A stretch of DNA of 35,816 bases from Pseudomonadota bacterium. GTDB lineage: Bacteria > Pseudomonadota > Gammaproteobacteria > Steroidobacterales > Steroidobacteraceae. The notes under the pieces are model-generated. The model saw only the letters and a program-made list of their open reading frames with translations, did no database searches and was not told the DNA's origin. Location of the stretch: NCBI GenBank assembly GCA_021797465.1, contig JAJZZR010000488.1, positions 1 to 35,816 on the forward strand, read 5' to 3'. Below, one piece after another: positions 1-35,816 of this stretch (position 1 is its first letter; every line of letters begins with the position of its first letter). A program made the translations under genes and the position numbers.

Positions 1-302
1 GATGCGCTATACCCCGAAAATCGCGGGGACGAGAGGACTGATGTACAGGTGCAGGATTTGAGTGTTGATGCGCTATACCCCGAAAATCGCGGGGACGAGA
101 GGTTTTCCTCACCACGCGCGGCCTGAAAAGCCCGATGCGCTATACCCCGAAAATCACGGGGACGAGAGGATCCGCGGACGGTGCCGGTGCGTTGCGCGTG
201 ATGCGCTATACCCCGAAAATCGCGGGGACGAGAGGCCCGAGTCCGAGCACCGGAGGATCAGCGTGTGATGCGCTATACCCCGAAAATCGCGGGGACGGAA
301 GG
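1..302 (+). CRISPR. CRISPR array 1 (36-nt repeat, at least 5 copies)
   Basis: Five direct repeats start at 1, 67, 134, 200 and 267. Each is 36 nt, beginning GATGCGCTATACCCCG and ending CGGGGACGAGAGG, and they are separated by four unrelated spacers of 30-31 nt. A short stem CCCCG/CGGGG with loop AAAATCG is followed by an 8-nt tail ACGAGAGG, the expected 5' handle of a Cas6-cut crRNA. Copy 3 has one loop change (TCA for TCG) that leaves the stem intact. Copy 5 ends ACGGAAGG, the tail of arrays 2 and 3. The array is cut by the window edge, so its leader probably lies to the left. It sits just upstream of the type IV cas operon. Confidence 0.95.
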
Positions 303-329
303 ATCTGGCGGAGGGCTGACCTGATGCCC

Positions 330-353
330 GTTCCCGCCCATGCGCGGGGGGCG
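330..353 (+). repeat. possible degenerate terminal CRISPR repeat
   Basis: This stretch lies 27 nt after the last clear repeat of array 1. It reads GTTCCCGCCCATGCG followed by CGGGGGGCG and resembles the array 2/3 repeat (GTT, C-rich arm, CATGCG, G-rich arm, CG) more than the array 1 repeat. It can form a CCCGC/GCGGG stem. It may be a decayed terminal repeat or chance similarity. Confidence 0.3.
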
Positions 354-357
354 TGAT

Positions 358-387
358 AACCGGGGCATCTCGCCCCGGTTTTTTTTA
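358..387 (+). terminator. intrinsic terminator after array 1
   Basis: A perfect 9-bp hairpin, AACCGGGGC / GCCCCGGTT with a 5-nt loop, is followed by a run of T. It ends the array 1 transcript before the csf promoter region. Confidence 0.9.
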
Positions 388-493
388 TTTCTTGGAGCCT
401 GAACGCTTCAGCTTGTGTGCGGTGAGGGCGGACCGCATTTTGGAAGTTTCTCCATATAACTCCAAGGAGCTCTAGCGATTTACCGACTCAATT

Positions 494-517
494 TCCGAGT
501 AATTCGTCGGATAAAAT
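494..517 (+). promoter_or_regulatory. palindromic operator upstream of the csf operon
   Basis: TCCGAGTAATTCGTCGGA is an imperfect copy of the palindrome found perfectly at 10981 and 26608 (TCCGACGAATCGTCGGA). It is directly followed by TAAAAT, a possible -10 box, as at 10998. It is probably the binding site of a shared regulator. Confidence 0.6.
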
Positions 518-540
518 TTCTGGCGTCACGGCCCACTTTG

Positions 541-560
541 CCTATAGTATGAAACCATAC
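541..560 (+). promoter_or_regulatory. csf operon proximal promoter and inverted repeat
   Basis: CCTATAGT gives a near-consensus -10 (TATAGT) and carries the CTATAG core seen before many genes in this window. It overlaps the inverted repeat GTATG-AAAC-CATAC at 547-560, a possible operator at the transcription start. No good -35 is visible. Confidence 0.45.
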
Positions 561-583
561 AGGCTTGTTTCTGGAGTTGAGCG

Positions 584-1243
584 TTGACCCCAATAGAGTT
601 CGCATACCAGCATTTCGGCCGGCACATCGCCCCCGAAAACCCAACGGCCTGGCTCTATCAGCCCGGTCTGCTCCTGCAGGACGGCCCGCGCCGCGCCGCG
701 GGGACCCGCAATGCAGGCATGGGCGGGACTATCGTGTGGATCGGTGAGTCCTGCGTGAAGGTCTACGGGCCGGATTATCGGGATAAAGGCTACCCCGCGA
801 GCGGAGACTCCAAGGAGGGACGAGTCTTTGTCACCAACATGTGCCTCAAAGTGCCCGATGAGCCCTGGATTGCTGTGATTTTCGGCAAACCGGGCGCGGA
901 TCCGGCCAAGCTCGTGCTGAACGGCGTAGGTTGCTCGACCGTCGCGTATTACGACACGAAGCTCGGGGTGCGCTGGTTCGAGCCGAAAGCGCTCGCGCGG
1001 GCCGCTGCCGGCTTCGATGGGCTCAGCGTGAGCGAGGCTATGGATACGATTCGTATCGTCGAGGCACAGCGAGCCGTGAGGCTCTATTCGTACGAAGTGG
1101 CGCCGCATGACCTTGTGCGCCTGGAGAAAATCCGTGCGAAGTGCCCGACGGCTGTGCGCGCAGCAGGAACGTTCCTGCGGGCCGGGACGATGCGCGCCGG
1201 ATTGCTCTCCTCTTATCTCAAAGAGATCCGTCGTGGTTCATGA
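584..1243 (+). CDS. csf1: Csf1-like (Cas8-like) subunit of type IV-A complex
   Basis: A 219-aa protein, first gene of the type IV operon. The start is TTG at 584, with GGAG at 572-575 as ribosome binding site. The call rests on position (next to cas6, csf3, csf2 and dinG) and on a length in the usual Csf1 range. In the family Csf1 is the small Cas8-like subunit of the crRNA complex. Csf1 proteins often carry a CxxC zinc-finger-like pair, but none is visible here: the cysteines are scattered (for example in ESCVKV and NMCLKV). The protein is either a divergent Csf1 or a replacement subunit. Its end overlaps the next gene by 11 nt, so translation is probably coupled. Confidence 0.6.
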   Translation: MTPIEFAYQHFGRHIAPENPTAWLYQPGLLLQDGPRRAAGTRNAGMGGTIVWIGESCVKVYGPDYRDKGYPASGDSKEGRVFVTNMCLKVPDEPWIAVIFGKPGADPAKLVLNGVGCSTVAYYDTKLGVRWFEPKALARAAAGFDGLSVSEAMDTIRIVEAQRAVRLYSYEVAPHDLVRLEKIRAKCPTAVRAAGTFLRAGTMRAGLLSSYLKEIRRGS

Positions 1244-1781
1244 GACTGTGATCAAACTCGAGTCAGTGCCGAAGACTCTCTACGAGCTGCACCATCGGGT
1301 GTGGCGGATGCTCGCGCGCTCGAGCGAGGAGCCGCGGGATTTTCTCTACGCCCTCGATCACGATCGCGGTGAGCTCTATGTGCGTGCCGGTAGCGCTCGT
1401 GAGGGACTCGGACCGTGGCGGGAACTCGAGCCGCTCGTCGAAGGCCGCAGGTACGTCGCAGTTGGAGCGCTCGTGCTCGATGCCACGCGTACGCGGGTGC
1501 GAGGCCAGCAGGCCCTCGGCTGGCGCCATCCGCTGGTGCTCGAGCGACGCGTGCGTCCGATGTTCGAGCGGTTCATGCGTCTCGAATCTCTCTCGATCTC
1601 ACCGGCGCGCGCCGAACCCTTCGGCAAAAACACGGGCCAGGATATCTATTTCACTCCGCTGCGAGTGCGCGCCAAAGGGACCGTGATTGATGCTGAGGCC
1701 GCCAACACTGTGCTTCAGCAGGGTATCGGCCGCGCGCGGGCCTTCGGGTTCGGAGCGCTGCATTTTATTTCAGAGGACTGA
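1233..1781 (+). CDS. Cas6e-like crRNA endoribonuclease (Csf5 position)
   Basis: A 182-aa protein from GTG 1233, inside the csf1 end, preceded by AAAGAGAT. Upstream in-frame codons lie within csf1 and are not used. Near the N terminus YELHHRVWRML (about residues 17-27) matches the Cas6e segment that carries the catalytic Tyr and His. Near the C terminus GIGRARAFGFGALHF is the glycine-rich loop that grips the repeat hairpin. Such enzymes cut pre-crRNA at the 3' base of the stem and often stay bound to the crRNA. It is shorter than the second Cas6e at 6059. Being nearest to array 1, it may process the 36-nt repeats. It could equally be named csf5 by position. Confidence 0.75.
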   Translation: MVHETVIKLESVPKTLYELHHRVWRMLARSSEEPRDFLYALDHDRGELYVRAGSAREGLGPWRELEPLVEGRRYVAVGALVLDATRTRVRGQQALGWRHPLVLERRVRPMFERFMRLESLSISPARAEPFGKNTGQDIYFTPLRVRAKGTVIDAEAANTVLQQGIGRARAFGFGALHFISED

Positions 1782-1788
1782 GGCTCCC

Positions 1789-2520
1789 ATGACCGAGGCA
1801 TTTCGCGTTACCGCAGAACTTTCGACGCCGCTGATCCTCTCCGGCGATACCTATCTCACCCTCGATGCGCTGCTCAGCGGCGTGCTGTTCGAGGAGACCG
1901 GTAGCGTCGAGCGGGCGCTTACCGAGATTCCACTCGAGCGCACTTACGGGGTGTGGCACGGCTCGAGCGTCTTTCTGGACTCTTGCGCGATTCGTACCAC
2001 CGAGCCGTTCAAGTCCGGGCTATCGATGCGCGATATCGACGCCGGGGCGCTCGAGCGCCTGGCGCTGGGTAGAGTCAGCCGCGGCGCGCGGCGCGGCGAG
2101 ACCGCACAGATCGATACGGTTCGCGGCGCGTACCAGTCGTCACTCGAGTGCTACAGCGCCTACCGCACACCGCGAGTGTACTGGTACGGCTACGGTCGGA
2201 TCGATGCGGCCGAAGAGCTGCTCAGCTGTTTACCTGCGATCGGCAAGAAGCGCCGGCAGGGCTACGGGCAGGTCGCGCATCTCGAGATCGAGCCGATCGA
2301 TGAGGATCTCTCGCTCTCGCGGATCGTCGCCGGCGAGCGCGTCGCGATGCGGCCGATCCCGCTCGAGGACTGGCAGCATCTCTACCCCGACGCCCCTGCA
2401 TCTTCGATCGGGTGCACGCGGCCAGCACCGCCGTACTTTGAGGGTGAGGCGCTCCTGTGTGCGATCCCGCCGGCGCGGGAAGTGTTTTGGAGCAAGCACG
2501 ACAAACGGTTTGTTTTTTAG
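1789..2520 (+). CDS. csf3: Csf3, Cas5-family subunit of type IV complex
   Basis: A 243-aa protein starting at ATG 1789, eight nt after the cas6 stop. Csf3 is the Cas5-like RAMP protein that binds the crRNA 5' handle. Supporting features are the N-terminal RRM-like strand FRVTAELSTPLIL followed by LDALLSGVLFE, the conserved FKSGLSMRDIDAGAL segment (about 74-88), and the Gly/basic loop AIGKKRRQGYG (about 150-160) typical of RAMP proteins. The gene order (cas6, csf3, csf2, dinG) keeps it next to Cas7. The length fits the family. Confidence 0.85.
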   Translation: MTEAFRVTAELSTPLILSGDTYLTLDALLSGVLFEETGSVERALTEIPLERTYGVWHGSSVFLDSCAIRTTEPFKSGLSMRDIDAGALERLALGRVSRGARRGETAQIDTVRGAYQSSLECYSAYRTPRVYWYGYGRIDAAEELLSCLPAIGKKRRQGYGQVAHLEIEPIDEDLSLSRIVAGERVAMRPIPLEDWQHLYPDAPASSIGCTRPAPPYFEGEALLCAIPPAREVFWSKHDKRFVF

Positions 2521-2567
2521 CGCAGACCCTGCGCGATCTTCATTCATCACAATCGAGGTTATCCGTC

Positions 2568-3677
2568 ATGCGTAAAGTCATCGTTCTTAAGGGCGAAATC
2601 GTCGCCGAACAGCCAATCTCATACAGCGTCCCCGGCGCCCCGAAGGGCGCCGACCACAAGCTGCCGCGCCTCGGCAGACAGCTCTACCTCACTGCGTCCG
2701 GACTGCGCGGAGTGCTGCGACACGCGGCGACTGAGATCGTCATGGACATGATCGATGCCGATCAGGCGCGCGCGAAACTCTCGCTCGATGACTACTTCCT
2801 GCTCGCTATGGGCGGGGTGAAGGATGCGAAAAACCCGGCGCAGAAGAAAAAGAACGGCAAGTCCGCAGAGCCGAGCGACGAGAGCGCCGAGGGCGATGAC
2901 GCGGAGAAGACGACCGTGTCGGAGGCGGATATCGTGCGTATGGTGCGCGCGAATCGGTTTGCGCGGACTCGCAATCCCCTGGTGTGCCTGTTCGGCTCGA
3001 TGCGCCACGGCGTGAGCGGCTCGCTTTACTGCGCGCATGCGATCGCGCCGGAGTCGACCGATTCCACCCGCGTGCGTCACGTTCGCGCAAACGACTTCCA
3101 GCGCGATCCGAGTGTGTTCGACCGGCTCGAGAGCAGCGTGCTCGATTCGTTCATCGCGCGCCAGGCTGATGCGGCCGTCCGGTCCGAGGGCAACAAGCGG
3201 ATCAAGGCTCTCGAACAGGAGCAGAAGAAGTTGCGACGCGGGGACAATACCGCGCGGCTGAAAGAGATCGAGGCGGAGCTCGATGAGATCAAGGCCTCGC
3301 TGCCTTCCGACGTGCAACTCCAGCTGCCGAACATCACCTACGATGCCATCCCCGCAGGCACTGTGTTCGCGCACGAGTTTACGCTCTCTAACCCGACGGA
3401 TGCGGAAGTGGCCCTGTTTTTGCGCGCGCTCGATCGGTTCGCGCTGAACCCGCTGATCGGCGGTCACCGCGCACACGGCCTCGGCCGGGTGAGCGGGCAC
3501 TGGAGCGTGCGGATGCGACCGGCCGGCGAGCGCGAGTTCGTCGATATGGGCGAGGTGGCGTTCGCTGGTGATTTCACAGGATTGAAGCTCACCGGTCGTA
3601 TCGCTGAGTTCTTCGCGAGCTGGGATGCGCAGAAAGATGCGCTCGATTTCACCGAGGCCGGGATCGCCGCGGCGTGA
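2568..3677 (+). CDS. csf2: Csf2, Cas7-family backbone subunit of type IV complex
   Basis: A 369-aa protein from ATG 2568, with GAGGT at 2555. Csf2 forms the helical backbone along the crRNA spacer. LTASGLRGVLRHAATE (about 41-56) is the conserved RAMP entry segment, and LIGGHRAHGLGRVSG (about 296-310) is the glycine-rich motif. Two inserted parts stand out: a low-complexity Lys/Ser/Glu linker at about 86-118 and a charged, coiled-coil-like segment at about 206-246. The linker may be disordered. The helical part could be an enlarged thumb contacting helicase or DNA, which is inference. Confidence 0.87.
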   Translation: MRKVIVLKGEIVAEQPISYSVPGAPKGADHKLPRLGRQLYLTASGLRGVLRHAATEIVMDMIDADQARAKLSLDDYFLLAMGGVKDAKNPAQKKKNGKSAEPSDESAEGDDAEKTTVSEADIVRMVRANRFARTRNPLVCLFGSMRHGVSGSLYCAHAIAPESTDSTRVRHVRANDFQRDPSVFDRLESSVLDSFIARQADAAVRSEGNKRIKALEQEQKKLRRGDNTARLKEIEAELDEIKASLPSDVQLQLPNITYDAIPAGTVFAHEFTLSNPTDAEVALFLRALDRFALNPLIGGHRAHGLGRVSGHWSVRMRPAGEREFVDMGEVAFAGDFTGLKLTGRIAEFFASWDAQKDALDFTEAGIAAA

Positions 3678-3732
3678 CCGCGGATGAGTTTCCAGGACCC
3701 GAAGACCGAATGGATCTCGATAGGAGTCTGTC

Positions 3733-6009
3733 ATGTCTAAGTTGATCGCGTCTGAGGTTATCGTGGCCCACGGCCGTGCGGTTGGACTGCGGCGCAACGC
3801 TGTGCAGGGTGAGTATGCAGATTACGTCCAGCGCGGCATCGCTGCGGCACGCAAGGAGGGCTACGGTCAGTTGCTGGTCGAGGCCGAAACCGGTACCGGC
3901 AAGACGCTCGGCTATCTCGTGGCGGCCGGGCTCGACTGTGCGCGCAACAATTCGCGCGCAATCGTGGCTACGCATACCGTTGCGCTGCAGCGACAGATCC
4001 TGCGCTTCGAGCAAAGCGGCCGCATCTGCCCGGAATGCGACATGTCCCGGGCGCTCACGATCATCAAGTCGGCCACCGGCAAGCAGCTCACCGCGGGCCT
4101 GCGGCTCGGGATGCGAAATTTCCTCGATACTGACAGAGCGCTGCGGGCCGCAGAACGCGTGCTCGGCGCACGCGGCGTGAAGCGCGAAGTGCGCGCGCAG
4201 GCCGAATCGTTCGCGGATTGGGCGCGGCTCAACCCCGGAGCTCAGATCCAGTCGTTTCTCGAGGAGGAGGGGCTCGCGGCTCTGCCCGGAGGGCTGCTGT
4301 TCGAGGATGTGTGCGTTACGGGCGCGTCGCGCAAGAGCGAGGTGTCTTATCTGAAGTACCTCGAGCACGTCGCCGCGTCCAAGCGTGCCGATATCCTGGT
4401 GACCAACCACGCGATGCTGATGACGAACTCGGTGCGCGGGCGCAACCGACTGCTGCACGCCGAGGACGATGACCGTGAGGTGTGCGCGCTGATCATCGAC
4501 GAATGCGACCGGTTCGAGCAGGCCGCGCGCTCGGCGACGAGCGACCTGGTGCCGATCCTGCCGATCGCGCAAGCACTGGCGGACTTAGCAGGATCGCACG
4601 CGGGCAAGAAGATCGAGAACGCGCAGGCGGCGGTGGAGAAACTGCGCGCGATGCTGTCCGATCTTCGCGAGCACGAAGACGATGAGCGCGAGGAAGAAGT
4701 CCAGTTCTGGGACGAACTCGAACCTCCTGTCAGGCTGCGCGTGCTCAAACAGCTCACCGCCGCCTACGAAGCATTGGTCCCGTTGACCGACGTCAAGAAG
4801 AGCGCAGATGAAGCGCTGGAGTCGATCCAGAGCTATACCGAAGCGCTCGGCAACGTCATCGGGCGGATCGGCAAAACCTCCGCGGATACCTCGAGCGATG
4901 GGGTTGTGGCCTTGCGGTGGTCGCCGACCCGCCACTACCCCTCCATTCGCACGTTCCGGCTGCGGCCCGCGCGCTTGCTGAAGCGCATGTGGGATGTGTG
5001 GGTGAGCGGAGATGGCGAGGAACAGGAGGAGGATCCGTGCCGGGCGAAGGCGCTCGTGCTCACATCGGCTACGGTCGGAATGCCTTCAGAGAACGGCCGG
5101 GTGAACTTCACCGAGATGGCCACGGTGTACGGAGTCTATGGAGAGCGTAACGCCTGCCATGCGCTGAACGCCTCGGGCGAGGGCCAGTTCGCACCGCCGA
5201 GATTCGGCGCAGTCGAATTCGTGTTCTCGCACCCCAGCGCCCCGCCGGTGTACCTCTCCGAAGAGGAGGCAGATGAGGGGCATCGAGAGCTGAACCCACA
5301 GTGGGTGCAGTACACGGTCAAAGGGATCCTGGCCGCACACGCGCGCGGCGGGCGTACGCTGGTGCTCACGAACTCGTACCGGGCTACCGAGGCGATTTGC
5401 GACGCGCTGCGCAAGGCCAAAGGTGCGATCAAGCCTATCGAGAAGACCGCAAGCACGAATCAAGAGATGTGCATACGAGCGTTCGTGTCCGATCCTAATG
5501 GCGTGTTCGTCTCACCTGGCGCTTGGGAGGGATTTGACATCAGCCAGCGCATCGGCCCTGACGGAAAGAAACTCGGCAACGCGATCAAGCATGTGGTGGT
5601 CACCCAGGTCCCATTCGCCGCGCCGGACGGCCCGTTCGGCAAAGCGCTCGATCGTCACCTGCGCCGGCGAGGATACAGCGAGTCTCAAGCGCGCGGACTG
5701 CAGTTCAATCAGCTCTTTGCCGAGGCGGTCCGCAAGTTCAAACAGGGCTTCGGCCGCGGGATCCGCGGGGCTCAGGACAGCTTCACGTTCTGGATCACCG
5801 ACCCGCGCTTCCCGCGCTCTGAGCTCGCCGGAATGCTGCGGACCTCTGGCAATACGCAGCGGGTCGAGACGAAGTTGAGACTCGCGATCCCGAAGCGCTT
5901 TCGCGTTTCTGTTGACGGGGATTCGCCCTGGGACTGCGGTAGCGTTCTGATGCTCGACGGCACAGTGCTCGACGCGGACACACTCGCGGAAAAAGCCGAC
6001 GCTGCGTGA
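3733..6009 (+). CDS. csf4: CasDinG (Csf4), SF2 5'-3' helicase of type IV-A
   Basis: A 758-aa protein starting at ATG 3733, with TAGGAG at 3721. It is a DinG/XPD-type superfamily 2 helicase. Motif I is ETGTGKT (about 52-58), motif II is IIDECD (about 254-259, DECD in place of DEAH), motif V region GVFVSPGAWEGFDI, and motif VI QGFGRGIRG (about 670-678). The FeS domain of true DinG/XPD needs four cysteines; here only CPEC (about 98-101) is obvious, so an FeS cluster is unlikely, as known for CasDinG. In type IV-A the helicase is recruited by the crRNA complex and is needed for interference against plasmids. Its presence, rather than a RecD-like helicase, points to IV-A. Confidence 0.92.
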   Translation: MSKLIASEVIVAHGRAVGLRRNAVQGEYADYVQRGIAAARKEGYGQLLVEAETGTGKTLGYLVAAGLDCARNNSRAIVATHTVALQRQILRFEQSGRICPECDMSRALTIIKSATGKQLTAGLRLGMRNFLDTDRALRAAERVLGARGVKREVRAQAESFADWARLNPGAQIQSFLEEEGLAALPGGLLFEDVCVTGASRKSEVSYLKYLEHVAASKRADILVTNHAMLMTNSVRGRNRLLHAEDDDREVCALIIDECDRFEQAARSATSDLVPILPIAQALADLAGSHAGKKIENAQAAVEKLRAMLSDLREHEDDEREEEVQFWDELEPPVRLRVLKQLTAAYEALVPLTDVKKSADEALESIQSYTEALGNVIGRIGKTSADTSSDGVVALRWSPTRHYPSIRTFRLRPARLLKRMWDVWVSGDGEEQEEDPCRAKALVLTSATVGMPSENGRVNFTEMATVYGVYGERNACHALNASGEGQFAPPRFGAVEFVFSHPSAPPVYLSEEEADEGHRELNPQWVQYTVKGILAAHARGGRTLVLTNSYRATEAICDALRKAKGAIKPIEKTASTNQEMCIRAFVSDPNGVFVSPGAWEGFDISQRIGPDGKKLGNAIKHVVVTQVPFAAPDGPFGKALDRHLRRRGYSESQARGLQFNQLFAEAVRKFKQGFGRGIRGAQDSFTFWITDPRFPRSELAGMLRTSGNTQRVETKLRLAIPKRFRVSVDGDSPWDCGSVLMLDGTVLDADTLAEKADAA

Positions 6010-6058
6010 GCATGAGTGACAACGTTGCTGGATTTGAACAGAACCGCAGGAGTTAGTC

Positions 6059-6742
6059 ATGCTGGCTACATCTGAACTTTGCGCGGTGCATGGCCGAAAT
6101 GCGCTTCACTCGATTTCGGCTGCTCCCGAGCGGGCACAGGCGGCCGCACCTGTGTATCTATCCACTTTAACTCTTTCCCCGTCGCATCTGGCCGCGGCGC
6201 GCGATTTGGCGAGTCCGTACGAACTGCACCGCACTTTGGCGCGTGTTTTTGGCGATGCCAAGCCCGGAGCAGACCGCTTCCTGTGGCGACAGGAGGACCG
6301 CACGATACTCGTGCAATCAACGACGCGGGGTGACTGGGAGACGCTCGAGGAAGGCTATTGCGAGGCTCTCGAGACGGATCGAGCGAGAGCGCTTGCGGAC
6401 GTGACGGCGCCCGACGCGCGTTGGGGGTTTCGTCTGAGTGCAAACCCGACGGTGCGCCGCGGCGGCCAGCGCGTCGGGATCGCGCGTCCCTATGAGGCGC
6501 TTCTGTGGCTGCATCGGCAGGGGCTCAGCGGCGGCTTTAGGATCGAGCATGCTTCAATGCAGAAGATCGAACGGCTCGAGATCCACAATGCGCGTACCCA
6601 GGCGCGCATGCGGTTCATCCGGGCGTCTTTCGAGGGGGTCCTTACTGTGCGCGATAACGAACTATTCGGCGCGGCGCTCGCGCGCGGGCTCGGACACGGC
6701 AAATCCTTCGGGATGGGGCTGGTCGTGCTGACGCCGGTTTGA
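6059..6742 (+). CDS. cas6e: Cas6e crRNA endoribonuclease (second copy)
   Basis: A 227-aa protein from ATG 6059 with a clear CAGGAG site. It is a Cas6e/Cse3-type RAMP: VYLSTLTLSP (first strand, about 32-41), SPYELHRTLARVF (about 52-64) with the Tyr/His of the active site, and ARGLGHGKSFGMGLVVL at the C terminus, which matches the Cas6e glycine loop. About 30 residues precede the first strand. It lies between dinG and array 2, whose repeat (CCCCAC/GTGGGG stem, 8-nt tail ACGGAAGG) has the shape of type I-E repeats, so it very likely matures arrays 2 and 3. No cas3 or Cascade genes are nearby, so this is not a type I-E locus. Confidence 0.9.
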   Translation: MLATSELCAVHGRNALHSISAAPERAQAAAPVYLSTLTLSPSHLAAARDLASPYELHRTLARVFGDAKPGADRFLWRQEDRTILVQSTTRGDWETLEEGYCEALETDRARALADVTAPDARWGFRLSANPTVRRGGQRVGIARPYEALLWLHRQGLSGGFRIEHASMQKIERLEIHNARTQARMRFIRASFEGVLTVRDNELFGAALARGLGHGKSFGMGLVVLTPV

Positions 6743-6929
6743 GACGAGGAGGGACGGGCGCGTCGTGAGATTGTTGCCCATAAAAGAGCGGCGGTCGTTT
6801 CTCTTCGTTGGCGCGGCCCAGGGCGGAGGGGCTTTGCGCGCATTGATATGGGCGGAAATCGAGCGTGAAATTGGCGACGGCGGCGCGCTTATGATGTGGC
6901 GAGCGCCCGCGAGCAGGAGGGCGCCGAGG
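6743..6929 (+). other. leader region of CRISPR array 2
   Basis: A 187-nt stretch between cas6e and the first repeat. It contains no credible ORF, no TCCGACGA palindrome and no clear -35/-10 pair. Array 2 may be transcribed from the cas operon, from this leader, or both. Confidence 0.5.
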
Positions 6930-7148
6930 GTTTTCCCCACATACGTGGGGACGGAAGGGGGTGGCGGTTAGAGACGATCGAAGGTTTCGAGGGTTTTCCC
7001 CACATGCGTGGGGACGGAAGGGCAGCGAGCCGTGATTGACCCGGTGCGCATTGAGTTTTCCCCACATGCGTGGGGACGGAAGGGAAGGTGGGTACGTATC
7101 GTCATCGGACACTATCCACAGTTTTCCCCACATGCGTGGGGACGGAAG
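6930..7148 (+). CRISPR. CRISPR array 2 (28/29-nt repeat, 4 copies)
   Basis: Repeats start at 6930, 6993, 7055 and 7121. Each begins GTTTTCCCCACATGCG and continues TGGGGACGGAAG(G); the first has ATACG for ATGCG. The three spacers are long and uneven (about 34, 33 and 37 nt). The stem CCCCAC/GTGGGG with loop ATGC and the tail ACGGAAGG mirror type I-E repeats. The repeat is the same as array 3 and different from array 1. Confidence 0.96.
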
Positions 7149-7194
7149 GGAAGGTAGGAATGTGATCACCCGCCTCGCTGCGCGGCATCTACCC

Positions 7195-7224
7195 AGCCCC
7201 GGGGACCCCCTCGGGGCTTTTTAT
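7195..7224 (+). terminator. intrinsic terminator after array 2
   Basis: Arms AGCCCCG / CGGGGCT are followed by a T run. It ends the cas6e/array 2 transcript. Confidence 0.85.
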
Positions 7225-7239
7225 TTCCGGCTCGATGTA

Positions 7240-7261
7240 CCTAGAGAAGATCAGGTCACTA
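7240..7261 (+). promoter_or_regulatory. dispersed promoter/operator element, divergent copy
   Basis: CCTAGAGAAGATCAGGTCACTA matches the element found before many genes here (CTATAGACC then NGCAGGTCATTA). The 3' half is conserved and the 5' half is degenerate. It follows a terminator, like the other copies. Confidence 0.5.
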
Positions 7262-7290
7262 CAGCGGCGGTATGCCGCGAGGTTAAGGTT

Positions 7291-7590
7291 ATGGCGAAGG
7301 CTCGGACGGTGTACGTCGTGGCCGTGTATCTGTGCGATCGCGACTTCGGCGGCCCTGAAGAGGGCGGCTGGTGGTACGACACCGGGGATCTGGTGCGGAT
7401 CATCCGCACTTTTAAGGACGAGGAGCGCGCGACGGCGCATGCCACGCGCATGAATGGCCTGCTCAACGCGACGATCAACAAGGGGCGGCGGGACATCAGC
7501 AGCGTGCTCTCGGACGGGAAGTACTACGCGGAGGTCCACAAGGACATCGCGCCGCAGCACTACCCGGCGGTCCGGCCGCACTACGAGTAG
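7291..7590 (+). CDS. hypothetical protein, 99 aa
   Basis: The chosen start is ATG 7291 (MAKARTVYVV), preceded by GAGGTTAAGG; upstream codons run into the array and terminator. The protein starts with a beta-strand-like segment (TVYVVAVYLC) and has the acidic, aromatic patch GGPEEGGWWYDTGDLVRII. No family was recognised. It appears to be co-transcribed with the 57-aa gene that follows. Confidence 0.6.
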   Translation: MAKARTVYVVAVYLCDRDFGGPEEGGWWYDTGDLVRIIRTFKDEERATAHATRMNGLLNATINKGRRDISSVLSDGKYYAEVHKDIAPQHYPAVRPHYE

Positions 7591-7637
7591 TGGGCGCCGC
7601 TGGCATTTTGCCCCGGCGTTAGAGGGAGGATGCTTTC

Positions 7638-7811
7638 ATGAACACTCGCTGCGGGGGCCGGCGCTTCCAGCGCAAGATGGCTGGGGCCTGGATGACGATC
7701 GGCACGATCGTGCACGACGGTGAGGACTGGGTGCTGCGCTACAGCTCTTCGGGGCGCATCGAGAGGTACGAGACGCTCGCTGAGGCCAAAGATGCGGCGC
7801 TGAAGATTTGA
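7638..7811 (+). CDS. small hypothetical protein, 57 aa
   Basis: ATG 7638 is preceded by GGGAGGA at a spacing of 7 nt. The product starts MNTRCGGRRFQRKMAG and ends AKDAALKI. It looks like a small beta-rich domain (WMTIGTIVHDGEDWVLRYSS) followed by a short helix (ETLAEAKDAALK), similar to small plasmid or phage proteins. It ends five nt before a strong terminator, which supports it as a real gene. Function unknown. Confidence 0.6.
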   Translation: MNTRCGGRRFQRKMAGAWMTIGTIVHDGEDWVLRYSSSGRIERYETLAEAKDAALKI

Positions 7812-7815
7812 GTTT

Positions 7816-7844
7816 ACCCCGGGGCGTGCTGCTCCGGGGTTTTT
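7816..7844 (+). terminator. intrinsic terminator
   Basis: Arms ACCCCGG / CCGGGGT are followed by TTTTT. Confidence 0.9.
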
Positions 7845-7857
7845 GCATCGTGCCTCT

Positions 7858-7880
7858 CCCTATAGACCGGCAGGTCATTA
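7858..7880 (+). promoter_or_regulatory. dispersed promoter/operator element
   Basis: CCCTATAGACC followed by GGCAGGTCATTA. TATAGA is a plausible -10, and GACC-GGCA-GGTC is an inverted repeat at the expected transcription start. It lies 31 nt upstream of the next ATG. Confidence 0.65.
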
Positions 7881-7911
7881 TCGCGCCCCGAGGCGCAAAC
7901 GAGGAGGACAC

Positions 7912-8421
7912 ATGCAGATCTGTATCGCGGTTCACGAGCACAAGTACGGCTCGAATACCCGGGCGTTCGATTCGGATGAAGGCGCGCTCGGGTGGCGCAC
8001 CGAAATCGCCAAGGAGAACTGGGAGCAGGAGTTCCCGGGGAAAGAGGTGCCCGGCGACGATCTGATCGCCGATGAGTACTTCGCGCTGATGGGCGAGCGA
8101 ATCGGTAGCGAGGAGAGCTTTTCCTACGATCTGGTAGAGCTCGAGTCAGGCACGGGCGGGAAGCGCGCGCTCACCGTGCCTTCGGTGCACTTGAATGGCA
8201 CTTCCCGCGATGAGCTGCTGCGCCAGGTGCAGAACGCCGGGCGTGCGGTGTGGCAGGCACGCGATGCGCTCGCGAAGGCCTCTCCGAATGCGCGGGACTA
8301 CTACCCGCAGGGAGAGCAGGCCTTCCCCGCGGCCCGTGCCGAGCACGACCGGCGCGCGAGGGTGCTGCTCGAGGTCGAGGAGGAGCTCTCGCAGCTCGCC
8401 GAGGCAATCGATGGGGCATAG
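7912..8421 (+). CDS. hypothetical protein, 169 aa
   Basis: ATG 7912 follows GAGGAGG. The N-terminal half (MQICIAVHEHKYGSNT to YDLVELE) looks like a small alpha/beta plasmid-encoded domain. The C-terminal part, from about residue 90, is a helical, probably coiled-coil segment (ARVLLEVEEELSQLAEA). The gene has its own promoter element and terminator, so it is a single-gene transcription unit. No family was recognised. Confidence 0.7.
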   Translation: MQICIAVHEHKYGSNTRAFDSDEGALGWRTEIAKENWEQEFPGKEVPGDDLIADEYFALMGERIGSEESFSYDLVELESGTGGKRALTVPSVHLNGTSRDELLRQVQNAGRAVWQARDALAKASPNARDYYPQGEQAFPAARAEHDRRARVLLEVEEELSQLAEAIDGA

Positions 8422-8454
8422 CGCCCCGCCGATTATGTCAATCCTTCATACAAC

Positions 8455-8484
8455 GCCGCGGGGAATTCCCTCGCGGCTTTTTTA
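8455..8484 (+). terminator. intrinsic terminator
   Basis: Arms GCCGCG / CGCGGC enclose a GGGAATTCCC palindrome and are followed by TTTTTT. Confidence 0.85.
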
Positions 8485-8507
8485 TCCTGCCCGCCGCCGG
8501 CCCGATT

Positions 8508-8530
8508 CGCTATAGACCAGCAGGTCACTA
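8508..8530 (+). promoter_or_regulatory. dispersed promoter/operator element
   Basis: CGCTATAGACC followed by AGCAGGTCACTA, 16 nt before ATG 8547 and upstream of its AAAGGAGG ribosome binding site. Confidence 0.65.
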
Positions 8531-8546
8531 GCAAAAGGAGGGCTCG

Positions 8547-9599
8547 ATGAGCTCGACAATCGTGACGAACCGGCTCGCGGCCGTGTTCGACAATCCGCGC
8601 AATCGCGGCGATCACATCTGGTTTCTGTTCGAGAAATGCTACGAGAGCAACGTCTACCCGCACACGCCGCGCTGGTGCGCGCGCTCGATCGGGCGGATCC
8701 GCGAGGCGATGCAGATGATCGTCATGGACGCCTCGTACTGCGAAGGCGGGATGCTGCGGGACCGCAAGGGCTCGATCACCCCGGAGACCTATATCCGGCG
8801 CTGGTACCGGGCGATGCGCCATCCGGTGCAGATGCCGCAGATGCACATTCGGCTCAAGCGCGAGGACCTGCGCTGCCAGTTCCGCATGACGAGCGATCCG
8901 ACGGACGATCAACGCTGGGAGGACTTCTGCGCAAGGATGCGCGAGCACGGTCGGAAGGATATTCCCCTCGCGCTCGATGCTGACAAGGAAGTGACGCTCT
9001 CGCTGCACGAGGACATCGAACTCGTGCTGGCGGTGTACGGCACGAGCCGCGAGCGCAAGACGTTGCTCGCCCCGTGGAAAGCGTTCGGCGGGGAGTGGGC
9101 CCCGGAGCGATCTCCGAGGGCCACGATCGGCTATTACCCGCCTGGCGGGCAGATTCCCTCGCCGGTGATCCCGCGCGCGTATCGGATCGACGATAACGCG
9201 CTTGTGATGCTCGATGAGGGGAAGTGGCGGGCGGCCGGCTGGGCCTACAGCGCGGTCGGGGACTACGTGAGAGGCCTCTGGGAGACGGAGCTTCACGCCC
9301 CGGGCAGCTTCGAGGTGCTAATCCCTCCGTACCGCGAGGCGATCATGGCCGCGCCGCTGCTGCCGAAGGGTAGCGAGGCAGTGGTGGATCTCATGAGCTG
9401 CCGGCGGCCCGAGGGCGTGCTCGAGACGGCCGTGCTCACCGGCGGGCGCATCGAGACGGACCCTGAAAGCGGCAACAAACGGGCGCGGCTGCCCTGGTCG
9501 ATCGAGACCGGGCACAAGCTCGCCTACCTGCCGCATGCGGCCACCACGTGGCACCTGCCCGAGGTGGTCGCTACGGACGCGATGAAGCTTTGCGCATGA
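8547..9599 (+). CDS. hypothetical protein, 350 aa
   Basis: ATG 8547 is preceded by AAAAGGAGGG. The protein is soluble, rich in charged and aromatic residues, with no visible membrane segment. No known motif was recognised. Its stop overlaps the start of the macro-domain gene (ATGA at 9596), so the two are translationally coupled and may work together. Pairing with an ADP-ribose-processing macro domain raises the possibility of a role in ADP-ribosylation or NAD chemistry, but no DarT-like or other ADP-ribosyltransferase motif could be identified. Confidence 0.7.
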   Translation: MSSTIVTNRLAAVFDNPRNRGDHIWFLFEKCYESNVYPHTPRWCARSIGRIREAMQMIVMDASYCEGGMLRDRKGSITPETYIRRWYRAMRHPVQMPQMHIRLKREDLRCQFRMTSDPTDDQRWEDFCARMREHGRKDIPLALDADKEVTLSLHEDIELVLAVYGTSRERKTLLAPWKAFGGEWAPERSPRATIGYYPPGGQIPSPVIPRAYRIDDNALVMLDEGKWRAAGWAYSAVGDYVRGLWETELHAPGSFEVLIPPYREAIMAAPLLPKGSEAVVDLMSCRRPEGVLETAVLTGGRIETDPESGNKRARLPWSIETGHKLAYLPHAATTWHLPEVVATDAMKLCA

Positions 9600-10060
9600 G
9601 CTCGATCGAACGACACGTCGGGAATCTCCTCGATGTGAAGACCGGCGTCATCGTGCACGGATGCAATGCACGCGGCGTGATGGGCGCAGGGGTTGCCAAG
9701 GCGGTGAAGCAGCGCTATCCAGGAGCGTATACGGCGTATCGCCACGCGTACGAGGAGGGCGGCCTGTCCGTCGGACAGGTCATCGCATACCCTGTTCCCA
9801 ACGGAAACGGGGCCCTACAGCTCGTGATCGCGAATGCGATCATTCAGGAGAACTACGGGACCGACCGGCGACAGGTCGACTATGCGGGGTTCGAGCGGGC
9901 CTTTGTACAGGTCGCGCACATCACGCGCACGTTCGGCTTTCAAGACGTGCACTTCCCGCTCATCGGCTGCGGCCTGGCGGGCGGCGATTGGCGCGTAATC
10001 GAGCCGATCATCAGACGGATGCTTCGAGGGTTGCGCAAGCACCTCTGGCTGCTCGAGTAG
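9596..10060 (+). CDS. macro-domain protein (Poa1/ALC1-like ADP-ribose hydrolase type)
   Basis: A 154-aa single-domain protein starting at ATG 9596 within the ATGA overlap. GNLLDVKTGVIVHGCNARG followed by VMGAGVAKAVK is the ADP-ribose binding segment (HGCN and the MGAGVA loop). LVIANAIIQENYG and HFPLIGCGLAGGDW are the central strands and second phosphate loop. Family members bind ADP-ribose and often remove it from proteins or nucleic acids, or act on ADP-ribose-1''-phosphate. Here it could reverse or neutralise ADP-ribosylation by a phage, a toxin or the partner upstream. Confidence 0.9.
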   Translation: MSSIERHVGNLLDVKTGVIVHGCNARGVMGAGVAKAVKQRYPGAYTAYRHAYEEGGLSVGQVIAYPVPNGNGALQLVIANAIIQENYGTDRRQVDYAGFERAFVQVAHITRTFGFQDVHFPLIGCGLAGGDWRVIEPIIRRMLRGLRKHLWLLE

Positions 10061-10065
10061 CACTC

Positions 10066-10098
10066 ATCGCCGCAAGGTAATCCTTGCGGCGATTTTTA
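10066..10098 (+). terminator. intrinsic terminator
   Basis: Perfect 12-bp arms ATCGCCGCAAGG / CCTTGCGGCGAT are followed by TTTTT. Confidence 0.92.
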
Positions 10099-10111
10099 TC
10101 GCGCACCAGGT

Positions 10112-10122
10112 TGGCTATAGAT
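10112..10122 (+). promoter_or_regulatory. CTATAG promoter core before the EAL gene
   Basis: TGGCTATAGAT carries the CTATAG core in the same place (after a terminator, before a gene), but the downstream GGTC half of the element is missing, so control may differ. Confidence 0.4.
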
Positions 10123-10173
10123 GAATGCTGGGCGGACAGCACGCCCACGGCCATCTTTTGGCGCGGAGGTGAC

Positions 10174-11064
10174 ATGAGAGAGCAGCCAAACCCATCAGCG
10201 CAGACCGGATTTGATGCCGCGAGCGTCAGCATCGACCGGATGATCCAGGCGCTCGAGCACGAGGAGTTCGTGCTCTACTATCAGCCGCAGATCAGCGTAC
10301 GTACCGGCAAGGTGCGCGGCGCGGAGGCGCTGATCCGCTGGCGACACCCACGCCACGGACTGATATCGGCCGCGCAGTTCCTGCCCGCCCTGCACGATGT
10401 GCGTTTCGCCCGCCGGGTGGGCGAGTGGGCCGTGCTGCGCGCACGCCAGGATATCGAGCGCTGGCGCAGAGCGGGACTTGCAATCGTGCCGGTGTCCGTC
10501 AATATCCACCCCGAGCACCTCACAATGCCCGGATTCGTTCCCTCCTTCCTCGCTGTCGCGGAGGGATTGATCGATATCGAGATCATCGAGACCGCGCTGC
10601 AGCGGGACGGGGATGCCCTGCCGGCCGTATCGGCTCTGCGGGCCGAGGGGGTGCGGGTGGCACTCGATGACTTCGGGGTCGGCTATTCCTCGTTCATGCG
10701 ACTCGCGGAATTGCCGATCGACCTTCTCAAGGTGGACAAACTGTTCATTTCCGCTCTCACCCGCCCGCGCACCGAAGCGCACCTTCTCCGGTTGCGCCGG
10801 ATTCTCTCCGCGGTGGTCTCTCTGGCGCATCTGTGCCACATTGCGACCGTCGCCGAAGGGGTCGAGACCAATGCGGATCTTGCTGCCGTGCGCGAGCTCG
10901 GGTTCGACCAGTCGCAGGGTTATCTGCACAGCCCCGCGGTGAGTGCCTCTGAGTTTCGAAAATTTCTGCAACCGACAGTTTCCGACGAATCGTCGGATAA
11001 AATTTCGAGTGTCGGTGCGCCGCTCAATCTTCGTCGCGATAAAATAAACGTAAGGGCCGGATAA
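10174..11064 (+). CDS. EAL-domain cyclic-di-GMP phosphodiesterase
   Basis: A 296-aa protein from ATG 10174, with GGAGGTGAC just upstream. It is a stand-alone EAL domain, with no GGDEF, PAS or membrane part. All catalytic landmarks are present: GAEALIRW (EAL motif, Glu metal ligand), the Asn of SVNIHPEHL, IEIIETAL, LDDFGVGYSSF (two Asp metal ligands), LLKVDKLFI (catalytic Lys), AEGVET and SQGYLHSPA (Glu and Gln). It should hydrolyse c-di-GMP to pGpG, changing biofilm/motility state of the host. A regulatory palindrome lies inside its last codons. Confidence 0.93.
   Translation: MREQPNPSAQTGFDAASVSIDRMIQALEHEEFVLYYQPQISVRTGKVRGAEALIRWRHPRHGLISAAQFLPALHDVRFARRVGEWAVLRARQDIERWRRAGLAIVPVSVNIHPEHLTMPGFVPSFLAVAEGLIDIEIIETALQRDGDALPAVSALRAEGVRVALDDFGVGYSSFMRLAELPIDLLKVDKLFISALTRPRTEAHLLRLRRILSAVVSLAHLCHIATVAEGVETNADLAAVRELGFDQSQGYLHSPAVSASEFRKFLQPTVSDESSDKISSVGAPLNLRRDKINVRAG
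10981..11003 (+). promoter_or_regulatory. perfect palindromic operator before the nucleotidase operon
   Basis: TCCGACGAATCGTCGGA (8-bp arms around one base) is followed by TAAAAT, a good -10. It lies within the 3' end of the EAL gene and is placed to control the operon starting at 11089. The same site occurs at 26608, with variants at 494 and 33572. Confidence 0.7.
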
Positions 11065-11088
11065 GTCCAGCCGTTCGGGAGCGAGATC

Positions 11089-11688
11089 TTGCTGCTGCTG
11101 ATCGACCAAGACAATGTGCTTGCCGACTTTACCCGGGTGATCTACACCGAGATGTGCGCGCGCGGACACAGGGAGCGCGTCCTGGCGCCGGCCAAACAGA
11201 CGACCTATCCGCTAGAAGATCACTATCCCGCCGATCTGCTCGGAGAGCTGAGGGCGATCTATACCGCCGAGGGGTTCTTCCGCAGCCTGCCTCCGATCGA
11301 TGGCGCGATCCAGGCGGTCAAGGAAATGGTCGCCCATGGGATCGACGTGCGCATCTGCACGCACCCGCTCCAGGCCTATCGAAACTGCGTCGGTGAGAAG
11401 TACGAGTGGGTCGAGCGGCATCTGGGGGCCGCGTTCACTACACGGATGATTCTCACCCGCGACAAGACTGTCATCGCCGGCGACATGCTGATCGACGACA
11501 ATCCGAATATCACTGGATCACGTGATCCGTCCTGGTTGCACGTCGTGTTCGATCAGCCGTACAACCGCGCGGTAGCGGGTCCGCGCCTCAAGGGCTGGGC
11601 TGACTGGCGCGCAGTGATCGAGCCCATGTACGCTGGCGGCCGGCGCGGCATTGGTTCGACTCGCGAGGTTGTCGGAGCCGGATTTTGA
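11089..11688 (+). CDS. HAD-family 5'(3')-deoxyribonucleotidase
   Basis: A 199-aa protein from TTG 11089, with GGGAGCGAG before it. LLLIDQDNVLADF is HAD motif I (DxDxVxxDF, as in NT5C-type 5'-nucleotidases). ICTHPLQ occupies the motif II region, TRDKTVIAGDMLIDDNP gives the motif III Lys and the acidic motif IV (DMLIDDNP). Such enzymes dephosphorylate deoxynucleoside monophosphates and are common on phage and plasmid genomes, where they tune dNTP pools. It precedes thyA by about 1.1 kb. The end overlaps the next start (TTGA). Confidence 0.85.
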   Translation: MLLLIDQDNVLADFTRVIYTEMCARGHRERVLAPAKQTTYPLEDHYPADLLGELRAIYTAEGFFRSLPPIDGAIQAVKEMVAHGIDVRICTHPLQAYRNCVGEKYEWVERHLGAAFTTRMILTRDKTVIAGDMLIDDNPNITGSRDPSWLHVVFDQPYNRAVAGPRLKGWADWRAVIEPMYAGGRRGIGSTREVVGAGF

Positions 11689-11975
11689 ACCCGGTCGGCA
11701 CATCGCACGCGCTGGTGTTGATCGCTCTTCTTCCGGCTGGTCTCGTGTTGGCGGTCCGATTCTTTGCCGAGCGGACCGCTCGAGGGGCTGTCGCGGTCGA
11801 TGCCGTGCTGGTCGCGGTGGCCGCGTGGATTCTGTGGAACGCGGGATCTCGTGCGAAGACGGTCCACGAACTTCTCGGATATGCTGCGATCCTGGCCGCG
11901 ACGGTGCTTACGCTCGCTGTGAGATGGTTGCGGGCGCGCGATGTCTCTGGCTCCAATCGGACCGATGAGCCATGA
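11685..11975 (+). CDS. small membrane protein, 96 aa
   Basis: TTG 11685 overlaps the nucleotidase stop (TTGA). Three hydrophobic segments are visible: SHALVLIALLPAGLVLAV (about 7-24), GAVAVDAVLVAVAAWILW (about 34-51) and LLGYAAILAATVLTLAV (about 63-79). Basic residues follow the third. It is probably a three-helix inner-membrane protein of unknown function. Its 3' end overlaps the next gene (ATGA). Confidence 0.65.
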   Translation: MNPVGTSHALVLIALLPAGLVLAVRFFAERTARGAVAVDAVLVAVAAWILWNAGSRAKTVHELLGYAAILAATVLTLAVRWLRARDVSGSNRTDEP

Positions 11976-12520
11976 GCGGCCGTATGCGGGTGGTGTTCGA
12001 TGACGGCGGCCGCGCGGCGGCCGGATTCGCCGGGCGCGCCGGGGACTGCGTCACGCGCTCGATTGCAATTGCGACTGGCCTGCCCTACCTCGAGGTGTAC
12101 GAGGCGCTCTCGGCGGGTTGCCGCGAGCAACGCGTAACGAAGCGCAGCCGGCGGCGCGCAAGCGCTCGAAGCGGAGTCGATACCCGTCGCAAGTGGTTTC
12201 GCGACTATATGGCGAGTCTGGGGTTCCAGTGGGTGCCGACGATGCGCATCGGAAGCGGCTGTCAGGTTCATCTCGTCGACGGAGAGCTGCCCGCCGGGCG
12301 GCTCATCGTTGCACTCAGCAAGCATTATACCGCCGTCATCGACGGGGTAATCCACGACACGCACGATCCGCAGCGCGAAGTCCACTGTATCGCACCGAAT
12401 CGCGGCCAGGCCCTCAGGGCCGGCGAGTGGATAAACGCGAACGGGGTGTGCTCGATCAGCCGCCGGTGCGTGTACGGATACTGGGTGGTCAGGGGAGATC
12501 CATGCGACGCAGCAGCTTAG
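11972..12520 (+). CDS. papain-like cysteine peptidase-fold protein
   Basis: A 182-aa protein starting at ATG 11972 in an ATGA overlap. GRAGDCVTRSIAIATGLPY (about 21-39) places a Cys at the start of a helix, as in C39/NlpC-like proteins of phages and plasmids. HYTAVIDGVIHDTHDP (about 112-127) supplies the His and Asp. A basic stretch (KRSRRRASARSGVDTRRK) lies between. Cys-His-Asp peptidase or related activity is inferred. The substrate is unknown. Confidence 0.6.
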   Translation: MSGRMRVVFDDGGRAAAGFAGRAGDCVTRSIAIATGLPYLEVYEALSAGCREQRVTKRSRRRASARSGVDTRRKWFRDYMASLGFQWVPTMRIGSGCQVHLVDGELPAGRLIVALSKHYTAVIDGVIHDTHDPQREVHCIAPNRGQALRAGEWINANGVCSISRRCVYGYWVVRGDPCDAAA

Positions 12521-12768
12521 AGAGATGGGGCCGGATACGCCAGAAGGGGCTGCGCGCTTGGCTACGCCGCGGCGTGCTCAGATGGGGTATGCCGATGTAT
12601 CTTATTATGACTACCCTGACGATCATCCATCATCCCCATCAATGGGGCAGGGCCATGCTCATAGGGCTGCCGATCTGGACCGTCGGTGGAGTGCTGTGGG
12701 GCGCGCTCACGTGGGCGTGGATGGACCGGCTGTATCGACGTCATATGCGCACGCGCCAGGTCGAGTGA
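12502..12768 (+). CDS. small membrane protein, 88 aa
   Basis: ATG 12502, within the end of the preceding gene, has GGGGAGA upstream. Two hydrophobic segments are visible: VLRWGMPMYLIMTTLTII and MLIGLPIWTVGGVLWGALTW. Both ends are Arg-rich. It is the last gene of the operon that begins at 11089. Function unknown. Confidence 0.6.
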   Translation: MRRSSLERWGRIRQKGLRAWLRRGVLRWGMPMYLIMTTLTIIHHPHQWGRAMLIGLPIWTVGGVLWGALTWAWMDRLYRRHMRTRQVE

Positions 12769-12792
12769 GCCGGTATCTGCCGGCGTGTCGCT

Positions 12793-12815
12793 CCCTATAG
12801 GAGATTAGGTCCTTA
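12793..12815 (+). promoter_or_regulatory. dispersed promoter/operator element, variant
   Basis: CCCTATAGGAG followed by ATTAGGTCCTTA keeps the CTATAG core and the AGGTC half, with a changed left arm. It lies 17 nt before thyA. Confidence 0.55.
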
Positions 12816-12832
12816 TCCTACAGGTCAATTCC

Positions 12833-13831
12833 ATGCGACAGTATCTCGATACTCTGAGACTCGTGCTCGAGGAGGGCACGTGGCTCGAAAGCCGCACCGG
12901 CATCCGGCGGATCAGCTTCCCCGGAGTGTCCATGCGGTTCGATCTGACGAAAGGGTTCCCGGCCGTCACGACCCGAAAGCTGGCCTTCAAGACCGCGATC
13001 GGGGAGCTGTGCGGATTCCTCGCCGGCGCGACCAGCGCGAGGGCTTTCCGGGAGAACGGCTCGAAAATCTGGGACGCGAATGCGAACGAGAACCAGGCGT
13101 GGCTCGAAAATCCCTATCGTGCCGGCGAGGACGATCTCGGCCCCATCTACGGGGCGCAGTGGCGCGGCTGGAATGCGTACAAGGTGCTCAAGGTGAGCGA
13201 TCGGGCGAAGGTGGCCGATGCGGTACGCCGGGGCTACAAGAGTCTCGCGTACTTCGATAACCACGATCAGGTGGCCATCGATGGCGAACCGCACGAGGCC
13301 GTTGGGCTCTTTCACCGCAAGATCGATCAGCTGCGCGAGTGTCTCGACACGATCATGTCCAACCCGGACGATCGACGCATTCTCTTTCACGCGTGGAACC
13401 CGGCCGAGCTCGATGAGATGGCGTTGCCGCCGTGTCATCTGCTCTATCAGTTCCTGCCGAACCCGGCGAAGCGCGAGCTCTCGATGAGCTTATACATTCG
13501 CTCGAATGATCTGGGCCTCGGGGCCCCCTTCAATATCTGCGAAGGCGCCGCGCTGCTCTCGCTCGCAGCTCGTCTCACTGGGTACACGGCCCGCTGGCTC
13601 GTGTACTTCGTCGGCGATGCGCACCTCTACGAGAACCAGCTCGACATGGTCGAGGAGATGTTGAAGCGCGAGCCGTATCCCTCGCCGCGCCTCGTGATCG
13701 ATCCTCGGGTACCCGAGTACCGAACCACAGGGGTCTACGCTCCCGAGTGGCTCGATCAGGTGCAGCCGAGCGACTTTCGGCTCGAGGGCTACCGGCACCA
13801 TGCGCCGCTCACAGCGGCGATGGCGGTATAG
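12833..13831 (+). CDS. thyA: thymidylate synthase
   Basis: A 332-aa protein from ATG 12833. It converts dUMP to dTMP using methylene-tetrahydrofolate. The catalytic Cys201 lies in [11 protein letters not shown]. The phosphate/nucleotide segment [19 protein letters not shown] keeps the Asn that selects dUMP over dCMP, so a dCMP hydroxymethylase is less likely. [12 protein letters not shown] holds the conserved His and Tyr. It is longer than a typical ThyA (about 264 aa); extra sequence falls mainly in the middle (about 118-165). Mobile-element thyA genes usually support rapid replication. Confidence 0.93.
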
Positions 13832-13841
13832 GGGTCCTGCG

Positions 13842-14174
13842 ATGAAGCTCAGCGACGCAATGCTCATCCTCGAGCGCATCCGCGCGCAAGGAGGTGACCC
13901 GGAACTCCTGGTGACGATCCAGAGCGAGGGAGGCCTCGGCGGCACCCCATCGGTCGCGGTCACAGGGATCCACGCTGGGTTCGACTGGGACAGCGGCAAG
14001 GTGCTGATCAGCACCGAGCGCGCGCTCACCGGACTCTCTGCCGAGGACGTCGAGGCCATCCGCGCCAGCGTGCGCCAGGGCAGCTCCTGGCATGCCTATC
14101 AGGCGCACAAGCGGCTGCGGGAGAGAATCGCGGAACTCGAGCGACAGCTCTCTGAGGCGGCCGCAGCGAAGTAA
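13842..14174 (+). CDS. hypothetical protein with C-terminal coiled coil, 110 aa
   Basis: ATG 13842, 10 nt after thyA and so in the same transcript. N-terminal part MKLSDAMLILERIRAQGGDPELLVTIQ-type sequence, with a probable helix followed by strands, is common in small phage/plasmid proteins. The C-terminal 35 residues (AHKRLRERIAELERQLSEA) form a coiled coil. It ends four nt before a terminator. Function unknown. Confidence 0.65.
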   Translation: MKLSDAMLILERIRAQGGDPELLVTIQSEGGLGGTPSVAVTGIHAGFDWDSGKVLISTERALTGLSAEDVEAIRASVRQGSSWHAYQAHKRLRERIAELERQLSEAAAAK

Positions 14175-14178
14175 TACC

Positions 14179-14206
14179 ACCCCGGCCTCGCGCCGGGGTT
14201 TTTTAT
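14179..14206 (+). terminator. intrinsic terminator after thyA operon
   Basis: Arms ACCCCGGC / GCCGGGGT are followed by TTTTTT. Confidence 0.92.
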
Positions 14207-14247
14207 CCCGTCACGCCCGATCTCTCTGGGCTTTCTTCCGCACCGCT

Positions 14248-14270
14248 CCCTATAGACCTGCAGGTCATTA
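14248..14270 (+). promoter_or_regulatory. dispersed promoter/operator element, most symmetric copy
   Basis: CCCTATAGACC followed by TGCAGGTCATTA. GACCTGCAGGTC is a perfect 12-bp palindrome directly downstream of the CTATAG core. It lies 22 nt upstream of the TTG start of the methylase-helicase gene. Confidence 0.7.
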
Positions 14271-14292
14271 ATAAGGGTCATAGGAGAGTGCA

Positions 14293-17200
14293 TTGCAGAT
14301 ATCTCAGTCTGTACGGAAGGGGTCATCCGCGGCGGATATGTGGCTGCCCGGATTCGGCCCCGATGAAGATCCGCTGCAGAGCCTCGGTTTGGGAGATCGA
14401 GCGGATACCGTGCCGGTCATGGCTTCGGCGGCGCTCGAGCGGGACACCCCGCGCAGCGTCTGGGAGCGGCTCGATCGGGCGGTCTTCTCCGGGCTCGCCG
14501 GCGAGGTGACGAAGTACCAAGCAAATCTGAAGGCCATCGCTCTCGTGCGCGAGCTCGAGGCGGCCGGCCGCATACCGACGGCGGACGAGCGTCGCACGCT
14601 CAACCGCTATACCGGCTGGGGAGGACTCCCCGGCGCGTTCAACGAAGAGCAATCTGATCCGGCCTGGGCGGCCCGTGCGCGAGAGCTGCGCGAGCTGCTC
14701 GGCGATGCGGAGTACGTCTCGGCGAAGGACAGCACCCCGAACGCGCACTACACGTCCCTCGAGGTCATCGAGGCGATGTGGTCCATGGTGCATCGCTTGG
14801 GGTTTCGAGGCGGAAGGATCCTCGAGCCGGCGGCGGGCGTTGGGTATTTCCTCGGTGGCATGCCGACGGAGATTGCCCAGCACTCGCAGATCACCGCGGT
14901 CGAGCTCGATCGGCTCTCGGCACGGATGCTGAAGGCGCTCTACGGCGCTCACGGGGTGACCGTCACCCAGGGGGCGTTCGAGCAGGTGCGCTTGCCCGAG
15001 GGGTTCTTCGATCTTGCGATCGGCAACGTCCCTTTCGGTAACTACAAGGTCGCCGAGATGAGAAACGTCGCGTATCAGGACTTCCTGATCCACGACTATT
15101 TCTTCGCCAAGGCGATAGAGCTGGTCAGGCCAGGCGGGCTCGTCGTGTTCATCACGTCCTCCGGGACGCTCGATAAGCAAGACGAGCGGGTACGGGAGTA
15201 CCTCGCCTCCAAAGCGACTCTCGTGGCGGCCACGCGGTTGCCTGAGAGCACGTTCCAGGCGATCGCCAACACGCGCGTCACCACCGACATCGTGATTCTG
15301 CAACGGCCGCTTGCGGCCCGAGAGCCTTCATCCCCCTGGATGGAGCTCGCGCAGATCCCGAAGGACTCCCCGCTCTACGGGGAAGAGTCGCACTTCTACT
15401 ACCCCCAGGAATGGAGGATGCGCGCGAACGAGTACTTCGTTCAGCATCATCCGGACCGGGTGATCGGCAAGCTTCAGCTCGTCGATAACGGGTACGACAA
15501 GTCGGTCGGGTGCGTGTTCGAGGGTGACCTCGAGGCGGCGCTCGCCGGCCAGGTCGGCACACTTCCCGCGGGACGTTATGCCGCGCGCGAGGCAGTGAAG
15601 ACCGAGTCGGCGCGCGTGAGGTGCGATCTTGCTCCCGGGGATAACCGTCTCGGCTTTCGCGTCGTGGACGGGCAGCTCTTCGAGTGCGATGGCGAGAAGC
15701 TCGTCGCGGTCGATGCCCCGGCGGCGAAGCTCGCGCGCATCGAGGGCCTGGTGGGAATTCGCGATGCGGCCCGTGCGCTCGTGGAGGCCCAACCGGTCAC
15801 CGAGTGCGATGCGGACCTCGTGCCGCTGCGTGAGCGGTTGAACAGTCTCTACGATGCGTTCGTCGAGAAGTTCGGCTGCATCAGCGGCAAGGCCAATCGT
15901 GCGGTGTTCCGTGAGGATGCGGACTGGCCGCTGCTGCTGTCGCTCGAGGCCGTCGATGAGGAGAAGGGCACCGTCGAGAAGGCGGATCTCTTCACCCGGC
16001 GCACGGTGGGCGCGGCCATGCGGCTCGAGAGCGCTGACAGCGCGAACGAAGCGCTACTCGCATCGCTTGCCGAATTCGGCAGGATCGATGAGATGCGGCT
16101 CGGGGAGCTGCTCGGCAAACCCGGAGGTGATGTTCTTCGCGAACTCGAGGAGTGCAGGGCAGTGTTCCGCGACCCGGCAACGGGGCTATGGGAGACCGCC
16201 GATGCGTACCTCTCGGGAGACGTGAGGGAGAAGCTGGCCGTAGCGAGAGCGGCGGGGAGCGAATATCTGGGTAACGTCGCGGCGCTCGAGACCGTGATTC
16301 CCCCGGACCTGGCCCCCCACGAGATCGGTGCGCGGATCGGCTCGACCTGGATCCCGACGAGCGACTACGAAGCGTTTCTCGATGAAACCTTCGCAGGCGG
16401 CACAGGGAACGGGGTCACCTTCAGCGCCGTGGCCGGTGCCTGGGATGTGAATCCCAGCTGGAGCGCGGAGCGCTCTGTGGCGGCGACTCAGACCTACGGG
16501 ACAAGCCGGGTGAATGCGCTCACGCTCTTTGCGCAGGCGCTGAACCAGCAAGTTCCGACGGTCTACGACACCGACCCGCACGACCGCGACAAGCGGATCG
16601 TGAATCAGGCCGAGACGCTGACCGCGCGGGAGAAGCAGCAGGAGCTCAAGGCGAAGTTCGTCGAGTGGCTGTGGTCGGATGAGGCGCGTGCGCTTCGCCT
16701 GACTCGCATCTACAACGACGGGTTCAACAATCGGGTCGAACGCAAGTACGACGGGTCACACCTCGTGCTGCCGGGCTTCTCGAATTGCGTGACCTTGGGC
16801 GCACACCAGCGTAACGCCATCTGGCGCACGGTGGTGTCAGGGAGGAACACGCTGCTGGCACACGCGGTGGGGGCGGGAAAGACTTACGAGATGGTCTGCG
16901 CGGGCATGGAGCTGCGCCGACTGGGCAAGGCGAGGAAGCCCTGCCATGTCGTTCCGAACCACATCCTCGAGCAGTACACCGCGGAGTTCCTGCGCGCCTA
17001 CCCGGGCGCAAAGGTGCTGATGGCCACGAAGGAGGATCTCGCAGGAGATCGGCGCCGGACACTGCTCTCGCGGATCGCCACGGGGGACTGGGATGCGGTG
17101 ATCATCACCCACTCGTCCTTCGAGCGCATTCCGCTGAGTCAGGCGTACATGGAGCGGTTCATCGGGGAGGAACTCGAGCGGATCGAGGATGCTCTGAGGC

Positions 17201-19227
17201 AGATGCGCTCGGCCAGCCGTGGCAACCGCATCGTCAAGGAGCTCGCCCGCGCGAAGAAGCAATGGCAGGCCAAGCTGCTGAAGCTTTCTCGCAAGGACAA
17301 GAAGGACGACATCCTCACCTTCGAGGATCTCGGGGTCGACTGGCTCTTCATCGATGAGGCACATTTCTTCAAGAACCTGTACAGGCTCTCGAAGATGACG
17401 CGTATCGCGGGGTTGCCGAACAGCAATTCCGAGCGCGCGTTCGATGTGTTCGTGAAGACGCGTCTGATCATGGAGCGGCGGGGTGACGGCAGCGGCATCG
17501 TGTTCGCAACGGCTACTCCGATCGCGAATTCCATGGCGGAGCTGTGGGTGATGCAGCGCTATCTGCAGCCCCGCACACTCGAGCGGTACATGGTCGATGC
17601 GTTCGATACCTGGGCAGGGTCCTTCGGTGAGTCGGTGACGGCTCTCGAGGTGGCCCCGGATGGCAGCGGGTACCGGATGCATACGCGCTTCAGTCGGTTC
17701 GTGAACCTGCCTGAGCTGATGACGATGTTCCGCGAGGTGGCCGATATTCAGACCAAGGAGGATCTGAACCTGCCGACCCCGAAGGTGCGCCGCGAGACGG
17801 TGACGGCGAAGGCCTCCACGCAACTGAAGAGCTTCGTCGAGACGCTCGTGAAGCGGGCGGAGCTGATCCGAGGCGGCAGGGTCGCCCCCCAGGTCGACAA
17901 CATGCTCGCGGTGACGAACGACGGCCGCAAGGCCGCGCTCGACATGCGACTCGTTGGCCCGATGGCCGAGGATGGTCTTCACGGCAAGGTGACGCTCTGC
18001 GCCGACACGGTGCACCGGATCTGGGAGTCGACGGCCGAGAGCAGGGGAGCGCAGATCCTCTTCTGCGACCTCTCCACCCCGGCGAACGACGGACGCTTCA
18101 ACGTTTACAGCGACCTGAAGCAGAAACTCGTTGCCCGCGGGGTACCGGCCGCCGAGATCGCCTTCATCCACGACTACGAGAGCGATGCCGCCAAGGCGAA
18201 ACTCTTCAAGGCCGTGCGTGAGGGGCGAATCCGGGTGTTGCTCGGGAGCACCGGGAAGATGGGCGTCGGGACGAACGTGCAGACACGGCTCGTCGCGCTG
18301 CATCACCTGGACGCCCCCTGGCGGCCGGCTGACATCGAGCAGCGCGAAGGGCGCATCGAGCGGCAGGGGAACCTCAATGCTGAGGTTACCCTGTACCGGT
18401 ATGTTACCGAAGGAAGCTTCGATACGTACCTGTGGCAGACGCTCGAGACCAAGGCGAAGTTCATCGCCCAGGTCATGCACGGGGATACCGGGCTGCGCAG
18501 TGCCGAGGAGGTCGAGCTCGCGGCGCTCTCCTACGCCGAGGTGAAAGCCCTGGCGTCTGGGAATCCGATGGTGCTCGAGAAGGCCGGCGTCGATGCTGAG
18601 CTCGCGAAACTCGCGGTGCTGAAGTCCAAGTGGGATCAGCAGCAGTGGGCCAACCGGCAGGAGATCGCATCGCTGCCCGGGAAGATCACCTGGAAGGAAG
18701 AGCAGATCGAGGCGTACGGCGCCGATATCGCCTCCCGGGTGGATATCTCCGGGGAGCGGTTCTCGATCGAGATCGAGGGCTCCGTGTACACCGATCGGGA
18801 CCTCGCCGGCAAGGCGCTCTCGAAGGCCATCCGCGGGATGCGCTTGCGAGAGATTCGCCCGCTCGGGCGCTTCGGGGGCTTTGCGCTCTCGGTGCGCTCG
18901 GGCGAGCGGCGGGCAGACGGCAAGGAACTGGTCCTCACGGGCCGGATCGAGCACCGTGCCTTTGCGGGCGCAGCGGGCGATCGGCTGCTCGAGGAGCTCG
19001 AGCGCACCCTCTATGGGCTCGAGCAGGCGCGCGAGCGGATGCGCACGCGTCTCGCCGAGGACAAGCAGCGTCTCATTGACCTTCGGGTCGAGATCGGCAA
19101 GTCCTTCGCCCAGACCGAGCGACTCGAGTGGCTGCGGACCCGTCAGAGCGAGATCGAGCAGGCGCTCGATATCAGCAACGGGGATGCGGGCGCCACGGAT
19201 GGCACGGAGCTGTCCGAGGCCGCGTGA
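14293..19227 (+). CDS. DarB-like N6-adenine methylase / SF2 helicase fusion
   Basis: A 1644-aa protein from TTG 14293, after AGGAGAG. The N-terminal methylase domain has the SAM motif ILEPAAGVGYF (about 176-186) and GNVPFG (about 244-249) in the place of NPPF. The C-terminal half is a SNF2-like SF2 helicase: Walker A HAVGAGKTYEM (about 857-867), DEAH (1020-1023), VFATATPIANS and QREGRIERQGN (about 1350). The tail contains long charged helices. Proteins of this architecture occur on phages and plasmids; phage P1 DarB protects incoming DNA against restriction. Role here is inferred: DNA modification or anti-restriction. It has its own promoter element and terminator. Confidence 0.88.
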   Translation: MQISQSVRKGSSAADMWLPGFGPDEDPLQSLGLGDRADTVPVMASAALERDTPRSVWERLDRAVFSGLAGEVTKYQANLKAIALVRELEAAGRIPTADERRTLNRYTGWGGLPGAFNEEQSDPAWAARARELRELLGDAEYVSAKDSTPNAHYTSLEVIEAMWSMVHRLGFRGGRILEPAAGVGYFLGGMPTEIAQHSQITAVELDRLSARMLKALYGAHGVTVTQGAFEQVRLPEGFFDLAIGNVPFGNYKVAEMRNVAYQDFLIHDYFFAKAIELVRPGGLVVFITSSGTLDKQDERVREYLASKATLVAATRLPESTFQAIANTRVTTDIVILQRPLAAREPSSPWMELAQIPKDSPLYGEESHFYYPQEWRMRANEYFVQHHPDRVIGKLQLVDNGYDKSVGCVFEGDLEAALAGQVGTLPAGRYAAREAVKTESARVRCDLAPGDNRLGFRVVDGQLFECDGEKLVAVDAPAAKLARIEGLVGIRDAARALVEAQPVTECDADLVPLRERLNSLYDAFVEKFGCISGKANRAVFREDADWPLLLSLEAVDEEKGTVEKADLFTRRTVGAAMRLESADSANEALLASLAEFGRIDEMRLGELLGKPGGDVLRELEECRAVFRDPATGLWETADAYLSGDVREKLAVARAAGSEYLGNVAALETVIPPDLAPHEIGARIGSTWIPTSDYEAFLDETFAGGTGNGVTFSAVAGAWDVNPSWSAERSVAATQTYGTSRVNALTLFAQALNQQVPTVYDTDPHDRDKRIVNQAETLTAREKQQELKAKFVEWLWSDEARALRLTRIYNDGFNNRVERKYDGSHLVLPGFSNCVTLGAHQRNAIWRTVVSGRNTLLAHAVGAGKTYEMVCAGMELRRLGKARKPCHVVPNHILEQYTAEFLRAYPGAKVLMATKEDLAGDRRRTLLSRIATGDWDAVIITHSSFERIPLSQAYMERFIGEELERIEDALRQMRSASRGNRIVKELARAKKQWQAKLLKLSRKDKKDDILTFEDLGVDWLFIDEAHFFKNLYRLSKMTRIAGLPNSNSERAFDVFVKTRLIMERRGDGSGIVFATATPIANSMAELWVMQRYLQPRTLERYMVDAFDTWAGSFGESVTALEVAPDGSGYRMHTRFSRFVNLPELMTMFREVADIQTKEDLNLPTPKVRRETVTAKASTQLKSFVETLVKRAELIRGGRVAPQVDNMLAVTNDGRKAALDMRLVGPMAEDGLHGKVTLCADTVHRIWESTAESRGAQILFCDLSTPANDGRFNVYSDLKQKLVARGVPAAEIAFIHDYESDAAKAKLFKAVREGRIRVLLGSTGKMGVGTNVQTRLVALHHLDAPWRPADIEQREGRIERQGNLNAEVTLYRYVTEGSFDTYLWQTLETKAKFIAQVMHGDTGLRSAEEVELAALSYAEVKALASGNPMVLEKAGVDAELAKLAVLKSKWDQQQWANRQEIASLPGKITWKEEQIEAYGADIASRVDISGERFSIEIEGSVYTDRDLAGKALSKAIRGMRLREIRPLGRFGGFALSVRSGERRADGKELVLTGRIEHRAFAGAAGDRLLEELERTLYGLEQARERMRTRLAEDKQRLIDLRVEIGKSFAQTERLEWLRTRQSEIEQALDISNGDAGATDGTELSEAA

Positions 19228-19244
19228 GTGACGTGATCGATTGG

Positions 19245-19274
19245 ACCCCGGGGCCTTATCCCCGGGGTTTTTTA
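19245..19274 (+). terminator. intrinsic terminator, recurrent cassette copy
   Basis: Perfect arms ACCCCGGGG / CCCCGGGGT are followed by a T run and then TTGCGGCGCTCCGTTC, the same flank as at 19872, 21010 and 21951. Confidence 0.93.
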
Positions 19275-19289
19275 TTGCGGCGCTCCGTT

Positions 19290-19312
19290 CCCTATAGACG
19301 GCTAGGCCATTA
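19290..19312 (+). promoter_or_regulatory. dispersed promoter/operator element, variant
   Basis: CCCTATAGACG followed by GCTAGGCCATTA, with both operator arms altered (GACG / GGCC). It lies 16 nt before the next TTG start. Confidence 0.55.
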
Positions 19313-19328
19313 GCATCGGAGGAGTTTC

Positions 19329-19808
19329 TTGGAAACGTCAAACAGAGTGCCGTTGGAGGACGCCTTGCGCCGGGTGGACGAATATCGCCGTATCCCCCAG
19401 GCGGCCCGCAACGGATATCAAGCCGACGCCATCGCTCTCGCAGACGCCTATGCGACGCTGCAGGAGCAGAACACGAGTTTGCTGCGCAGGATCGAGTCCC
19501 ATCAGGCTCGCATCGATGCGTTGATGCTCGAGTTCTGCCCGGACGAGATGACAGCCGAGCAGAAAGCCGAGTGGGCGAGTCACCAGAGGGTGGTGTTCGG
19601 CTGCCACTGCGAAATCGCGGCTATGGGGGATGACTTCGAGCCGGATGGCTGCGTGATGGACGATCATCAGGATCAGGATTGTACTCATGCGGAACTGCTG
19701 CGAGCACAGGGCAAGACGAAGACGGACTGCCAGTACTGGCAGCCTATCCACATGGCCCCGAGGATCGCCTCGGCGCTCCGGGCCGCTCGGGCAAGTGGGG
19801 CCACCTGA
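19329..19808 (+). CDS. hypothetical protein, 159 aa
   Basis: TTG 19329 follows GGAGGAG. The N-terminal half is helical (ADAYATLQEQNTSLLRRIES) and probably coiled coil. The C-terminal part has spaced Cys/His residues (FGCHCEIAAMG, DGCVMDDHQDQDCTHAELL) that could bind metal. No family was recognised. It is a single-gene unit between two terminator-promoter cassettes. Confidence 0.65.
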   Translation: METSNRVPLEDALRRVDEYRRIPQAARNGYQADAIALADAYATLQEQNTSLLRRIESHQARIDALMLEFCPDEMTAEQKAEWASHQRVVFGCHCEIAAMGDDFEPDGCVMDDHQDQDCTHAELLRAQGKTKTDCQYWQPIHMAPRIASALRAARASGAT

Positions 19809-19844
19809 GGCCCGGCTGGAGGCTCGATAGAGACGATAGATTGG

Positions 19845-19872
19845 ACCCCGGGGCTTTCCCCCGGGGTTTTTA
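19845..19872 (+). terminator. intrinsic terminator, recurrent cassette copy
   Basis: Arms ACCCCGGGG / CCCCGGGGT with loop CTTTC are followed by TTTTT. It is preceded by GATTGG, as at 19245 and 20982. Confidence 0.93.
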
Positions 19873-19887
19873 TTGCGGCGCTCCGTT

Positions 19888-19910
19888 CGCTATAGACCCG
19901 CAGGTCATTA
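19888..19910 (+). promoter_or_regulatory. dispersed promoter/operator element
   Basis: CGCTATAGACC followed by CGCAGGTCATTA, 16 nt before ATG 19927. Confidence 0.65.
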
Positions 19911-19926
19911 ACCCTGGAGAAGCGAA

Positions 19927-20121
19927 ATGCTCAACCGTCTGCGCCAGCGGATCAAAACCGCTGTGCGCCTGGTGCGCAACGCGCGTGCGATGTACGAGGC
20001 GCTGCGCGAGATCAAAGAGCTCGCCGCCCTCGGGGAGCGCTTCGCAATCTCGTCGGTCACGCTCGATGAGGTCTGGGCTGCCCTCAGGGGAGGCCTGCCC
20101 AGCGATTTTATTTTGCGCTGA
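19927..20121 (+). CDS. small helical protein, 64 aa (module gene A1)
   Basis: ATG 19927 follows CTGGAGAAG. The first 30 residues (MLNRLRQRIKTAVRLVRNAR then AMYEALREIK) are amphipathic and basic, and are shared with the proteins at 21066 and 22009, so the three are paralogues at their N termini. It precedes a PemK-like gene by 12 nt and probably works with it. Function unknown. Confidence 0.65.
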   Translation: MLNRLRQRIKTAVRLVRNARAMYEALREIKELAALGERFAISSVTLDEVWAALRGGLPSDFILR

Positions 20122-20133
20122 GGAGGGCGGACG

Positions 20134-20484
20134 ATGTTCGTCCCTGGAGATGTGGTCCTCGCGCCATGGCGCGGGGATGAGGGGAAAATCGTCCCCGGCA
20201 ACCACTACCTGGTTGTTCTCGGGGAGGTTCCTGGAGTTGGAGTCGTGGCCATGTACACCACCTCGCTCAAACAACGATCCGGCGGTATCTACGAATTCAC
20301 GCGTCAGGAGATGGAACAGGCCGACTTTCGCAGACCCTGTCGGTTCGACCCGAGCAGGGTGGCCATATACGGCCCTGAACATCGAGAGCTGATCACGCCA
20401 ACTGTCGGTCGGTTGAGCCGTAAAGCGGTGAAGCGAATTCTCGAAGCTGTGCGCAAGGCACGCCCGCCAAAAAGATACTTTTGA
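20134..20484 (+). CDS. PemK/MazF-like small protein, 116 aa (module gene B1)
   Basis: ATG 20134 follows GAGGAGGG. The start MFVPGDVVLAPWRGDEGK and the hydrophobic strand YLVVLGEVPGVGVVAMYTTS recall the PemK/MazF toxin fold (GDxVL..P then a core strand), but the match is by eye only. The C-terminal part (FRRPCRFDPSRVAIYGPEH, GRLSRKAVKRILEAV) is shared with 21066 and 22471. Its stop abuts the stop of the convergent HTH gene (TGATCA), a layout like a toxin and its regulator on opposite strands. Confidence 0.6.
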   Translation: MFVPGDVVLAPWRGDEGKIVPGNHYLVVLGEVPGVGVVAMYTTSLKQRSGGIYEFTRQEMEQADFRRPCRFDPSRVAIYGPEHRELITPTVGRLSRKAVKRILEAVRKARPPKRYF

Positions 20485-20778
20485 TCAAGCGCTGCGGGTT
20501 TTCCGCAGCGCTTTCTTCATCTTGGGAATTGCGAGGACGAAGGTTCGGTAGATTGCCGGGTGCATCTTCACTCGGCCCGTCTCAAATTCTTGCCATTCTT
20601 TAAGTGTTGACAAGCTTGCTTTGGCCGCCTGTGCTTGTGTGAGGCCGGACATCCTGCGCAGATCCTTCAATGCTTCGGGTGTGGTCTGGTAGTACAACCT
20701 ATCTGAACCGCGACGGCTCGGCTGACGCGCGACGAGCAGGGTGAGCGGAAAATCGGCCAGGCTGTTTTTCTTACGCAT
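20485..20778 (-). CDS. HTH (XRE-like) regulator, paralogue 1
   Basis: A 97-aa protein. The chosen start is ATG 20778 because MRKKNSLADFPL aligns with MRKPNSVGMLPF of the paralogue at 23219; an in-frame ATG at 20841 would add 21 basic residues. The HTH core ALKDLRRMSGLTQAQAAKAS is followed by LSTLKEWQEFETGRVKMHPA, a block repeated in three other places in this region. Such proteins are DNA-binding repressors; here it is convergent with the PemK-like gene and could act as antitoxin or autoregulator. Confidence 0.75.
   Translation of the reverse strand: MRKKNSLADFPLTLLVARQPSRRGSDRLYYQTTPEALKDLRRMSGLTQAQAAKASLSTLKEWQEFETGRVKMHPAIYRTFVLAIPKMKKALRKTRSA
20487..20517. terminator. bidirectional terminator in convergent gene ends
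   Basis: Perfect 11-bp arms AAGCGCTGCGG / CCGCAGCGCTT are flanked by T-rich sequence on the plus side. It overlaps the last codons of the minus-strand HTH gene. Confidence 0.8.
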
Positions 20779-20981
20779 ACACATTCTCTTTAAGCCCCTT
20801 TTCTTGCAGGGACGTTTACCGTGTGTTTTTTTTACGCGCAAGGCAACTCTATGGTTTTTATTTTACGGCATTTATCCCATCCTGTCAATGCGACTGGCGC
20901 CCATGTGGAAGACCCGACCGTTCTGGAGCCCTGGATGGCACGGAGCGGTCTGAGGCTCCTTGAGCGGCGTTGATCGATTGG

Positions 20982-21009
20982 ACCCCTGGGCTTTCCCCCG
21001 GGGTTTTTA
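20982..21009 (+). terminator. intrinsic terminator, recurrent cassette copy
   Basis: ACCCCTGGG / CCCCGGGGT with one G-U pair, loop CTTTC and a T run, same flanks as 19845. The about 200 bp upstream (20779-20981) holds the promoter region of the minus-strand HTH gene and no other gene is seen. Confidence 0.9.
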
Positions 21010-21024
21010 TTGCGGCGCTCCGTT

Positions 21025-21047
21025 CGCTATAGACAGCCAGGACACTA
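21025..21047 (+). promoter_or_regulatory. dispersed promoter/operator element, variant
   Basis: CGCTATAGACA followed by GCCAGGACACTA, with the GGTC half changed to GGAC. It lies 18 nt before ATG 21066. Confidence 0.6.
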
Positions 21048-21065
21048 GGACGAGGACGACGCAAG

Positions 21066-21431
21066 ATGATCAACCAGATGTACCAGCGGATAAAAGCCGC
21101 ACTGCGCCTGATACGCAATGCTCGTGTGATGTACGAAGCGCTGCGCGAGATCAAGGCCTACGATCGCGATCAGGTGACGATTCCGGAGCGGGTGGCCGAG
21201 GGGAGTGATTACAACGAGATCGCTTTCACCGAGGAGGAGCGAGCGGCTGCTGGTTTTATCAAGCCCAGCCGTTTTGACCCAAACTCGGTTTGGCTGTACA
21301 CCAAGGATGCGCATCACCTGATCAGTCAACCTGATAGTACGCGGCGACTAACCAAGAGAATGATGATCCGAATTCTTTTCGCCGTCGCTAAACGACGGCC
21401 GACAGTTCGGCGATACAGGCTGTGTGAGTGA
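21066..21431 (+). CDS. chimeric module protein (gene A N terminus + gene B C terminus)
   Basis: A 121-aa protein from ATG 21066. The first 30 residues (MINQMYQRIKAALRLIRNAR, then VMYEALREIK) match the small helical protein at 19927. From about residue 55 (FTEEERAAAGFIKPSRFDP, then MMIRILFAVAKRRP) it matches the C-terminal half of the PemK-like proteins at 20134 and 22471. The simplest reading is an in-frame deletion fusing neighbouring A and B genes of a duplicated module. The fusion lacks the MFxPGDxV N terminus, so any nuclease-like activity of gene B is probably lost. It may be a relic or a decoy/regulator. Confidence 0.7.
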   Translation: MINQMYQRIKAALRLIRNARVMYEALREIKAYDRDQVTIPERVAEGSDYNEIAFTEEERAAAGFIKPSRFDPNSVWLYTKDAHHLISQPDSTRRLTKRMMIRILFAVAKRRPTVRRYRLCE

Positions 21432-21462
21432 GGCGCCCGGCATTTGCTGGGCGCCTTTTTAT
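21431..21462 (+). terminator. intrinsic terminator
   Basis: Arms AGGCGCCC / GGGCGCCT are followed by TTTT. It overlaps the stop codon of the preceding gene. Confidence 0.88.
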
Positions 21463-21463
21463 C

Positions 21464-21492
21464 TTGACGATTACACGCATTGCGTGTATATT
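21464..21492 (+). promoter_or_regulatory. sigma-70 promoter with operator in the spacer
   Basis: TTGACG, a 17-nt spacer and TATATT form a near-consensus promoter. The spacer holds the perfect palindrome TACACGCA-T-TGCGTGTA (21472-21488). A repressor bound there would block RNA polymerase, and autoregulation by the HTH protein at 21535 is the simplest reading. Confidence 0.85.
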
Positions 21493-21534
21493 GAAACTAT
21501 GGCATTTAGGACCAGAGACGTCTAGGAGAGAGCC

Positions 21535-21933
21535 ATGCCGAAGATCGCGCAGCATTTGCCGGTGGTGGATAGTCGCCCCGGTGTGCCGCTGAAAGTGAAC
21601 AAGACTCACACGGTGGAGGTAACGGTCGATGCGCGAGGAGAGGTGCGCTTCAAGCTCAACGCCCGCCCGCTAAAGCGCAGCCCTTCCCCCGAGGCGATTC
21701 GCAACGCCCGCAAAGCCGCCGGGTTGACGCAGAAATCCGCCGCCGAGAAATGCCTCTCGGCACTTCGTTCCTGGCAGGATTGGGAGTACGGCAAACGCCG
21801 AATGCACCCTGCGATCTGGCTGGTATTCCAGAGCGCTGCGGCGCCGGAGCAAACTGCCCCCGGCACGAAGCGCGCGAAGCCCCCTGTGCGTCCGGCCCGC
21901 ACGTCCCGGGCGCACCAAAGCGCCCGGGCGTAG
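21535..21933 (+). CDS. HTH (XRE-like) regulator, paralogue 2
   Basis: A 132-aa protein from ATG 21535, after AGGAGAGAG. A beta-rich N-terminal part (THTVEVTVDARGEVRFKLNA) precedes the HTH core AIRNARKAAGLTQKSAAEKC and the shared block LSALRSWQDWEYGKRRMHPA. The tail is Ala/Pro/Arg-rich and probably disordered. Unlike paralogues 1 and 3 it is on the plus strand and has a strong autoregulated-looking promoter. It is the best-preserved regulator of the cluster and a candidate to act on the operator at 21472. Confidence 0.8.
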   Translation: MPKIAQHLPVVDSRPGVPLKVNKTHTVEVTVDARGEVRFKLNARPLKRSPSPEAIRNARKAAGLTQKSAAEKCLSALRSWQDWEYGKRRMHPAIWLVFQSAAAPEQTAPGTKRAKPPVRPARTSRAHQSARA

Positions 21934-21949
21934 CCCCCGAGGTTTTTTT
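21905..21949 (+). terminator. hairpin and T run ending HTH paralogue 2
   Basis: Arms CCCGGGCG / CGCCCGGG overlap the end of the gene. The T run (21943-21949) lies 14 nt further on, after GCCCCCGAGG, so the terminator is weaker or has been rearranged. Confidence 0.55.
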
Positions 21950-21965
21950 ATCGCGGCGCTCCGTT

Positions 21966-21988
21966 CGCTATAGACCGGCAGGTCATTA
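21966..21988 (+). promoter_or_regulatory. dispersed promoter/operator element
   Basis: CGCTATAGACC followed by GGCAGGTCATTA, in the same GCGGCGCTCCGTTCG flank as 19888 and 21025. It lies 20 nt before ATG 22009. Confidence 0.65.
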
Positions 21989-22008
21989 GCTAATCGAGGA
22001 GACTTTCA

Positions 22009-22290
22009 ATGTTTGACCGGATGTACCGGCGGATAGGCTCTGCACTGCGCCTGATGCGCATTGCGTGCTGGGTGTGTATCAGCGAATCTCGGTCGATGTA
22101 CGGAGTCGCGCACGAGGACGGAGGGCGCATCTCCCTGAGGGATCACTTCGGAATCGCGATGGCGGCACTCAATGAAGCCATGGATGTTCTCAACGGAGAC
22201 CCGCCTGGCACTGCCAGTTGGCGCTACATTCTGCGACGATACCCCTCGAGCGGCTTGTCTGCCGCCGAATCGAGCGTCCGAGAGGGCTGA
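22009..22290 (+). CDS. small protein, 93 aa (module gene A3)
   Basis: ATG 22009 follows CGAGGAG. The N terminus (MFDRMYRRIGSALRLMRIA) is a diverged copy of the amphipathic start shared with 19927 and 21066; the rest differs. A helical segment (FGIAMAALNEAMDVLNGD) lies in the middle. The sequence after its stop keeps a coding-like codon pattern in another frame (22218-22382), so the C terminus may have been changed by a frameshift. Function unknown. Confidence 0.6.
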   Translation: MFDRMYRRIGSALRLMRIACWVCISESRSMYGVAHEDGGRISLRDHFGIAMAALNEAMDVLNGDPPGTASWRYILRRYPSSGLSAAESSVREG

Positions 22291-22382
22291 AGCGGTCGCG
22301 GGAGGCGATCCACCAGGCGGCCGATGTCGTGTGCCAGCAGCTCGGGCAGGCGATCGCGGAGTGCGCGCGGGCGCCCGACTGA
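22218..22382 (+). other. possible frameshifted extension or tiny ORF
   Basis: In the frame ending with TGA 22380, the codons from about 22270 are strongly GC-ending and encode a helix-like tail (REAIHQAADVVCQQLGQAIA). There is no ATG and only a TTG at 22218 with no ribosome binding site. It is either the former C terminus of the gene at 22009 or chance. Confidence 0.25.
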
Positions 22383-22387
22383 TGATT

Positions 22388-22419
22388 AACCCTCCTGCGT
22401 CACGCAGGAGGGTTTTTAT
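22388..22419 (+). terminator. intrinsic terminator
   Basis: Perfect 12-bp arms AACCCTCCTGCG / CGCAGGAGGGTT with a 3-nt loop, then TTTT. Confidence 0.93.
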
Positions 22420-22431
22420 TTCAGGCGAGCT

Positions 22432-22455
22432 CGCTAGAGACCTCGTAGGTCACTA
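22432..22455 (+). promoter_or_regulatory. dispersed promoter/operator element, variant spacing
   Basis: CGCTAGAGACCTCG followed by TAGGTCACTA. The core is CTAGAG, and the arms GACCT/AGGTC are separated by three bases (one base longer in total than the other copies). It lies 15 nt before ATG 22471. Confidence 0.6.
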
Positions 22456-22470
22456 TGAGGAGGGCGTGCT

Positions 22471-22833
22471 ATGCCGCCTATGTTCCAACCCGGCGATATC
22501 GTTTTTGCACCGTGGCGCGCCGAGGATGGTAGCGAGAAATATCGGTATATGGTGGTACTCGCGTGGAGTGCGGCCATTGGCATGTATGCCATGTGGGTCA
22601 GCAGCGTCAAGGAGGGCAAACAGGGAGGCCTGTATTCGTTCACCGAGAATGAACGCGAACAGGCAGGATTTCCCGCTCCTTCTCGATTCGATCCCCGTCG
22701 AGTGATGCATTTCCGACCTGAGCACATCAGGAACGGCATTGTTCACCCGAAGCCTGGTCGGCTCAGCGGCAAGGCGATGAATCGGATCGAGACCGCGGTG
22801 TGCCGCGCAAGGCCAATACCCCAAGAGTACTGA
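22471..22833 (+). CDS. PemK/MazF-like small protein, 120 aa (module gene B3)
   Basis: ATG 22471 is at the right distance from GAGGAGG (22457); an internal ATG at 22480 aligns with the start of the paralogue at 20134. MFQPGDIVFAPWRAEDG, the strand YMVVLAWSAAIGMYAMWVSS, then FTENEREQAGFPAPSRFDP and GRLSGKAMNRIETAV match 20134 along the length. It faces a convergent HTH gene across a terminator, repeating the layout of the first module. A toxin-like role is inferred from the layout and fold resemblance only. Confidence 0.62.
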   Translation: MPPMFQPGDIVFAPWRAEDGSEKYRYMVVLAWSAAIGMYAMWVSSVKEGKQGGLYSFTENEREQAGFPAPSRFDPRRVMHFRPEHIRNGIVHPKPGRLSGKAMNRIETAVCRARPIPQEY

Positions 22834-22837
22834 ACTG

Positions 22838-22870
22838 AAGCGCCGCGGATCCCGCGGCGCTTTCTTTTTC
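22838..22870. terminator. bidirectional terminator between convergent genes
   Basis: Perfect arms AAGCGCCGCGG / CCGCGGCGCTT with loop ATC, followed by TTTCTTTTT on the plus side. Confidence 0.88.
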
Positions 22871-22886
22871 GCGGGTGTGCCTGGGC

Positions 22887-23219
22887 CTACCCGCGCCGGT
22901 TCGCCCGACGGGCTGTCTTCTTGAGGGTGCCCACTGGCCAGCCGTGATGCTCGAGGAGCGCACGGAGGAAGCCCCGAAAAATCGCCGGATGCATCCGCTC
23001 GCGGCCCGACTCCCACTCGCGCCACTCCTTGAGCGTCGAGAGGCAGAGAGCTGCAGCCGCGCTCGGGGTGAGACCGGATTGTCGCCGAAGTTCTTTCAGC
23101 ACCTGGGGCATCTCTTCGCGCGAGGGCGGCTTGAACTTCTTTGCGCCGGCGCGATAGTTCTCGGCGATCTGCTGGTGCATCAGGAAGGGAAGCATTCCGA
23201 CGCTGTTTGGTTTTCGCAT
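22887..23219 (-). CDS. HTH (XRE-like) regulator, paralogue 3
   Basis: A 110-aa protein. ATG 23219 was chosen because GGAG lies 8 nt upstream; a TTG at 23225 would be too close. MRKPNSVGMLPF aligns with the start of paralogue 1. The HTH core VLKELRRQSGLTPSAAAALC is followed by LSTLKEWREWESGRERMHPA, then a basic tail (KKTARRANRRG). It is convergent with the PemK-like gene at 22471, as paralogue 1 is with 20134. Confidence 0.75.
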   Translation of the reverse strand: MRKPNSVGMLPFLMHQQIAENYRAGAKKFKPPSREEMPQVLKELRRQSGLTPSAAAALCLSTLKEWREWESGRERMHPAIFRGFLRALLEHHGWPVGTLKKTARRANRRG

Positions 23220-23349
23220 GTGCAAGTCTCCATTCGCCTCCCTAATCTCGGGAGGTCGTACACATGATGCGAAATTGCCGTGTTTGTATTATTCCTATAT
23301 TTTATCCCAGGCTGCCCCGGTAGTCAATGCTCGCGGGGCGTTTTTATCC

Positions 23350-23505
23350 TGTCAAAATGCACGCATCGCGCGGGGCCTCACGCAGAAAGAAGCCGGCGCG
23401 GCGTGCATGTCTGCTCTTCGCTCCTGGCATGACTGGGAGCATGGCAAGCGGCGCATGCACCCAGCCATCTGGTAGGTATTTCTCCATGCCACGGCGTCGC
23501 AGGCG
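23350..23505 (+). pseudogene. HTH regulator remnant, paralogue 4
   Basis: In frame from about 23350 the DNA encodes NARIARGLTQKEAGAACMSA, then LRSWHDWEHGKRRMHPAIW and a TAG. It matches paralogue 2 (IRNARKAAGLTQ to MHPAIWLVFQSAA). The reading continues after the stop as VFLHAT, so the stop replaces the Leu codon of IWLVF. The N-terminal domain is missing. It is a truncated, nonsense-mutated copy, probably left by duplication or deletion at the edge of the module cluster. Confidence 0.7.
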
Positions 23506-23511
23506 GGCGTG

Positions 23512-24630
23512 CTACCGAAGCAGTGATTTCGCAGTCGGCGTGGAGGGTGCGGCGGTACGTCTCTGCCGGCCGGCGCGCTCCGTCGATCGTAGCCCCGGCC
23601 TCAGGCTGGCTCGGTACTGGATCGCGCTGTACACCCCGATAGCGAAGATCATCGCGATGCCCCCGACGATCATCGCGGCACCGTTTTGCCGATAGCCGCT
23701 CATGTGGTCGGCGATGACCACCGTGACCGCCGTTCCGATGCTCATGAACATCAGCGCGTTGACCGGGGTAATCACCCGCGCGCTGCGGTTCCAGAGGATC
23801 AGCGGCACGACTCCGGTGAGAAGCCCGAGGTAGAGGTATGCAGGGTACCCGGCCAGGACCGCCTCGATGTGCGGGGCCGGGAGCACGTGCGCGCCGATCG
23901 CAATCGCATCGATCGCGGCGAAGGCCGCAGTGCCGAGGAGAAAGGTGATCGCTGAAAACTTCAGCGCCGACCAGGCTCTGAATTTCCGAAATAAAACGGT
24001 GTACCACATCCAGCAGGCGGTACCGGCAAGGACGAGCGCGCCGGCCGGCAGACTCTGCAGCGAGAACAGACCGGAGATGCCCCCGCCTGAGATCATGATC
24101 GCAAGCCCCGCATAGGCGGCGACGACGAGCGCGAGCTCGAGGACACCGGGAATACTCGCGGTCTGAATGAGTCCGGCGAGCTCCCAGAGCACCATCAACG
24201 CCATCGCGTACACGGCGGTGAGCTTGGCGGCATTCGACCCTGTGCCCGCCAGGTGCTCCCCGACGAAGGTGAGGATGCCAAAACCGACGACGCCGATGAC
24301 GCCCGCTCCGGCGGCGAGCCAGAACTCTCGCCGGGTGATCCTGAAGGCCCGCGCGCCCTCGAGCGCGAGCAGCCCGGCGGATGCGACGATCGCAATGATG
24401 GCGTTGCGGATGACGCCTATGGTGACAGGATCGACAGTTCTCATCGCTCTTCCGTAGACAGGATATACCGTGCCCCACAGCGCGACTGCTGTGAGGCAAC
24501 TCACGATGGCGATGAGGTATCGCCAGGGTCGCCTCTTGCTGCGCTCTGGAATGCTCTGAGGCCCATTCACAGGTCCGAGCTGCGTCGGGCGTGCCGCACG
24601 AGACGGGACATAGGCGCTGCCGTCGGCCAT
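23512..24630 (-). CDS. EamA/DMT-superfamily transporter
   Basis: About 372 aa from ATG 24630 (MADGSAYVPS); an ATG at 24669 would add 13 residues inside the upstream gene. About ten hydrophobic segments are visible, for example YLIAIVSCLTAVALWGTVYP (first), FWLAAGAGVIGVVGFGILTF and the last, AAMIVGGIAMIFAIGVYSAI, in two repeats of five as in EamA exporters. It is the last gene of the minus-strand pterin-like operon. It may move the pathway product or precursor across the inner membrane, an inference from context. Confidence 0.85.
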   Translation of the reverse strand: MADGSAYVPSRAARPTQLGPVNGPQSIPERSKRRPWRYLIAIVSCLTAVALWGTVYPVYGRAMRTVDPVTIGVIRNAIIAIVASAGLLALEGARAFRITRREFWLAAGAGVIGVVGFGILTFVGEHLAGTGSNAAKLTAVYAMALMVLWELAGLIQTASIPGVLELALVVAAYAGLAIMISGGGISGLFSLQSLPAGALVLAGTACWMWYTVLFRKFRAWSALKFSAITFLLGTAAFAAIDAIAIGAHVLPAPHIEAVLAGYPAYLYLGLLTGVVPLILWNRSARVITPVNALMFMSIGTAVTVVIADHMSGYRQNGAAMIVGGIAMIFAIGVYSAIQYRASLRPGLRSTERAGRQRRTAAPSTPTAKSLLR

Positions 24631-24643
24631 CGCGCTCGCAGCC

Positions 24644-25402
24644 TCAGAGATGCTCGCCGAATGCCGCATCGATCAGCGCTCCGTGCATCTGTGGGCTTTC
24701 GATCGCGAAGAGCACGACGCGGGCGATCTCCTCCGGCGTGGCGAGCCGGCCCTCGCTCATCAGGGGCCCGAACATCCGGTGTCGCTCCTCTCCATAGAGC
24801 CCGCTCAGCATGGGCGTCTCGGTCGGGCCCGGGCAGATGCTGAGGGAGTGGATGCCGGTGCCGTAGAGATCCTTGGCGGTGGCGCGCGCAAGCCCGAGGA
24901 GCGCGTGCTTGGCGGTGACGTAGCCGAGGCTGCCCGCGACGCCCCGATGCGAGAGCGTCGAACCGACGAAGAGGATCGAGGAGCCGCGCTGCATGCGCGG
25001 GATCACAATCTCGTTCAAGCGCGCCGGGATCAGCGTCGAGAGCTCGATGAGCGCGGACATCTCGGCGATGCGTGGCGCGTGCGCGGTGTCGTTGAACGAG
25101 AAGGCCGCGTTGTGCACGAGTGCAATGCGCCGCGCGAGGCGGGTGTGCCGCATCAGGGTGGTCTGGGTGAAGGCGAGGGCGTTCTGTCTCCAGTCGCACA
25201 CCAGATCAACCTGCACCGACTCGATCCGAGCGCGTTCCTCTGCCGAGAGCGGCACGCGCATCCCGGACCTCGAGAGGTTGAGCACGGCCCACCCCTCCTG
25301 CGCGGCCTGGCGCGCCACCGCCGCGCCGATCCCGGAACCGCCGCCGGTGACGATCAGCAGACCGACGCTGCCGTTTCCCCCCGTCGAGTCAGCGCTCGGC
25401 AT
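24644..25402 (-). CDS. short-chain dehydrogenase/reductase, possibly sepiapterin-reductase-like
   Basis: A 252-aa protein starting at ATG 25402, overlapping the upstream gene by 14 nt. TGGGSGIGAAVA is the NADP(H)-binding loop, VHNAAFS stands in place of NNAG, SILFVGSTLSHRG carries the catalytic Ser, and GYVTAKHAL the Tyr-x3-Lys. ICPGPTETPML follows as usual. The length fits the classical SDR family. Being directly coupled to a PTPS-like gene, it may reduce 6-pyruvoyl-tetrahydropterin or a related pteridine, as sepiapterin reductase does, but SDR substrates cannot be read from sequence. Confidence 0.87.
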   Translation of the reverse strand: MPSADSTGGNGSVGLLIVTGGGSGIGAAVARQAAQEGWAVLNLSRSGMRVPLSAEERARIESVQVDLVCDWRQNALAFTQTTLMRHTRLARRIALVHNAAFSFNDTAHAPRIAEMSALIELSTLIPARLNEIVIPRMQRGSSILFVGSTLSHRGVAGSLGYVTAKHALLGLARATAKDLYGTGIHSLSICPGPTETPMLSGLYGEERHRMFGPLMSEGRLATPEEIARVVLFAIESPQMHGALIDAAFGEHL

Positions 25403-25889
25403 CGGTCCGCTCCCATCTCGAAGTCGCGCCCTGGCCTGGCCCTGAACTGATGCGCACCGACACGGACCGGATAAGCGGGCGGAGCTCGCCCGGGAGTGAT
25501 TCGAGCAGCTCGCTCAGGAAGAGCATCGAGAGCTCCTCGATCGTCACGTTGGCGATGGGCAGCCGGTACACGTCGTGCGCCGGCAGGACCATCTCCTCGC
25601 CGGCGAAGCGGATGCGCACCTGCCTGCCGTCCTCGGCGATCTCGAGGTGCGGGCTCCTGCCCGCGAGCAGCACCTTCTCATCGAGCCGATCGCAGATCGC
25701 CTGCACGTATTTCTTCAGTACAGCGTAATCACAGGCAAGCCCGCGGTCCGGAATCGCCGTGGTGAATATCGCGCCGACCGTGAAGTTGTGCCCGTGCAGG
25801 TTCTCTCGCTCGGTGGCCGAGAAAATCGTGAAGTGCCCGGCGGAGAACTTCATCCGCTCTTTCGACAAATCGACTTCGACCAGGCGCAT
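25389..25889 (-). CDS. 6-pyruvoyl-tetrahydropterin synthase / QueD-family enzyme
   Basis: A 166-aa protein from ATG 25889, whose first base overlaps the stop of the upstream gene (TGATG). MKFSAGHFTIFSATERENLH followed by GHNFTV carries the three zinc-binding His (SAGH and HGH). The Cys normally found four residues before HGH is absent; Glu residues flank that place, as in Cys-less PTPS variants. Other T-fold landmarks are ACDYAVLKKYVQAICDRLDE, NVTIEELSMLF and VSVRISSGPGQGA with the substrate Glu replaced. Lacking queC/queE neighbours, a pterin product is as likely as a queuosine precursor. Confidence 0.85.
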   Translation of the reverse strand: MRLVEVDLSKERMKFSAGHFTIFSATERENLHGHNFTVGAIFTTAIPDRGLACDYAVLKKYVQAICDRLDEKVLLAGRSPHLEIAEDGRQVRIRFAGEEMVLPAHDVYRLPIANVTIEELSMLFLSELLESLPGELRPLIRSVSVRISSGPGQGATSRWERTDAER

Positions 25890-26503
25890 CAGGCGACCCA
25901 CCACTTGTTGTCCGGGTCGTTCTGATTGAGAAGTTCCCGAGCGAGGCGCTCGTGGTCCAGGGTCTCGTCGGGGCTTTCGGAAAACGGGGGGCGTACCTTC
26001 TTCAGCAGCGCGATGGGGACACGTTCTCCGAGCAGCTGCACCATCTGCGGCCTGTCGCTGAAGATCTGCAGCACCCCGTGGTAGCCGTTGCCATCGTGCG
26101 CGAAGGTGAGCTGCGCGGCGCCGGCCTCGAGTCCGTTCAGAAACGCTTCGGTACCGGCCCTGTAGAAGTAGTAGAGCGTCGAGTCCTTCAGCATCGCGAC
26201 GTCCGACGCCCAGGCTGCGACCTGCGTCCCATCGATGCGATGTGAGGTGCCGCGTACCCGGTAGCCGTCCGGGCCGTACTCGATCTTCAAGATCGAGATC
26301 GCCGTGGCGTTATTGCTCGGGGCCATCTTGCGCGGCGTATCACACCAGTACCCCTCGATGCTCTGATCGCGGGCCGGCGGGCGGGTTTCTGTGGCGCCAG
26401 GCGCTGGCCTGCCGGGGCCAGGCGCTCTGCCCCGACGGATAAAAACGACGGACACGAGGAGCGCTGAGGCGGCGATGACGATACCGAGGATGAGCGAGGA
26501 CAT
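25889..26503 (-). CDS. membrane-anchored protein of unknown function, 204 aa
   Basis: ATG 26503 is the first gene of the minus-strand operon. One N-terminal membrane segment (LILGIVIAASALLVSVVFI, about 4-22) is followed by a Pro/Arg-rich linker and a probably beta-rich domain with IEGYWCDTPRKM at its start (about 49-60), resembling small lipocalin-like or DUF domains by eye only. It ends in WWVA. The ribosome binding site AAGGAG lies rather far (about 22 nt) upstream. Function in the pterin-like operon is unknown. Confidence 0.65.
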   Translation of the reverse strand: MSSLILGIVIAASALLVSVVFIRRGRAPGPGRPAPGATETRPPARDQSIEGYWCDTPRKMAPSNNATAISILKIEYGPDGYRVRGTSHRIDGTQVAAWASDVAMLKDSTLYYFYRAGTEAFLNGLEAGAAQLTFAHDGNGYHGVLQIFSDRPQMVQLLGERVPIALLKKVRPPFSESPDETLDHERLARELLNQNDPDNKWWVA

Positions 26504-26532
26504 GGCTGGGTCTCTGTGTGGAGGACTCCTTG

Positions 26533-26540
26533 CCTATAGG
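26533..26540 (-). promoter_or_regulatory. possible promoter core of the minus-strand operon
   Basis: CCTATAGG, symmetric, contains the CTATAG core seen at the start of many units, here about 30 nt before the minus-strand start. The operator half is absent. Confidence 0.35.
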
Positions 26541-26607
26541 TAAACGGTCGCCGGTTTTTTGTTTTTATCCTGGCCGAGGTGGCCGCCCGGCACAGGGGTA
26601 GGGTATT

Positions 26608-26624
26608 TCCGACGAATCGTCGGA
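26608..26624. promoter_or_regulatory. perfect palindromic operator in leader of array 3
   Basis: TCCGACGAATCGTCGGA, identical to the site at 10981. It lies 122 nt before the first repeat of array 3 and 104 nt from the divergent minus-strand operon, so it could control either. On the minus strand it follows GGATAAA. The rest of 26541-26746 holds no gene and is the likely CRISPR leader. Confidence 0.7.
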
Positions 26625-26746
26625 TTTATCCCCTCGCCAGACGCGAGGAGCGGGGTTATCCTGAAGATGTGGTCGGCATGCTCGGGATGCGGCTGCCGGG
26701 CCATATGTTGAGGTAAATTGTGTGATATCAGCGGGTTAAAGGAAGG

Positions 26747-27324
26747 GTTTTCCCCACATGCGTGGGGACGGAAGGATGACCGGCGCAAGAGCCAGGCCGC
26801 CGTAGGACGTTTTCCCCACATGCGTGGGGACGGAAGGTGACGAAGGCCGTAGGTTACGTGACGCCCGAAGTTTTCCCCACATGCGTGGGGACGGAAGGAG
26901 GACGGATCGATGCATCTCTTTGAGACGTAGTTTTCCCCACATGCGTGGGGACGGAAGTTTGTAGATGATGTATGCCTGTACGCCGTACACGTTTTCCCCA
27001 CATACGTGGGGACGGAAGAGGCGCTACAAGCTCGCTGTCAGTGACGCCGCGGTTTTCCCCACATGCGTGGGGACGGAAGGTCATTGCGCTCAGTCGCGTC
27101 CTCGGCGGTGAAGTTTTCCCCACATGCGTGGGGACGGAAGTGATCAACGAGAATCTTCGCGCGACCCGCGCCACGTTTTCCCCACATGCGTGGGGACGGA
27201 AGGAGCATCAGCAGGCTGAGCGGCCCGGCTTCGGCGTTTTCCCCACATGCGTGGGGACGGAAGGATTTGGCGCTGGCGTCGAGCTGGCCTGATGCCGTTT
27301 TCCCCACATGCGTGGGGACGGAAG
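26747..27324 (+). CRISPR. CRISPR array 3 (28/29-nt repeat, 10 copies)
   Basis: Repeats start at 26747, 26809, 26870, 26930, 26991, 27052, 27113, 27175, 27236 and 27297, giving nine spacers of about 31-34 nt. The repeat begins GTTTTCCCCACATGCG and ends TGGGGACGGAAG; base 29 is usually G but T or A in copies 4, 5 and 7, so it may come from the protospacer side. Copy 5 has ATACG. It is the same repeat as array 2 and is about 20 kb away from the cas genes. All spacers differ. The regular spacing and conservation suggest an active, well-maintained array. Confidence 0.97.
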
Positions 27325-27371
27325 GTAAGACAATAATTGAGCGTAGGGTCTGACACACAGAAGGAGGAGAG

Positions 27372-28034
27372 TTGGACTGCTCAGTGACACATTACCCGGC
27401 CGGCCCGCGGGTGCTGGTGTGCGGTGGGTCAGATTACGCCGATCGTACGCAGGTGCTGTTTGAACTAGACAAGCTCAAGCCCTCGGCGGTCATCCACGAG
27501 ACGGCGCCAGCAGGCCATATCGGGGCCGCGGCGCTCGCGGAGGCGTGGTGCGGTGTCGAGGGGATTCCTAGCGACTCCAGCTACACGGTCGACGGGATCG
27601 ACATCGTGCTCGCTTTCCCTGGCGCGGATAAAAAAGCCACCGCTGAGCTCGCCGAGCAGCTTGCCGCTCCGATCAAGCACGTAGCCCCTTACACCCGCGT
27701 CGTGCACTGCAGGCGCCATCCCTACAATGTCTATGGCGGTCGGCCTGGCCCGTTCGGTAACCCCTTCAGCCACGAGCTGGGTACGTGCGCGCGATACCGG
27801 GTCGCGTCCCGCGACGAGGCGATCGAGAAGCACGCGGAATGGTTTCTCTCGAATCCCGATCTCATCGAGCGGATCAAGCGCGAGATGACCGGCAAAGTGA
27901 TCGGCTGCTGGTGCGCGCCCAAGCGTTGTCACTGCGACATCTACGCACGTGTGTGCAACGAGGCGGCGGGGTTGATCGACACGACGGGCACGCACCCGGC
28001 GCTTACGGTCCAGGAGTCGCTGTTTGAGCTCTAA
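27372..28034 (+). CDS. SLOG-like domain + DUF4326 fusion protein
   Basis: A 220-aa protein from TTG 27372, with AAGGAGGAG right before it. The N-terminal half (RVLVCGGSDYADRTQVLFEL) matches YspA/cpYpsA-type SLOG domains, which bind nucleotide ligands, but the usual GGARGAD loop reads ETAPAGHIGAA, so binding may be altered. The C-terminal half is DUF4326: VVHCRRHPYNVYGGRPGPFG followed by NPFS, then VIGCWCAPKRCHCDIYA with clustered Cys/His. SLOG proteins are often found beside defence effectors. It overlaps the nuclease gene that follows. Confidence 0.8.
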   Translation: MDCSVTHYPAGPRVLVCGGSDYADRTQVLFELDKLKPSAVIHETAPAGHIGAAALAEAWCGVEGIPSDSSYTVDGIDIVLAFPGADKKATAELAEQLAAPIKHVAPYTRVVHCRRHPYNVYGGRPGPFGNPFSHELGTCARYRVASRDEAIEKHAEWFLSNPDLIERIKREMTGKVIGCWCAPKRCHCDIYARVCNEAAGLIDTTGTHPALTVQESLFEL

Positions 28035-29172
28035 TGAGATCGAGATCGAAGAGACGCCCTGGGCTACGGGCGCTCCTCGGCACTCGCTTACCGTGAGCGT
28101 GCTTGCCGCGGCCGCCGAGCACACGGACTGCTCCTTCTCGAATCTCGCCCTTGCGGGACGGGTGAACCTCGAGCAGCTCTTCGGCGGCACGCGCTACGAG
28201 CCCGACACCGGCGCCGATCCCCTGGCGATCAAGCGCGGCCGGCTGTTCGAGGAGATCCTGAAGAGGGACGATTACGCCGAACTGCTGAATCTGCTGTACG
28301 AGCAGGATGCGGTTATGAGCGCGTTCGGCGCTGATGTGCGCATCGCGCGCCTACGGGATATCCCGGCGCCCGCCGGTCGCTCTGGGCTCGAAGTGCGCGC
28401 GGAGGCGACACGTCTGGAGCTTGGCAAGATCGCACGCAAGGCCTGGGATGCTCCGACTCTGATCGATGGGGCGGTAATTCGCGCGCGCATCGGTGGGGGC
28501 ATCGCTTACTTCGAGGCCGACGGGCTCGCCGCGGCTTCGAACGGCGCATTGCACATCATCGAGGCGAAGTCCTTTCCGCTGATCGACGGGCGATGCGATC
28601 CAGTGAAGCTCGGCGCCGCGTGCGCCCAGGCCGGACTCTATGCGGCGCTCGTGCGCGCGCAGCTGGTCGAGGACCACCTGCCCCCCGAGACGGTCTCGGA
28701 TACTGGGTTTATCGTCCTGCCGAAGAACACGCGCCTCGGACGGGCCGTCCTATTACGACAGAACCTCGGCTTTCACACCCGCCGTGCCGAGCGGCTGCTC
28801 TCGCTTGCGCATCTCGATGAGGCCGTGGTGAAGCGGATCGAGGGGCGCTCGTTCCCAGTCGCTGGCGTTGGCGCTACCGAGCGGATCGATACGCTTTCGC
28901 ACCTGATGGACCAGGCCGGCACGCACTATTGCCCTGAGTGTCTTGAGCACTGCGCCGCTGCAAAGCTGTGTCGTGAGCGTGCGTACAATGCTGGTCGCCT
29001 GGCGATTCTCGGCGATCGTGCGGCCCGAGAAGTGAGTGGCATCGAGACATTCGAGCGGGTGCTCGAGCTTACCGCCGGTGCCGATCCCCTCGATCACGAG
29101 CGGGAGAGTGCCCGCGAGCTGGTGCGGGCCCGTCGGCTCTATCGCAGAGTGCTCAAAGGAGCCGGGTCGTGA
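28024..29172 (+). CDS. Cas4/RecB-like PD-(D/E)XK nuclease
   Basis: A 382-aa protein from TTG 28024, with CAGGAG before it, overlapping the preceding stop by 11 nt. The nuclease core reads AYFEADGLAAASNGALHIIE followed by AKSF: an acidic pair near 164-166 and E180-A-K182. RGRLFEEIL (about 72-80) fits the upstream helix motif. Four cysteines at the C-terminal side, YCPECLEHCAAAKLC (303, 306, 310, 316), could hold an FeS cluster as in Cas4/AddB-type nucleases. It is probably a DNA exonuclease acting with the SF1 helicase encoded downstream. Confidence 0.75.
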   Translation: MSSNEIEIEETPWATGAPRHSLTVSVLAAAAEHTDCSFSNLALAGRVNLEQLFGGTRYEPDTGADPLAIKRGRLFEEILKRDDYAELLNLLYEQDAVMSAFGADVRIARLRDIPAPAGRSGLEVRAEATRLELGKIARKAWDAPTLIDGAVIRARIGGGIAYFEADGLAAASNGALHIIEAKSFPLIDGRCDPVKLGAACAQAGLYAALVRAQLVEDHLPPETVSDTGFIVLPKNTRLGRAVLLRQNLGFHTRRAERLLSLAHLDEAVVKRIEGRSFPVAGVGATERIDTLSHLMDQAGTHYCPECLEHCAAAKLCRERAYNAGRLAILGDRAAREVSGIETFERVLELTAGADPLDHERESARELVRARRLYRRVLKGAGS

Positions 29173-30578
29173 GCCTGCAGGCGTTGCTTTCGGCCGCGGC
29201 GTATAAAAAGGGGCAGGCTGTGCGCAGCGCCTGCGTTCGACACCGTGCGATCGGGAGCGATCCGCTCTTCCTCGTGTCCTGGCAGAACGGATTTGACCCA
29301 TTTGCCCCCGCCGCGATCGCGTTCGGACAGGCTCATGCGCCGCCGGAACTGTTTCTCATCAGCGGCTCGCGCGAGCTGGACATCGAGACTCGTGAGTTCG
29401 CCGCCGCGGCGCAGCGCTTCTGCGATTTATTCGAGTCCTACGGGGCCGCGAGCAGCGCGACCAACTACCAGGGGCGCAAGCTCGAGGTGCCGGTATGGTT
29501 GCCCCAGGTGGTTATCGCGAACAGCGCGACGCTGCGGCTACTCTGGCGTATCGGGCGGCGCCTAGCGGGCATGCAGCACCCGAGTGTCGATCTTGCCGCT
29601 CTGCTGCGCCGCTTTGCCGCGCACCTTCTTTGGCTCGCCCGCCATGCCGACCTGCCGGGGCAGCAGATCGTGCTCTCGTGCACCGAATTCCTGAATGCGC
29701 ACTATGTGAGCGCGATGAGTCCGCTCGAGCGCGAATCTCTCTTCGCACTCGATGCGTGGATCGCTCCGCCTGCGCGTATGCGGGGATTCGATGCGGCCGT
29801 TGCGGCCGAGCGATTCTCTGCCGGCCCCCAGCCGAAGCCGGAAGACGCGCAGACGGCGGCGCGGCTCTTCGCGGCGCTCGAGGGGGCGCGCAAGGCCGGT
29901 CCTGTTGAATCCGGTGGGGAGGCCGGTGCGATCAAGGAGTTGCGCGATTTTTATCTCGGGCTCACCGAGCCAGTCTGGATGCTGCTGCTCAAGACCGTGC
30001 GGCGCGAACGGGAGATCCCGCCCGCCGAGCATCTCACCCGCCGTATCGAGCGGGACCGGATCGCCTACGGACTGCACCTCGAAGGAATCGAGCGGGCGGT
30101 GGCCGATCCACGCGGGATCCGCTTTCTCGAGAACGCGCGCGCCGCGGCGCTCAGATGCGATGAGCTCGAGCGGTCTGCAGCACTCCTGGAAGTCGAAGAG
30201 GCGATCGACGACCCACTGAAGATGCTCCCGCGAGTGCTCAGCGGGGAGGCAATCGAAGGCGAGGTGCTCGCCTGCGCGGTGAGCAAGACGGAGGGGGCCA
30301 CAGTGGTGCTGCGCACCGAAGAACAATGCGGGATGCCCCCAGGGCTCGAGCTCTGGTGGAGCGGCGCGCCAGTCGGGCGAGGGTGGTCAATTGAGCATAT
30401 CGAGGCAAGCGGGACCGGCTCGAAGGTGACTCTCGTGCAGCCCTCCCGCAAAGATCCGGCGGGTTGCCCTGGCCTCGGCGCGCGAGCGGTATTCTCGCCG
30501 CTTCATCTCGATGATCACCTGTACCTCAAGCTTTCCTTGCCCGCCCACACGCCCTGGACCCACCGTCCGGCGGCTTGA
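29169..30578 (+). CDS. hypothetical protein of nuclease operon, 469 aa
   Basis: GTG 29169 overlaps the nuclease stop (GTGA), so the two are translationally coupled. The protein is soluble and mostly helical in the middle (residues about 130-370), with a probable beta domain at the C terminus (EGEVLACAVSKTEGATVVLR, GLELWWSGAPVGRGWSIEHI). No catalytic motif was recognised. The fixed coupling suggests a subunit or partner of the Cas4-like nuclease. Confidence 0.7.
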   Translation: MSLQALLSAAAYKKGQAVRSACVRHRAIGSDPLFLVSWQNGFDPFAPAAIAFGQAHAPPELFLISGSRELDIETREFAAAAQRFCDLFESYGAASSATNYQGRKLEVPVWLPQVVIANSATLRLLWRIGRRLAGMQHPSVDLAALLRRFAAHLLWLARHADLPGQQIVLSCTEFLNAHYVSAMSPLERESLFALDAWIAPPARMRGFDAAVAAERFSAGPQPKPEDAQTAARLFAALEGARKAGPVESGGEAGAIKELRDFYLGLTEPVWMLLLKTVRREREIPPAEHLTRRIERDRIAYGLHLEGIERAVADPRGIRFLENARAAALRCDELERSAALLEVEEAIDDPLKMLPRVLSGEAIEGEVLACAVSKTEGATVVLRTEEQCGMPPGLELWWSGAPVGRGWSIEHIEASGTGSKVTLVQPSRKDPAGCPGLGARAVFSPLHLDDHLYLKLSLPAHTPWTHRPAA

Positions 30579-30623
30579 AAAAAAAATATTTTCTCAGATT
30601 TTTCCCGCGCATTTTTCCTATAG

Positions 30624-30747
30624 AGGGGTAGGGCGTGATTCCACCACCCCCGGTGGCGCCTTGGGGCGGCAGCGCGGACCCTCCGCGCGCCGCGCCTGTA
30701 CTGCCCGGTTTGGGCTTCCGGCCGATGTAAGTCGGCCGGTTTTTTTT
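30624..30747 (+). ncRNA. candidate structured small RNA
   Basis: The 304-nt gap 30579-30882 has no credible gene. CCTATAG at 30617 resembles the promoter core used elsewhere, and a perfect terminator follows about 100 nt later: CCGGCCGA / TCGGCCGG, then eight T. The stretch between is very GC-rich and can fold locally (CCACC/GGTGG at 30641-30656, GCGCGG/CCGCGC at 30674-30690). Promoter, structure and terminator without a reading frame suggest a small RNA. It could instead be the leader of a lost gene. Confidence 0.35.
30718..30747 (+). terminator. intrinsic terminator
   Basis: Arms CCGGCCGA / TCGGCCGG with loop TGTAAG, followed by TTTTTTTT. Confidence 0.92.
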
Positions 30748-30847
30748 GGATAAACACCAAATTACTTCGAGTCATTCACAGTTTTGCTCGTTTTACTTCG
30801 ATACAACGGGGAATCCACCTTCCGCGCTCTTTGTCAATGGAGACGTG

Positions 30848-30876
30848 TTGACGTTTTATCCTGTCCAGGATAAAAT
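30848..30876 (+). promoter_or_regulatory. sigma-70 promoter with operator filling the spacer
   Basis: TTGACG, a 17-nt spacer, TAAAAT. A perfect inverted repeat TTTTATCCTG-TC-CAGGATAAAA (30854-30875) occupies the spacer and the -10. The gene just downstream encodes an HTH protein, so autorepression is likely. Confidence 0.85.
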
Positions 30877-30882
30877 ATAAAT

Positions 30883-31257
30883 ATGGACGTTGATATCCTA
30901 GCAACGAAAGACCGGCGCAGACCGGCAGAGGGTGAGAAGTTGAACGGACGATCAGGTAGGAGACGGAGACTGACGGAGGAAGAGGGTCAGCGATTGCGGG
31001 AGGAGTATCTCTACGGGCAGGCGCTCGCCGCGGAAGCGCAGCAATTCTCTCCGAAGGTCCTTGCGGCCAAGTACGATATCGCCCCGACCACCGTCTACGA
31101 CTACATCGAGCTGCGGCACAAGGGCGAACCCGGATACGAGCTCATCAGGGAAGGCCTCCGCGAGACCGTCGCTCGTGCGCGCGCTGGCGCAGCCGTCCAG
31201 ACGCGATGCGATCTGGAGAGCGGCAGCGACGTTTCGTTGCTCGCAAATGCGTCTTGA
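30883..31257 (+). CDS. HTH DNA-binding regulator, probably autoregulated
   Basis: 124 aa from ATG 30883. The -10 box ends at 30876, so this ATG would sit at the transcription start and the message would be leaderless; a TTG at 30940 after GAGGGTGAG is the alternative. The N terminus is basic (GRSGRRRRLTEEEGQRLREE). KVLAAKYDIAPTTVYDYIE (about 57-75) is the helix-turn-helix. It begins an overlapping operon that runs to the SF1 helicase, so it likely controls that module. Confidence 0.8.
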   Translation: MDVDILATKDRRRPAEGEKLNGRSGRRRRLTEEEGQRLREEYLYGQALAAEAQQFSPKVLAAKYDIAPTTVYDYIELRHKGEPGYELIREGLRETVARARAGAAVQTRCDLESGSDVSLLANAS

Positions 31258-31391
31258 TGGCTGCTGCGGGAAAGGCGCCAGGGCACGGGAGCGGGACTGT
31301 GACGGCCGACTCGCAGAAGAACGTCTCGCGCCGGGTGCAGACGATCATGAAAGTGGTCGACCGGGAAGGCGCGCCGCGGTATCAATGCTGA
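31257..31391 (+). CDS. short ORF, possibly 5' part of a frameshifted gene
   Basis: 44 codons from ATG 31257, overlapping the regulator stop (TGATG). The product starts MAAAGKAPGHGSGTVTADSQ and ends GAPRYQC. The codon pattern appears to continue in another frame (about 31349-31530), encoding GINADAAWRHLRAIMASWDP and VHKIVGVAYLMSLWFDLPRA. A one-base frameshift near 31349 would join the two into a protein of about 90 aa. Confidence 0.4.
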   Translation: MAAAGKAPGHGSGTVTADSQKNVSRRVQTIMKVVDREGAPRYQC

Positions 31392-31419
31392 TGCGGCCTG
31401 GCGCCACCTGCGGGCGATT

Positions 31420-31530
31420 ATGGCGAGCTGGGACCCGGGGATTGCTCGACCCCAGCACGTGCACAAGATCGTGGGCGTGGCGTACCTAATGTCGCTCTGG
31501 TTCGACCTTCCGCGGGCAAGTCGCGGATGA
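31420..31530 (+). CDS. short ORF, possibly 3' part of the frameshifted gene
   Basis: 36 aa from ATG 31420 (MASWDPGIARPQHVHKIVGV). It is coding-like, ends in an ATGA overlap with the next gene as real genes here do, but has no own ribosome binding site. The in-frame sequence upstream back to 31349 is open without a start codon. Confidence 0.35.
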   Translation: MASWDPGIARPQHVHKIVGVAYLMSLWFDLPRASRG

Positions 31531-31832
31531 ACCCGGACTCCCCCTCGCACCTGAGCGTTGCGGCGCAGCTGGTGCTCGCTCGAATGCTCGAGGCGGAACA
31601 GGCCGAGCGGCTCGATGACGCCGAGCTCGTGTGCGAGGGGCGCCAGTGCTGGGTAGGGCTCGAGCGGACCTCTCGGGCCGTGGTGACCGAGCTGTTGCGC
31701 GAGGCGCTCATCCGCGACACCGGCGAATCCGGCAAGGGCGTCGAGCGGTACACGTTGAACGAGGACGGGCGGCGAGCGGCGCTCGATCCAAGGTACAAAG
31801 TGCCCGAACTCTATGGAATGAACCGTGGGTAA
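31527..31832 (+). CDS. winged-helix-like small protein, 101 aa
   Basis: ATG 31527 lies in an ATGA overlap. The helical N terminus (HLSVAAQLVLARMLEAEQAE) and the segment GLERTSRAVVTELLREALIR followed by ERYTLNEDGRRAAL look like a winged-helix fold (recognition helix then a beta wing with YTLN). It probably binds DNA. Its end overlaps the next gene by 8 nt. No family was recognised. Confidence 0.6.
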   Translation: MNPDSPSHLSVAAQLVLARMLEAEQAERLDDAELVCEGRQCWVGLERTSRAVVTELLREALIRDTGESGKGVERYTLNEDGRRAALDPRYKVPELYGMNRG

Positions 31833-32148
31833 AATTCGGACCTTCGGCGACCTGATGAGGTTGCGGCCAGCGCACACCAGCTACTTGCGCCATTGCAAAG
31901 TTTGTCGCTACTACGGCCGTGATCGGCGCTGGTGGGCCTACAGCGTACGTGCCTCGATCTGCGAGAACTGCGCGACAGAGCGCAAGGGCCAGCTCTTGCC
32001 TGCGGTGGCAACCGCGGAGCGGACCGCGCGACGGTGGGTCAAACTGCATGCGGATACCGGCGCCTCCTTCATTGCTCATCTGTCCGGCGCTTCTCTAGAG
32101 TACGCCGAGAGGCTCGTCGAAGAACGCAGGGTAAACGGTGCGGGCTGA
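31825..32148 (+). CDS. zinc-ribbon-like protein, 107 aa
   Basis: GTG 31825. CKVCRYYG (about 24-31) and CENCATER (about 47-54) form two CxxC pairs about 20 residues apart, a zinc ribbon. The C-terminal part is helical and basic. It overlaps the helicase gene by 11 nt. It may serve as a nucleic-acid-binding accessory of the helicase, which is an inference from coupling. Confidence 0.65.
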   Translation: MGKIRTFGDLMRLRPAHTSYLRHCKVCRYYGRDRRWWAYSVRASICENCATERKGQLLPAVATAERTARRWVKLHADTGASFIAHLSGASLEYAERLVEERRVNGAG

Positions 32149-33526
32149 ACTCGATACCGCGGTTGTCGAGCATGCCCGGGCGGTGGCCGCGGCCGCGCAG
32201 GAAGAGTTCTTCGCGCTCGAATCCGAACGGGCAGTCGTGGTGAGCGCCGTGGCGGGGGCGGGCAAGAGCAGGCTCGTGGTCGACACCGTTGTCGAGTGCC
32301 GGCGCCGGCGCGTTCGCGTGGCCGTCTGCGCACCGACCAACGAGCAGGTGTTCGGCCTGGTGCGCGCGATCGCCGAGAGCGACCCGACCCGCACGGTTGC
32401 TTATCTCCCGGCCCGCAGCATCGAGGTGCCCGGGTCCGTGGCGCTTGAGAACGTCAAGATCGTTACTGAATCGCACGAGGCCGATGAGACGGACGTTGTG
32501 GTTGGCACCGCCCGCAAACTCGCCGACGCACATCATCCGCGCTCGAGCCAGGCGCGCGCACTCGGCGCACGGGATGCGCTCATCATGGATGAAAGCTTCC
32601 AGGTCGACTCCACCCAGTATTTCGCCGTGGCCGATCTCGCGCCGCGGCACCTGCTCGTCGGGGACTGCGGGCAAATCCACCCCTTCAGCACGGTGGCCGA
32701 GGGCCTGCAGTGGCGCGGGCTTGCCACAGATCCACTCGAGACGGCCGTCGGGGTGCTGCTCGCGCATCACCCGCGCACCCGGGTGTACCGATTTCCCCTC
32801 ACGCGCCGGTGCGATGCGCGCGCGGTCCCGGTCATGCGGCATTTTTATCCTGCTTCCCACCGGTTCGACGCCGCGGTGCCTGAGGGCGTGAGGCAAATGA
32901 AGCTCGGGCGGGCCTCATCCGTCTCATCGAGAAACGCGGCGCTCGATGCGGTGCTCGATACCGCGGCGCGGTGTGGCTGGGCACTCGCCGAGCTTCCCGG
33001 CGCCTGTACCCGCTCGGCCGATCCCGAGATCGCCTGCACGATTGTCGCGCTGCTGGTGCGCGTCGGCGAGCGCGGCTGCACGCTTGCGTGCGAACGCCAT
33101 CCAGAGGGTGCGGCGCTCGAGATGCGACGTGTCGCGATTGCCGTGGCGCACACGGACCAGAAGCTGCTGCTGCGCGCGCTCTGCGATGCCGCCGGACTCT
33201 CCGATGTGACCGTAAACACCGCCAATCAGCTCCAGGGACTCGAGTTTGATCTGACCCTCGCCTGGCATCCGCTGGCAGGTCTCGCCCGCCCGGATGAGTT
33301 TCATCTCGAGGCCGGACGGCTCTGCGTGATGTGCACCCGCCATCGACACGCGTGCATCGTGGTCGGCCGGCACAGCGACCGGGAGCTTCTGGAAGGAGTA
33401 GCGCCGGCGATACCGGTTTACCCTGGAGCATATCAAAGCGATGCGCCGCAGGGCTGGGATGTGCACCGGGCGGTCATGGCAGCACTCGAACCGTTCACCG
33501 TTGACGTCGACGGTGTCGGCGGCTGA
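32138..33526 (+). CDS. SF1 helicase (UvrD/Upf1-like), 462 aa
   Basis: GTG 32138, within the preceding gene. Motif I SAVAGAGKSRL (about 36-46), Ia VCAPTNEQ, motif II IMDESFQ (149-155), motif III GDCGQIHPF (175-183), an R-rich motif LTRRCDAR, motif V NTANQLQGLEFDLTLAW and motif VI MCTRHRHACIVVG. The protein is compact, lacking the large 1B/2B insertions of UvrD. It is the end of the operon that starts with the HTH regulator at 30883. With the Cas4-like nuclease 3 kb upstream it recalls helicase-nuclease pairs used in DNA repair or defence. Confidence 0.85.
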   Translation: MRAELDTAVVEHARAVAAAAQEEFFALESERAVVVSAVAGAGKSRLVVDTVVECRRRRVRVAVCAPTNEQVFGLVRAIAESDPTRTVAYLPARSIEVPGSVALENVKIVTESHEADETDVVVGTARKLADAHHPRSSQARALGARDALIMDESFQVDSTQYFAVADLAPRHLLVGDCGQIHPFSTVAEGLQWRGLATDPLETAVGVLLAHHPRTRVYRFPLTRRCDARAVPVMRHFYPASHRFDAAVPEGVRQMKLGRASSVSSRNAALDAVLDTAARCGWALAELPGACTRSADPEIACTIVALLVRVGERGCTLACERHPEGAALEMRRVAIAVAHTDQKLLLRALCDAAGLSDVTVNTANQLQGLEFDLTLAWHPLAGLARPDEFHLEAGRLCVMCTRHRHACIVVGRHSDRELLEGVAPAIPVYPGAYQSDAPQGWDVHRAVMAALEPFTVDVDGVGG

Positions 33527-33571
33527 ATTACCGAAGAAATCCAGATCGCGGTCGCTGGCAGCAGGCCAATT

Positions 33572-33588
33572 TCCGACATTTCGTCGGA
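33572..33588 (+). promoter_or_regulatory. imperfect palindromic operator
   Basis: TCCGACATTTCGTCGGA, a close variant of the site at 10981 and 26608. A GGATAAAAT (possible -10) follows at 33618, 38 nt before ATG 33663. Confidence 0.6.
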
Positions 33589-33662
33589 TTTCTCACCAGC
33601 GAAAATTGCAGGGGGCGGATAAAATTGAAATATGGCCGATCAAACAAACACACGAGGGTGCC

Positions 33663-34358
33663 ATGGGTCTGAATCGTTTCAAAAAGAATTCGTTCGTCTC
33701 CGCGCTGATTGCCGCGGCGCTGATTGGCGGGTGCGCGGTAGCGCATGCTGCGAGTACCAAAAAACCGGTCAAACACACAGCATTTCACTGGCACGTCAAT
33801 GTCGGCGGGAACTTTCTCGCCGGATCGATCAAGTCCTATCTGCGCAGCGGCTGGTCCGCGGGCGGCGGGTTCACCTGGCGGCCGCGCGATGAGCGCTGGT
33901 TTGCCGTGCGCACGGACTTCGAGTACGACCACTTCGACATCTCCGATGCACTCGTGGCGGCAACGAAGGGCGGCACGTTCGGCCCGGATACCGGCACCGG
34001 CGGGTTGACCGAAGCGGATGTCGATGGCGAACTCCGAATGCCGCTCGGCAACAGCGCGACCGGGTTTCTGCTCGCCGGCGTGGGCGTGGCGCACCTCAGC
34101 GTGGCGCTCGTGCAACCCGGTGGGATCCAAACCTACAAGTGTGCGCAGAGCCCCTTCGGGGTGTGCAGTCGCACGGTGGCCCCCACGTCTTTGCTCATGG
34201 GCGAGAGCTCGACGACCGCCGTCTCCTGGAACGTCGGGGCCGGGGTGGACTTTCGCATCGATGGCGGGCCGGTGATGTTCATCGAGACGCGCTACGTGCG
34301 CTTCAATGCGTTCGTTCCGGTCACGGTGATCCCGGTGCAGATCGGCGTGCGGTTCTGA
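33663..34358 (+). CDS. outer-membrane beta-barrel-like exported protein
   Basis: 231 aa from ATG 33663. The signal peptide is clear: basic start (MGLNRFKKN), hydrophobic core (SFVSALIAAALIGGCAVA), cleavage probably after AHA. The mature part has alternating strands (FHWHVNVGGNFL, SAGGGFTWRP, AVRTDFEYDHFD, GFLLAGVGVAHLSVAL) and ends in VIPVQIGVRF with a C-terminal Phe, as usual for outer-membrane barrels. It resembles small OmpA-like/OmpW-size barrels. A four-residue-spaced Cys pair (YKCAQSPFGVC) could form a disulphide in a loop. Possible receptor, porin or phage-exclusion role is not shown by sequence. Confidence 0.82.
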   Translation: MGLNRFKKNSFVSALIAAALIGGCAVAHAASTKKPVKHTAFHWHVNVGGNFLAGSIKSYLRSGWSAGGGFTWRPRDERWFAVRTDFEYDHFDISDALVAATKGGTFGPDTGTGGLTEADVDGELRMPLGNSATGFLLAGVGVAHLSVALVQPGGIQTYKCAQSPFGVCSRTVAPTSLLMGESSTTAVSWNVGAGVDFRIDGGPVMFIETRYVRFNAFVPVTVIPVQIGVRF

Positions 34359-34551
34359 TCGCCGAAGGCGGACCCGATGCCCGCCGGCTGCTGACCGCCT
34401 CCTATTGGGGCGCCGCCTCGAAAGAGTCGGTGCCCCTATTTATTCGCGTCGGCGTAGTCTGGGAACTTCCTCCCGAGATTTCTTACGTGTTGGCGCGCTC
34501 GGCGGCCGCACACCAGAGCCATGCTCCCGGGGAGAGGAAGCGATCCTCAGC

Positions 34552-35484
34552 TCATGAAATCGGGTGGCTCTCGCAATACTTGCGCAACCAGTCCACGACG
34601 TCGCCCCCATCGAAACCCGGGCGTGCAGATGACCCCACGTAGCCTGACTGCCGCCGACCTTGACCCTTATTCTTCTGGCCGGGACTGCTGGGTTTCGGTA
34701 CCCACAGTCTAGATAGTCTGAACAGTGCTCGTTCGACGTCAACGGCGCGCCATCCTTGCGGTCTCCTCTCGGTACACCTCCACGCGTAGTTCGGCCCCAG
34801 CCCTCTGAGTGCATCACGGAGTTGGCGGAGGCGTTTGCACCATCGCTGGTACACAGCTTGATTCCGTGGGGAGGACGTCCTTGCATACTGCATTATTCCT
34901 CGTCCGTTCACGGGAACGGCGGGGCAACCCAGGAGTGGAGTATCTAGGCCGGTCCGGAGGAGAAAATTGTTGATGCGATTGTCGTAGACTCCAGCGTATT
35001 TTGGAGAGAGGAATGCAACGACTTTGGAAGCAAAGGGAAGCTGCCCGAGTTCTCTGAGCTGACCAATGTCATCTAGAACCATTCCCCAGTCGTGGTTGAA
35101 GCAGGACCTCGTGGCCTGCTCTACTGCTGCCGCAGTGGCGTTGACGATCGCGGGCGGGGCGCCTGCGTTCTGCGCACCCCCGCCATACAAGAAGCGAACT
35201 GCCCTCGCGCAAGCATAGTTTTGCCCATAGGTGCTGAAACCCCAATAGATTACGGAACCGCATCCAGCCCAAGCAGCCAAAGGGTCTGGTACTGGCGCGT
35301 GCAGCAAGATGAACTGATGCAGATCAAGGCAAGAATCAGTGACCCTTGACGCTCGGTCGTCGAATTGCAGGTACTTCCCTGGGGCGACTTGGATTCCGTT
35401 GTTGAAGGATAGTGCGATTGCTGCCCACGGATAGTCGTAATGATCCCGGCACCACTGGAGAGCGCCGGCAAGGTTTGGATTCAT
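34552..35484 (-). CDS. hypothetical protein, possibly OGG-fold (8-oxoguanine glycosylase-like)
   Basis: 310 aa from ATG 35484, preceded by GAGAGAGG. The middle segment LGQLPFASKVVAFLSPKYAG followed by VYDNRINNFL resembles OGG-fold/HhH-type proteins found in bacterial accessory regions, with the Asp of VYDN in the catalytic place; this is by eye and tentative. The C-terminal 40 residues are basic and low in complexity. Its DNA is visibly less GC-rich than the neighbours and no promoter element of the plasmid type is seen, which suggests recent acquisition. Confidence 0.6.
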   Translation of the reverse strand: MNPNLAGALQWCRDHYDYPWAAIALSFNNGIQVAPGKYLQFDDRASRVTDSCLDLHQFILLHAPVPDPLAAWAGCGSVIYWGFSTYGQNYACARAVRFLYGGGAQNAGAPPAIVNATAAAVEQATRSCFNHDWGMVLDDIGQLRELGQLPFASKVVAFLSPKYAGVYDNRINNFLLRTGLDTPLLGCPAVPVNGRGIMQYARTSSPRNQAVYQRWCKRLRQLRDALRGLGPNYAWRCTERRPQGWRAVDVERALFRLSRLWVPKPSSPGQKNKGQGRRQSGYVGSSARPGFDGGDVVDWLRKYCESHPIS

Positions 35485-35612
35485 TTCAGCCTCTCTCTCG
35501 TCGCATCGGTTCCGTGTCCATCTTCCAACGCAGTTTTATTGTGGCCCGCACATTCTACCTTCCACTCCCGCAGAGCCGTCAATTTTCAAAAACTGAGATT
35601 CGTGTCTTGAAG

Positions 35613-35816
35613 CTACGTGCAGGGATTGAGCTGTGACCAGCAGTGCTGATTGCTCCGCCGCTCAAGTGCCCGCGTGGCACCTCGATTGGTCTTGCGGCAA
35701 TTGGCGATCGCCTGGCGCATCAGTTCTGCCTGACCAGGCGTGAGGCTGCGGGGGTGCAGTCTGCCCCCTTCATGTAGCTCCATTCGTAATACGTCCCGTG
35801 TTGTGCCGCCGGTGCG
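35613..35816 (-). CDS. truncated ORF at the window edge (C-terminal part)
   Basis: An open frame on the minus strand runs from the window edge to TAG at 35613 (67 residues). It includes MELHEGGRLHPRSLTPGQAE, then LMRQAIANCRKTNRGATRAL, and ends SQLNPCT. The predicted helical stretch could be DNA binding, but no family was recognised. The 128 nt between it and the gene at 35484 hold no recognisable feature. Confidence 0.4.
   Translation of the reverse strand, partial: RTGGTTRDVLRMELHEGGRLHPRSLTPGQAELMRQAIANCRKTNRGATRALERRSNQHCWSQLNPCT

What the first reader, a model, noticed from the sequence alone, without database searches (positions are those of the whole stretch)
1..7148. One type IV-A effector with two Cas6e-like nucleases and two repeat families
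The locus has a single csf1/csf3/csf2/dinG set but two Cas6e-like genes (1233 and 6059). Both keep the YxLH active-site segment and the C-terminal Gly loop. Each lies next to a different array: array 1 with 36-nt repeats (stem CCCCG/CGGGG, tail ACGAGAGG), arrays 2/3 with 28/29-nt repeats (stem CCCCAC/GTGGGG, tail ACGGAAGG). Type IV loci normally carry one Cas6. This looks like two crRNA-maturation channels feeding one complex, possibly a merger of two systems.
Basis: partly seen in the sequence, partly recalled or inferred. Interest (0 to 1): 0.9.

Follow-up and report, generated by a model that had tools for sequence, protein, structure and literature searches.

The report
CRISPR locus with two repeat-cutting enzymes
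A mobile element in an uncultured gammaproteobacterium carries one plasmid-fighting CRISPR complex but two guide-RNA cutters of different ancestry, each beside its own kind of repeat, which suggests that it plugged a foreign guide-making module into its own weapon.

Summary
One apparent operon (window 584-6742) encodes a type IV-A effector (Csf3, Csf2, CasDinG, plus an unrecognised protein in the csf1 position) and two intact Cas6 nucleases of different origin. Cas6-A (1233) groups with type IV-A Cas6 proteins and is the only Cas6 seen at the matching loci of two same-genus relatives. Cas6-B (6059) groups with type I-E Cas6e; no relative was found in 98 other related genomes. Array 1 (36-nt repeats) is of the native kind. 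Arrays 2 and 3 (28/29-nt) have an I-E-type stem, but their 5' handle ACGGAAGG departs from the Thermus/Deinococcus I-E handle at three positions, each time to the base found in array 1. One spacer of each array matches genes of conjugative elements in the same genus: RecD2-type helicase (32/34), coupling protein (32/33) and, weaker, coupling protein (27/31). Best reading: a captured Cas6e with I-E-like arrays supplies extra guides to the resident IV-A effector. This is a new variant of a known kind, resting on one metagenome-assembled contig. None of ten comparator type IV loci showed two Cas6 genes. Which Cas6 cuts which repeat, and loading into one complex, are inferred.

The parts
1..302 (+). 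Array 1: five 36-nt repeats, four spacers of 30-31 nt, cut by the contig start; native-type repeat, handle ACGAGAGG (last copy ACGGAAGG)
584..1243 (+). P0001, 219 aa, in the csf1 position; no Csf1 profile match; TTG start
1233..1781 (+). Cas6-A (P0002), native type IV-A Cas6, 182 aa, Y17/H20, Gly loop from G164; GTG start
1789..2520 (+). csf3 (Cas5-type subunit)
   Evidence: PDLC01727 E 4.9e-42; TIGR03116 58 bits, below its cut-off of 140
2568..3677 (+). csf2 (Cas7-type backbone)
   Evidence: PDLC01724 E 1.2e-44; TIGR03115 54.3 bits, below its cut-off of 130
3733..6009 (+). dinG/csf4 (CasDinG helicase), no HNH domain found
   Evidence: PDLC01729 E 7.9e-113; TIGR03117 117.9 bits, below its cut-off of 400; Pfam
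6059..6742 (+). Cas6-B (P0006), captured type I-E Cas6e, 227 aa, Y54/H57, Gly loop from G210; 49 nt after dinG
6930..7148 (+). Array 2: four 28/29-nt I-E-like repeats, three spacers; handle ACGGAAGG
7195..7218 (+). Terminator-like stem-loop after array 2
   Evidence: consensus scan only: 1 found, 0.5 expected in shuffles
26747..27324 (+). Array 3: ten repeats of the array-2 kind, nine spacers of 32-34 nt

Best explanation
A conjugative element carries a native type IV-A system (P0001, Cas6-A, Csf3, Csf2, CasDinG, 36-nt array) and has captured a second crRNA-making module: a type I-E Cas6e (Cas6-B) with the I-E-like arrays 2 and 3. Cas6-A cuts array-1 transcripts and Cas6-B cuts array-2/3 transcripts, each at the base of its own hairpin. 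Both leave 8-nt 5' handles of similar design (ACGAGAGG and ACGGAAGG), so the one Csf3/Csf2 complex can load both and, with CasDinG, silence transfer and helicase genes of rival conjugative elements. Shown: gene content, intact catalytic residues, separate ancestry, repeat make-up, spacer matches. Inferred: that C447 belongs to a conjugative element, cognate cutting, cut sites (by analogy with Cas6e), loading into one complex, silencing. A further inference is that I-E-type repeats let the element gain spacers through type I-E Cas1-Cas2 of its hosts, as published for type IV-A3.
For: Tree: P0006 with I-E Cas6e and P0002 with IV-A Cas6, split at 100/99. Cas6-A stands alone at the matching loci of G003 and G013, and P0006 has no match in the other 98 of 99 genomes. 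G003 has a 36-nt-repeat array after dinG. Cas6-B lies 49 nt after dinG on the same strand with a ribosome-binding-like site. Array-2/3 repeats match I-E repeats over the first 21 nt (18 of 21 with Deinococcus, 16 of 21 with three others), and the handle differs from ATGGACCG at positions 2, 6 and 7, each to array 1's base. It equals the handle of the last array-1 copy. A2.2 matches a RecD2-type helicase gene on two contigs (32/34 each), A3.6 a coupling-protein gene (32/33), A1.4 a coupling-protein homologue (27/31); 320 shuffled spacers reached at most 73% on these contigs. IV-A structures show Cas5 holding the 7-8-nt tag (PMC11519345, passages).
Against: No RNA or protein data. One assembled contig. 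The handle case is thin: 6 of 8 positions shared with array 1 against 4-5 of 8 with four I-E handles and 5 of 8 with two other IV-A handles, and an ATGAACCG ancestor needs a fourth change that leads away from array 1. A1.4 is weak: E 6.4e-4 per genome over 99 genomes, no GC flank. Thirteen of 16 spacers have no convincing target on the contigs compared. The GC(G) flank at array-2/3 targets is not the PAM published for IV-A1/IV-A3. P0001 is not recognisable as Csf1, so the effector itself is partly unverified.
Confidence: 0.55

Rival explanations
1. Cas6-B and arrays 2/3 serve a type I-E Cascade encoded elsewhere (an unassembled part of this genome, or other hosts) and do not feed the type IV effector.
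For: Cas6-B and the repeat body are of I-E type. The assembly is 91.4% complete, and only Cas1, not Cas3 or Cse1-Cas7e, was searched for genome-wide.
Against: The assembly's two Cas1 matches lie in long frames read as Cas4-Cas1 fusions next to genes that I read, without a domain search, as type I-G. The handle has lost the I-E ending ACCG seen in 4 of 4 I-E comparators. Cas6-B is joined to the IV-A operon. Array-2/3 targets are conjugation or helicase genes, as is the array-1 target.
Confidence: 0.15
2. One Cas6 does all the cutting; the other is kept as a structural cap of the complex or is on its way out.
For: In IV-A1 the Cas6 caps the complex through contact with Cas7 (PMC11519345, passages). 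Both repeats share a C4/G4 stem core. P0002 is the more derived of the two against casE profiles.
Against: Both genes are full-length and keep the catalytic Tyr/His and Gly loop. The predicted hairpins differ in stem length and loop, 5 pairs with a 7-nt loop against 7 pairs with a 4-nt loop.
Confidence: 0.15
3. The second Cas6-repeat pair was kept because sister elements carry decoy array-1 repeats (RNA anti-CRISPRs) that titrate Cas6-A; a channel with another Cas6 and repeat escapes them.
For: C172 and G019:C380 carry array-1-type repeats away from any cas gene found on the stretches read, and spacer A2.2 from the second channel matches C172 at 32/34. Repeat-mimicking RNA anti-CRISPRs are described in PMC10651486 (abstract and passages).
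Against: C172 may belong to the window's own element (shared promoter-like motif), and its two repeats with a 58-nt spacer may be a mini-array or an assembly fault rather than a decoy.
Confidence: 0.07
4. The pairing is a product of misassembly or binning of unrelated DNA.
For: One MAG in 567 contigs with 5.25% contamination; no second genome shows the pairing; the contig starts inside a repeat.
Against: Cas6-B follows dinG by 49 nt on the same strand with total G+C like its neighbours, 0.639 against 0.627-0.646 (GC3 a little lower, 0.693 against 0.710-0.797). The array-2 repeat recurs 20 kb away on the same contig.
Confidence: 0.05

Closest known systems
Type IV-A3 systems of Klebsiella plasmids (NZ_LN824134.1 and kin)
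   Same: Csf2, Csf3 and DinG genes on conjugative plasmids, Cas6e-like Cas6, I-E-like repeat length and period; host Cas1-Cas2 fill in for missing adaptation genes (PMC11519345, passages)
   Different: one Cas6, other gene order, handle (G)TTATCGG, recognisable Csf1 with a Cys cluster
IV-A loci of JAJZDX010000008.1 (G003), DAIDHH010000084.1 (G013) and Sulfuricystis multivorans pSTJ2
   Same: gene order P0001 - cas6 - csf3 - csf2 - dinG; in pSTJ2 next to MobH/TraW/TraU genes
   Different: one Cas6, no Cas6-B; G013's contig ends inside dinG; only G003 showed an array on the stretches read
Type I-E Cas6e with I-E repeats (Thermus thermophilus, Deinococcus gobiensis, Ideonella, Edwardsiella plasmids)
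   Same: Cas6-B sequence and tree position; repeat stem, length and period
   Different: in these four records Cas6e lies in a full I-E operon and the handle is ATGRACCG; here it follows a IV-A operon and the handle is ACGGAAGG
Synechocystis PCC6803 with at least two Cas6 (PMC3575380; title and start of abstract in a search listing)
   Same: several Cas6-type processing routes in one cell
   Different: there the routes belong to separate CRISPR systems with their own effectors (recalled); here both Cas6 genes lie in one operon with one effector

Membership tests
Type IV-A CRISPR-Cas | Csf2 (Cas7) and Csf3 (Cas5) of type IV | tested here: met
   PADLOC E 1.2e-44 and 4.9e-42; NCBIfam TIGR03115/TIGR03116 match below their equivalog cut-offs
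Type IV-A CRISPR-Cas | CasDinG helicase (csf4) | tested here: met
   PADLOC Csf4_0_IVA E 7.9e-113; TIGR03117 117.9 bits, below its cut-off of 400
Type IV-A CRISPR-Cas | Csf1 (Cas8) | tested here: inconclusive
   a gene conserved in position and sequence in G003/G013, but 0 of 4 members match PADLOC, no similarity to enterobacterial Csf1 by hhalign, none in PDB
Type IV-A CRISPR-Cas | zinc-finger Cas8 as in known IV-A1/IV-A3 | tested here: not met
   cysteines of P0001 are not shared by its G003/G013 orthologues; a property of the solved complexes, not of every IV-A
Type IV-A CRISPR-Cas | no adaptation genes with the locus | tested here: met
   Cas1 in the assembly lies only on contigs C125 and C319, none on C447
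Type IV-A CRISPR-Cas | spacers against conjugative elements | tested here: met
   A2.2, A3.6 and weaker A1.4; 3 of 16 spacers
Cas6e / CasE equivalog (P0006) | TIGR01907 over cut-off, Tyr/His active site, Gly loop | tested here: met
   73.0 bits against 45.2; Y54/H57; alignment to 2y8w
Cas6e / CasE equivalog (P0002) | TIGR01907 over cut-off | tested here: not met
   38.7 against 45.2; it is a Cas6-superfamily protein of the IV-A branch
Csf5 (P0002) | arginine-based active site (PMC8175902, passages) | tested here: not met
   P0002 keeps the Tyr/His pair
Type I-E arrays (arrays 2/3) | 28/29-nt repeat with C4/G4 stem, period about 61 | tested here: met
   spacers of array 2 are longer (34-38 nt)
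Type I-E arrays (arrays 2/3) | handle ending ACCG as in the comparators | tested here: not met
   ACGGAAGG against ATGRACCG in 4 of 4 I-E loci read
Type I-E arrays (arrays 2/3) | type I-E effector and adaptation genes in the genome | tested here: inconclusive
   Cas1: only the two long-frame matches; Cas3, Cse1 and Cas7e not searched genome-wide
Cognate pairing (Cas6-A with array 1, Cas6-B with arrays 2/3) | each enzyme cuts its own repeat RNA | not testable with these tools
   needs biochemistry or small-RNA sequencing

The most novel reading that the evidence does not exclude
A type IV-A effector that reads two crRNA dialects: it captured a type I-E Cas6e with I-E-like arrays and retuned their 5' handle towards its own, gaining a second guide supply fed by host type I-E acquisition machinery and insensitive to repeat mimics aimed at the native Cas6. 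If so, crRNA maturation in class 1 systems is a swappable module, and the handle (read by Cas5) rather than the Cas6 decides which effector uses a guide.
Probability: 0.3. Interest if true: 0.82.

Novelty: new variant of a known kind. Interest (0 to 1): 0.62.

Why it matters
Type IV systems mostly lack adaptation genes, and how they gain new spacers is only partly understood. An element with two Cas6 enzymes of different ancestry and two repeat families around one effector makes it testable whether a type IV complex can accept guides matured by a foreign Cas6, what in the repeat (hairpin or handle) licenses loading, and whether such capture widens the range of hosts from which spacers can be taken.

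Tried and rejected
Ideas rejected or weakened. (1) Array 1 continuing on another contig with its own cas genes: the same repeat occurs on G000:C172, but that contig encodes TraU, TrbC and TraN, and none of the six window Cas queries hit its first 20,000 of 20,151 bases. (2) A host I-E system with the same repeats: array-2/3 repeats occur in 1 of 99 genomes (14 copies, all on this contig). (3) P0002 as Csf5, P0001 as a known Csf1: not supported. (4) A fold of P0006 without an alignment was poor (mean pLDDT 41.8) and was not used. P0002's model was moderate (72.6); its 18 matches with E up to 0.001 were Cse3/Cas6e or Cascade chains (best E 9.5e-6, TM-score 0.53).

Searches that gave little: csf2 (twice), dinG and Cas6-A queries in viral contigs, 4 of 4 scans without a confirmed relative; both repeat patterns in viral contigs, 0 hits each; csf2 in genome contigs, none confirmed with one protein and 3 loci with an alignment; csf2 in phages, none; joined spacers in plasmids, none, and in phages one match of 25 nt at 96% to two records of one phage (E 0.6), taken as chance; P0002 in plasmids, none; the C172 spacer in 60 genomes, 19 with a match at E up to 0.05 but none strong outside C172 itself. 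Csf2 or Csf3 searches, own genome counted: 3 of 99, 3 of 296 (one is G247, where I saw no IV-A operon on its 5.2-kb contig), 4 of 369, 2 of 398 (the second has the contig length of S. multivorans pSTJ2). The spacer search over 99 genomes gave a match at E up to 0.01 in 12 genomes: the window's own, G019, and 10 with partial matches of 22-28 nt; of these ten I read the flanks of six and did not follow the rest. Cas6 counts in comparator loci: 8 with one, L041 and L055 with none by my model. Paper searches for two Cas6 in type IV showed no such case in the rows listed (15 of 115 and 10 of 38); they cover open-licence PMC papers only. The 2025 classification paper holds no 'two Cas6'.
Full report
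What is there. The window is the whole contig C447 (35,816 bases) of a draft genome of 4.27 Mb in 567 contigs, 91.4% complete with 5.25% contamination. On the + strand one apparent operon runs P0001 (584-1243), cas6-A (1233-1781), csf3 (1789-2520), csf2 (2568-3677), dinG (3733-6009), cas6-B (6059-6742) and array 2 (6930-7148), followed by a terminator-like stem-loop at 7195-7218. Array 1 (1-302) lies upstream and is cut by the contig start. Array 3 (26747-27324) lies 20 kb downstream in the same orientation.

The proteins. PADLOC profiles give Csf3 (E 4.9e-42), Csf2 (1.2e-44) and type IV DinG (7.9e-113); the matching NCBIfam equivalogs are hit below their cut-offs, so this is a divergent IV-A. 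P0001 matches no profile in PADLOC, NCBIfam or Pfam. Orthologues in two same-genus genomes are clear, but 0 of 4 family members hit PADLOC, hhalign finds no similarity to enterobacterial Csf1, and its cysteines are not shared. It is Csf1 by position only. Published IV-A1 and IV-A3 Cas8 proteins read the PAM with a zinc-finger domain together with Cas5 (PMC11519345, passages), so PAM reading may differ here.

Two Cas6 proteins of different ancestry. P0006 is a full Cas6e: TIGR01907 73.0 bits against a cut-off of 45.2, best solved relative Thermus Cse3 at 100.9 bits. P0002 belongs to the same Pfam family (44.6 bits, cut-off 25) but fails the casE cut-off (38.7); its model (pLDDT 72.6) matches Cse3/Cas6e structures. 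Both keep Tyr and His of the YxLH segment and the C-terminal glycine loop. In a 14-row tree the four I-E proteins plus P0006 are split from the nine IV-A proteins, P0002 among them, with support 100/99. Inside the I-E branch P0006 groups with Thermus and Deinococcus (87/93). P0002 groups with five other IV-A Cas6 proteins (85/85, with long branches).

Which Cas6 is native. Relatives G003 and G013 have P0001-cas6-csf3-csf2-dinG with one Cas6, the orthologue of P0002. Contig lengths identify them with JAJZDX010000008.1 and DAIDHH010000084.1. G013's contig ends inside dinG, so its downstream side is unseen. A whole-genome search with P0006 found nothing in either, nor in any of the other 98 of 99 genomes. 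G003 carries a 36-nt-repeat array after dinG. The array-2/3 repeat was found only on the window contig (14 copies in 1 of 99 genomes). Array-1-type repeats occur on the window contig (5), on contig C172 of the same assembly (2) and, diverged, in G019. So Cas6-A with 36-nt repeats looks native, and Cas6-B with 29-nt repeats added.

The repeats. Predicted hairpins differ: CCCCG/CGGGG with a 7-nt loop for array 1 (z -1.1) and a 7-pair stem with a 4-nt loop for arrays 2/3 (z -2.7). The first 21 nt of the array-2/3 repeat are I-E-like: 18 of 21 agree with the Deinococcus I-E repeat and 16 of 21 with each of three others, against 12 of 21 with array 1. By analogy with Cas6e cutting after the stem, the handle is ACGGAAGG. 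It differs from the Thermus/Deinococcus handle ATGGACCG at positions 2, 6 and 7, each time carrying the base of array 1's ACGAGAGG, and it is identical to the handle of the last array-1 repeat. In IV-A structures this 7-8-nt tag is held by Cas5 (PMC11519345, passages). I read this as tuning of captured repeats to the resident effector. The sample is small: simple identity is 6 of 8 to array 1, 4-5 of 8 to the I-E handles and 5 of 8 to two other IV-A handles, and an ATGAACCG ancestor (the other two comparators) needs a fourth change, away from array 1.

What the guides aim at. All 16 spacers were compared with 99 related genomes and then with target contigs. A2.2 matches a RecD2-type helicase gene on C172 and on G019:C376, 32 of 34 each. 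A3.6 matches a TraD/TrwB coupling-protein gene on C70 of the same assembly, 32 of 33, near a MobA/L relaxase gene. A1.4 matches a coupling-protein homologue on G019:C445, 27 of 31 (genes), with E 6.4e-4 for one genome, so this one is only suggestive. The other 13 reach at most 21 matching positions on these contigs, and 320 shuffled spacers at most 73% identity. Flanks at the three array-2/3 sites read TGC|G, TGC|G and CGC|G; the array-1 site reads CCC. Each array thus has a spacer against transfer or helicase genes of conjugative elements, the usual type IV-A quarry (PMC11656645, passages), and arrays 1 and 3 both point at coupling proteins.

The element. C172 encodes TraU, TrbC, TraN and a coupling-protein-like ATPase. 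A promoter-like motif (TCSCTATAG...AGGT) occurs 7 times in the window (0.1 per mononucleotide shuffle), once on C172, twice on G019:C380, and not on 9 other stretches from 8 contigs, among them the A2.2 target contig G019:C376. G019:C380 also aligns to window 8454-8540 at 81%. This suggests one family of conjugative elements, and in S. multivorans a IV-A operon with the same gene order lies beside MobH, TraW and TraU genes. If C172 is part of the window's own element, spacer A2.2 is nearly self, with both mismatches within its first 8 nt.

Mechanism. Most likely Cas6-A and Cas6-B each mature their own transcripts and both kinds of crRNA enter one Csf3/Csf2 complex which, with CasDinG, silences rival elements. 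Gene content, catalytic residues, ancestry and spacer matches are shown; cutting specificity, complex sharing and silencing are inferred. A reason for the capture could be access to host type I-E acquisition, as published for IV-A3 (passages in PMC11519345 and PMC11656645). A more speculative reason is escape from repeat mimics of the kind described in PMC10651486 (abstract and passages).

Known or new. Reviews seen in passages describe Cas6, Csf5 or Cas6e as alternative enzymes of type IV-A loci (PMC8175902), and two Cas6 routes in one cell are known from Synechocystis (search listing). I found no report of two Cas6 genes of separate descent in one type IV operon in the rows listed, an open-licence library only. 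I therefore call it a new variant of a known kind.

Limits.

Noticed in passing
L038 (G000:C172) 13185-13314: Two array-1-type repeats lie between trbC and traN of a conjugation cluster with a 58-nt spacer, whose 3' 29 nt are identical to a stretch of traU on the same contig (L038 12020-12048). It could be a mini-array, an RNA decoy or an assembly fault.
   Followed up: partly
window 7857, 8507, 12792, 14247, 19289, 19887, 21965: A promoter-like motif TCSCTATAG...AGGY recurs on the + strand, in most cases shortly before an open reading frame; 0.1 expected per mononucleotide shuffle; also on C172 (1) and G019:C380 (2).
   Followed up: partly
window 584-1243: The protein in the csf1 position has no detectable similarity to known Csf1 and no conserved cysteines, so PAM reading in this IV-A branch may differ.
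   Followed up: partly
L036 (G019:C380) 79-312, minus strand: Three diverged array-1-like repeats in a same-genus genome, one of them inside what looks like the start of a coding sequence.
   Followed up: no
L058 (G000:C125), L059 (G000:C319): Two Cas1 genes in frames of about 600 aa, read as Cas4-Cas1 fusions of a type I-G-like system in the same assembly; the domains were not searched.
   Followed up: partly
L054 (G592:C4) about 9000-9257 and 14249-14980: A type IV-A-like locus with one detected Cas6 and two arrays of related but different repeats.
   Followed up: no
L041 (NZ_CP029091.1) 11492-12409: A type IV-A locus on a Pseudomonas paraeruginosa plasmid is annotated with an adjoining cas1f gene, while type IV loci mostly lack adaptation genes.
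   Followed up: no
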